39,885 nucleotides of DNA from a virus: IMG/VR virus record IMGVR_UViG_3300032132_000019, positions 1-39,885 of that record; one strand, given 5' to 3'. A program made the position numbers and the translations under genes. Below the pieces are notes generated by a model. That model worked only from the letters and a program-made list of their open reading frames with translations. It did no database searches and was not told where the DNA came from. Shown here one piece after another: positions 1-39,885 of this stretch; the stretch's first letter is position 1, and each line of letters begins with the position of its first letter.

Positions 1-127
1 TTTCCGCGGGGGGAGTGAGGGGGGAAACGGGAGGGGGAGGGGTCCGCCGACCCCCCAAGCGCCTCCGCCGTTTCTAGCGCGCGGCGGCCTCGGACCTGGT
101 CTCGAGCCGCCGACGTGACCTATCGGT
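1..127. repeat. Terminal direct repeat, left copy
   Basis: Bases 1-127 are identical to 39759-39885. An exact overlap of 127 bases at the two ends is typical of a circular contig closed at a fixed k-mer length, so this is most likely an assembly overlap of a circular or circularly permuted genome rather than a biological terminal repeat. The copy contains a G-rich tract and a hairpin, listed separately. Confidence 0.95.
8..54 (+). other. G-quadruplex-type tract followed by a hairpin
   Basis: Bases 8-42 contain successive G-runs of 6, 6, 3, 5 and 4 separated by short linkers of 5, 4, 1 and 1 bases, which fits the G-quadruplex pattern on the + strand. It is followed by a perfect 6-bp stem, GGGGTC (39-44) with GACCCC (49-54), around a CGCC loop. 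It lies in the largest noncoding stretch of the circular genome, between the end of the initiator gene and the first late gene. A role in packaging, replication or late transcription is inference only. Confidence 0.6.
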
Positions 128-155
128 AACGCGTTGGGGGGTCGAAAGATAGGTC
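117..155. repeat. Inverted repeat GACCTATC / GATAGGTC
   Basis: A perfect 8-bp inverted repeat, GACCTATC at 117-124 and GATAGGTC at 148-155, with a 23-base spacer. The flanking TATCGG (121-126) and CCGATA (155-160) are also complementary. It is downstream of the leftward initiator gene and upstream of the leftward late operon, so it could be an operator, a processing site or part of a packaging site. No function can be assigned. Confidence 0.45.
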
Positions 156-323
156 CGATAATAGACGTTCTGTTGAACTCGCGGCCGGAGAGCTCCGACC
201 CGTTTCGAGACGGTAACGCGCCCGTCTTCCCCTTCAGGCGCCGGACGAGTCGCGGATTCCGGACCGTCCCCTTCGTCTTTCCACACTCCACACGAGCGAT
301 ATAGCAGAGTCGACGGTTCGGAA
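128..323. other. Noncoding stretch after the initiator gene
   Basis: No convincing gene lies here. The only long open frame (minus, 74-346) starts inside the end of the initiator gene at a GTG and gives an arginine-rich peptide with unusual codon use. The stretch continues the 39643-39758 noncoding segment across the circle junction, making the largest gap in the genome (about 440 bp). It probably holds late control signals or the packaging site, but I see no clear sigma-70 promoter. Confidence 0.5.
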
Positions 324-1232
324 TCAAGAGGGGGACTCCTGAACACTTTCCGCGGTTCCGTTTGAGTCCTCGTCGACGCGTTCCGGAAAGAGTTCTTTAA
401 GCGCTCGATCGCGGAGGAAACCGGCGATCTGTCTTCCGTGAAGTCCGCGCCTCTTAGCTTCGTCCGTGAGCGTCTTTGCCTGTTCGAGCGATAGGACGGA
501 GGAGGCTATTCCCACCTCTCCGGGAGAGCCTCCGAGGCGCTCGAGGAGCTCCTTCACAACGCTACGGTTTCCGCCGTCCTCTTCTGCATACGGAGGGGAA
601 CGTTCCTTCTTAAACTCTGAACCTCTGAGGGGCGGTTCGGCCTCCTGTATTCCGTTGCTAGGCAGGGGATTAGGCTCGGAGTTTCCGGAAAGGCGTTCCC
701 CTAGTGGGAAACGCTCCGTTCCCGTAGTGGGGAACGGTCTTCCGGAAACCTTCTGGAAAGGCGTTGTTCGTGCGGACAACGCCTTTCCGGAATCCTCCGA
801 GGGTTCGGAGGCCTTCGGAGGAGGTACGTAGGACGGCGAACCAGGCGGTCCGAGGAGCGTCACCTCGACGGGTTCGTTCCCTGTTCTGGTCTCGCCTCTC
901 GCTATCAATCCGCCGGCCTCGAGCGTTGTGAGCGCGCGCGACACGGTCGACCGTCCGAGTCCTGTCCTGGCGGAGAGTTCTCGGAGCGGGAGCGCTATCA
1001 CGTACGGTTCTTCGCGTAGCGCGGCCTCGTCGAGGAGCGCCAGGAAGACGAGGATCGGCGAGAGCGCGGAGCCTCGGAACGCTAGCGGTTCGCCGGTTCG
1101 AGGGTTTGTGAGCGCCTCCGGCGACGCGTGCAGCGCCAGGAGGCGCGCGGCGGTCGACCGATAGAGTTTGTGCCAGGCGTGGGGACCTGGCGCTCCGGCG
1201 ATCGGACCCGATGGACGAGGGTTAGAACTCAC
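324..1232 (-). CDS. Winged-helix replication initiator (lambda O-like organisation)
   Basis: A 302-aa protein starting at GTG 1232. Residues about 80-116 form a helix-turn-helix/winged-helix (LSARTGLGRSTVSRALTTLE, then GGLIARGETR). The middle (about 130-215) is a Pro/Ser/Glu-rich linker, and residues about 220-290 form a second, helical domain rich in Leu and Glu. The DNA of the linker carries a dense set of TTCCGGAA palindromes and inverted repeats. A DNA-binding N-domain, an origin inside the linker and a C-terminal partner domain is the known layout of lambda O. The gene is divergent from the early operon. No helicase loader or helicase was found beside it, so host helicase recruitment is assumed. 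A transcription regulator is the main alternative. Confidence 0.65.
   Translation of the reverse strand: MSSNPRPSGPIAGAPGPHAWHKLYRSTAARLLALHASPEALTNPRTGEPLAFRGSALSPILVFLALLDEAALREEPYVIALPLRELSARTGLGRSTVSRALTTLEAGGLIARGETRTGNEPVEVTLLGPPGSPSYVPPPKASEPSEDSGKALSARTTPFQKVSGRPFPTTGTERFPLGERLSGNSEPNPLPSNGIQEAEPPLRGSEFKKERSPPYAEEDGGNRSVVKELLERLGGSPGEVGIASSVLSLEQAKTLTDEAKRRGLHGRQIAGFLRDRALKELFPERVDEDSNGTAESVQESPS
682..792. repeat. Iteron/palindrome cluster inside the initiator gene (putative origin)
   Basis: TTCCGGAA-type palindromes occur at 682-691, 740-748, 751-759 (one mismatch) and 784-792. Between them lie larger inverted repeats: GCGTTCCC/GGGAAACGC around 693-714; a perfect 8-bp repeat CCGTTCCC (716-723) with GGGAACGG (730-737); and a perfect 13-bp repeat, GGAAAGGCGTTGT (755-767) with ACAACGCCTTTCC (776-788), around an 8-base loop. 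The 11-mer GGAAAGGCGTT is also repeated directly at 687-697 and 755-765. A cluster this dense in the linker region of a DNA-binding protein gene suggests a replication origin bound by that protein. Confidence 0.65.
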
Positions 1233-1254
1233 GAGCGGCGATCCTGGTCGATTG

Positions 1255-1304
1255 TTTCCGGAAAGTCGAGGTCGTTCTTCCGGAAAGTCAGTAGGTTTCC
1301 GGAA
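1255..1304. promoter_or_regulatory. Three TTCCGGAA operator-like sites in the divergent intergenic region
   Basis: Palindromes lie at 1255-1264 (TTTCCGGAAA), 1278-1286 (TTCCGGAAA) and 1296-1304 (TTTCCGGAA). Their centres are 22 and 19 bases apart, about two helical turns, and two are followed by GTC. They sit between the divergent starts at 1232 (-) and 1371 (+) and match the sites inside the initiator gene, so the initiator probably binds both places and controls one or both promoters. No clear -35/-10 pair was found, so the promoters are inferred from gene layout. Confidence 0.6.
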
Positions 1305-1370
1305 TCAAGGTGTGTCCGGCGGCGCTCGTGGGGAGCGACCTCGAGGCACCAGAGAAGGACCCGAAAGACC

Positions 1371-1880
1371 ATGAACGACCCCCGAGAGAACGGTCCGGCC
1401 GAAAAGAGCGACCGTCGTACGCCGATGGCGCGCGTGATCGACGAACTAGCGGCCGGCGCCGTGTTGACCTGTGCGGAGGCCGGCGCCGCCTGGTCCGGAG
1501 CGCGCGAAGACGGATCGACGTTCCGCGTCGACGGCCGGACGATACGCGTCCTCCGTCGCGATTTCGCGAATCTCCTGTTCGAGCGCTCGGTGCAGACGAT
1601 CACCTCGGCGTTCCGGATCCTCGAGCGGCGCTCCGACGGCGCCGACCGGATTCTCGAAGGCGACGCGGCGCCGGCTACGGCGATCGACCTTACGGCGCTC
1701 GGAGAGGCCTCCGACGCGTTCGACGCCGAGGAGGACGCCGCGGAGGAGGCCGACGCTATCGCTCGCGTTCGACGCCGAATTGAGATCCTCGCGGCGAGTC
1801 GCCTTCGGACGACGGCCGAGAACGAGGAGCTCTCCGCGCGCCGGCTCGAGCTCGAAGCGCTTGAAGGCGGTGCAGCATGA
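1371..1880 (+). CDS. Early protein of unknown function, first gene of the rightward operon
   Basis: A 169-aa protein starting at ATG 1371 behind AAGGA. I chose this start because the frame upstream is arginine-rich and crosses the operator region. The N-terminal half has mixed composition. The C-terminal part (about 110-169) is strongly charged and probably a coiled coil, with Glu/Ala/Asp runs and then repeated Arg-Leu-Glu. No enzymatic motif is visible. It overlaps the next gene by ATGA. As the first gene after the TTCCGGAA sites, it may be directly controlled by the initiator; this is inference. Confidence 0.7.
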   Translation: MNDPRENGPAEKSDRRTPMARVIDELAAGAVLTCAEAGAAWSGAREDGSTFRVDGRTIRVLRRDFANLLFERSVQTITSAFRILERRSDGADRILEGDAAPATAIDLTALGEASDAFDAEEDAAEEADAIARVRRRIEILAASRLRTTAENEELSARRLELEALEGGAA

Positions 1881-2725
1881 GTCCGGACGCCGCCGCGAAG
1901 GCCGGAGTCGCCGCATATGGTAGAAGTCCCGCCGGCGCGTACGCCGCGGCCGCTCTCGTGTTGAACCTCTCGACGGAGCCGAGCGAGTCGTGTTTCGGGA
2001 TCTCCGGCGCGCGGACACTCCTCCGGCGCGCGCTCGGTAAGGAACCGCGCGTAGCGGTCGCCGCGAACGCGAAGGAGGCGTTCGACCTGGTCGCGCGACA
2101 CCTCGACGACGACCGGCCCGTAATGACCGGAACTCCGGCTAATAAGCGGTCCGCGGCGCCGAAACCGGGATCTATAGAAGTGCTCGCGGACCTCTACGGC
2201 GGACGCCAGGCTATTACAGTCGGCGCCAAGAACGAGCGCCGACGCCGTGAGGCTTTGGAGCGCGAAGAGGCCGCGGAGAAAGACGCGCGCATCTCCGGAG
2301 CCGAGCTCGCCGCGATCCTCCGTGACGAGGTTCTCCCTCTCCTGGTCGATCCGAAGGCGCTCCTCCGGGTCGAAGAGGCGTCTCAAAACGCCGGCCTCTC
2401 GTGTCGAGAGGCGTTGATCGAGAAGGTTCAAACGGCGCTCGAGCGTCGCGCCGCGGAGGCCGGTCGCCGATGGCGCGAGCGCCAGGAGCCGACGATCTCG
2501 ACGCGTTCTCTCGGAGAGGCCGCCACAACGGGGAAGGCGGCCGTCGAGGTGTCGTTCCCGTCGAACGCTCCTCCGAACGTAGAGCTCTCGATCGACGACG
2601 CGAATCGGATCCTCACGTTCCTCGAGTTCGGACAGGGGTGCGCGCGACCGGATCAGGCGGCCGTCGAAGAGCGACTCGAGGCCGCTATTGAAAACGCCGC
2701 CGCTCGGAAGGCCGGTGAACGGTGA
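1877..2725 (+). CDS. Unknown early protein with central charged helix
   Basis: A 282-aa protein whose ATG overlaps the preceding stop (ATGA at 1877-1880). The first 30 residues are Ala-rich, and residues about 120-210 are highly charged and helical (many Arg, Glu and Ala), as in a coiled coil. The C-terminal 60 residues are mixed and end with an acidic-basic helix. I recognise no family. Its place in a tightly coupled early operon, ahead of small regulators and recombination genes, suggests an early host-takeover or DNA-metabolism role, which is inference only. Confidence 0.75.
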   Translation: MSPDAAAKAGVAAYGRSPAGAYAAAALVLNLSTEPSESCFGISGARTLLRRALGKEPRVAVAANAKEAFDLVARHLDDDRPVMTGTPANKRSAAPKPGSIEVLADLYGGRQAITVGAKNERRRREALEREEAAEKDARISGAELAAILRDEVLPLLVDPKALLRVEEASQNAGLSCREALIEKVQTALERRAAEAGRRWRERQEPTISTRSLGEAATTGKAAVEVSFPSNAPPNVELSIDDANRILTFLEFGQGCARPDQAAVEERLEAAIENAAARKAGER

Positions 2726-2892
2726 TGGAACGCTCGGAAGATTGGAGGCGCCAGGAGTCCGCCGGCTGTTTCTTCTTGATCGCCGGAGCTCTCTCCTCCG
2801 CAAGTGTTTGGGCCGCTTGCGGCGCGACTTGGGGCCTTTTTTCGGGAGCTCTCTTTTTTCTCTATTGCTCGATCCGGACAGCCGGACGATGA
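2725..2892 (+). CDS. Small membrane protein, 55 aa
   Basis: A 55-codon ORF starting at ATG 2725 in a TGATG overlap with the upstream gene; a GTG at 2722 is also possible. Residues 1-14 are polar and charged (MERSEDWRRQ...). Two hydrophobic stretches then follow (about 16-31 and 33-48, small residues, Trp, Phe), and the end is RTAGR. It fits a one- or two-pass inner-membrane peptide. Coupled overlaps at both ends support it. The function is unknown; a membrane-acting early protein such as an exclusion peptide would fit, but nothing proves it. Confidence 0.6.
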   Translation: MERSEDWRRQESAGCFFLIAGALSSASVWAACGATWGLFSGALFFLYCSIRTAGR

Positions 2893-3239
2893 ACAAGGAA
2901 CTCCCTCCGCGTGGCCGCCTGGTCGATCCGAAAACGTTCTTTCCGGAGGACGTCGCGTCGTCGAGCCTGAAACCGTTCCACTACATCACGCCTCCGCCGC
3001 CAACGTCTCTCCCGGAGGAAGTCGCGCGTCTCCGTCGAAAAATCGCCGCGGCGTTCTGCATCCCGGAGGATTTTTTACGAGAGCTCGGCCGCGCTCGAGA
3101 ATGGCCTTCGTTGATCATTCTCGACGAGATCCGTTGTTCTCGCTACGTGCGGCGCGTAAGGAATCGCGCTCTCCTCTCCTTCCGGCTCCGCTCGAGCGGC
3201 CGCCGTCGATCTCCTGGTTTCACAAAGGTCCGCCGATGA
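2889..3239 (+). CDS. Unknown 116-aa early protein
   Basis: It starts at ATG 2889 and ends at 3239, with ATGA overlaps on both sides. The N-terminal half is polar and Pro-rich, including a short TPPPPTSLPEE segment, followed by a charged helix with Arg-Arg-Lys and an IPEDFLRELG stretch. The C-terminal third becomes Arg/Ser-rich, and another frame there also has good codon use, so the last 40 residues are less certain. No domain is recognised. Confidence 0.55.
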   Translation: MNKELPPRGRLVDPKTFFPEDVASSSLKPFHYITPPPPTSLPEEVARLRRKIAAAFCIPEDFLRELGRAREWPSLIILDEIRCSRYVRRVRNRALLSFRLRSSGRRRSPGFTKVRR

Positions 3240-3556
3240 ATTCGAAGACGACAAACGCAAATCCCGGCCTCGAGCGCCTCCGCGCTTACGCGACCGGCCG
3301 GCGGAGCGGCGTAACCGGCGCCGACCTGGCCGAGGCCTCCGGACTTAACGCGCGCGTCCTCTCCGAGGCGCGAACCGGACGACGGAACCTCACGGCGGCC
3401 GAGGCGGAACAGGTTTCGGAGGCTACGGACGCCCTCGACCTCCCCGTCTTCGCCGGCGTGACCGCTCTCGACGTCCTCGGCGTGTTCGGCCTCCGGTCGG
3501 ATAAGTTCCGCCGCCTGGCCGAGGCCGAGGCCTCTCCGGAGGCGGCGCCCGAATGA
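3237..3556 (+). CDS. Small XRE/Cro-like helix-turn-helix protein
   Basis: A 106-aa protein starting at ATG 3237 (ATGA overlap). Residues about 26-65 have the pattern of a lambda-repressor-type HTH: LAEASGLNARVLSEARTGRR, then LTAAEAEQVSEAT, i.e. a first helix, a turn with Gly, a recognition helix, and the 'R-x-L-T-x-x-x-A' helix. The C-terminus (to about 106) is hydrophobic then acidic, possibly for dimerisation. It is probably a small DNA-binding regulator of the early or late switch. The inference rests on this pattern alone. Confidence 0.6.
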
Positions 3557-3873
3557 ACTTCGAACGAGAACCCGTCCGCCGCGACGGCGAAAAAACTCCG
3601 GTCCTTGGGAAGGGAGACGGCGGAGCCGGGTTCTCGTTCGCTCTTGCTACGCTCGATATCTGCAACGGGTTCGCGAGCTCGGAAGCCTTTCGCGATCCCT
3701 CGAGCCGGACTCTCTCGTTCCCTTGGACGAGGGTTCTTCCGGGAGGTGTTCGGTTTCTCCCCACTCGAACGAACGTCGTTCGAACCCGTAGAGGGAACCC
3801 GCGAGAGGACCGCCGCCGTACAACGCGGACCCGTTGCTCTTTTGAACCTGGTCCGGCCTTCGTCCGAGAGTGA
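3553..3873 (+). CDS. Uncertain 106-aa early ORF
   Basis: It starts at ATG 3553 in an ATGA overlap with the HTH gene. The first 45 residues have ordinary composition with a hydrophobic GFSFALATLDI segment, while the last 40 are Arg/Thr-rich. Other frames in 3600-3950 are also open and partly plausible, so only the overlap and start really support this call. It contains a perfect inverted repeat at 3765-3783. No family is recognised. Confidence 0.4.
   Translation: MNFEREPVRRDGEKTPVLGKGDGGAGFSFALATLDICNGFASSEAFRDPSSRTLSFPWTRVLPGGVRFLPTRTNVVRTRRGNPREDRRRTTRTRCSFEPGPAFVRE
3765..3783. repeat. Operator-like inverted repeat
   Basis: TCGAACGA (3765-3772) and TCGTTCGA (3776-3783) are perfect 8-bp arms around ACG. 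The compact 19-base palindrome lies within an uncertain ORF, about 210 bases after the small HTH gene. It has the size of a dimeric repressor site, but no second copy was noticed. Confidence 0.4.
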
Positions 3874-3954
3874 AACGAGTGATCGCTCTTTCTCCCTCCT
3901 TCATTGGGCCGAAGTCGAAGGCCGGACCTTTTCCCCTTTCCCGCGGAGAGTCCT

Positions 3955-4254
3955 ATGCAGCCGAGATTCGTCGGAGAGACTTCGTCGTTCCTCCTCGAGG
4001 ACGTTCGGAGCGTGTTCCGTAACGCGATCGATTCGCCGTTCGCCGTCGTCCTCCTGTCCGACGACGTGAGCGCGGTCCGCGCGATCGTGTCTCTCGAGGA
4101 GGCCGATCACGTCCTCGAGCTCCTCCGCCAGAGCGCGGAAACGGTTCCGGCGCCGGACCGCCTGTCCGGACACTCCGTCGCCTGCAATTCTGAACGTTGC
4201 GCTCCGCGTTGTCCGCGGATCCACACTCGAAAACAAGAAAGAGACGAACCATGA
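3955..4254 (+). CDS. Unknown 99-aa early protein
   Basis: Starts at ATG 3955 behind GGAGAG, after an 81-base gap that holds only a pyrimidine-rich stretch. The protein begins MQPRFVGETS and has an alternating hydrophobic/charged middle (about 20-65) compatible with a small alpha/beta domain. The C-terminus holds two Cys (CNSERCAPRC context) that might bind metal. It ends in ATGA with the next gene. No family is recognised. Confidence 0.6.
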   Translation: MQPRFVGETSSFLLEDVRSVFRNAIDSPFAVVLLSDDVSAVRAIVSLEEADHVLELLRQSAETVPAPDRLSGHSVACNSERCAPRCPRIHTRKQERDEP

Positions 4255-4751
4255 ACGAGACGACGCCTAAACCGACCAGGCCGCCGGAGCTCGCCGACGC
4301 CGTGATCTTCCACCACTCGAGCTACGGCGATATGGCGGCGCTTGTGACGCGCGTTTATCCGGACGGCGAGACGGTTAGCCTGGCCGTGTTCTTTCCGAAC
4401 ATTTCGCCGCCCGTCGAAGGATGCGGACGCGCGACGTTCGGAACCGGCGATCGCCAGTGGTCGGAGAAACCCGTTCGCGGCCTCGCGCTCTCCGTCGGGC
4501 TCGCCGAAGGCGGACGCCCGTTCACGGACGATCCGGACGTCGTCGCGGTTCGCGTCGACCCGGAGGAGCGGATCGCCGTCGGCGACGTCGTCGTTCAGGC
4601 GGAGCCGAGGAGCGGAGACGTCGCGAACATCACGGAGCCGACGTCCGCCGGAGCTACGTCGGACGAACCTATTCCGGCGGCGAGCGAAGACGAATCTCCT
4701 TCGCCCTACGATCCCGCCGACCTCGGAGATTCGAACGGAGGGAACGCGTGA
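4251..4751 (+). CDS. Small beta-rich phage protein, unknown role
   Basis: A 166-aa protein from ATG 4251, overlapping its neighbour by ATGA. Residues about 14-100 alternate hydrophobic and polar residues, like a small beta barrel (DAVIFHHSSYGDMAALVTRV, then SLAVFFPN). Short proteins of this kind are common in early or late accessory regions of many tailed phages and have no known function. The last 50 residues are acidic, Ser/Pro-rich and probably disordered. It ends in a GTGA overlap with the next gene. Confidence 0.65.
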   Translation: MNETTPKPTRPPELADAVIFHHSSYGDMAALVTRVYPDGETVSLAVFFPNISPPVEGCGRATFGTGDRQWSEKPVRGLALSVGLAEGGRPFTDDPDVVAVRVDPEERIAVGDVVVQAEPRSGDVANITEPTSAGATSDEPIPAASEDESPSPYDPADLGDSNGGNA

Positions 4752-5179
4752 AGTTTCAGATTGAAGAAAAAGGAGCGATCGGAGAGCCGACGCACCGAAT
4801 AGCAATCCTCGTCGAGGTGAAGGTCGACGACCTGGTCGCCATGTCGTCGACGTCGGCCGCCGGAACCGCGCTCGAGAAAATCAGGATTCCACATCCGGCA
4901 TCACAATTCCGCGGCGCGGCCTTCGCTCTCGAGATTCTTTCGACCGCGACGGAACTTGGTCCGCCTCGGCCGAGCCTCGGCCCGTTGTTCGACGGTTCGA
5001 GGCCGAAGGCGCGCGTCGAGGTCGTCGATAGGAAGTCGCGCGCGGCCGGCGAGCGCGCCACGGACGCTCCGGAGAAGACTCCGGCGCGGCGCGGTTTGAG
5101 TAAGTCTCCGCCGGCGAGGAGTCCCGCGGCGCGGCCGGCGAAGAAGAGGACCGCGAAGAAGAGGACCGCGAAGAAGTGA
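4748..5179 (+). CDS. Unknown protein with histone H1-like basic tail
   Basis: A 143-aa protein from GTG 4748 (GTGA overlap). Residues 1-90 form a mixed domain (KFQIEEKG, then RIAILVEVKVDDL). Residues about 90-143 are rich in Lys, Arg, Ala and Pro and end in a repeated KKRTA unit, the composition of histone H1-like or phage DNA-binding tails. It is directly upstream of the exonuclease and coupled to it by GTGA, so it may be a DNA-binding partner of the recombination module. That role is inference. Confidence 0.6.
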   Translation: MKFQIEEKGAIGEPTHRIAILVEVKVDDLVAMSSTSAAGTALEKIRIPHPASQFRGAAFALEILSTATELGPPRPSLGPLFDGSRPKARVEVVDRKSRAAGERATDAPEKTPARRGLSKSPPARSPAARPAKKRTAKKRTAKK

Positions 5180-6102
5180 CAATCGAGCGCGACCATTCAG
5201 GCTACGCCGTCGCGACGCCTCGAGCGTACGTGGAGACGTTTCCCGGTCGTCGCGCCTGGTTAGCCGGCCGTCGCGCCGGGATCGGCTCGAGCGACGCGCC
5301 GGCTCTCTTTGGACTTACGCCGCAATGGTCCGGCGCGTATACGGTCTGGGGGTCAAAGGTTCACGGATTCGATCCGCCGGTCGGAGGATCCCGGATCGCG
5401 TTCGGAGTCCGGTTCGAGGATCCGATCGCGGAATGGGCGGCCGAGGACTACGGATATTCCTACGCGCCGATTCGGAAGTTCTCGACGTTCAGGCATCGAA
5501 AGATCGGGTTCCTTCAGGCGACGCCGGACCGATTGATCATGGCGAAGGACATCCGCGGACCAGGCGTCGCGGAGATCAAGACGGATAACGTCGGCGACTC
5601 GGCGACCTGGCGCGACGGCGCTCCGCTCCGCATCGAGGTTCAGCTTCGGCACCAAATGCTAGTGACCGGCCTCCGGTGGGGAGTCGTGATAGTTCTCCTC
5701 CGCGGTCCGGAGCTCCGCGCGTTCGAATACGAACGGAGCGCCAGGTTCGAACGTCTCGCGGTTCGAAAGTTCTCGCGGTTCTGGTTCGACAACGTCGAAA
5801 AAAAGAAAGCGCCTCCGATCGACGGTTCGCCAGGAACCGCGGCGCTCGTTCGCGCTCTCTATCCGACCGAAAACGGAGTGTCCGTCACACTCCCGGAGGA
5901 GTCGGAATCCTGGCGCCGTAGGTATCACGCGATCGGTGCGAAACTCCGCTCTCTCTCGAATGAACGCGAGGAGATCAAAAGTCGGTTTATCGGCGAGCTC
6001 GGAGAGAACTCGTTCGGACTATTTCCTGACGGCCGGCGCGCGTCGTTCAAGACGTCGGAAACCGGCCGCCGCCTTTACGTTCCAAAACCTCGAGGAGAAT
6101 GA
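5176..6102 (+). CDS. YqaJ/lambda Exo-type recombination nuclease
   Basis: A 308-aa protein from GTG 5176. It has the PD-(D/E)xK layout of the YqaJ viral recombinase family: RRAGIGSSDAPALFG near residues 32-46, GVRFEDPIAEW (about 77-87), FLQATPDRL with Asp118, AEIKT with Glu133 and Lys135, and QLRHQ at 156-160. These match the metal-binding Glu/Asp, ExK and Gln positions of the family. The enzyme is expected to resect double-stranded DNA 5' to 3' and hand single strands to the annealing protein encoded four bases downstream. The order nuclease then annealing protein is typical of phage recombination pairs. Confidence 0.85.
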   Translation: MTIERDHSGYAVATPRAYVETFPGRRAWLAGRRAGIGSSDAPALFGLTPQWSGAYTVWGSKVHGFDPPVGGSRIAFGVRFEDPIAEWAAEDYGYSYAPIRKFSTFRHRKIGFLQATPDRLIMAKDIRGPGVAEIKTDNVGDSATWRDGAPLRIEVQLRHQMLVTGLRWGVVIVLLRGPELRAFEYERSARFERLAVRKFSRFWFDNVEKKKAPPIDGSPGTAALVRALYPTENGVSVTLPEESESWRRRYHAIGAKLRSLSNEREEIKSRFIGELGENSFGLFPDGRRASFKTSETGRRLYVPKPRGE

Positions 6103-6105
6103 ATC

Positions 6106-7608
6106 GTGAAAGTTGAAAACGCGGTCGCTACCTACGATCCGGCGTCGCCGGCGCCGGCTCCGGCGTCCGACCTCTCGCCGGGTTTGCAGCTTGCGGCGGA
6201 GTCGCTTGGAACTAGCCAGGCCGCCGCGATCGCTCGCGAAACCGGGAAGATTCAAGCGGCGTTCGTCATGGCGCGACATCATCCGCGCCAGGAGGCCGAG
6301 GCGGTTCAGGCTATCGGGAAGGCTTGCGCGAATGTCCGGCTCGCCGATGAAGCCTTGTGGAGTTTTCCCCGCGGAGGAAAAACGCTCTCCGGACCGTCTA
6401 TCCATCTCGCGCGCGCCGCGGCGGTTTGCTGGAAGAACATTTCGTTCGGCTTCGACGTCGAAGGACGGGACGAGGACTTCATCAACCTATCGGCGTATGC
6501 GATCGACTGTGAGGCGAACGTTCACGCTCGCGCCTCTCAACGGGTCCGCCGCCTGATTCAGCGAAAAGTGTACGTGAACGGAGAGAAGCGGACGGAATGG
6601 GTTCAGCCGGACGAGCGCGACGAGCTCGAGCTCGTGAACCGCGTCGGATCGAAACTCGTTCGGCGGTGCATCTTCGAAGTCGTTCCCTCCTGGTTCATCC
6701 GGCTCGGAGAGGAGCGCGCGAAAGCGACCATGAAGGCCGGCCTAAAAAACGCGAAGACGCGCGACGACCGGATTCGAACGGCGTTGATCCTCTTCGCGGA
6801 CCTGGCCGTTACGCCGGATATGATTACGAGGAAGTTCGATAGCCAGGTCGCCGAACTCACGGCGGATCAAATCGCGGAGCTCCTCGCGATTTACCAGTCG
6901 ATGAGCTCCGGCGAGCTCTCGCGCGAACAGGCGTTTCCTGTCGAGGCGTCGGAGTCGAAGATCGTCGACCCGGAGGCCGAGGCGAAGGCTACCGTCGAGC
7001 TCGAGGACATCATGTCCGAGGAGGAGGCGGCCGCGGACGTCGAGCGGACGAAGGCAGAGACGACGCCGGCGACGCGATCGGACGGCGCTCCGCCCGATGG
7101 TCCTTACGCCGGGATCTCGACGGAGGATCTCCGCGTCGAACAGGCGCGACTCGAACAAGGCATCGTGAACGGGAACGCCGCGGATTCGAAGCGACTGAAG
7201 GGAGAGCGCGCGAGCGTCCTCGTCGAGCTCGAGCGGCGCGAAGGAGCTCCGGTCGCGGAGCCGGCCGAGGAACCGGAGGAGCCGGCGCCGAAGGCGAAGG
7301 CGAAGGCGAAGGCGAAACCGGCCGGACCGAAACTCGTCGAACCTGATCCGACGCCGGAGGACGAGGAGCCGGAGGACGAGGAGGCGCCGTCGGACCCGTC
7401 CGCCGAGGCGTCGCCTTTCGGTTCGCGAGACGAAATGTTCGCCGAACTTCCGACGTTCCTCGAGGACGAAAAGATCGCCGGAGCCGCGCGCGCCATCATC
7501 AATTCGTTCTGCAAGTCGCGGAAGATCAAGAAGGTTCGCGACCTCGAGGACCAAGCGCTCGCCGCGCTCCTCGGCAAGTTGCACGATCTGAAGTCCGTCT
7601 CGGAGTAA
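6106..7608 (+). CDS. Probable single-strand annealing recombination protein
   Basis: A 500-aa protein from GTG 6106. The N-terminal 270 residues carry a conserved phage pattern: ARHHPRQEAEAV, then DEALWSFPRGGK, SGPSIHLARAAA and ELVNRVGSKLVRRCI. I know this type beside Exo-like nucleases, where a RecT/Erf-class annealing role is expected; the assignment is by position and pattern, not proof. A long acidic, Lys-Ala-rich linker (about 300-445, with KAKAKAKAK) leads to a C-terminal helical domain (about 445-500). This is long for a RecT-like protein because of that extension. It is followed by a strong terminator. Confidence 0.65.
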   Translation: MKVENAVATYDPASPAPAPASDLSPGLQLAAESLGTSQAAAIARETGKIQAAFVMARHHPRQEAEAVQAIGKACANVRLADEALWSFPRGGKTLSGPSIHLARAAAVCWKNISFGFDVEGRDEDFINLSAYAIDCEANVHARASQRVRRLIQRKVYVNGEKRTEWVQPDERDELELVNRVGSKLVRRCIFEVVPSWFIRLGEERAKATMKAGLKNAKTRDDRIRTALILFADLAVTPDMITRKFDSQVAELTADQIAELLAIYQSMSSGELSREQAFPVEASESKIVDPEAEAKATVELEDIMSEEEAAADVERTKAETTPATRSDGAPPDGPYAGISTEDLRVEQARLEQGIVNGNAADSKRLKGERASVLVELERREGAPVAEPAEEPEEPAPKAKAKAKAKPAGPKLVEPDPTPEDEEPEDEEAPSDPSAEASPFGSRDEMFAELPTFLEDEKIAGAARAIINSFCKSRKIKKVRDLEDQALAALLGKLHDLKSVSE

Positions 7609-7630
7609 ACGGCCGAGCGGCCGAGGCGGC

Positions 7631-7664
7631 GGCCGGAGGCGTGTTTGTCTCCGGCCTTTTTTTT
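7631..7664 (+). terminator. Strong intrinsic terminator in the middle of the early block
   Basis: A perfect 8-bp stem, GGCCGGAG (7631-7638) with CTCCGGCC (7649-7656), has a 10-base loop and is followed by eight T residues (7657-7664). It ends transcription after the annealing-protein gene. The next gene starts only 27 bases after the T-run, so downstream genes need read-through, antitermination or a promoter in this short gap. Confidence 0.9.
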
Positions 7665-7690
7665 ACCCGAAAGAAAGGGAGGGAACACCT

Positions 7691-8407
7691 ATGTCCGAAA
7701 TTCCAGAGATTCACGTTCCGGAAATCGTCCAGCCGGGATCCGACGCGCCAACGCTCGAGGCGCGCGGTTCCGTTCTCGAGCTCGTCGAGACGGCGATCGC
7801 GTTCGAGATCACGGACGACGCGAGCGACGCCGCCGGCGCGAACCTACTCGCGCAAGTGTCGACGCTCCGGAAGGCGGTCGAGGAGCGCCGAAAGGAAGTG
7901 ACCGGACCTGTAAACCGTCTCGTGAAGGAGACGAACGACGCGTATCGCTCGATATCCGCGCCGCTCGACCAGGCCGAGAAACACCTAAAGGCCGCCTGGT
8001 CGAAGTATCGGAAGGCGAAGGCCGAGGAGGAGGCGCGCGCTCGAACAAAGGCGGCGGCCGAGGCGGAGGCCGCGCGCCAGGCCGAGGAGGAGGCGGCGGA
8101 CGACGGCGACGTTATGGCGGAGCTCGAGGCCGCCGGGAAACGCGCCGCGCTCGAGAGGTCGGCGCGAGAGGTTCCGGTCGCCGAGGCGCCGGCGCGGTCC
8201 GTGAAGACTGTCGGAGGCGGAACCGTTCACACTCGGCGAAAGGCGAAATTCGAGGTCGTCGACGCGAAGAGGGTTCCGCGGAACTTCCTGATCGTGAACG
8301 AGAAAGCGATCGGCGCCGCGGTCCGCGCCGGCGTTACGGAGATCGACGGCGTTCGGATATGGACGGAGGACGAGGTTTCCGTCCGGACCGCGGGAGGGAA
8401 GTCGTGA
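7691..8407 (+). CDS. Coiled-coil recombination-module protein
   Basis: A 238-aa protein from ATG 7691 behind a strong GGGAGGG site. Residues about 30-115 are helical (DAAGANLLAQVSTLRKAVEE, later LVKETNDAYRSI), about 115-160 an Ala/Glu coiled coil, and about 175-238 a small basic domain (TRRKAKFEVVDAKRVPRNFL, then GAAVRAG, DGVRIW). The last domain is common in proteins encoded beside phage RecT/Exo modules, with no defined biochemical role. Position after the terminator suggests separately tuned expression. It ends in GTGA with the next gene. Confidence 0.7.
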   Translation: MSEIPEIHVPEIVQPGSDAPTLEARGSVLELVETAIAFEITDDASDAAGANLLAQVSTLRKAVEERRKEVTGPVNRLVKETNDAYRSISAPLDQAEKHLKAAWSKYRKAKAEEEARARTKAAAEAEAARQAEEEAADDGDVMAELEAAGKRAALERSAREVPVAEAPARSVKTVGGGTVHTRRKAKFEVVDAKRVPRNFLIVNEKAIGAAVRAGVTEIDGVRIWTEDEVSVRTAGGKS

Positions 8408-8679
8408 ACGGCGCTCGCGCGTTCGGCGTGTTCGGCCTCGTCGCCGCCGCTCTCTCTCTCGCGCTCGTGTTCTACGTCGCGATAGGCGTCGACGCGGAGC
8501 GCGCGACGGTCCGCCAGGCGCCGATAACTCTCGAGGTCGAGGAGCCGGAAACACCTTCACTCCCGGAGGTGATTCCAAATCCTCTCGACGCCGAGCCGAC
8601 GGCCGCCGAACACCTTTGGTCTCTCGAGGAGCGAATGAGATCACTCGAGCGGCGCGTCTTCGAACTCGAGCGCCGGTGA
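8404..8679 (+). CDS. Small membrane-anchored coiled-coil protein
   Basis: A 91-aa protein from GTG 8404 (GTGA overlap). Residues about 5-30 are one hydrophobic segment (FGVFGLVAAALSLALVFYVA), followed by a Pro/Glu-rich stretch and a C-terminal coiled coil (LWSLEERMRSLERRVFELER). It is predicted as a single-pass inner-membrane protein with the C-terminal helix outside or inside. It could be an accessory lysis or exclusion protein, but nothing proves either. Confidence 0.65.
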   Translation: MNGARAFGVFGLVAAALSLALVFYVAIGVDAERATVRQAPITLEVEEPETPSLPEVIPNPLDAEPTAAEHLWSLEERMRSLERRVFELERR

Positions 8680-9149
8680 GTTTCGCAAAGTTCAAAGGTC
8701 GCGGACACGGAACCGCGCGGCCGATGTTTCTCTGCACGAACTGCAAAGTCCTGTCCGAAGTCGCGATCGAGAAGGACGGCGAAGGCCGGAACCGTCACGG
8801 CGTCGCCGAGTGTCGCGTTTGCGGACGGTTCGACGGGATCAAGTTTCCGTCGAAGACGGAGGCGCGCGTTTATCTCGAACTCCTCGAGGAGCTCGAGGAC
8901 GGCGACCGACTCTATCGCCAGGTTCGTTTTCCCCTCCTGAACCTGGCGCCGGTTCCCGCGGAGGAGCGCCAGGCCGGAACGCCGCGGTCGTTCTCGGTCG
9001 ACTTCGTGATCGTCCGCGCCGGCGGAGAATGGGAAGCGATCGACGCGAAGGCGAAGAATTGGAAGTCGCGCGAATGGGATCGCGGCCGCGCGGCGTTCGA
9101 AGCGTGTTGGAAGATTCCCATTCAGAAGAGGCGGTCGCGGACCCGATAG
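8676..9149 (+). CDS. DUF1064-like nuclease with N-terminal zinc ribbon
   Basis: A 157-aa protein from GTG 8676 (GTGA overlap). Residues about 19-48 have two Cys pairs (CTNC and CRVC), as in a zinc ribbon. Residues about 54-150 follow the DUF1064 pattern of a restriction-endonuclease-like fold: KFPSKTEARVYLELLEEL, FPLLNL, SFSVDFVIV and WEAIDAKA with an acidic-x-Lys element. The family is thought to contain Holliday-junction-type or structure-specific nucleases of phages. It would complete a recombination set with the exonuclease and annealing protein. The zinc ribbon extension is unusual. Confidence 0.7.
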   Translation: MSFAKFKGRGHGTARPMFLCTNCKVLSEVAIEKDGEGRNRHGVAECRVCGRFDGIKFPSKTEARVYLELLEELEDGDRLYRQVRFPLLNLAPVPAEERQAGTPRSFSVDFVIVRAGGEWEAIDAKAKNWKSREWDRGRAAFEACWKIPIQKRRSRTR

Positions 9150-9185
9150 ACGGAGTCCGGAAACCAGAACCAGGAGGCTTGAACC

Positions 9186-9407
9186 GTGTCGAGTATTCCC
9201 CACTTCGTTTTAGGAGTCGAAGGCCGGACGGCGACCTGTGTCGACGTCGACGGCCGGCGCGTCCTCGTGATCCGTGAAGGAACGTCCGTCGAGGGAGACG
9301 AGGTCACTCCGCTTACAAACACGCTCGCCAGCCAGGCGTCCGAGGCCTTCATCATCCTAGCGACGCGTAGGGAGCTCTCTAAGCGACGCGCCGCGTCGGA
9401 GGTCTGA
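9186..9407 (+). CDS. Small unknown protein, last gene of the early block
   Basis: A 73-aa protein from GTG 9186, with AGGAGG at 9171-9176. The first 40 residues alternate hydrophobic and polar (PHFVLGVEGR, then RVLVIREG), like a small beta fold, and the rest is helical and basic. It is not coupled to the previous gene. It is followed by the bidirectional terminator. Confidence 0.6.
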   Translation: MSSIPHFVLGVEGRTATCVDVDGRRVLVIREGTSVEGDEVTPLTNTLASQASEAFIILATRRELSKRRAASEV

Positions 9408-9416
9408 TCGTACGGA

Positions 9417-9445
9417 GGCGGCGCCGCTTGTCGCGCGGCGCCGCC
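9417..9445. terminator. Bidirectional GC hairpin between the converging blocks
   Basis: A perfect 11-bp stem, GGCGGCGCCGC (9417-9427) with GCGGCGCCGCC (9435-9445), has a 7-base loop. It lies between the ends of the rightward (9407) and leftward (9469) blocks. There is no T-run, so termination efficiency is uncertain, but position and strength argue for a terminator serving both strands. Confidence 0.75.
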
Positions 9446-9468
9446 CCTCCTCACGCGAGCCGGCCGAA

Positions 9469-9750
9469 TCAGACTATCGGCGGCGCGAGAGCCGCGCGAG
9501 CCTGAACCAAGGACTCGTGTCGCGCGGAAAACGTGTCGTCGTCCTCTCCGTCCTCTCGAGGCGTCCGAACGACGACCTCTCTCGAGCCTGTCTCTCCGAG
9601 TCGAGCCGTCCAGCGGTCGACCAATTCCTGAGTTTCCATAACGCGGACCTCCGTAAGCGATTCGAGAGCCTCGAGCGTCGAACGTCCGGTGTTCCACGAA
9701 AGGCCCGAAAAGAGCGCCGCGACCAGCGCGAGCGCGACGACGTATTTCAC
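9469..9750 (-). CDS. Exported or membrane-anchored small protein, last late gene
   Basis: A 93-aa protein from GTG 9750. Residues 1-19 (MKYVVALALVAALFSGLSW) form a signal peptide or anchor. The rest is soluble and helical, then acidic (EDGEDDDT), with no cysteine. It is preceded by a gene with a transmembrane helix, so these two are candidates for holin/spanin-type functions at the end of the late operon, but no family is recognised. A palindrome at 9789-9805 lies in the 58-base gap upstream. Confidence 0.6.
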   Translation of the reverse strand: MKYVVALALVAALFSGLSWNTGRSTLEALESLTEVRVMETQELVDRWTARLGETGSREVVVRTPREDGEDDDTFSARHESLVQARAALAPPIV

Positions 9751-9788
9751 AAGACGTCTCCCCTCTCCCCTATCTCCCGCCGAAACTC

Positions 9789-9805
9789 CTCCTTCCCGGA
9801 AGGAG
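9789..9805. repeat. Short palindrome between the last two late genes
   Basis: CTCCTTCC and GGAAGGAG form 8-bp arms around one base (9797). The right-hand arm contains a Shine-Dalgarno-like element on either strand. It may be a weak hairpin that changes expression of the final late gene. Confidence 0.4.
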
Positions 9806-9808
9806 CCT

Positions 9809-10276
9809 CTACCCGTCGTTCACTTTATCGACTTTCTGTTCGAGGTCGCGGACCTGGCCGCGGAGGAGATCCGTCGAGGTTTCGAGCGCGCGGACGTCGG
9901 CGCGCGTCGCGACGTTCTCGAGCGCCGTCTCCAGAGTCCGCCGGAACTCTTCGAACGTGTCCTTCGAAACCGCTCCGGCGTGAAATCTCTGTTTCGCGTG
10001 AGCGTCGACGAGAGCGTGAGAGCGGAGCTCCGCCGCCTCGAGGTCCTTCGCCTGGCGCTCCTCCGCGGCGTCCGTATATTCCTTCGCCGTCGCGGCGACG
10101 TCCTTCGTCGTGAGGTACTGTCCGCCGCCGGTGAGGATAACCGCGGCCGTTACCAGGGATCCGAGTTGCATCTTCGACGGAGCTCGGCGCGCGACGGAGT
10201 CCGCGCGTTCAGAAACCGCCTCGAGGACCCTCCTACACTCCTCCGCCGCGTCGAGTCCTTGGTCCTGATCTGTCAC
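9809..10276 (-). CDS. Membrane protein with C-terminal coiled coil
   Basis: A 155-aa protein from GTG 10276, overlapping the stop of the gene before by GTGA. Residues about 36-56 (MQLGSLVTAAVILTGGGQYL) form one transmembrane helix. Residues about 62-152 are helical coiled coil, ending RGQVRDLEQKVDKVNDG. The arrangement resembles one-helix phage membrane proteins of lysis regions (holin or tail-tip accessory), but no specific family is recognised. It lies after the receptor-binding genes, where many siphophages place holin genes. Confidence 0.6.
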   Translation of the reverse strand: MTDQDQGLDAAEECRRVLEAVSERADSVARRAPSKMQLGSLVTAAVILTGGGQYLTTKDVAATAKEYTDAAEERQAKDLEAAELRSHALVDAHAKQRFHAGAVSKDTFEEFRRTLETALENVATRADVRALETSTDLLRGQVRDLEQKVDKVNDG

Positions 10277-10377
10277 GTTATCCGCCTTCGGTAAAGGACC
10301 AGGCCGACGCGCGACGTTCTCGCGGGAGGGAATCTCACGAGAAGGAGATCGCCGGCGCCGACCCGGTCGCGAATCAT
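10273..10377 (-). CDS. Tiny 34-aa coupled ORF
   Basis: ATG 10377 overlaps the stop of the upstream gene (ATGA), and its own stop overlaps the next start (GTGA). The peptide is basic with hydrophobic patches (GDLLLVRFPP, VGLVLYRRR). No domain is seen. Both overlaps follow the pattern used throughout this genome, which is the main support. Confidence 0.45.
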   Translation of the reverse strand: MIRDRVGAGDLLLVRFPPARTSRVGLVLYRRRIT

Positions 10378-10931
10378 CGAACCCGGACCGCCGTGAGGAG
10401 CGCCCGATTGAACTTCAAAATCTCGACGCGCGGATCGGCGCTCGGCGTCGTCTCGCGGATCCAAATTGTCGCGCGCGCGTTAGCCGCCGGAACCGTGACC
10501 AGGCCGGAGAGCCAACCGGCCGCGACCGCCTCGACGGCGAGACTCCCTTTCGAGTTCGCCGCGGTCCGAATCGTCGAGACGGTTCCGTTCACGGCGATAG
10601 CGAACTCGGTCCTCCGAAACGTCCCTTCGTAGTGACGCCAGGAGAACGAGCAGGTGAACCAATAAACGCCAGCTTGCGGAAGGACGAGCTCCTCCGTGTT
10701 CGAGTCGAAGGCGACGCCTCCGCCGAGCGGTCCGGCCGTATCCCAAAGGTTCGAGGCCTTCCCGTAGAACGTCGAAACCGTCGTGATACTCGCGGACACG
10801 TTCGCGGCGCGCGCGCAACCGAACACGCCTTTCGAGGCCACTACGTCCTGAACGTCCGCCGGAGAGATCGCGTTCTCCGTGTTGTCCGCCAGGAGCGCGA
10901 GGAGCTCGTCGATATTGTGAGCGGTCGCCAT
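10374..10931 (-). CDS. Receptor-binding/tail fibre protein, C1q-like jelly-roll
   Basis: A 185-aa protein from ATG 10931 with AGGA upstream. Residues 1-35 are helical (NIDELLALLADNTENAISPADV), and residues about 45-185 are beta-rich with the C1q/TNF-like pattern seen in phage fibres (GVYWFTCSFSW, EFAIAVNGT, ANARATIWI). It is probably a distal fibre or tip appendage that touches the host surface. It is a distant relative of the 10935-11483 protein, with similar length and layout, and follows it by only three bases. Confidence 0.6.
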   Translation of the reverse strand: MATAHNIDELLALLADNTENAISPADVQDVVASKGVFGCARAANVSASITTVSTFYGKASNLWDTAGPLGGGVAFDSNTEELVLPQAGVYWFTCSFSWRHYEGTFRRTEFAIAVNGTVSTIRTAANSKGSLAVEAVAAGWLSGLVTVPAANARATIWIRETTPSADPRVEILKFNRALLTAVRVR

Positions 10932-10934
10932 TTC

Positions 10935-11483
10935 CTATCCGATCCGGAGAACCGATAGGTGAGCGTTGTGAACCTTCGCCGTCTTCGCGCCGGAACCGTG
11001 AGCGACGGCGAAGAGTTCGAGGTAATCGCCGGCGACGAGCGCGACCGGCGCCGCGGCCGCGCACGTAACGACGTCGCTTTGACCGGCGGTCGTCGCGCGC
11101 GACTTGATCGCGAGCGGTGAGAGCTCGGATCCGTTCAGAAACACGGACCAAGAATAATCCTCGGCGTCCGCTCCGAACGACGCGGACATTTCGACAAGGA
11201 ACGTCCCGTCGGTTCCGATCGTAACGGTATCGCCGACGGCGTCCGGAACGGAGGCGCCGGCCGTAGGCGGCGCCGGCTGTTCGAATCCGAATTGTGTGAA
11301 CTTCGTGAGCGTCGAGTCCGCGATCGCGAAGTCCGCCGGACTCGCGGCGTAGTGCGAAATCCCGGTGAAGTCGCCGAGGAGGGTAACGACCGCGTTCCGC
11401 ATCGTTTGTGCCGTGATCGACGAAGGAGCTCCGCCGGCCAGGTCGCCAAGGAGCGCCGCCGTCGTCTTGATCGTGTCGACCAT
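10935..11483 (-). CDS. Receptor-binding/tail fibre protein, second jelly-roll-like copy
   Basis: A 182-aa protein from ATG 11483 behind AGGAG with 8-base spacing. The helical N-terminus (TIKTTAALLGDLAGGAPSS, then TAQTMRNAVVTLL) resembles the 'discover boundary and attach' segment of fibre proteins. Residues about 60-182 are beta-rich (GTFLVEMSASFG, SWSVFLNGS, GDYLELFAV, ending HLSVLRIG). It is encoded directly after the large tail-tip gene, where receptor-binding proteins are normal. Confidence 0.6.
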   Translation of the reverse strand: MVDTIKTTAALLGDLAGGAPSSITAQTMRNAVVTLLGDFTGISHYAASPADFAIADSTLTKFTQFGFEQPAPPTAGASVPDAVGDTVTIGTDGTFLVEMSASFGADAEDYSWSVFLNGSELSPLAIKSRATTAGQSDVVTCAAAAPVALVAGDYLELFAVAHGSGAKTAKVHNAHLSVLRIG

Positions 11484-11500
11484 GAATCACGCTCCTTTGA

Positions 11501-14500
11501 TCATTCGAAATCGTCGTCGAAATCGTCCGTGAAGGACGAACCGTCTCCCGTTCCGCCGCCTTCGTCGTCGCCGAACGACGGAACCGTAACGAGCGGACAA
11601 GGAATCTCGGCCGGCCGGAGAACTGTCGTGATCTCGACCGTCGGGATTCCCGCCGAAACGGAACCCGGAAGAGTACGGACTCCGAGGACCTCGAGTCGAT
11701 CAGAGCTCGCGATCGGAGAGGATAGCTGCACGATCATTCCACGGCGAACGAGGAGACTCTTCGCGGACGGCGGCGAGAGCCATCGAATAACGGTTTCGAT
11801 CTCGCGCCGGTAGTTCAATTGTTGACAGGCGAGCGCGGAACAATCGTCGTCCGTCTGAAGGAAGTCCGCGCCGATCTCGTGAGGCCGGCGACCGTATTTC
11901 GTTTGAGAATCGACGTTCTCCGTCTCTTTCGAGAGTTCGTATCCGCCTTTCACGAAGTCGCGGCGGCCGCGGACCGTAACCACGTTTCCGACGGAGTCCT
12001 TCGTTCGGTAGGAGACGATCACGGAGTCCTGAAGGACGTCCTCGGCCGAGTGAGAGAACACGAACGCGACCGGCGGGAGAGAGCCTAGCTCCGGTTTATA
12101 AACGACCTTTGCAAACCCGCCTTCCCAGAGGAACGAAACCTTCGCCTGTTCGGCCAGGTCCGCCAGAAGGCCGGCCGCGTCCTGTTTCGTTTCGATCACG
12201 CCGCGGAGTTCGAGAGCGCCGCTCGCGATAGCGGTCGCGAAGGAGGATTCGTCGACGGCGTCCGTCGGAACGGAAAGGAGCGGATAGCCGGCCGTGAGGA
12301 CCTGTCGGAGCGCGTCGAGTTTGTCCGTGAGTTCGATTCCGGTTCCGTCGACCGCGATCCGCTCGAGCTCCGCCTCGGTCGTCGCCGTGAACTTGAACAG
12401 CGCGAACACGCGCGCGGCGAGAATCGGCTTCGACTGATCCTCGTCTCTCACGGACGCGTTCTCGAGAGAGAGCGCGACCTTCCGGCCCTCGAGCGCGGCG
12501 AAACTCGCGACGTGAGGCGAGACGTCGAAGTACCGAATTCGAGTGAACGCGTCCGGGTTAATACTGTTCGTGATCGACGTCGTCGCCTGGTCGACCTCGA
12601 TAAACCAGTCGAGCGAAGTCGCGTAGAACGCGGAGTCTCCGGAGCCGGTCGCCGAAACGCGGACGTGAAAGTCTCGCATGAGCCGACGGACCGTAACGAC
12701 ATTCCCGCCGACGGATAGCGGAAGGTCGGAGGACTTCCACGAAACGCGCCAACAGCGCCGAGTCCAATTCTGGCCGTCGAGTTCGTCGGAAACTCCGGTC
12801 GACTCGATCGACGGAAGGTAAGAGATATTGTTCTTGTGATCGCGGAGAACGATCGTCGGTTTCGCGACCTCGAGCGCCTTGTAAGCGGCGTCGATCAGGA
12901 TAGTTACTCGCGTAATCCGTCCTTGAGAAGGAGCGTCGATCCCGGACCAGTAACAGCCGACCGTTTGAACGTCGTTCACGCCGCTCGGCGCCGAGGTGAA
13001 CCGGACCGTCCCCCCCTTCGTCCCGCCTTCGCCTCGGATAACGTGACCGGCGCTCGTGTCCTTCAGGAGGTACGACCAGGAGCGACCGTCGAAGAGTTCG
13101 AGAACGTGGTTCGCGCCGCCGCCGCTCAAACCGGAATCGTAGGTTCCGGCGTGAAGGAGGACGAGATCGAACGAGCCAGTTAGAACGGTCCGGTCGTTCG
13201 CGAAGTCGCTCGAGCTCCCTAGAAGTTGCTGTTCGTCGAAGACGACGTCGATTCCGACGAAGTAAAGGCGCGTGTTCCCGTCGACCTCGGAGAACCAAAG
13301 GAGCGTGTTCCTTTGGTAGAGCTTTTTCAGGTCGAACCCGTCCGGGAACGCGGAGAGGTCCGCCGTGATCAAGTCGACGTCCGGAGGATTTCCCGCCGCG
13401 ACTTCGCCCTTCGAAGACTTCACCTCGTCGATTACTTTTTCGCCGCCGATCCAAAGACGAACGCGAACGCTCGAGCTCGATTCGCCGGCGGCGGCGGCGT
13501 GAGCAAACCGGACGCGGAGGCCTTTTATCTTCTGTTTCAGAGCGCCAGGCAAAGAGCCGACCGCGGCAGGCATGCAGAAGGAGATCCCGGACGAACCGAG
13601 CGGATAGGCCTTCGTGATTTGCGCGGAGAGCGGATACTCGATGTTCGAATTTTCGTTCGCGACGTTCAGGATCGTCGCGACGTAGAGGGCTCCGATGAAG
13701 TCGAGATCGTCGTTCGCTACGTCGAATCCGGCCGTTAGGTACAAACCGGCCGCGACGACCCCCCCTTCGACCTCGTGTCCGTGAAACGCCGTAATCGCCT
13801 GAACGTCCGTATAGGCGCCGGCGTCCTCCGTCACGTCCGGAGGAACCGCGCTCTCGTCCGTGAGCGGTCCGAGCGTTTGAAAAACGCCGGCGTCGTCCTC
13901 GATCCGAACTTGAACGTTCGGGAACAGCGCGTTGAACGCGGAGTCGAGAGCCGCGAAGACGCGTTCCCCTTCGCCGTGAGAGGTCGCCGCCGTGTTCAGT
14001 ACGCCGCGCGCGACCGCGATCGTCTGGTCGTCCGGGAACGAGAGGACTTGAAGGAGCTCCGAATCGATCAGGAGATAGGCCGCGCCGGACGCGATCAAGT
14101 CGGACGCGTCGGCGACGACGAGCGTCGAGGCCGAAGAGAGGATCTCCGCCGTTAGCGTCGACTGATATCCGAAGTCCTTAAGGCCGAAATGTTCGACGCC
14201 GATCCGGACCGACTCGACCGGAACGCCGGGATCCGGAACCGCCTTCGTCCGCTTCACGACGAGCGTATCGTGAATGTCTCGCGACATCACGGCGAAGTTA
14301 TCGCCGCCCCACTCGGCCGCCTCTCCGGCCGCCATAGCCGGATTCTTCGCCCTCGACCCGTTCGAGAATCCAGGGATCGCGGCGAGAGTGTGTTCGCCGA
14401 ACGTTCCAGCCGCGTCCATTTCGATCCGGCGATAAGACGACGTCTTCGAAGGAACGTCGACCTTCAGGCCTTTCGAGCTCGTGAGTTTCACGGAGGTCCG

Positions 14501-15379
14501 CGGATCCTCCGCGTCGCCGAGGTGAACCTCGAACAGGCTCGAATCGAGAGCGACTTTTTCGCCGTCCGAAGACACTCCGTAAACGGCCGTGATCTCCTTT
14601 GAAGGATGGTCGAAAACCAGCCAACGAGACTTCGCGATTTCCGCCGCGATATCGCCGATCGCGGCCGCGGTCGCCGTCGTTCCGTTCTGACCGCGCGCCG
14701 TGATCCGGAGGACGTCGTCCGTCGTTACGTTCGCCTGGTCGTATAGAAACTCCTCGTCGTTCACCTCGAGCGATCCGGCGGCCGGCCAAGTCTCGTTAGT
14801 GTCGACCGATAGGTCGAACGGAGGAACGTCCGTCGCGAGGAATCCGGCCTTCAGTGTCGACCGTTGTCGGCGACGAACGAGAGGCGGCGTGAACCCGGAG
14901 AACATCCCGAGGCCGATCGGCTTAATTTTGTCGACCGCGTTATCCGCCGCCTGGGGAAACTCCGTCCGAATGATCGCTTCGCCGAGGTCGCGATAGTACG
15001 CCGCCGACGGAGAGGCGACGTGAATAACAACGGTCCGCTCCGTGACCTCCGTCACCTCCTCGACCGCGCCGACGAAATAGAGGAACCAGGCCGGCGACTC
15101 CGTGAGGCTTTGCTGCACGATCACGCCGACGCCCTTCGGCGGATCCGCGAGAGGCCAACGGTCGGAGAACCTCGAGCCGGAGACGTCCGGAATCAGGCGG
15201 TTCGAGAGAGTGAGCGTGAGCGCGTCTCCGCCGCCGTCTAGGTTGAGCTCCGCCGTTCCCCAATCCTTAACGCGTTTCTCGGCGACGACGCCGACGTCGT
15301 CCTGATCGGACACGTAGACGGGAGAGCCTTCGAAGAGGAAGAGAGCGCGGAAGCGGACGGCGCCGGAGATAGCCGCCAC
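11501..15379 (-). CDS. Large tail-tip / baseplate hub protein
   Basis: A 1292-aa protein from GTG 15379, the largest gene. It follows the tape measure and distal tail genes, the position of lambda J or Tal-type central tip proteins. The N-terminal 230 residues look like a hub domain (LTLTLSNRLIPDVSG). The middle (about 600-950) is beta-rich with many Gly/Asp, such as NTLLWFSEVDGNTRLYFVG. The C-terminal 200 residues include a KVVYKPELGSLPPVAFVF segment and end in an acidic Asp/Phe-rich tail. Its job is host contact and tail closure. No peptidase or lysozyme motif was seen. Confidence 0.75.
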   Translation of the reverse strand: MAAISGAVRFRALFLFEGSPVYVSDQDDVGVVAEKRVKDWGTAELNLDGGGDALTLTLSNRLIPDVSGSRFSDRWPLADPPKGVGVIVQQSLTESPAWFLYFVGAVEEVTEVTERTVVIHVASPSAAYYRDLGEAIIRTEFPQAADNAVDKIKPIGLGMFSGFTPPLVRRRQRSTLKAGFLATDVPPFDLSVDTNETWPAAGSLEVNDEEFLYDQANVTTDDVLRITARGQNGTTATAAAIGDIAAEIAKSRWLVFDHPSKEITAVYGVSSDGEKVALDSSLFEVHLGDAEDPRTSVKLTSSKGLKVDVPSKTSSYRRIEMDAAGTFGEHTLAAIPGFSNGSRAKNPAMAAGEAAEWGGDNFAVMSRDIHDTLVVKRTKAVPDPGVPVESVRIGVEHFGLKDFGYQSTLTAEILSSASTLVVADASDLIASGAAYLLIDSELLQVLSFPDDQTIAVARGVLNTAATSHGEGERVFAALDSAFNALFPNVQVRIEDDAGVFQTLGPLTDESAVPPDVTEDAGAYTDVQAITAFHGHEVEGGVVAAGLYLTAGFDVANDDLDFIGALYVATILNVANENSNIEYPLSAQITKAYPLGSSGISFCMPAAVGSLPGALKQKIKGLRVRFAHAAAAGESSSSVRVRLWIGGEKVIDEVKSSKGEVAAGNPPDVDLITADLSAFPDGFDLKKLYQRNTLLWFSEVDGNTRLYFVGIDVVFDEQQLLGSSSDFANDRTVLTGSFDLVLLHAGTYDSGLSGGGANHVLELFDGRSWSYLLKDTSAGHVIRGEGGTKGGTVRFTSAPSGVNDVQTVGCYWSGIDAPSQGRITRVTILIDAAYKALEVAKPTIVLRDHKNNISYLPSIESTGVSDELDGQNWTRRCWRVSWKSSDLPLSVGGNVVTVRRLMRDFHVRVSATGSGDSAFYATSLDWFIEVDQATTSITNSINPDAFTRIRYFDVSPHVASFAALEGRKVALSLENASVRDEDQSKPILAARVFALFKFTATTEAELERIAVDGTGIELTDKLDALRQVLTAGYPLLSVPTDAVDESSFATAIASGALELRGVIETKQDAAGLLADLAEQAKVSFLWEGGFAKVVYKPELGSLPPVAFVFSHSAEDVLQDSVIVSYRTKDSVGNVVTVRGRRDFVKGGYELSKETENVDSQTKYGRRPHEIGADFLQTDDDCSALACQQLNYRREIETVIRWLSPPSAKSLLVRRGMIVQLSSPIASSDRLEVLGVRTLPGSVSAGIPTVEITTVLRPAEIPCPLVTVPSFGDDEGGGTGDGSSFTDDFDDDFE

Positions 15380-15380
15380 G

Positions 15381-15896
15381 TTAGAGAGTCTTTCCCTTGG
15401 CGCGGAATAGGACGGTTCCGGCGAACCATCCGTTCCGCTCCTGATCGAACGAGAGCGCGGAGTCCTCGAAAGAACAGCCGACGTATAAGACGCTATCCGT
15501 CCGGACCAGGTCGCCGGGGAGGTGTCCGCCTCCGGCCGTGATCGTCGAGCCGGCGATCGTCGCGCCGGCGAATAGTTCGATCAGAGCTCCGCCCCAATTC
15601 GGCGCCTCGACTTCGAACTCCTCGGACGGACCGTCGACGACGTCGGCCCAGAAGTTCAACAGCTTCTGTTTCTCGTCGTCCGGGAGAGGCGCCGGAAGGC
15701 CCCAAGACCATTCGACCAGGAACCGCCGCGGACCGCGCCGGAACGTCGCGAGCTCGCCGGACGGTAGTTCCTCGATCACGTCGCGCCGGTCGACCGTATC
15801 GCGATCGTTGAAGTTCGGACCGCGGACGACGACCGACGTCGTCGGCGCCGCCAGCGTCGGATAGGCAAACGTAACGGCGTTCGCGGCGACTGTCAT
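15381..15896 (-). CDS. Distal tail protein
   Basis: A 171-aa protein from ATG 15896, overlapping the end of the tape measure gene (ATGA). The beta-rich sequence starts TVAANAVTFAYPTLAAPTTS and contains a Trp-rich segment (EWSWGLPAP, then LLNFWADVVDG), and ends in RAKGKTL. Small beta proteins between tape measure and tip are usually distal tail or minor tail proteins. I cannot name a specific family. Confidence 0.6.
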   Translation of the reverse strand: MTVAANAVTFAYPTLAAPTTSVVVRGPNFNDRDTVDRRDVIEELPSGELATFRRGPRRFLVEWSWGLPAPLPDDEKQKLLNFWADVVDGPSEEFEVEAPNWGGALIELFAGATIAGSTITAGGGHLPGDLVRTDSVLYVGCSFEDSALSFDQERNGWFAGTVLFRAKGKTL

Positions 15897-17770
15897 CGTC
15901 TCGACCGACTTCGCCGCGAGCGGCCTCCGCCGGCCTCACGCTCGATTCCGGGGACGATCGTGTCGCGGAGAACGGTCGGCGTGATCTCGCGGCCGGTGAC
16001 GTTCATGTTCACGTTTCCATGAAGGTGAATAGAGCTCGGCGCGCGGACCTGGCCGGAGGAGGCGTGAGAGTTTTTCGCGCCGGAGCTCGTCGAAGAGGTA
16101 GGAACCGGACCGCCGGCCGCCATCCGGAGAACCGGACCGCCGTCGCCGAACCGTTGCGGAACCTGGCCGCCGTTTCGGAGAGGTAGAGCCTCGAGCGTAC
16201 GGAACATCCCGCCGGCGATCTCCGCCAGCCACTCGTTAGCGCCTTTCCCGGTTCGTTGCGCGAGATTGATCGCCGCCGGGTCGATCGGTAGCCGGCCCTG
16301 CGTAGGCTTCGACACGTTCAGGATGTCGCTAAGGACGTTCTGTCCGTCCTTCGTCTGAACGCGCGCGAAACTCGTGTTCAGGAGCGCCGACGAGCGGATT
16401 CCTTTTGAGTTGAGCTCGTGAAGGAAAGGAAGGAGAGCCTGTGCAACCGTTTTCCGAACTACGAACTCTCCCGGCTCGAGCATCGCCGGTATTTTGTCTC
16501 CTGATCCCGTTCCGGGAACTATCCCTCCGGCCGCCATGTGTTCCGAGGCGGCGCCGACCGCCATCGCAAGACCCGATTTTCCGAACGCGCCGAATAACCA
16601 AGCGGTGTCATTCACGATTTGAATAACCGCGGCGATCTCCGAAAAGACGCCGCGAACAGTCATCGCCATATCGTTGAAGAGGCCGAGCTCGCGCGTCATG
16701 TCCGATATGCCGTTAACGAGCCTCGGCAAAAGCGCCTTCAGGTCGTCGAACTCGCTCCGGCCGGTAGAGATAGCGTCGGAGAAATCGACCGCGGCGTTCT
16801 TCATCTTCTGAAGGTTCTGTACGAACCCGCCGCCGCCGCCGCCAAACCCGGAGAACGCGCCGAGGAGCTCCTCGGAATCGCCGGTGAGCGTTCGGACGGC
16901 GCCGGAGTTGTCCGTAATCGAGTCCTTTAGAAGCGCCATCGTTCCGCCGACGCGTTCGCCGAAGAACAGCATCGGCGACGCCTCTTGTCCGAGCGCGCGC
17001 CATGCCTCCGCCTGTTCCTCCGTCGGGTTGATCACGGACTGCATCGAACCCTTGAGAATTGCCGTCGACTCGGCGAGCGACGCGCCGTCCTTCCGGAGAG
17101 CGACGATCGCTCCGAGCAGGGAGGAGATATCCGTTCCGAGCCGGAGCGCCGGACGCGAGAGAGTTTGAATCGAGCCGCCGAGTTCCTCGATCGACGAGCC
17201 GGAGAGGACCGCCGCTTTCGCGAGGTCTCCCTTCATTTGTTCGGCGGTCGTCTCGAGCGGCCGGTTCAAAGAGGCGGCCGTTTCCGCGAGCGTACGGAAC
17301 GCGGACGCCTCGTCCGCGAGTCCGATCGCGGCGATATCCGACGCCGCGCGGACGCCGGCGAGAGCTCCCTTCGTCGTCTGTGCGAACTTGAGAACGCCGA
17401 CGCGAGCTTTGTCCGCGGCGCCGGCGTAGGTCTTTCCGAGGTCGCCGGCGGCCGCCTTCACGCTCTTGCGTAAGTTCTCGACCGACTTCCCGGCGAGTAC
17501 GTTCGCGGCCGATAGTTTCTTGAACGAGTCCTCGGCCTTTAGACCAGGCGCGACCAGAGCGGCGAGCGCGATTCCGAAAAAGAGCGCGATTCCTCGGAGC
17601 TTGTCGAACGTGTTCTTCACTTTGTCGAGAGAGTCGACCATCGACGCCGCGGACTTCTTCACGGAGCCGGCGGTCGAGGCGGCGAGAGCCTTAGCGGAGC
17701 TAAGTCCCTTCCGGAACCCGGTGGTGTCCGCGCCGACAACGATCGTCAGGCCTTCGCTAAGAATCGCCAT
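15893..17770 (-). CDS. Tail tape measure protein
   Basis: I place the start at ATG 17770; a TTG further up would add five residues. The product is 625 aa. Residues about 30-55 are helical, followed by a hydrophobic segment (ALFFGIALAALVAPG), and then the core pattern of TP901-type tape measures, with AGKSVENLRKSVKAAAGDLG, ASAFRTLAETAASLNRP and IVALRKDGASLAESTAIL. The C-terminal 200 residues are Gly/Pro-rich with conserved VPGTGSGDKIPAMLEPGEF, common near the end of such proteins. Its length sets tail length, and 625 aa implies a medium-short siphovirus tail. The upstream -1 frame of the chaperone overlaps its start. Confidence 0.85.
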   Translation of the reverse strand: MAILSEGLTIVVGADTTGFRKGLSSAKALAASTAGSVKKSAASMVDSLDKVKNTFDKLRGIALFFGIALAALVAPGLKAEDSFKKLSAANVLAGKSVENLRKSVKAAAGDLGKTYAGAADKARVGVLKFAQTTKGALAGVRAASDIAAIGLADEASAFRTLAETAASLNRPLETTAEQMKGDLAKAAVLSGSSIEELGGSIQTLSRPALRLGTDISSLLGAIVALRKDGASLAESTAILKGSMQSVINPTEEQAEAWRALGQEASPMLFFGERVGGTMALLKDSITDNSGAVRTLTGDSEELLGAFSGFGGGGGGFVQNLQKMKNAAVDFSDAISTGRSEFDDLKALLPRLVNGISDMTRELGLFNDMAMTVRGVFSEIAAVIQIVNDTAWLFGAFGKSGLAMAVGAASEHMAAGGIVPGTGSGDKIPAMLEPGEFVVRKTVAQALLPFLHELNSKGIRSSALLNTSFARVQTKDGQNVLSDILNVSKPTQGRLPIDPAAINLAQRTGKGANEWLAEIAGGMFRTLEALPLRNGGQVPQRFGDGGPVLRMAAGGPVPTSSTSSGAKNSHASSGQVRAPSSIHLHGNVNMNVTGREITPTVLRDTIVPGIEREAGGGRSRRSRSRR

Positions 17771-18403
17771 TTGTTGCGTTCCCAAAAACGTGACACTTAG
17801 CCGCGACGAACCCGATCATCTCAAGCTGTTCCGCTAAGGAGCCTCCGTCGAACTCGGCTCCGAACTCTTGAGAGGCGAGTCGGAGGAGGAACCGTTCGGT
17901 GATTCCTCCTTCCCGAGTAAAAAAGCGGTTCGCGCCTTGTCGACGTCGTCGTTCGAGACGCCGGAGCCGTCGGATATAGCCTTAAGAAGGCGACCGAAGT
18001 CGCGGCCGGAAATAGGCGACTCGCGGAGTTCGTTGTAAATCGACGCCCAGAACTTTGCCGGCGCCTTCCGGCGAATCGCCGCCTCCGTCGCGAACGTGAA
18101 TCGCTGATCCTTGCCGAGCGCGAAGAAGATCATCGCCGCCGCCTGCAACGCGTTCCCCTCGAGGTCGCGGAGTTTGTAAGTACCGTCCTCCGTGTTCGGG
18201 AACACTTGCGGTCCGTCAGGTCCTTTTCCGACGATCTTTAGCGGCGCCGAAGGGAGGCCGATTTCTTGAATCACCTCGAGGTCCCATCCGAGCCGGAGCG
18301 GTTCGAGTTCAACCGAGAGTTTCTCCTTCGACTCCTCGTCCTCGAGATCCTCGAAAACGAACCGAATCTTTCCGACCGAATTCCGCGCTCCTGTGACCTG
18401 CAT
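17757..18403 (-). CDS. Tail assembly chaperone, -1 frameshift (long) form
   Basis: At the heptamer T TTT TTA (17918-17924, minus strand, read in the zero frame as GCT TTT TTA), a -1 slip gives a frame open for 53 more codons to a TAG at 17757-17759. The extra peptide starts TREGGITERFLLRLASQEFG, continues AEQLEMIGFVAAKCHVFG, and overlaps the tape measure start by 14 bases. Composition and codon use are good, and the fusion is about 215 aa. This matches the conserved gpG-gpGT scheme of siphophages, where the long form binds the tape measure. Confidence 0.7.
17834..18403 (-). CDS. Tail assembly chaperone, short (unshifted) form
   Basis: A 189-aa protein from ATG 18403 behind GGAGGG. It lies between the tail-tube region and the tape measure gene, the usual place for lambda G/GT-type chaperones. 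The N-terminus is charged (GKIRFVFEDLEDEESKEKLS), with mixed helical segments following. A slippery heptamer, T TTT TTA, at 17918-17924 lies 27 codons before the normal stop, which gives the unshifted product. The shifted form is listed separately. Such proteins keep the tape measure soluble during tail assembly. Confidence 0.75.
   Translation of the reverse strand: MQVTGARNSVGKIRFVFEDLEDEESKEKLSVELEPLRLGWDLEVIQEIGLPSAPLKIVGKGPDGPQVFPNTEDGTYKLRDLEGNALQAAAMIFFALGKDQRFTFATEAAIRRKAPAKFWASIYNELRESPISGRDFGRLLKAISDGSGVSNDDVDKARTAFLLGKEESPNGSSSDSPLKSSEPSSTEAP
17918..17924 (-). promoter_or_regulatory. Slippery heptamer for -1 ribosomal frameshift
   Basis: On the minus strand the sequence is TTTTTTA, placed X XXY YYZ in the chaperone frame, the same form as well-known -1 sites. 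It lies 27 codons before the zero-frame stop, and the shifted frame stays open into the tape measure gene. A downstream stimulator was not identified with confidence. Confidence 0.75.
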
Positions 18404-18426
18404 TTCCGTTTCCCTCCGGGTTTCTT

Positions 18427-19425
18427 TCAGTAGACAGGAACGAACTCGACCTCGAGGACTCCCTGTATCGCCTCGTTAGCTCCTGTGTCCGCTCGAAACT
18501 GTATCCGATCGCCGGCGACGAATGTAACGCCGACTGTCTCGACGCTCGTCGTCCAGGTCGTCGCGGAGACGACGGCGTGAGTCCAGAGATCCGTCCCGGA
18601 TCCGTTCTTTCGAAGTCGATAAGTCCACGTCGATCCGCCCGTTCCGCCCTTCGTAGCGACGCCGACGTTCGTAATTTCAATCGCGCGAGACGGAACCCAC
18701 GGCGTATTAGTCCAACCCATATCGTTATTTTGAAAGCGAAGGATGAACGAGCCGATCGAACCGGACCGCGCGTATCCGAGTTGCAGGAACTGAGTTGGTC
18801 CGACCCACCTAGAGAGAGCGTCGCACCACACTAGGAGCGCGTTTACGTCCGTGTCGTAATACGTCGCGCCGTCGTATCGGACGCCTGATCCCGGACGTTG
18901 AGCGGTCGTCCCGGCGACTCTCGGAGTCTCGAGGCGGTCGGAGGAGCTCCGGACCCAAGGACGTCCCGCCGTAACGTCGCCGACGGAGATCGTCTCGTCT
19001 CCTTGCGTCCGAATCGAGCGCGCGCACGTCTTAATCGCGTCGGCGTGAAGGAGGACTCGAGCGCGCGAGTCGGCGGAGCGGTATTCGATCAGGCTCGCGA
19101 AGTACGGATCGCCGGCGGACCCGTTGTCGACCTGGTTCGAGCCGGCGGCGACGACGTGTTCCCATCGGTAGGAGAAACCCGGTGAACCTGTCGTGTCGAG
19201 CTCGCGAACGCCGCCGACCTGAACGTGAACGTTCTCGCCGGCGTCGCCTTGCGAGTCCGCGACTCCGAACACGGCGTCTCCGGCGCCGGCGACCTCGAGG
19301 GTTCCGCTCGCGTTCTCCTTCACGAGGTCGAACTTCGCGATCGGCGTAGCGCCAACCTCGGCGAGAACGAAAACCGGACGAGGATAGTCCCGGCCGGCGG
19401 AGTGTCCTCGTCGCGGAATCGTCAC
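18427..19425 (-). CDS. Structural protein: DUF2190-like N-domain fused to jelly-roll-like C-domain
   Basis: A 332-aa protein from GTG 19425. Residues about 20-85 (TPIAKFDLVKENASGTLEVA, then AVFGVADSQGDAGENVHVQVG) have the pattern of DUF2190/head decoration proteins. Residues about 225-332 look like a fibre-type beta domain (TWTYRLRKNGSGTDLWTH, then GDRIQFRADTGANEAI). The middle (about 135-215) contains a Trp-rich patch (LLVWCDALSRWVGP). It sits between the tail tube and chaperone genes, so it is probably a virion surface decoration. The fusion is unusual. Confidence 0.6.
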   Translation of the reverse strand: MTIPRRGHSAGRDYPRPVFVLAEVGATPIAKFDLVKENASGTLEVAGAGDAVFGVADSQGDAGENVHVQVGGVRELDTTGSPGFSYRWEHVVAAGSNQVDNGSAGDPYFASLIEYRSADSRARVLLHADAIKTCARSIRTQGDETISVGDVTAGRPWVRSSSDRLETPRVAGTTAQRPGSGVRYDGATYYDTDVNALLVWCDALSRWVGPTQFLQLGYARSGSIGSFILRFQNNDMGWTNTPWVPSRAIEITNVGVATKGGTGGSTWTYRLRKNGSGTDLWTHAVVSATTWTTSVETVGVTFVAGDRIQFRADTGANEAIQGVLEVEFVPVY

Positions 19426-19438
19426 GCCGGACCGCCTC

Positions 19439-19939
19439 TCAAATCGTCGACGACGGCGTGAAGGACTGACACTCTCCCTCGAATGAGAGCTTATTCGGGA
19501 GGCCCTCTTCGAACCGGATCGACGGACAGTAACACTCTCCCCAAGTGAACACCTCGGAGCCGGACCCCGTCGGGTTCGCGATCGTGAGCTCCGCGTCGAA
19601 CAAGTACGGTTCCTGCGTAGCGTCGACGGAGAGGAGCGCCGTCGTAAGCGTGTTGTTCGTGTCCGCCGTAATGAACTCGTAAGGAGTGAGCGTCGCCGTC
19701 AACACGGCGGCGGACTCTCCGTAGAGCTCGCGGAAATTCGTCGTGAACGAGAACGGGAGTAGTTCGTTGTCGCCGAAAATGACCTGATCGACGACCCCGC
19801 GGTCGATAATCGGAATGATCGGCTTCCCCTTGATCGCTCCGGACCATCCGCCGTCAAGGAGCGTAACGGTCATCTCCTGCGGTGTTCCGTCCTTCAGCTT
19901 CAAGGTCCCGTGTCGGTAGGTTCGGACCGTCGTAGACAT
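19439..19939 (-). CDS. Major tail tube protein
   Basis: A 166-aa protein from ATG 19939 behind AAGGAG. A beta-rich pattern (HGTLKLKDGTPQEMTVTLLD, FSFTTNFRELYG, AVLTATLTPYEF, FTWGECYCPSI) fits tail tube proteins, although similarity to a named family is weak. Size and position (after the tail terminator, before the chaperone and tape measure) match the major tail protein of siphophages. Expected to polymerise into the hollow tail. Confidence 0.65.
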   Translation of the reverse strand: MSTTVRTYRHGTLKLKDGTPQEMTVTLLDGGWSGAIKGKPIIPIIDRGVVDQVIFGDNELLPFSFTTNFRELYGESAAVLTATLTPYEFITADTNNTLTTALLSVDATQEPYLFDAELTIANPTGSGSEVFTWGECYCPSIRFEEGLPNKLSFEGECQSFTPSSTI

Positions 19940-19953
19940 AGCGTCGACTCCTT

Positions 19954-20418
19954 CTAGGTCGGAAGGCCCGTTAGCAAATACGGAACCTGGGTAAGAATTT
20001 CGCCGATCCCTTCGACCGGATCAAGAGCGTTCGCCTCGACTTCGCCGAACGAGAGGACTCCGATTTTCGCCCGGCCGTTCCCTGTTGTATCGTCGAGGAC
20101 CGCGAGGTCGGCGCCTCGGAACAGGTCCTTCACGGCGCGGACCAGGCGCCAGCCGGCGCGCGGATCGACGGACGCGCCAGCGCGCGCGACCTTGAAGCGG
20201 CATCGAACGCGAACGGTTCCGGTCGCTAGGAATTCGCCGTTCCTCTGATCGTTCGGAATCATCGAAAGGAGGTGAACGACGAACCAAGTCGGAACGCCGA
20301 TCGTCGACTCGTTCACGTTCGTCTCGTGAACGTCCGCAACGCTCGAGAGGCCTTCGGTCGCGAACGTCAAGAGCGCGCGATAAGTGTCCTCCTCGATAGC
20401 GGCGATCGTTCCAGGCAT
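19954..20418 (-). CDS. Tail terminator protein (lambda U-like role)
   Basis: A 154-aa protein; I choose ATG 20418 (MPGTIAAIEE), the only start giving normal codon use throughout. An alpha/beta pattern has a helical N-terminus, then HLLSMIPNDQRNGEFLATG, VRVRCRFKVARAG and RLVRAVKDLF. It sits next to the tail tube and the gp10-like connector, where tail terminator/completion proteins are encoded. The assignment is by position and size. Confidence 0.6.
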   Translation of the reverse strand: MPGTIAAIEEDTYRALLTFATEGLSSVADVHETNVNESTIGVPTWFVVHLLSMIPNDQRNGEFLATGTVRVRCRFKVARAGASVDPRAGWRLVRAVKDLFRGADLAVLDDTTGNGRAKIGVLSFGEVEANALDPVEGIGEILTQVPYLLTGLPT

Positions 20419-20420
20419 CG

Positions 20421-21350
20421 TTAATACTGATCCGCGTTCGATTCGTGTCCGACGCCGAAGACCATGAAGTCGACGATCGGAGCGTCCGCCGCGCCGAGGT
20501 TCGACCCGTCGGCCGCCGAGAACATGAACGTGATTTGCGTCGCCGTGAGTCCGGAGATCCGGACGAGGTAAAGGTCGAGAGTTCCGCTCGCGAGTTTCAG
20601 CGTGCAGACTCCGCTCTTTACGGTCCGGAAGCCTCGAGGGAGCGTTACGGTTTTCGTCTCCGTCGCGGCGCCTCCGGTGAGGGAGAACGTCGCCGTTCCC
20701 GTAACCATCCGCGGAGCGAAAATCTTTTCGGCCGCTCCGTTGTTGTCGAAGTCGACGAAGTCCGCCGCGCGCTCCTCCGGGTTCGGAGCGTAGAGACCCT
20801 CCGAGTCGCCGTGAACGACCGTCACGGCGTCGAACCAGGCATCGACGGAACCGGCGCCAGGTTTCGCGAGCTCGAGGACGACCTTCAGAGCGGCCGCCGC
20901 GCCGTCGGCCGAGAGCGTGACCGCCAGGCGTTCCCATCCGCCGAGGCCGGAGTGAACCGCCTCCGACGTTCCGACGCCGTCGTCGAGACGGAGCTTCGCC
21001 GAGGTGCCGAACGAGCACTTCACGTAACAGGCGGCCGTGACCTCTCGTCCTTGCCAGCCGGCGCCGACGCGGTCGTAAAGATCGTGCTCGACCCTCGAGT
21101 CGCCGGAGCCTCCGGACGTTTGCGTGAGTTGGACGGAGGAGAGGCCGAACCGGAACGTTCCGGCGCTCGTCGCCTTCGCGATCGTCCCTCCGTTGAGTGT
21201 CGAAGTCCAGGCGTCCGGGTCCGCGGCGCCGCCGGCGGACCAGGATTCGAACGAGGAGTTCCGCGCCAGGTTCGGACGCGTTACGTCGATCGTTCTCTGC
21301 ATGTTCGCGACGTTGAGCGTCGTCGAGGCCTCGAACTTCAAGCGTGCCAT
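20421..21350 (-). CDS. Carbohydrate-binding-module-like structural protein
   Basis: A 309-aa protein from ATG 21350, in a TAAATG junction with the upstream gene. Residues about 25-180 follow the galactose-binding-fold pattern of CBM4/9-type modules: NLARNSSFESWSAGG, the WQGREVTAACYVKC strand, LRLDDGVGTSE, and GGWERLAVTLSADG then VDAWFDAVTVVHG. The C-terminal 100 residues are a second beta region. It is embedded among head-tail genes and so is likely displayed on the virion, where it could bind host or environmental glycans. This is an uncommon place for such a domain. Confidence 0.6.
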   Translation of the reverse strand: MARLKFEASTTLNVANMQRTIDVTRPNLARNSSFESWSAGGAADPDAWTSTLNGGTIAKATSAGTFRFGLSSVQLTQTSGGSGDSRVEHDLYDRVGAGWQGREVTAACYVKCSFGTSAKLRLDDGVGTSEAVHSGLGGWERLAVTLSADGAAAALKVVLELAKPGAGSVDAWFDAVTVVHGDSEGLYAPNPEERAADFVDFDNNGAAEKIFAPRMVTGTATFSLTGGAATETKTVTLPRGFRTVKSGVCTLKLASGTLDLYLVRISGLTATQITFMFSAADGSNLGAADAPIVDFMVFGVGHESNADQY

Positions 21351-21875
21351 TTAGAGAACTCCGTCCGGGTTGATCCGCTTAATGTCCTCGAGGAGCGCCT
21401 TCCGGTGTCTCTCGACCGCGACGCGAATCACGCCGTTCGCCGCCTGTCGAGAACCGCCGGCCTCGAGGAACGGACCATACCTAGTCGGATTCCCGACGAC
21501 GACACGAGTTCCGCGGTCCGTCTCGTCGATCGTAACGGAGCCGGAGGCGCGTCCGGCGGCGATCACGTCCGGCCGAGTGTGAATCACTCGAACTATCCCG
21601 TCCTTGCCGAGGTGAGCAACGGTCGCCGGGATCGTAGGTTGAGGAGCTCCGAGCCGAGAGAGAGCCTCGAACCAGGCCGCGCGAAAACGACCGTATCGAA
21701 CAGGCGAGCGACGCGCCGATTCGTACGTGATATCGGCCGCGGACTTCCGGACCGCCACGTTCGACCCCTTGCCGACGGACTTCACGTAAACGTCGAGCGC
21801 GACGTTAAAGGCGGCGAGCGATCGGTCCGCCGATTTGATCGCGGCCGCCGCTTGTTTGTGAGAGGCGCGAGCCAC
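21351..21875 (-). CDS. Head-tail connector / tail completion protein (HK97 gp10-like)
   Basis: A 174-aa protein. I place the start at GTG 21875, directly after the preceding stop (21877-21879); longer frames run through Arg-rich antisense-like sequence. The pattern ARRSPVRYGRFRAAWFEALS, then ETDRGTRVVVGNP and RYGPFLEAGGSRQAANGVIRV, fits HK97 gp10-type minor head or tail completion proteins, which typically carry 'PYAxxxExG' and 'PxGxxR' motifs. Its role is to join the neck to the tail. Confidence 0.7.
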   Translation of the reverse strand: MARASHKQAAAAIKSADRSLAAFNVALDVYVKSVGKGSNVAVRKSAADITYESARRSPVRYGRFRAAWFEALSRLGAPQPTIPATVAHLGKDGIVRVIHTRPDVIAAGRASGSVTIDETDRGTRVVVGNPTRYGPFLEAGGSRQAANGVIRVAVERHRKALLEDIKRINPDGVL

Positions 21876-21876
21876 G

Positions 21877-22278
21877 TTAGGAGCGCCTCGTCTGGAACAC
21901 GTAATAGAGAGACGTTCCGAGGTCGCCCTTCTGAACGTCCGTAACCTGAAACGCCGCGCCGGCCTCCTCGATCCAGGCGCCGGAGGATCCGTCGAGCTCC
22001 GGATCGTGACCGGCCGCGGCGAAGACGGTTCCGAGAGCGACGTAAGTTCGCCGACCGACCTCGGCGTCGACGAATTCGCCCTTCGACGGAGAGCCGACGA
22101 ACATATCGACCGCGAGCGGTTCCGACGGCGTAGCGACAACGCCGAGGCCTTTCCCGCCGGCCTCCGGCCGATGGTAGGTAACGCTCCGCTTCGTCGTCGC
22201 GTTTGTAACGGCCTCCTCGATTAGCTCGAGGAAGAACGCGCGATCGTCGGCCGTGAAGACGTTCAGCGTGAACTGCAA
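21877..22278 (-). CDS. Head-tail joining protein, unknown family
   Basis: A 133-aa protein from ATG 22278. A mixed alpha/beta pattern has a helical FFLELIEEAVTNATTKRS followed by beta segments (DAEVGRRTYVALGTVFAAAG, then AGAAFQVTDVQ). It is in the connector cluster between the adaptor and the gp10-like gene and is of a typical size for a head closure protein, but no specific family is recognised. Confidence 0.55.
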   Translation of the reverse strand: MQFTLNVFTADDRAFFLELIEEAVTNATTKRSVTYHRPEAGGKGLGVVATPSEPLAVDMFVGSPSKGEFVDAEVGRRTYVALGTVFAAAGHDPELDGSSGAWIEEAGAAFQVTDVQKGDLGTSLYYVFQTRRS

Positions 22279-22290
22279 ACCGGAGCCTCC

Positions 22291-22704
22291 TTACGCGTTC
22301 GGCGTGAAGTCTTCGCTCTCGACTTGGAAGCGATCGTCGATCGAAACGGCGAGTTGTTCGGACGCCGAATCCATAACGCTAATCTCCGTCGGCGTCGACT
22401 TGAGAGGAGACGCCGCCTCGAGCTCGAACGCCGCCGCCATCCGTAAGTACGTGTCCGGAAGGTTCGCCTTCGAAATCGAGAGGCCAGGAAGAGAGCCGGA
22501 GATCGCGCCGCGCGTCGCCGCGGCCGCGAGCTCTCGACAACACGCCGCGGCCGCCGTGAGAACCTCTCCGCCGTTCGACGACAACACGTTATCGAGCTCC
22601 TCGTCCGTATAGAGAGGCCGCGCCGAGATCGTATCTCCGATCTTCCGGCGGAGCTCGTCTCTCGTCGTGAAGGAGGCGCCGTCGTCGTCGTAGGTGAATG
22701 TCAT
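22291..22704 (-). CDS. Head-tail adaptor (gp6-like)
   Basis: A 137-aa protein from ATG 22704, overlapping the upstream stop by ATGA. It is helical, with DELRRKIGDTI, DEELDNVLSSNGGEVLTAAA and the Ala-rich helix CCRELAAAATRGA, then an acidic C-terminus. This all-alpha shape and size match phage head-tail adaptors that sit under the portal. Assignment is by pattern and position. Confidence 0.65.
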   Translation of the reverse strand: MTFTYDDDGASFTTRDELRRKIGDTISARPLYTDEELDNVLSSNGGEVLTAAAACCRELAAAATRGAISGSLPGLSISKANLPDTYLRMAAAFELEAASPLKSTPTEISVMDSASEQLAVSIDDRFQVESEDFTPNA

Positions 22705-22973
22705 TCGTAAACGATCGTGAGGGTTCCCGAAGTTCCGGCTCCGACGGTAGCGTGAACGTCCGTCGAAAAGAGCGCGTGAAAGTCCACGACATAAGGAACC
22801 GCGGCCGCACAAATGAACGTCCCGAGAATCGTTCCGGTAGCGCCGCCGTCGCGGAGTTGCCAGGCGTGATCACCTCCGCCGAGGATCACGCGTTTAACCA
22901 CGGTCGACTGAGCTCGAACGGCGCCGGCCGCTCCGATTCCGGCCGTCGCTCGTTCCTTGGCACTAGGCTGCAT
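22701..22973 (-). CDS. Small beta protein downstream of the capsid gene
   Basis: A 90-aa protein from ATG 22973. After a short Ala/Gly-rich N-terminus, residues about 25-90 alternate hydrophobic and polar residues (STVVKRVILGGGDHAWQLRD, GTILGTFICAAAVPYVVDF, HATVGAGTSGTLTIVYE), a compact beta sandwich seen in small virion accessory proteins. It may be a capsid accessory or decoration protein. No named family. Confidence 0.6.
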   Translation of the reverse strand: MQPSAKERATAGIGAAGAVRAQSTVVKRVILGGGDHAWQLRDGGATGTILGTFICAAAVPYVVDFHALFSTDVHATVGAGTSGTLTIVYE

Positions 22974-23000
22974 GTCTATCTCTCCTGGTCAAAAGAGAAC

Positions 23001-23032
23001 GGCGGCGGAGCGCGTCGCCGAGCTCCGCCGCC
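23001..23032 (-). terminator. Hairpin after the major capsid gene (possible attenuator)
   Basis: A perfect 10-bp stem (GGCGGCGGAG at 23001-23010 and CTCCGCCGCC at 23023-23032) has a 12-base loop. On the minus strand, the direction of transcription, it is followed by CTCTTTT. It lies in the 83-base gap between the capsid gene and the 90-aa gene. It probably causes partial termination, so that capsid protein outnumbers the downstream connector proteins. Confidence 0.65.
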
Positions 23033-23056
23033 GCGCCGTCTGGTCGTCGGCCCTCG

Positions 23057-24160
23057 TTAGGAGGCGGAGCCGCGAACGATCGTCCGGTAATCGACGACCT
23101 CCGCGTCGAAGGCGATACGCGCCTTCACGCGCGTCGCGTCGTTCAGGAACCAAGCGCCGGTGTTCTGGGGCTCCATCCAGATTTCGGGCTCCTCGCGATT
23201 GTCGAGGAGTCCGACCTTGATCGTCGGACGAATCGCCGGGTCCGAACAGAGGAACCAGGAATCATCCGTGATCCACTCGGAGACGACCGGCGTCGCCGCC
23301 ATCCGGCGCCCAATCGCGTTCATCTGTCCGCGGAAGTCGACCGCGGCCGTAGGCATTTGAGCCGCGATATACGAAGCGGATCCGAGGAGCTCCTCGGCGT
23401 CGAGCTCGAGACTCGGACCGCAAATCAGGAACCGCGGCCGGAGCTTGATCTTCTGGCCGGCCAGGCCAGTTTGCTGTCCGAACTTGGCGATCGCCGCCTT
23501 CATGTTCGTCGCATTCAGCGACACGGACGAACCGCCCGAGGGGTCGTTCGCGTGCGAACCTTCGTGGAACAGCGCGACGCCGTCCCAGATGTTCGCGTTC
23601 GTCATGATCAGTTGGTTAAAAACCTTTTCGTTGATCGTGAGCGGCGCGGCCTTCCCGAACTCGGATCCGTACTCGCGGAGGTTCGCGATCTCCGCGTTCA
23701 TGTGCGCCTCGAGGGAGAACGAGGCGATCGCTCCGTATTTCTCCGCCGTGAGAGGCGTCCGGAGCTCGTCCTTAACCTCGACTTCCTTGTAGCTCTCCTT
23801 TTCGAGAACCTTCGGAAGGACGCCCTGTCCGCCGAGAACGGATACGTTGTGAGGACGGAAGTCGGAGAGCGGAACCGTCGCCGAAACTCCCTTCCACGTC
23901 GCCTCGACCGCCTCGAAACCGGACATCAGGTCATTGTGGACGGCGTCGAGGGTGATCGCGGCGAAGTGACCGGATCCGAGAGCCTCCGCGACCGCCTGAA
24001 CCTGTCCGTCCCATCGGCCTTCCGTGAGGAGGTCCGTCACGAGTCGCTGTCTCTCCGTGAGAGAGAGCCGTCCTTCGTGGAGGTCGTCGAGGTGTGCCTT
24101 CGCTTCGCGGACTCCCATCGCGCGCGCGCTCGGCTCCGTATAGGTTTGTTCGATCTGCAT
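23057..24160 (-). CDS. Major capsid protein (Mu gpT / HK97-fold type)
   Basis: A 367-aa protein from ATG 24160 behind GAGGAA. The pattern GVALFHEGSHANDPSGGSSVSLN followed by ATNMKAAIAKFGQQTGLAG and KLRPRFLICGPSLELDAEELL is typical of gpT-like capsid subunits. It has the usual size and a late C-terminal beta region (ARIAFDAEVVDYRTIVRG). It follows the decoration gene and precedes the connector genes, which is the expected order. It forms the icosahedral head shell. Confidence 0.85.
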   Translation of the reverse strand: MQIEQTYTEPSARAMGVREAKAHLDDLHEGRLSLTERQRLVTDLLTEGRWDGQVQAVAEALGSGHFAAITLDAVHNDLMSGFEAVEATWKGVSATVPLSDFRPHNVSVLGGQGVLPKVLEKESYKEVEVKDELRTPLTAEKYGAIASFSLEAHMNAEIANLREYGSEFGKAAPLTINEKVFNQLIMTNANIWDGVALFHEGSHANDPSGGSSVSLNATNMKAAIAKFGQQTGLAGQKIKLRPRFLICGPSLELDAEELLGSASYIAAQMPTAAVDFRGQMNAIGRRMAATPVVSEWITDDSWFLCSDPAIRPTIKVGLLDNREEPEIWMEPQNTGAWFLNDATRVKARIAFDAEVVDYRTIVRGSAS

Positions 24161-24180
24161 CGGTCGTTCCTCTGTTTTCT

Positions 24181-24194
24181 GGCGGAGCTCCGCC
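24181..24194. repeat. 14-bp perfect palindrome before the capsid gene
   Basis: GGCGGAGCTCCGCC is a perfect palindrome without a loop, in the 36-base gap between the decoration and capsid genes. It could be a weak hairpin or an RNA processing site. A hyper-common local composition of GAGCTC makes chance possible. Confidence 0.4.
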
Positions 24195-24196
24195 CT

Positions 24197-24613
24197 TTAC
24201 GCGTGAGCGATTCCGCGGTCGGCCTCGAGGTGTGCGACCATCGTTCCGTACGCCTGATCCGCGAGAGACTCGAGCATCACGCCGCACGAACGCTCGCCGG
24301 TCGAGAGTCCGGTCGTAATCACGTCGCCGGTAGTAACCTCGGCGTAGACGACGTCTCCGGCCGTAACGATCTCGCCGGCGCGGACCTCGAACAGGTCGCC
24401 GGAAACGATGTGATACGTTCCGTCGACGCTCGCGGCGTTGTCCTTCGCGGCGATCGCGAAAACGGTTTCGCCGTCGGCCGCGATAGCGACCATAGCGCCG
24501 CTCGAGAGCTTGACCGGCTGCCCCTCGACGACCGCGCCGGCGCCGGTCGGCAACGTCGCCGTAATCCCGGTTCCGCCGACCCATCGCATTTGCTGAACGG
24601 TGGAAGTTGTCAT
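24197..24613 (-). CDS. Head decoration protein (D-like)
   Basis: A 138-aa protein from ATG 24613. A beta-rich pattern (VVEGQPVKLSSGAMVAIAAD, VFAIAAKDNAASVDGTYHI, LFEVRAGEIVTAGDVVYAEV) resembles head decoration or DUF2190-like proteins. It sits directly upstream of the capsid gene, the usual position for decoration proteins, which stabilise the expanded head. Confidence 0.65.
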   Translation of the reverse strand: MTTSTVQQMRWVGGTGITATLPTGAGAVVEGQPVKLSSGAMVAIAADGETVFAIAAKDNAASVDGTYHIVSGDLFEVRAGEIVTAGDVVYAEVTTGDVITTGLSTGERSCGVMLESLADQAYGTMVAHLEADRGIAHA

Positions 24614-24676
24614 TTCGAAACTGTCTCCGTCTTCGCGCGGAACCGCCGCGCCTTCGGACCCGGAAAGACGGGTTCT

Positions 24677-26056
24677 TTACTTCGTCGACGCCTCGAGTTC
24701 GGCGATCTTCTTCTTCGCGTAGTCCGACGTCCCGCCAGTCCGAGAGAACGCCTCGATCGCTCGAACCGCGTCGGAGCGCCGGCGGCGCCTCGACTCCGGC
24801 GCGCGGTGTGTCGCCGTGACCGCGGCCGGCGGAGCCGGAGCCGCGTCCTCGTCGTCCGTACGGAGTCCGAAGGCGCGAGCGGCCTCCTTGACCTCCGTCA
24901 CGGCGGCGTCGATCTCGACCTTCGTCGGAGCCTTCCCCTCGAACTTCGTTCGGAGGATGGCGGCGGCGCCTTCAGGGAGAGCCTCGAGCGCGTGGTCGAG
25001 GTCCCTCTTCGCGAGCTCCGCGCGGAGCTCGGCGTTTTCGTTCTTCAGTCGCTTGTCCGCCATCGCTTCGGTGACCTCCTCGTCCTTCGTTTCGGGTTCC
25101 TCGTCGTCGCCTTCGGCGTCGGCGGGAGTCTCCTCGTCGCCTTCGGCCTCCGTCGCGGAGGCGTCGACCTCCTCGTCTTCGACCTCCTCCTCCTCGTCCG
25201 CCTCCGTCGCCGGAGCGTCCGCGGCCGGAGCGGCGTCGCCGGCGGCCGGAGGAGCCATCACCTCGAGCTTTGTAACGTCGCCTTCGAACTCGGTATGAAC
25301 CCGGTCGCCGACCAGGATCCGGAGAGCAGGGCCGGCCGCGACGACCTCTCCGACGACCTTTTCTCCGAACTGATTCGTCGCTTCGACTTTGTCGCCGACC
25401 GCGGCCTCTCGAACGGTCGTCTTTCGTCGCTTCGCCATCGCCTTCGGCCTCCGGGTTTTGCTTTCGAAAACGTTGATCGTCGTCGCCGGCGTCGTAACGA
25501 GATCGACGGAGCGAACGGCCTTGATCCGAACGACGTCTTCGTTCCCGCCTCCGGTATCGACGACCTCGATCATTGCGTCATGTGAGAATCCGAGCTTCGC
25601 CGCGACGGTAGGACGCGCCGCGTCCTTAGCGAACCAAGCTTCTTTAGCGGAGACGTCGAGGTCCGCGACGATCTTTCCGCGCGTCTCGTCGCCCTCGAGC
25701 GTGACAACACGCGCGCCGCCGAAGGCTCCGAGGAAGGAGCGCGTCGGCCGGACGCCGCTTGTCTCCGCGTCCTCCGCCTCCGTGACGTGATCCCGGAACG
25801 CGTGCAGGTTGTCGTAGAGGCCCTCCGCGACCGCGGCGTGCATAGCGTCGAGTGTGTAGCTCCGGACGCCTCCGGACCTGGTCGGATTGCCGGAGCCGGG
25901 TCCGAGGAGGACTATTCCTTCGACGCGGAGCGACTCGAGATCGACCTTCGCTTCGCGGACTGAGAACGAGGAAACGTCTCGAGCTTCACGCGCGCGCCGG
26001 GTTCGTGTTTTGGTTGCCACCTCCTGAGAATTGCCGTCAACGGACCGCAAGTTCAA
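24677..26056 (-). CDS. Prohead protease fused to scaffold
   Basis: The longest frame gives 459 aa from TTG 26056; GTG 26020 is the other start, but its AGGAG touches it. Neither is ideal. Residues about 50-200 fit phage head maturation proteases, with His in YDNLHAFRDH, then AEDAETSGVRPTRSFLGAFGG and VAAKLGFSHDAM, where His/Ser/Asp roles are likely but not proven. Residues about 265-325 are extremely acidic (Glu/Asp/Ala), and about 330-380 a coiled coil (KNENAELRAELAKRDLDHAL), both typical of scaffolds removed after assembly. Confidence 0.7.
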   Translation of the reverse strand: MNLRSVDGNSQEVATKTRTRRAREARDVSSFSVREAKVDLESLRVEGIVLLGPGSGNPTRSGGVRSYTLDAMHAAVAEGLYDNLHAFRDHVTEAEDAETSGVRPTRSFLGAFGGARVVTLEGDETRGKIVADLDVSAKEAWFAKDAARPTVAAKLGFSHDAMIEVVDTGGGNEDVVRIKAVRSVDLVTTPATTINVFESKTRRPKAMAKRRKTTVREAAVGDKVEATNQFGEKVVGEVVAAGPALRILVGDRVHTEFEGDVTKLEVMAPPAAGDAAPAADAPATEADEEEEVEDEEVDASATEAEGDEETPADAEGDDEEPETKDEEVTEAMADKRLKNENAELRAELAKRDLDHALEALPEGAAAILRTKFEGKAPTKVEIDAAVTEVKEAARAFGLRTDDEDAAPAPPAAVTATHRAPESRRRRRSDAVRAIEAFSRTGGTSDYAKKKIAELEASTK

Positions 26057-26093
26057 GAGGAAACACTATTTCCGGCCGCCGGAGCGGCCTCCG

Positions 26094-27272
26094 TCAATTG
26101 TCGCGGAACGACGCGGAACGACGGAGAGAGCCGGCGCGACGCCGGCTAACTCGAGGAGATTCGGTCTCGAGAACCCGCGAGCGACGCCGGAACGACAACG
26201 GAGGAAGACTCATGTTTTCCGCGGACCAGGCCGCGACCTCGTGAGCGAAGTCCTCGAGGCGCTCTCCGCGCTCGAACGCCGCGAACCTCTCCGGCGAGAG
26301 GAACGATCGGATCCACGAAGGCCGCGTTTGTGCAGCGGCGTCCTTCACCCACTCGTCGTAATCGAGCGTCTCCGGAACCTGTCCGTCCATCGAAGCGCGC
26401 GTTCCGGGAGAGAGCTCGTCGCGGTCGAACCCGAGCTCGCGCCAGGTCTTCGTAACCGGCGCGTAGATACATCGGCAGTACGGGTGAACCGGAATATCCG
26501 GCCGGTCGGCGTATCGGCCGGCGGCCTTCCCGTGTTTTTTGAACGTGTAGAGATTCCCGTCCAAGTCTCCGCACGTCGGACAGGTATCGAGGTCGAGAGT
26601 CGCGATAAACTTCGACCCGATGAACAGGTCCTCGTTTTTCGCGACCGTTGCGTTCGTCACCTCGACGGCGTTCCGTTGAATCGAGGTCCGCGCGATTTGC
26701 GCCGCCTGTCTCTTCGAAAAGTCCGCCACTTTAGAGAGGCGGCGGCCGGCGGCGGCCAGGTCTTCGCCTTTCGATATCGAGAGCGCGATCGATTGTTTTA
26801 CGGCGGCCGTCGTCTTCTTCGACCAGGCCGCGGAGATCGGTTTTCGAATCGCGGACTGTCCCTTTTTCGCGACGTTCGCGATCTCCGCGACGGATAGGCC
26901 GGTGAATATCGAGCCGATCTCCGGAGAGGACTTCGCGACGGCCGCCTTCAGGATCCGCGACTCACGGCGCGCGACGGCGGATAGGCGTTTGTCGAGGTTC
27001 TCCTTCAGGTCGCCGCCGGCGTTCGCGACCGCCTGGTCGACCTGTTTCAGGATCACGCCGAACTGTTTCTTTGTTACGGAGCCGAGGCCTTTCTTCTTCT
27101 TCGCGGCGCTCTCTATCGACGCGAGGATTTCGCCGCGGAGAGCGACGAGAACCGGGATCACGTCACGCCGGAACGCGCGGAGCTCGAGGCGCGTGAGTTG
27201 AGCTCGAGCGCGAACGAGGAGGCGGAGGAGCGACGCGTTTACGGTTCCTTGACCCGGTTTCGGCGTCGCCAT
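26094..27272 (-). CDS. MuF-like minor head protein
   Basis: A 392-aa protein from ATG 27272. Residues about 10-180 are helical and Lys-rich. Residues about 190-275 fit the Mu gpF/SPP1 gp7 domain: AQIARTSIQRNAVEVTNATV, ATLDLDTCPTCGDLDG and PVHPYCRCIYAPV with the typical Cys pair and HPxCRC. The last 45 residues are Arg/Ser-rich and include a hairpin sequence (26130-26146), so this tail could be an extension from lost stop. It joins the portal and head interior and is encoded with the portal. Confidence 0.75.
   Translation of the reverse strand: MATPKPGQGTVNASLLRLLVRARAQLTRLELRAFRRDVIPVLVALRGEILASIESAAKKKKGLGSVTKKQFGVILKQVDQAVANAGGDLKENLDKRLSAVARRESRILKAAVAKSSPEIGSIFTGLSVAEIANVAKKGQSAIRKPISAAWSKKTTAAVKQSIALSISKGEDLAAAGRRLSKVADFSKRQAAQIARTSIQRNAVEVTNATVAKNEDLFIGSKFIATLDLDTCPTCGDLDGNLYTFKKHGKAAGRYADRPDIPVHPYCRCIYAPVTKTWRELGFDRDELSPGTRASMDGQVPETLDYDEWVKDAAAQTRPSWIRSFLSPERFAAFERGERLEDFAHEVAAWSAENMSLPPLSFRRRSRVLETESPRVSRRRAGSLRRSASFRDN
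26130..26146 (-). other. Hairpin in the 3' end of the MuF gene
   Basis: A perfect 7-bp stem, GCCGGCG with CGCCGGC, with a 3-base loop. It lies inside the basic C-terminal tail of the MuF frame, 36 bases before its stop. No T-run follows on either strand, so it is a stable mRNA hairpin rather than a clear terminator. Confidence 0.4.
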
Positions 27273-27284
27273 CGTCGGCCGCCC

Positions 27285-27521
27285 TTACTTCGTGGCCGCG
27301 GTAAAAACCTCGAGGAGCTCGGCGGCGACCTCGTGAACCGTTCCGTCCGGAGCGACGGCGGCGTAATTCCCAGGAGAGATTCCGACGCCGTCGACGGAGC
27401 CTCCGGACGGGAACAGCTTGCAAGGAACCGCGGCGACGGACGTTCGCTTCGCCCAAGCGGTCGCCGGGTCCTCGGTCTTCGTCGTGTCCGTCGCTGGAAC
27501 CGCTTCTTTCACTTCCGCCAT
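27285..27521 (-). CDS. Small protein between portal and MuF genes
   Basis: A 78-aa protein from ATG 27521, three bases after the portal stop. It has a charged N-terminus followed by PCKLFPSGG, VGISPGNYAAVAPDGTVHEVA and a short helix. The size and place suggest a small head accessory, but I recognise no family. Unlike lambda gpW, it does not separate terminase from portal. Confidence 0.6.
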   Translation of the reverse strand: MAEVKEAVPATDTTKTEDPATAWAKRTSVAAVPCKLFPSGGSVDGVGISPGNYAAVAPDGTVHEVAAELLEVFTAATK

Positions 27522-27524
27522 TTT

Positions 27525-29249
27525 TCAGACTCCCGAGTTTCGAGGTGCAGACGATCCCTTTTTACCAAGCGCGATCCCTTTCGGAGGCTTCGGCGGTCGC
27601 GTGTTCGGGAGCTCCTCCGATCCTTCGCCCGGCGCCGTGTCCTGATCGCCGGCGGTCGAGGTAGCCGGTTCGTCGTCGTCGCCGCCTCCGAGGTCGAGGC
27701 CGAGAGAGTCGCCGAACCCTTCGCTCCGCTCCGCCATAATCCGCGCGCGCTCTCCGTCTTTCCCTTCCCACTCCTTTCCGGATTCCTCGCATGCAGTTCT
27801 CCGCGACCAAATCTCTCCGTTCGTGAGCGCGACGAACGCCGCGGCGCTCTCGCCGATCGCTCGGCGAAGAACAGGCGGAAACGTGACCTTCCATCCTTCA
27901 TCCTGGCCGGAGAGAGTCGCGACGAGAGAATCGACGTTCTCCTCGACCTGAGTCCGGTATTCGCGAATCATCCGGACCGTAGGAGACTCGGACAGGAGGC
28001 CGCCGGCGTAGGTCCCGGACGACGGGTCGTTTCCGACCATATACAACGGGAGTCCGACGGCCGCGGCGATCGCCAGGAGGACGCGGAGGAAATCGTCCGA
28101 CGCGTCCGCCGACTGCAAGTTCAGGGAGGGGAATTGCCACTCGGTTCCTTCACCCTCGAGCGCGATCGTTCCCGGAGGCGGAAGTTTCTTGAACCGGATT
28201 TTCTCGGCGTCGAGCGCGGCCTTCGATCCGCGGACCTTTCGGACGACCGGAAGGCGCGAGCGGATTTGAGTTAGCCAGTGTCGCGACTCGAGAAAGAGCT
28301 CCGCGAATCGGAGGTATTTCAGGGCCGGAAGGAGAATCGAGATTCCGCGCGGAACGTTTCCGAAGTCGCCGATTCTCGAGTGAACGACCTCGTCCGCGTT
28401 CAGGATCGTAGGTTCGCGAACCGTGTTCGCCGCGACTTCGTATCCGTGGACGTCCTCCGTGTCGAGGTCGTTCACCCAAATACGCGCGATCCGATCAGGC
28501 TCGAGAGTGAGGATCCGATTCGGGTTCTTGCCGGCGGTCGCCTTCCGGAGCGGATCGAACGTCGGATGAACGAAATACTCTCCGAGGCCGAATGTCATCC
28601 GGACAGTCCGCCGGAGCTTTTGATTGAACCCTGTCTTTCGGACGATGTTCGACCAGGCGGTCGCCTTCCGGTTTCCGGAGGTCCGGCCGCCAGGCCAGGA
28701 GATTGTAGGTCCTTCGCCGATCGTGAGGAACGCGAGAGAGCGGATCACGTTCGCGGCGAACGGATTGTGCAGCATCATCCACGAAGCGACGCGCCAGAGC
28801 TCTTGCAGGTTCGTGTTTCCAAGTCCGACGACCGACTGTCCGACGAGCGTCGCGTGAGAGCCGGAGGTTTCCGCTCGGTAGCGCGCGATCCTCGAGGCGG
28901 TTCCCATCGGAACACCCATCACGCGCGGATCGAAAATCAGGCCCTCTTTCGCGTCCTCCTCTCGAACGTAACCCGGTTTCCCCTCCTTCGCCGCCTCGTC
29001 GTATGCGATCAGTTGTCGAGGTTCCGAGGACTCGCTCTCGAACAGGCCGGCCGAGCCGAGTCCGTTCGTAGCGACATCACGGCCCCAAGAGTTGAACTTA
29101 TCAATCCACGGATCCTCGACGCCGGCGAGAACCTCGTCGATCGCGTAGCGCGTCTCCGCGGCGTGTTCCGCCTCGTCCTTCGCGGATAGGAACTCGTCGT
29201 TTTGCTTCGCCGGTTTCGTCGGAATCGTGTTCGCTTTTCTCGCCGCCAT
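27525..29249 (-). CDS. Portal protein (lambda-type)
   Basis: A 574-aa protein from ATG 29249. It has the lambda-family portal pattern: an N-terminal helical domain with FDPRVMGVPMGTASRIARYR, FAANVIRSLAFLTIGEGPTI, FGLGEYFVHPTFDPL, LEPDRIARIW, and the YMVGNDPSSGTYAGGLLSES region before the crown helix. The C-terminal 60 residues are Asp/Glu/Pro-rich. It forms the dodecameric DNA gate of the head and binds the terminase. It follows the large terminase gene by six bases. Confidence 0.85.
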   Translation of the reverse strand: MAARKANTIPTKPAKQNDEFLSAKDEAEHAAETRYAIDEVLAGVEDPWIDKFNSWGRDVATNGLGSAGLFESESSEPRQLIAYDEAAKEGKPGYVREEDAKEGLIFDPRVMGVPMGTASRIARYRAETSGSHATLVGQSVVGLGNTNLQELWRVASWMMLHNPFAANVIRSLAFLTIGEGPTISWPGGRTSGNRKATAWSNIVRKTGFNQKLRRTVRMTFGLGEYFVHPTFDPLRKATAGKNPNRILTLEPDRIARIWVNDLDTEDVHGYEVAANTVREPTILNADEVVHSRIGDFGNVPRGISILLPALKYLRFAELFLESRHWLTQIRSRLPVVRKVRGSKAALDAEKIRFKKLPPPGTIALEGEGTEWQFPSLNLQSADASDDFLRVLLAIAAAVGLPLYMVGNDPSSGTYAGGLLSESPTVRMIREYRTQVEENVDSLVATLSGQDEGWKVTFPPVLRRAIGESAAAFVALTNGEIWSRRTACEESGKEWEGKDGERARIMAERSEGFGDSLGLDLGGGDDDEPATSTAGDQDTAPGEGSEELPNTRPPKPPKGIALGKKGSSAPRNSGV

Positions 29250-29255
29250 CGTTCG

Positions 29256-31043
29256 TTACCAGTCTTGAAACGGATTGTCAGAGCCGACGATCGATCCGAG
29301 AGGAGGAGCGACGTCGCCGAGGTCGCCGATTCCGAGAGCCGAGTCGAGGCCTCTTTCAAAACCGGCGTCAACCCAAGAAGAACGTTCGTCCTTGAACGAG
29401 GGATCCGACTCGAACGAAACGTCTCCGCCGCCGTCGCGGAGGCGACGCGCGGCGAGCTCGAGATAAACCGTCGCCCAGTGGAAGTGATCGACGCGAGAGA
29501 GCTTCTTCGCGACGCGGACCAGGTCGCCGGCGGCGTTCGTCGTCTCGACGATCGCGACGCGCGTTAGGTGTAACGCCGCCGTCGTCGCCGTCTCGTTCCG
29601 GAGGATCCGGAGAGAGCGGCCGCGGATTCGATGGTGAACGAACTCCGTAAGCGACACTCGAGAGATATCGACGATTCCGTGAGTCGCGTCCCAGACATCC
29701 GGGATCCGTTGTCCGTCCTTCGTGAAGCAACGGAACACGAGACCAGGGAACTCCGCACAAAGTCGCTCCGCTTCGTCGAGCGCCGGGAGAGCGTCGACGA
29801 CACAAGACGCGACGCCTCGAGCGCGGATCAGGTCGCGGATATCGCCGAACGTCTTAACCGTGAAGAACTCGGCGACGAGAGTCTCTCCGACTCGGCCGCC
29901 GAGCGCCCCGTGTTTCGCGGAGCCGATATCGACGCCGAGCGCGAGCGACGCCGTCTCTCCGAGGCTTCGAACGGAGCCGGGAACTATGAGCTCCTCGACC
30001 TGGCCGCGAGTGATCGCGTCGCCTTTGCCGAGGTACGGGAGGCCGAGGTCTCCGTTGAAGAACGTTTGCAGACTCTTCGCCTTTTCCGACTTCACGGCGC
30101 GAAGGAAGTCGCCGACGATCCGCGACGGCGGCCGAACAGGGGAACAAAGTTGGTTGATCCAATAGCCGGAGGTCTCGCGTTCCGGGTTCGTCGCGATCCA
30201 CTCTCCCGCGGACGACGCCTCTCGACGCTCCTCCTCCGTCCAAACGTGACCGCACTCACGACACTCGAGCCAGGCGCCGCGCGCCTGAAGTTCGAGCTCC
30301 TCGACGTCTCCGAACGTGTTTCGTGGATAGGAGCGCCAGCGAACGACGGCGACCGGATCAGGCCAACCGTCCGGAGGATCCTCGACCCAAACGAGAGGCC
30401 CCGAGAGGTTGCAGGCGGCGTCCGGACAGTCGAGGAACCAGAACTTCCGATCGGAGTTCTCGAACGCCTCGTCGATTCCGCGACCCGGTAGCGTCGGCGT
30501 CGAGAGGTCGAAGCGAAGCGGCGAAACCTGTCCGGACATCCGCTTTTCGAACTCCTCGAGGCGATCCTCGTCGCACCTATCTAGTTCGTCGACGATCAGG
30601 CGGACGACCGGAACGGAGTGAGCTCCGGCCTTTGAATTCGAGCCTTCGAAGTAAATCGCCGCTTCGCCGCTCGTCTTGACCTCGAGAGAGTTCGTATCGT
30701 CGAACAGCGCGGCGACCTTCGGCGACGCCTTTAGCATCGGATCGAACCTCGAGGCGACGTGTCTCTTCGCGATTTTGTCGGTAGGGAAAACCCACATAAC
30801 CGGGTTTCCTCCGTCGATCTCGCAACACGCGATATTTTCGGCCGCGAGCGTTCCGCCGATCTGATTCCCCTTCATCAAAACGACGTGTTCGCGATTGTCG
30901 TTATGGATCGCGATCAGGAACTCACGGCCCTCGAACGTGTACGCCTCTCCGTTGAACGTCCGGTTCTCCGTCGCCCACAACGCCGGATAGACCAAGGAGA
31001 GGCCGCGGCGTTCTCGAGCTCGCGCCGCCTGGTCCGCGTTCAA
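29256..31043 (-). CDS. Large terminase subunit (GpA type)
   Basis: A 595-aa protein from TTG 31043, overlapping the preceding stop by TTGA. Walker A is LMKGNQIGGT at about 56-65 and Walker B is VVRLIVDELDRC at about 146-157. Cys pairs near 206-211 and 261-264 fit the zinc element of GpA proteins. The nuclease domain begins with LALGVDIGS (about 367-375), whose Asp is the expected metal ligand. This enzyme cuts and translocates phage DNA into the head. The GpA type is usually paired with cohesive-end packaging. Confidence 0.9.
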   Translation of the reverse strand: MNADQAARARERRGLSLVYPALWATENRTFNGEAYTFEGREFLIAIHNDNREHVVLMKGNQIGGTLAAENIACCEIDGGNPVMWVFPTDKIAKRHVASRFDPMLKASPKVAALFDDTNSLEVKTSGEAAIYFEGSNSKAGAHSVPVVRLIVDELDRCDEDRLEEFEKRMSGQVSPLRFDLSTPTLPGRGIDEAFENSDRKFWFLDCPDAACNLSGPLVWVEDPPDGWPDPVAVVRWRSYPRNTFGDVEELELQARGAWLECRECGHVWTEEERREASSAGEWIATNPERETSGYWINQLCSPVRPPSRIVGDFLRAVKSEKAKSLQTFFNGDLGLPYLGKGDAITRGQVEELIVPGSVRSLGETASLALGVDIGSAKHGALGGRVGETLVAEFFTVKTFGDIRDLIRARGVASCVVDALPALDEAERLCAEFPGLVFRCFTKDGQRIPDVWDATHGIVDISRVSLTEFVHHRIRGRSLRILRNETATTAALHLTRVAIVETTNAAGDLVRVAKKLSRVDHFHWATVYLELAARRLRDGGGDVSFESDPSFKDERSSWVDAGFERGLDSALGIGDLGDVAPPLGSIVGSDNPFQDW

Positions 31044-31498
31044 GCGACGGCCCCGTTTCCGTCGATCAACCGAGCGTCGATCACGTCGGCGTCGAGGACC
31101 GTCGCGCCGGACTCCCGGAGATCCGCGATCAGGCGGTCGCGAACCGGAGCCGGGAGCGCCTTCAGAGTCGCGGCGTCAATTCCGGCCAGGTCGCCGGCGC
31201 CGAGCGCGGCGCGCGTAGCGCGGTGCCGATGAACGATGTTCCCCTCGAGCGCGACGCGTTTCGTTAAGAGGCCGCGGAGCTCGAGCGCCGTCTTAACCGC
31301 CATCGCTTGCGTTCGCGCGTCGACGCGTTGAATTCTCTTTTTCCCGTCGGCGCCGATCGCTTCACCCTGAACCAGGCCGCCGAGGACTTCGCCGATTCGC
31401 GCGAGCGTAGCTCCGGACGCGTCGAGGCCCTCGAGGACCGCGGAGAGGTCCTCTTCGTTCCCGTCGAATTCCGGGAGCTCGAGCCGCGGACGGACCAT
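31040..31498 (-). CDS. Small terminase subunit, tentative
   Basis: A 152-aa protein from ATG 31498. It is coupled to the large terminase gene by TTGA. The N-terminus is acidic (PEFDGNEEDLSAVLEGL), the middle helical and basic (RIQRVDARTQAMAVKTALEL, HRHRATRAALG), and the end mixed. No clear HTH was found, so the call rests on position, size and translational coupling. It would recognise the packaging site. Confidence 0.5.
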   Translation of the reverse strand: MVRPRLELPEFDGNEEDLSAVLEGLDASGATLARIGEVLGGLVQGEAIGADGKKRIQRVDARTQAMAVKTALELRGLLTKRVALEGNIVHRHRATRAALGAGDLAGIDAATLKALPAPVRDRLIADLRESGATVLDADVIDARLIDGNGAVA

Positions 31499-31513
31499 AG
31501 AACGGACTCCCGA

Positions 31514-32023
31514 TCAGGAGGAGCGGCCGAGAAGGTAAATTTCGTAATCGAGCGTCGAACTTCCGGAGAGGTTCGTAGTTCGGAGAACGTCCGCCGTCGA
31601 CGCCGTTACGGCGTAGCCTTCCAAGTTCGCGAGTAGACAGAGAGAGCCGCTCGCGCGGACGTTGATCGCGTCGCCGCTCGCGAGCCAGAGCGACGTAACC
31701 GGGTTTGACCCGGCGCCGACCTGTAGGTCGATTCCGTTCGTCGTCTCAAGGTTCTTGATAAAGATTCCCGCGAGCTCCGCGATAAGAACCGCGGCGCCGA
31801 GGCGGTCGACCAGGCCGCCGCCGGCGAGGTCGTAGTCCTTCGTCCCGCTCGCGGCGAGAGTGTGAGCCTCGTGATAGAGGACGTCGAACTGAGAGTCGCC
31901 GGCTCCGTCGACCAGGTCGAACGCGTGAGACGCGCGGAGCTCGTCCTTCGCGGTCGAAAGCGCCGTGTCGATAACGTCCGCGATCACGGAAACGGAGAGT
32001 GAAGCGCTATGCACGATCGCCAT
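31514..32023 (-). CDS. Putative structural protein upstream of terminase
   Basis: A 169-aa protein. I choose ATG 32023 because GGAGG lies nine bases upstream; the longer frame is Ser/Arg-rich. The N-terminal helix (VSVIADVIDTALSTAKDELR) is followed by beta segments (GAAVLIAELAGIFIKNLETT, GSLCLLANLEGYAVTASTAD, DYEIYLLGRSS). Similar beta-rich proteins are found among phage virion components, with no known function. It is in the cluster ahead of the terminase. Confidence 0.55.
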   Translation of the reverse strand: MAIVHSASLSVSVIADVIDTALSTAKDELRASHAFDLVDGAGDSQFDVLYHEAHTLAASGTKDYDLAGGGLVDRLGAAVLIAELAGIFIKNLETTNGIDLQVGAGSNPVTSLWLASGDAINVRASGSLCLLANLEGYAVTASTADVLRTTNLSGSSTLDYEIYLLGRSS

Positions 32024-32315
32024 TTGAAGCGACCTCCGGAGTCGAGAGGAAACGAGAGAGGGAATGCAGCTTGAACCCGACAACGGACGCGCGGAGGAGA
32101 GAGCGCGAATCGACCGCGATCGTCTCGTCGCGGTTCGCGTCGTACCAGGATCCGGAGAGCAGAGAAGAAAGGTCCTCGAGGAGTTCGGCGGACACTTGTG
32201 GAGTGTGACCCCGAATAAACGATTCGGCCGCCTCCTCGACCCTTTTCAGGGCCGGCCGGACGGCGGTTCTCCTCGGATATTCAGGCGCCGGTGCCGATCC
32301 TCCTCGAGGTTCCAT
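32007..32315 (-). CDS. Unknown 102-aa protein
   Basis: From ATG 32315, overlapping the next gene by 17 bases. It has a Pro-rich N-terminus and then a helical region (KRVEEAAESFIRGHTPQVSA, ELLEDLSSLLSGS), ending with FLSTPEVASNGDRA. No recognisable domain. The start is uncertain because no strong Shine-Dalgarno is seen. Confidence 0.5.
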   Translation of the reverse strand: MEPRGGSAPAPEYPRRTAVRPALKRVEEAAESFIRGHTPQVSAELLEDLSSLLSGSWYDANRDETIAVDSRSLLRASVVGFKLHSLSRFLSTPEVASNGDRA

Positions 32316-32323
32316 AATGTTCG

Positions 32324-32725
32324 TTACGTGAGAGAACCCGCGGGAGAGGTGTCGACCTCGTCGACCGCCTCCGGGTCCTCCGGAGCGTCGTCGTCGCCGC
32401 CGACCTCCTCCGTCGCGTCGTCCTCGTTCTCGACCTCGTCCGGCTCCGGAGTAGGCTCCTCGACCGGCGGAGCGGCCGGCGGTTCCGGCTCGAGCGCCGC
32501 GGCGAGCGCCTCGACTCCGACCGCATTCTCGACGGCGACCAGGTCGCCGAGGAGGCCAGCGATCGACGGAACGATTCCGCCGTCCTTCGGGAAGCGAATA
32601 GCGACGAACGCCTCCTCGCGGCGATAGACAACGTCGCATTCCGCCGGGTCGATCCGCCGGTTCGCTCGTTTCACGAGAGCGGCCTTCACGGCCGGAGAGA
32701 GCGGAATTGAGAACTCGTCCTGCAT
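32324..32725 (-). CDS. Acidic protein of unknown function
   Basis: A 133-aa protein from ATG 32725 behind AAGGAG. Residues 1-75 are a compact domain (DEFSIPLSPAVKAALVKRAN, then CDVVYRREEAFVAIRFPKDG). Residues about 78-133 are rich in Glu, Asp and Pro and probably disordered. It lies after the beta-helix gene. An acidic tail may bind basic partners or shield DNA-binding proteins, but no role can be given. Confidence 0.6.
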   Translation of the reverse strand: MQDEFSIPLSPAVKAALVKRANRRIDPAECDVVYRREEAFVAIRFPKDGGIVPSIAGLLGDLVAVENAVGVEALAAALEPEPPAAPPVEEPTPEPDEVENEDDATEEVGGDDDAPEDPEAVDEVDTSPAGSLT

Positions 32726-32787
32726 CGGAATCTCCTTCGATGGATCGTTCGAACACGTTTGACACTAACGCCTCGGCGGCCTCCGTT

Positions 32788-33972
32788 TCAATCTCCCTCG
32801 AGTTCGAGGACGTCGGACCCGTAGAGAACGGCGCCTTGAATCAGGTCGTTTTCGGTCCGCCAGGTCGAGAACGGACGAGGGAACGCGTCGAGCGCCGGGA
32901 ACTCCTCGGCGCCCATTCCGGCGAATCCTGGTCCGATCGGATTCACGGCGAGCGCGATCGGATGAGGCCAGACGGAGAGCCGGTTCCGCGTCATCACGAG
33001 GAGGTCGACCGCAGAGATTTGAACGAGAGGCGCCTTACAAGGACTCACGTTGAAGCGGCATCCCTCGACGACGAGAACGCCGTTCCGCCGGTTCGAGTTC
33101 CCTTTCTCCGGCCAGACGACGAGAGCTCCGCCGGACGGAAGGCCGAGAGGCGACGCCTCGACGACCGTATTCGAGATCCAGACGGTTCCGGCGTGACCTG
33201 AGAACGTGAAACCGGATCCGCCGTCCGCCAGGCCGGCGCCTCGAGCGACGACGTTTCGAATAGTGAACAGGCCGAACCCGAAGGCGCCGCCGTTCTCGGT
33301 CGGCCGGTTCGCGACCTGTACGAACGTCCGTCCGACGTTCTCGATTGTCGTCCCGTCGATCAGGTGATCGCCGAGCGTTTGGTGAAAGTAGAACGCGTGT
33401 TCCCAACGGATCCCGCGGACGGCGCCGCCGATGAACGACCAGGCGGCCGTTTTGTTGCCGAGGATTCCCCACTTCGTTTCAACGCCTTCGCCGGTTCCGT
33501 GATTCCATCCGCCCTCGATCACGACGTCGACGAAGCGGTGATTCCGAAACGGACCGTCGACGCCGAGGTGAATTTGCGGATTCGAGAGGTACATCACGGC
33601 GGAGCGCGAAGAACCCTCGATTGTCAGGTTCCGGAGCGTGAGGTTCGAATGCAGGTCCGGGTTCGCAAACGAGATCGTATCCGTCGACTGGCGAAGGAGC
33701 CGGACGGCGCTCGGCGCGTCGCCGGCGCCGCGGACCTCGAGGAGGCGGAACGGGTCGTTCTTGTGTCCGAATCCATCCCAGGGAACGTACGCGCCAGGAG
33801 ATAGCGTCGCCGTCGAGCCGGCGTCCGCCTCGAACATCGCCCAAGCGAGAGGCGACGCGTGTTCGAACGTGTCTCCGGCCGGCGACGTAACGGACGTAGG
33901 CGTGAGGAGATACTCGCCAGCGTGAGCGACGGCCGAAGAGAGGACCGCCAGGAGGAGGAGGAGCGCCTTCAC
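32788..33972 (-). CDS. Secreted right-handed beta-helix protein
   Basis: A 394-aa protein starting at 33972. Residues 1-18 (MKALLLLLAVLSSAVAHA) are a classical signal peptide with an Ala-x-Ala end. Residues about 60-320 are repeated strands with Asn/Gly turns (LTLRNLTIEGSS, HRFVDVVIEGGW, FTIRNVVARGAG, VWISNTVVEASP), the pattern of pectate-lyase-type beta-helices in phage spikes and polysaccharide lyases. A signal peptide is unusual for a virion spike, so it is probably exported during infection. It overlaps the lipoprotein gene by ATGA. Confidence 0.7.
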   Translation of the reverse strand: MKALLLLLAVLSSAVAHAGEYLLTPTSVTSPAGDTFEHASPLAWAMFEADAGSTATLSPGAYVPWDGFGHKNDPFRLLEVRGAGDAPSAVRLLRQSTDTISFANPDLHSNLTLRNLTIEGSSRSAVMYLSNPQIHLGVDGPFRNHRFVDVVIEGGWNHGTGEGVETKWGILGNKTAAWSFIGGAVRGIRWEHAFYFHQTLGDHLIDGTTIENVGRTFVQVANRPTENGGAFGFGLFTIRNVVARGAGLADGGSGFTFSGHAGTVWISNTVVEASPLGLPSGGALVVWPEKGNSNRRNGVLVVEGCRFNVSPCKAPLVQISAVDLLVMTRNRLSVWPHPIALAVNPIGPGFAGMGAEEFPALDAFPRPFSTWRTENDLIQGAVLYGSDVLELEGD

Positions 33973-34562
33973 GGAGAACCTCCGGCGGCCGCGGCGCGGA
34001 GAGCCTCGGCGTCGATCTCGGCCGGAGAGGAGGACTCGAGCGCCTCGAGCCGGGAGAGGATCAAGGAGAGGACCGCGGCCGTATCGGATTCCGGAGCCTC
34101 GACGCCTTCAGGCGGAGGAACCGGAGCCGGAGATCCCGGCGCGGCCGGCGGAGCTCGAGAGCCGCCGATCAGGCCTCCGGTTTGGGAAGCGAGGACGCCG
34201 GCCAGGATCGAAACGAACGCCTCCGTTTGAGCTTGAAACCGATCGTTGTCGCGACCGCGCGCGCGCTCCGCGGCCGAGGAGTCGGAGCCGGATCCGAACT
34301 GTCGATATCGGCTCGCGCCGTCGGCGTCCGTTTCGTCGATCAGGAGTTCGACCGCCTTGTCCGCCGTCGTGAAATACTCGAGTTCCATCGTCGAAGCGCC
34401 GATCGCGGCGGCGTCCGGCGCCTTCCCGGTCGTCGCGACGTAGAAGGCCGCGGCGTCGCCTCGGAACTCGAGACTCGTTCCTATGCCAGTGAGTCCGGCG
34501 AGCGTGTTGCAGCCGGTCGCCGAGGCGGCGACCAGGATCAGGAGGAGGAGGTTCGTTCTCAT
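33969..34562 (-). CDS. Phage-encoded lipoprotein
   Basis: A 197-aa protein from ATG 34562. The first residues MRTNLLLLILVAASATGC end in a signal-peptidase-II-type box, with the acylated Cys18 after Ala-Thr-Gly. The mature part is helical with a Pro/Ala stretch (about 135-155) and a final helix (LSLILSRLEALESSSPAEID). It lies between the phospholipase-like gene and the beta-helix gene, overlapping both by ATGA. Possible roles are an outer spanin-like part of lysis or superinfection exclusion. It has no clear spanin family match. Confidence 0.7.
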   Translation of the reverse strand: MRTNLLLLILVAASATGCNTLAGLTGIGTSLEFRGDAAAFYVATTGKAPDAAAIGASTMELEYFTTADKAVELLIDETDADGASRYRQFGSGSDSSAAERARGRDNDRFQAQTEAFVSILAGVLASQTGGLIGGSRAPPAAPGSPAPVPPPEGVEAPESDTAAVLSLILSRLEALESSSPAEIDAEALRAAAAGGSP

Positions 34563-35659
34563 TCGTCGTCTAACTCCCTTTCGATCAAGTTCGCAAAACG
34601 CCGCGCGGCGTGTTGCGTAAGTGTCCCCGTCGCCGGGTCGATCGCGAACCGGCGGTCCCTAAGTCTCTCCGCGTTCTTCAGACGGCGCCGGCGGCGAACC
34701 GCTCGAGCCGGAGAGCGCGCGTGAACAGGCGGCCGCGCCAGGCGCCAATAGTGACCGCCGAAGACGCGGACGACCGTGAAGTACACGAGTCCGATAGCGA
34801 CGTAGAACGGCGTTTTCGCGACGCCTCGAACTCCGCCTTCGCGCCATCCGCGGAGCACAAAACACGCGAGGAACCGGAGGTCGGCGACCAGGCGCGAAAC
34901 GACCTGTTCCGAATAGTCGACGTCGTGTCTCGAGCAACACGGCGAGAGCTCGAGTCCGAGGATCCGGTCCGGAGCGCGCGTGCAGTAGTCCGTCAAGAGC
35001 GGAACTCCTCTCCTCGCGACGGCGAGGAACTCGACCTCGTCCGGCGTTAGACCAGGTCGCGACGGCGGAGGAGGAACCGGCGTTGATCGGCGAGCTCCGG
35101 CCCGCGGAGCTTCGACGTCGAGAGGATCTCCTCGACCTCCGCGCGCGCCGCCGCCTCGGCGCTCGGCTCGAGAACGTTCCTCGTCGTCGTCTCCTCCGTC
35201 TCCGGCTCCGCCTGGTCGTCCTCGGTTCTCTCGGCGTCGTTCATGTTCTCCGCTCCTCGTTCCTTCGCGCCAGGCCTCCGGGAGAAGGCCGCGCTCGGCG
35301 TCCGTGATCTCGACCCGTACGTGATACGCGTAGCGACCCGTCCATTCAACCGGAACGGAGTTCGCGCCGCGGCCGGCGGCGCCGAACACCTCGAGGAGAG
35401 TCGCGCGGATCAAGAGTCGGTGAGGGTTTAACCAAAGAGCGGACGGAACTCCGGGAATCCAGGCGGTCGCGTGCCAGAAGAGAGCGCCGCCGAGTCCGGA
35501 CCTCTCCGGATCCTCCGGTTCGACGTGAAGCGAAACGGCGACGGCGTAGCGGCCGCGCTCGAGGCGGCGACGGTAGAGCGCCGGAGGCGTCTCCTCTCCC
35601 TCTCCGAGAACCGTCGGATTGCCGAGAGCTACGGAGTGTATGCAAGTCCATTCCGTCAC
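34559..35659 (-). CDS. Fused ORF: unknown N-domain plus C-terminal phospholipase A2-like domain
   Basis: An open frame of 366 codons. Residues 1-130 are an unknown domain (ALFWHATAWIPGVPSALWL). The middle (about 135-210) is Arg/Gly-rich and looks antisense-like, and there another frame is the better gene. Residues about 215-366 contain TDYCTRAPDRILGLELSPCC and SRHDVDY, the CCxxHD site of phospholipase A2 with catalytic His-Asp, and then a hydrophobic segment (TPFYVAIGLVYFTVVRVFGG). A separate start for this part is TTG 34996, eight bases after AGGAGAGGAG. So either one fusion protein or two proteins are made; I favour the separate start. Confidence 0.55.
   Translation of the reverse strand: MTEWTCIHSVALGNPTVLGEGEETPPALYRRRLERGRYAVAVSLHVEPEDPERSGLGGALFWHATAWIPGVPSALWLNPHRLLIRATLLEVFGAAGRGANSVPVEWTGRYAYHVRVEITDAERGLLPEAWREGTRSGEHERRRENRGRPGGAGDGGDDDEERSRAERRGGGARGGRGDPLDVEAPRAGARRSTPVPPPPSRPGLTPDEVEFLAVARRGVPLLTDYCTRAPDRILGLELSPCCSRHDVDYSEQVVSRLVADLRFLACFVLRGWREGGVRGVAKTPFYVAIGLVYFTVVRVFGGHYWRLARPPVHARSPARAVRRRRRLKNAERLRDRRFAIDPATGTLTQHAARRFANLIERELDDE
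35047..35244 (-). CDS. Overprinted acidic 65-aa protein
   Basis: ATG 35244 has GAGGAG about eight bases upstream. The protein is acidic with a Glu/Thr segment (EPETEETTTRNVLEP) and an Ala/Glu helix (AEAAARAEVEEI), ending in a basic RRFLLRRRDLV. Its codon use is normal for this genome, while the overlapping frame of the larger ORF is arginine-rich here. It therefore looks like the genuine gene in this segment, located between the N-domain and the phospholipase-like domain. Confidence 0.5.
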   Translation of the reverse strand: MNDAERTEDDQAEPETEETTTRNVLEPSAEAAARAEVEEILSTSKLRGPELADQRRFLLRRRDLV

Positions 35660-36396
35660 GAGAGGTCTCCGAATAGGGACTTCTGTTGCAGGCGGTTCCT
35701 CGCGACCTCGGCGAACGTCGGATCGATCTCGACGCCGATCGCTCGGCGACCGATGTTCCTACAAGCGACGAGCGTCGACCCGGACCCGGCGAACGGATCG
35801 ACGACCAGGTCTCCGGGTTCCGTGATCACCTCGAGGATCCGCTCGAGGAGCGCTACAGGTTTCGGCGACGGATGTTCCGTCTCCTCACTCCGCCGACAAC
35901 GAAGGACGTTTCCCGTCGACCTCGAACAGATTCGCGGAACGCCGCGACTTGTGTGAACGAGGAACTCGTGTTGAGAGCGGAACCCGTTTCCGAGGCCGAG
36001 AACCTCCTTATCCCAAACGACGACCTGATTCAGGCGGAGGTCCGCCGACTCGAGAGCGCCGATCAGGTTCGGATATTGGCGCCAGTCGATGAACGTCGCG
36101 AAGGAGCCGCCCTCGACGAGCTTCATCCGCGCCGCTCGAGCGAACTCGCGGAGCATCCACACGAAACCCGGCGTTGTCATCTGATCATTAGCGAGCGGCG
36201 CCTTAGCGAACCGGCCGCCTCTCAACATGGCGCCGCTCGAGTTCTTCTTAGCCTCGGCGCGCGTTCCCGACGCGTACGGAACATCCGTCAACACGGCGGC
36301 GACGGAGTCGTCCGCCAGGTCGTCCGCCAGGAGTTCGAACGCGTCGCCGAGGTACAACCGAACGGAGCGGTCGCGGAACACCTCGGAGAGCGTCAC
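35656..36396 (-). CDS. DNA methyltransferase, beta-class N4/N6 type
   Basis: A 246-aa protein from GTG 36396 (GTGA overlap). Motif order is catalytic IV first (LTDVPYASG, about 36-44), and SAM-binding motif I near the C-terminus (VVDPFAGSGSTLVACRN), as in beta-class adenine-N6 or cytosine-N4 methyltransferases. The usual D-P-P-Y appears here as D-V-P-Y, an uncommon variant. The Asp and Tyr remain. It probably methylates phage DNA to resist host restriction or to regulate. No cognate endonuclease was found. Confidence 0.75.
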   Translation of the reverse strand: MTLSEVFRDRSVRLYLGDAFELLADDLADDSVAAVLTDVPYASGTRAEAKKNSSGAMLRGGRFAKAPLANDQMTTPGFVWMLREFARAARMKLVEGGSFATFIDWRQYPNLIGALESADLRLNQVVVWDKEVLGLGNGFRSQHEFLVHTSRGVPRICSRSTGNVLRCRRSEETEHPSPKPVALLERILEVITEPGDLVVDPFAGSGSTLVACRNIGRRAIGVEIDPTFAEVARNRLQQKSLFGDLS

Positions 36397-36674
36397 CTCG
36401 GACGCCTTTGTCGGAAGTCCGGAGGCGCCTGCATACTTGCGGCCGTGAGCTCGTTACGTCGGCGCGTGAGCCTTCGACAATTCACGAGGAGGTCCGCTAG
36501 TTTCGCGAGGACGACGACGAGCGCGGCCTCTTGTTCCGTCTCGACTCTCCCTCCTTGCCGTTTCAAAGCCTCGAGGAGGACCGACGTTTCCGCACAATCG
36601 AGGAACTGATACGTCGTCTCGAGAGCCTTCGTGATCGTCCGAAGGTTCGCCTCGACCTTCTGCTGTTCGCTCAT
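36393..36674 (-). CDS. Small helical protein upstream of the methyltransferase
   Basis: A 93-aa protein from ATG 36674. Residues 1-60 are helical (KVEANLRTITKALETTYQFL, VLLEALKRQGG), continuing with EQEAALVVVLAKLADLLVN and a basic end RRLTRRRNEL. It could be a DNA-binding or dimerising accessory. The gene is coupled to the methyltransferase by GTGA. Confidence 0.55.
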   Translation of the reverse strand: MSEQQKVEANLRTITKALETTYQFLDCAETSVLLEALKRQGGRVETEQEAALVVVLAKLADLLVNCRRLTRRRNELTAASMQAPPDFRQRRPR

Positions 36675-36685
36675 TCTCCGAGGAT

Positions 36686-36880
36686 TCACGGCATGTCTCT
36701 TTCGATTCTTGTAGGTCCGGTCCGCTTCGCCTCGACCTCGAACGTCGAGTAACAAACGCGACACTCGAACCGAACGAGGAGAGCGCCGGACGTTCCGGCG
36801 CGGTGTGACATCAGGCGGTCGAATGGTCCGCGCTCGCCGCATCCCGGACACCTCTCCGGAGCCGGCGCGTGCTCGCCCAT
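36686..36880 (-). CDS. Zinc-ribbon protein, 64 aa
   Basis: From ATG 36880. CPGCGERG (about 11-18) and CRVC (about 40-43) give two Cys pairs 25 residues apart, the layout of a zinc ribbon. The end is basic. Such small proteins often bind nucleic acid or act as transcription modifiers. No closer identity is possible. Confidence 0.6.
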   Translation of the reverse strand: MGEHAPAPERCPGCGERGPFDRLMSHRAGTSGALLVRFECRVCYSTFEVEAKRTGPTRIERDMP

Positions 36881-36883
36881 CGT

Positions 36884-37180
36884 TCAACGCTCCTGAACGA
36901 GGTGAGCGATCGTCCGGTGCATAGCGTGCTCCGTGATCAGGCGGGAGACGCCGCGAGTTCTCCATCGGCCCTCAACATGATGGCGGACCTCGACCAGGCC
37001 GCCGCGCCAGACGACGACGCGAACGGCGTGTTCATAGTTCACGAGTTCGCCGGGAGAGAACTCCGCCGCGACCTCGAACTCCGGACCCTCGACCGCCGCC
37101 GGCGAGGGTTCGTTCACGAACGCCGGCCGCGATCCTCTCCGATCGCTCGGCGACTGTCGGCCTCTCTTCGAACCACTCAC
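36884..37180 (-). CDS. Unknown 98-aa protein
   Basis: I choose GTG 37180, which overlaps the preceding stop (GTGA). Residues 1-45 are polar and basic, then a beta-rich domain (VAAEFSPGELVNYEHAVRV, VVWRGGLVEVRHHVEGRW) and a C-terminal helix (TEHAMHRTIAHLVQER). A small, probably folded protein with no family recognised. Confidence 0.5.
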   Translation of the reverse strand: MSGSKRGRQSPSDRRGSRPAFVNEPSPAAVEGPEFEVAAEFSPGELVNYEHAVRVVVWRGGLVEVRHHVEGRWRTRGVSRLITEHAMHRTIAHLVQER

Positions 37181-37302
37181 GTCGTCTCCCTCTTGTTCCG
37201 CTCCTCCGCCTGCAACATACGCGCGACGACCAGGCGCGAACGACACCTCTCCGCGTTCCGTGTCGCGTCGCGTACCAAGAGCTCGTGTTCCGCGACTGTC
37301 AT
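37177..37302 (-). CDS. Small basic helical protein, start uncertain
   Basis: A 41-aa ORF from ATG 37302 (MTVAEHELLVRDATRN...). Its frame stays open upstream to 37509 with plausible sequence (AKAVALTILARHGAGKPIVE) but without ATG, GTG or TTG. That part might be joined to the ORF at 37391-37513 by a +1 shift or a sequence indel. It ends in GTGA with the next gene. Confidence 0.4.
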   Translation of the reverse strand: MTVAEHELLVRDATRNAERCRSRLVVARMLQAEERNKRETT

Positions 37303-37390
37303 CCGCTTTCGGACGTTGAGCGTCGTCCTTCCCGGTTCGACGATCGGCTTCCCGGCGCCGTGTCTCGCGAGAATCGTGAGCGCGACCGCC

Positions 37391-37513
37391 TTAGCCGCGC
37401 TCCGCGTCCGCCGATTCCACTCCGAGAACAGGAGCGGAGAGGCCGCACCGACCGCCGGCCAGGTCGCTACAGAGAGGTGCCAGAGCGCACGGCCCCGAAA
37501 GAACGCCTCTCAC
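37391..37513 (-). CDS. Small ORF, possible N-terminal part of a broken gene
   Basis: A 40-aa ORF from GTG 37513, overlapping the preceding stop (GTGA). The sequence is VRGVLSGPCALAPLCSD..., ending with VLGVESADAERG. The next gene frame starts being coding-like exactly at its TAA stop. One base change would join this ORF with the 37177-37302 frame into a protein of about 110 aa. Confidence 0.4.
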   Translation of the reverse strand: MRGVLSGPCALAPLCSDLAGGRCGLSAPVLGVESADAERG

Positions 37514-37659
37514 TCGAACCCGGTGTTCGCCGTGAGGACGAACGACCAGAGATCCGCGCGCCAGGCGAACCGCGGATCGATCGTCTCCTCCGCTTCGAAA
37601 CACGGAGAGCGCCGCGCGATCACGAACCGCTCTCTCTCGACGCTCGTTCCGAACGACAT
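37510..37659 (-). CDS. Small 49-aa protein
   Basis: From ATG 37659. It starts MSFGTSVERERFVIARR and has an aromatic-rich end (FAWRADLWSFVLTANTGFE). Codon use is normal and it overlaps the next ORF by GTGA. No family is recognised. Confidence 0.5.
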   Translation of the reverse strand: MSFGTSVERERFVIARRSPCFEAEETIDPRFAWRADLWSFVLTANTGFE

Positions 37660-37661
37660 TC

Positions 37662-37790
37662 TCACGGCCGCCTCTCCCCTCGTTGTCGCCGAGCCTCGAG
37701 GAAGAGGAACACGGCCGGCGGAACCGTGATCAGGAGGAACACGGCGAGAACCGCTAGGCAAGCGACGACCGCGTCCGTTCCTGTCTTCAA
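37662..37790 (-). CDS. Small membrane protein, 42 aa
   Basis: From TTG 37790, which overlaps the stop of the upstream gene (TTGA) with GGAG just before it. Residues about 8-33 (VACLAVLAVFLLITVPPAVF) are one strong transmembrane helix, followed by a basic tail (RRQRGERRP). This fits a single-pass membrane peptide with the basic end inside. It could be an exclusion or lysis-accessory peptide. Function unknown. Confidence 0.55.
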   Translation of the reverse strand: MKTGTDAVVACLAVLAVFLLITVPPAVFLFLEARRQRGERRP

Positions 37791-38071
37791 AGTCGCTCCG
37801 CGGCGAGCCGGCGCCAAATGGAACCGGCGGAACAGGGTTGCATCGAACCCGTCCGCGACCGCTTCGAACGATGGATCCAGTAGGACGACGGACCGCCGCT
37901 CTCTTCCGGGAGCTCGCGGAACGTTCCGCCTCCTCGGCAGAATCGGCAAACGTCGCGAATCGCGTCGCGGAGCGCGCGACCTCGGATCTCGCGAACGATC
38001 GCGTCGAACTGTTTCCGTTGCTGTTCGTCGAGGAACTGTCCGACCGTCGGAACGGCGTTGTCGTCTTTCAC
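37787..38071 (-). CDS. Unknown protein with half zinc-knuckle
   Basis: A 94-aa protein from GTG 38071 (GTGA overlap). Residues about 12-35 are helical (GQFLDEQQRKQFDAIVREIR). CRFC is at about 42-45, and later SSYWIHRSKRS and a Cys in MQPCSAGSIWRR, so a small zinc site is possible. The last part has a competing open frame, but the TTGA overlap with the next gene favours this one. Confidence 0.5.
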   Translation of the reverse strand: MKDDNAVPTVGQFLDEQQRKQFDAIVREIRGRALRDAIRDVCRFCRGGGTFRELPEESGGPSSYWIHRSKRSRTGSMQPCSAGSIWRRLAAERL

Positions 38072-38649
38072 GGCCGCTCTCCGTCCTCGACCTCGTGAAT
38101 CGTCGCGTCGGGAGAACCGGCGACCGCGCGGAGGATCGCGTCTCCGTAGCGCTCGCGCGCCGCCTTCGTAATCCAAATCTCGCCGGGAACGATCGCCACT
38201 CTTTCGAACGGCCGGAGAGACGTTCCTATCGACTTCCCGGACAGGAACTCGACCGCCTCGGCGACCTCGGCCTCGTTCGTAACGACCTCCTCGAGGTCCT
38301 TCCCGCGGAGCGCGACGCCGACGAATCCGCAGAGCGCGCAAGTCGACCCGGCGAACACGCCGGTTCCGCCGCAACCGCAACAAAGCGAATAGTCGGGTCC
38401 GCGGACCGCCGCGGCGACCTGGTCGGGAGTCCGCTCGTCCGCGGTCCTCTCCCGGCGGCCGAGCTCCTCGATTCCTTTCACACAAGCGAAGAGAGCTCCG
38501 CCGACCGCTTCGCCGGCCCGCTCCGCTTCGCCGGTCGTCCAGATATCAAGATCCTCGACCAGGCGAGCGGAGAGACTTCCCGCGATCGCCTTCGCGAGGT
38601 GAGCGGCGAGAGAGGCCTTCGACCGCGGTTCGTGCTTGTCGAGCGTCAT
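38068..38649 (-). CDS. Unknown 193-aa protein with zinc ribbon
   Basis: From ATG 38649. The N-terminal 85 residues are helical (SKASLAAHLAKAIAGSLSAR). CCGCGGTG and CALCGF (about 90-110) are the pairs of a rubredoxin-knuckle-like zinc ribbon, and the C-terminal 80 residues are acidic then mixed (EEVVTNEAEVAEAVEFLSG, ERYGDAILRAVAG). Probably a nucleic-acid- or protein-binding accessory; family unknown. Confidence 0.6.
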   Translation of the reverse strand: MTLDKHEPRSKASLAAHLAKAIAGSLSARLVEDLDIWTTGEAERAGEAVGGALFACVKGIEELGRRERTADERTPDQVAAAVRGPDYSLCCGCGGTGVFAGSTCALCGFVGVALRGKDLEEVVTNEAEVAEAVEFLSGKSIGTSLRPFERVAIVPGEIWITKAARERYGDAILRAVAGSPDATIHEVEDGERP

Positions 38650-38927
38650 CGGGAGAACTCCATTTCTCGGACCGTGTCGAGTGTGAGGACGTGTCCGCGC
38701 CGGAGACGGACGCGCGTTGTTCCGTTCGCCTGGTCGTTCATCTCCATCACTTCGAACCAGAAGCGGCGACCTCGAGGAAGGAGCTCCTCGACGTGACTGA
38801 ATCCGAAGGCGCGGAGGTCGGAGCGATCGGCGATCCCGTTCGCCGCCGTAACACGCGCGACCGCGCGGAACCCTCGACCCGTCGAAACGTCGAAGTCGAA
38901 ACCCGTAGTCGGAGGAGGAAGGTTCAT
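38646..38927 (-). CDS. Unknown 93-aa protein
   Basis: From ATG 38927. A mixed sequence has FDFDVSTGRGFRAVARVTAA, a Arg/Phe/Trp stretch (LPRGRRFWFEVMEMND) and a beta-like end (TTRVRLRRGHVLTLDTVREM), like a small beta barrel. It overlaps both neighbours by ATGA. No family is recognised. Confidence 0.55.
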   Translation of the reverse strand: MNLPPPTTGFDFDVSTGRGFRAVARVTAANGIADRSDLRAFGFSHVEELLPRGRRFWFEVMEMNDQANGTTRVRLRRGHVLTLDTVREMEFSR

Positions 38928-39388
38928 CGTCTCGACACCTCCGGACCCGGCGCGTCCGTGTCCGTCGCCTCGTTGAGCTCCGCCGTAACCCTCTCCTCGT
39001 CCGGGAGCTCCGCGAACGCCTGGCCGAGCTCGTTCCGCGCGACCTCGAGGAGCGCCAGGAGCGCCGACCTATCGAGATCCTCCGCCGGCTCCGATTCCCA
39101 GAGGTCCCGAATCACGCGCGCCAGAGTCGCCGCGCGCTCCGCTCGTTCACTCACGGCCTCGAGCCGATCATCGACGTATCGGCCTCGAGCGGAGTGCACC
39201 GAAACGGTCGCCTGAACCCGGTGGTCCTCCGCCGCTTCGACGCCGGCGAGATACGCCGCCTCGATCCGGTTCCGGAGGTAGAGACTCACGTTCACGGACG
39301 TTCGGAGCGTCTCCGGGTCGAGAGCCTTCGACGCCTCCTCCGTTTCCACCCAAGTCCGCCAGGCCGCGGAGATCGCTTCGCCGTTCAC
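38924..39388 (-). CDS. Unknown helical 154-aa protein
   Basis: From ATG 39388, overlapping the previous stop by ATGA. Almost entirely helical: SVNVSLYLRNRIEAAYLAGV, RLEAVSERAERAATLARVIR, SALLALLEVARNELGQAFAE. The end is acidic. A dimeric or oligomeric all-alpha protein is likely, but no family is recognised. Confidence 0.55.
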   Translation of the reverse strand: MNGEAISAAWRTWVETEEASKALDPETLRTSVNVSLYLRNRIEAAYLAGVEAAEDHRVQATVSVHSARGRYVDDRLEAVSERAERAATLARVIRDLWESEPAEDLDRSALLALLEVARNELGQAFAELPDEERVTAELNEATDTDAPGPEVSRR

Positions 39389-39642
39389 GATTCACCTCCG
39401 CTCGCCGTCGGACTCCACTCACGCCGAACGAACGCCGCTCGCGCCGCCTCTCGGAGCTCGGCCCTCTCGCCGAGACTTGCCGCTTCGTCGAGGTGCACGA
39501 AGGCCTCGAGCCGCAACGAAGGAAGAACACGCCGCGCCGCCTTCACGCCGAGCGCCGCCGCCTTCAGGCGCCAGCGACCGCGACCGAACACCCTCCGCGA
39601 CGCCTCCGCGCGCCGCGCCTCCGGAACACTCTTCGACGACAT
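39385..39642 (-). CDS. First gene of the late operon, unknown
   Basis: An 85-aa basic protein from ATG 39642 behind GGAGG; the frame upstream is Pro/Arg-rich and unlikely to be coding. A Lys/Arg/Ala helix (RWRLKAAALGVKAARRVLPS) is followed by HLDEAASLGERAELREAARA. The very basic helix could bind nucleic acid, for instance as a late regulator, but this is inference. It is coupled to the next gene by ATGA. Confidence 0.55.
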   Translation of the reverse strand: MSSKSVPEARRAEASRRVFGRGRWRLKAAALGVKAARRVLPSLRLEAFVHLDEAASLGERAELREAARAAFVRREWSPTASGGES

Positions 39643-39758
39643 CACGCCTCCGATCACGTTCGAGAAAGGGGACCGCGCACCTCGACGACGACGCGCCGCG
39701 GAACTCCACACAACACGCGTGCAGCGATTTTTAAATTCGAGAGTAGGACTTTCCGCAG
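39643..39758. other. Noncoding upstream region of the late operon
   Basis: No gene is seen. It contains an isolated AT-rich tract (39727-39737, ATTTTTAAATT) and two tandem TTTCCGC units (39750-39756, 39759-39765, period 9) just before the G-rich tract. The late promoter for the leftward block is probably here or in the first 320 bases, since transcription of the 39642 gene must start to the right of it. No convincing -35/-10 pair could be named. Confidence 0.5.
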
Positions 39759-39885
39759 TTTCCGCGGGGGGAGTGAGGGGGGAAACGGGAGGGGGAGGGG
39801 TCCGCCGACCCCCCAAGCGCCTCCGCCGTTTCTAGCGCGCGGCGGCCTCGGACCTGGTCTCGAGCCGCCGACGTGACCTATCGGT
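39759..39885. repeat. Terminal direct repeat, right copy
   Basis: Exact copy of bases 1-127. It means the late operon at the right end is joined directly to the noncoding region and initiator gene at the left end. One copy should be removed for a true genome length of about 39,758 bp. Confidence 0.95.

Follow-up and report, generated by a model that had tools for sequence, protein, structure and literature searches.

A putative lambda-O-type replication origin within the initiator gene of an orphan phage

We analyzed a viral stretch of 39,885 nucleotides (the window) and found a dense cluster of repeats and palindromes at positions 682-792, within a leftward gene encoding a winged-helix protein. 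It is likely that a lambda-O-type, protein-dependent theta origin lies here, inside its own initiator gene, 324-1232(-). Mid-gene repeats are present in other initiator genes, and the least stable DNA of this gene lies 3' of the cluster. Therefore, the layout corresponds to a lambda-O-type in-gene origin with new iteron sequences, in a hairpin-rich form with promoter copies that is unusual. The phage belongs to an orphan lineage, without close relatives in the collections searched, and the analysis supplies a testable origin for it.

The contig and the putative initiator protein

Bases 1-127 of the window are identical to bases 39759-39885 (127 bp). Thus, the window represents a complete viral circle of 39,758 bp; judged from its length, the terminal repeat is probably an assembly overlap. 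The GC content of the phage genome is about 64%. The leftward gene set includes terminase, portal, head, tail and DNA methylase genes. Its first gene is 324-1232(-), which is separated from the first rightward gene by a divergent intergenic region. The features are as follows.

324-1232, minus strand: putative replication initiator, 302 aa, GTG start (Pfam, PHROG, AlphaFold2, BFVD)
381-388: another TTCCGGAA, close to where the initiator gene ends (3')
569-628: least stable 60 bp of the gene, putative DNA-unwinding element, directly 3' of the cluster in the sense of the gene
682-792: repeat/palindrome cluster in linker-encoding DNA, putative initiator-binding sites (iterons)
683-697, plus strand: repeat unit u1, TTCCGGAAAGGCGTT
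740-748, minus strand: repeat unit u2, TTTCCGGAA, then GACCGTTCCCC; forms an outer 9-bp stem with 682-690, enclosing two hairpins
751-765, plus strand: repeat unit u3, TTCTGGAAAGGCGTT
778-792, minus strand: repeat unit u4, TTCCGGAAAGGCGTT
693-714: hairpin, GCGTTCCCC-loop-GGGAAACGC
716-737: hairpin, CCGTTCCC-loop-GGGAACGG, 8-bp perfect
755-788: hairpin with 13-bp perfect arms
1256-1304: three TTCCGGAA sites (1256, 1278, 1297) in the divergent intergenic region upstream of the initiator gene
3236-3556, plus strand: small HTH repressor-like gene (HTH_3; phrog_2328, 3.4e-5) in the rightward early region
5176-6102, rightward: YqaJ/RecE-type exonuclease (profile scans)
6106-7608, rightward: RecT-like family protein (profile scans)
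7691-8407, rightward: second exonuclease-like protein (profile scans)
8724-9149, rightward: resolvase-like protein (profile scans)

The first-pass annotation had described 324-1232(-) as a winged-helix gene of lambda O-like size, and the protein analyses agree with this description. Pfam detected an IclR/MarR-type winged helix above the cut-off (HTH_IclR, 3.4e-7; MarR_2, 1.3e-6). The PHROG matches were weak (phrog_270, 1.7e-4; the O-like phrog_678, 5.7e-4; phrog_391, 0.019), and those carrying a function were mostly replication initiation families. The single-sequence AlphaFold2 model (mean pLDDT 57.5) comprises a winged helix at about residues 54-126 with moderate confidence and the secondary structure H-E-H-H-E-E, a disordered linker at about residues 128-217, and a well-predicted helical C-domain at residues 219-285. 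Thus, both Pfam and the model place a winged-helix DNA-binding domain at the N-terminus. In BFVD, the named structure matches included phage replication initiators, replisome organizers, O proteins and HTH proteins, with E-values of about 1e-5 to 1e-3 and large rmsd. In PDB, they were winged-helix regulators and two entries (4pt7, 4pql) with the titles 'initiator' and 'N-terminal domain of DNA binding protein'. The winged-helix profile matches are partly to generic regulators. Searches with the whole protein and its domains gave no usable close homologue in the viral, genome, phage and plasmid collections, and the plasmid sequences contained no match to the initiator.

The phage proteins scanned included no recognisable helicase, helicase loader, primase or polymerase; therefore, the phage probably relies on the host replisome. 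Among the neighbours of the initiator gene that were scanned, none matched a lambda P-like loader or a phage helicase, and a divergent loader could evade the profiles. Structure prediction for the divergent neighbour 1877-2725 was uninformative, and the terminase and RecT-like queries returned distant relatives only. Elsewhere, 34559-35659(-) has a weak phospholipase A2-like match (PF09056, below the cut-off) together with phrog_6098.

The repeat cluster and the distribution of TTCCGGAA

The cluster encodes residues 147-183, which are inside the disordered linker. The four TTCCGGAA-type sites, the two perfect inverted repeats and the repeated 11-mer noted in the first-pass annotation were all recovered. 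Three copies of TTCCGGAA are exact (683-690, 740-747 and 785-792), and TTCTGGAA at 751-758 is TTCCGGAA with one mismatch. The 8-bp inverted repeat is formed by CCGTTCCC (716-723) and GGGAACGG (730-737), and the 13-bp inverted repeat by GGAAAGGCGTTGT (755-767) and ACAACGCCTTTCC (776-788). For the 11-mer GGAAAGGCGTT, 0.02 copies would be expected in the window, and exactly three are present, at 687, 755 and 778(-). The units are arranged as two inward-facing pairs, u1(+)/u2(-) and u3(+)/u4(-). The former surrounds the hairpins 693-714 and 716-737, and the latter is one long hairpin. Among the repeat pairs of the cluster, 76% are inverted. Since most of them are inverted, peptide repetition cannot be the source of the repeats. 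On its 3' side, about 55 bp separate the cluster from the least stable 60 bp.

In the window, TTCCGGAA occurs nine times against 2.0 expected, and none of 100 shuffles reached nine. Seven of the nine copies are inside 381-1304 (924 bp), four in the gene and three in the divergent intergenic region. Within 1 kb, none of the other 8-bp palindromes is clustered as strongly. The refuting outcome named in the first-pass annotation, a motif of equal frequency in the rest of the genome, was not observed. The copies at 1256, 1278, 1297 and 381 were missing from the list of the first-pass annotation. No DnaA boxes were found.

Codon bias and GC-rich DNA yield some repeats, and chance of this kind has to be considered. 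In shuffles of synonymous codons, which keep the protein and the codon usage, four or more TTCCGGAA in the gene were never obtained (0/2000). Within 200 bp, the gene has 17 repeated 10-mer pairs, a number that no shuffle attained (0/1000; mean 1.5). The 8-mer-only statistic was not significant (53 of 300 shuffles reached the observed value); thus, the repeat excess consists of the longer repeats and the named motif. For the longer repeats, chance with codon bias is already refuted by these shuffles, and the fold of the single-stranded cluster (-40 kcal/mol, z -8.0) also argues against it. The probability that we assign to this explanation is close to nil.

The palindrome score of 682-792 was exceeded by no sampled 111-bp stretch of the genome. 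As RNA, the cluster folds with -64 kcal/mol (z -7.8), as would be expected of a structured mRNA segment, an attenuator or a translation regulator, acting in the transcript. However, symmetric palindromes fold alike as DNA and RNA, there was no Rfam match and no terminator-like site in 1-3000, and at the level of the class the repeats are mostly direct and fold more weakly. A function in the transcript is therefore very unlikely. The disordered linker could also tolerate the insertion of a dense palindrome, that is, of a selfish repeat element. Against this, the 11-mer and the 15-mer of the cluster are absent elsewhere in the phage genome, TTCCGGAA marks the promoter region too, and mid-gene repeats are a property of profile-related initiators. 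We give the inserted element a slightly smaller chance than the transcript function.

The three sites at 1256-1304 may serve as operators, in autoregulation or as outliers of the origin. Most likely, the same protein regulates its own promoter through them, or they are an outlying part of the origin. They were compared with a tripartite operator of the CI/Cro type: the sites are nearly symmetric, lie 22 and 19 bp apart in a divergent intergenic region, and the adjacent early region carries the repressor-like HTH gene 3236-3556. Therefore, another protein might bind TTCCGGAA, and the 3236-3556 product is a candidate ligand of the promoter sites. All TTCCGGAA sites would then be operators of a transcription regulator, either this HTH protein or a solely regulatory winged-helix protein, with the promoter sites controlling the divergent early promoters and the in-gene sites being auxiliary. 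The best scores of the winged-helix domain, which are to IclR/MarR regulators, are in line with this explanation. A separate regulator would account for the three promoter sites only. It leaves the architecture within the gene unexplained, namely the hairpins and longer units, the location in the mid-gene linker common to other initiators, and the adjacent least stable DNA. In addition, the function-bearing phage profile and fold matches are mostly replication initiators. We consider the operator explanation, although it is the main rival, unlikely.

For the in-gene origin, we infer protein-DNA recognition, unwinding, helicase recruitment, autoregulation and origin function. Dimers of the winged-helix protein would bind the TTCC/GGAA half-site palindromes at 682-792, and the bound initiator would wrap the DNA and bend it. 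Opening would then take place in the adjoining downstream DNA of low stability (about 569-628), and the helical C-domain may recruit the host helicase machinery. At the 1256-1304 cores, the initiator may autoregulate its promoter, or these cores may form an extended or outlying origin. The points that we count against the origin are the generic winged-helix matches, the predominance of inverted repeats, the lack of a recognised P-like loader, the single-sequence model and the operator-like promoter array.

The cumulative GC skew reaches its minimum at 39716, which on the circle is some 0.7-0.8 kb away from the cluster; this counts in favour of the origin, although the position is confounded with gene direction. 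This minimum and AT-richer stretches are in the segment 39389-323 across the circle (about 690 bp), which has little convincing coding sequence.

Comparison with known systems and related initiator genes

In phage lambda, the origin is located in the middle of gene O, with O-binding iterons and an AT-rich tract (PMC7466680). Both the lambda origin and the Stx-phage origins resemble the putative one of the window: the initiator has about 300 aa with the order winged helix, linker and C-domain, at least four sites are in the mid-gene linker DNA, and low-stability DNA follows directly 3' (PMC7466680). As a positive control, lambda O gave 13 repeat pairs against 0.33, a cluster position of 0.42 and the same kind of fold signal. 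These results support the lambda O-type layout proposed in the first-pass annotation. The annotation had also suggested a new initiator-origin pair. The protein and the site sequence are indeed new to the collections searched, whereas the kind of origin is already known from lambda and Stx phages.

Several features differ from lambda. The sites of the window are based on TTCCGGAA and lack the lambda iteron sequence, which is a feature of the lambda subgroup only. The repeats are mostly inverted in the window and direct in lambda, and the hairpins of the window are much stronger (z -7.9 against -3.3). Furthermore, the window has identical cores at the initiator promoter too, no recognisable P-like loader gene is located downstream, and protein homology is not detectable past the winged-helix profile.

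Iteron plasmid initiators of the P1 RepA type combine a winged-helix initiator with repeated sites, and autoregulation via promoter copies is possible in them. Their iterons are outside the coding sequence, unlike the cluster of the window. The mycobacteriophage prophage replicons Miko and Rachaly encode a RepA with an HTH domain, and an origin upstream of or within the gene has been proposed (PMC7157519). Like the window, they thus have a phage initiator with an HTH domain and a proposed in-gene or adjacent origin; the context is that of extrachromosomal prophages, and no repeats were identified in the proposed origin regions (PMC7157519).

Because no close homologue was available for testing conservation of the exact repeats, we turned to a motif-blind set of 98 genes with a match to phrog_270 or phrog_2562. 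The genomes are nearly all from Actinomycetota, Bacillota, Bacteroidota and Pseudomonadota. In-gene repeats were taken as significant when the 10-mer repeat pairs exceeded those of codon shuffles at p <= 0.02. Such repeats were detected in 56 of the 98 initiator genes, in contrast to 3 of 76 neighbour ORFs. The centre of the cluster was at a median of 0.51 along the gene (IQR 0.43-0.57), and at 0.54 in the window. Of 51 sample genes, 36 had lower stability in the 3' flank than in the 5' flank. The least stable stretch of the gene immediately followed the cluster in 26 and immediately preceded it in 9. The initiator gene of the window, lambda O, L177 and L178 (the last two are viral loci described below) all have their least stable 60 bp directly 3' of the cluster. 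Comparable genes thus do have repeats at this place, and the second refuting outcome named in the first-pass annotation did not occur either; the repeat sequence is not common to the sample.

Most in-gene clusters of the sample consist mainly of direct repeats and fold more weakly, whereas that of the window is mainly inverted. Several other initiators also have palindromic clusters, and the fold signal of the window gene is the joint strongest among 64 genes. The survey suggests that lambda-style in-gene origins, with mid-gene repeats and a low-stability 3' flank, are a common feature of phage-like initiator genes in several bacterial phyla. If this is the case, origins could be predicted from the initiator gene alone, and vectors could be built for hosts that have none.

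TTCCGGAA in other viral and bacterial loci

When viral contigs were scanned for TTCCGGAA in closely spaced triples, 33 loci were obtained. In seven of them (L005, L006, L008/L177, L018, L026, L027/L178 and L032), which belong to several families and GC contents, the cluster is within an initiator gene recognised by PHROG. Of the control palindromes, TTGGCCAA was inside an initiator at one of 19 loci (L044) and TTCGCGAA at none of 14. Seven of 33 against the controls corresponds to a nominal one-sided Fisher p of about 0.03. The loci include near duplicates and the controls were assigned by visual inspection, so that the evidence for a preference of TTCCGGAA for initiator genes is weak. We also considered TTCCGGAA as the universal iteron of O-like initiators and rejected it, as it ranked 123 of 256 palindromes in the 98 motif-blind genes. 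Since it is not enriched there, TTCCGGAA is one recurrent site type and not a universal one. The literature searched contained no description of TTCCGGAA as an iteron.

The other viral TTCCGGAA initiators resemble that of the window in having the cores in the linker of winged-helix or O-like initiators, with protein similarity at the generic winged-helix level only. Unlike the window, they have no three-site promoter array within 300 bp upstream, and their spacing is often 21 or 11 bp, in direct orientation. L027/L178 and the window have in common the composite TTCCGGAA-N1-3-CGTTCC; in a set of about 2000 TTCYGGAA sites, this composite was rare. A specific kinship between the winged helices of the window and L027 proteins was rejected, the similarity being not above background.

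As a broader proposal, which we regard as doubtful, the TTCC/GGAA half-site palindromes may be a recurrent code of several unrelated winged-helix phage initiators in different hosts. Here, one initiator would use this code twice, at an in-gene origin that forms hairpins and at an operator of three sites on the divergent promoter of its own gene, joining lambda-type placement with autoregulation of the iteron-plasmid type.

Individual loci showed further arrangements. The high-GC viral initiator gene at L027:6500-7624(-)/L178 has nested TTCCGGAA-CCGTTCC palindromes in the linker and is the closest DNA-level analogue of the window cluster. In the initiator gene of L177, the viral record behind L008, repeated TTCCGGAA-N3-TCCGGAA pairs with 11-bp spacing lie directly before the least stable DNA of the gene. 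The winged-helix-like initiator gene L044:8799-9893(+) carries three 23-bp repeats centred on TTGGCCAA in its linker, another in-gene iteron type. At the 80 loci with TTCCGGAA triples that were inspected in bacterial genomes, mostly low-complexity coding sequence or other repeats were seen. Near 1.6 kb of L156, a Treponema MAG, there are 42-bp repeats built on TTCCGGAACGTTCCGGAACCG. In the viral contig L022, TTCCGGAA forms dense arrays, with 51 copies in 12 kb.
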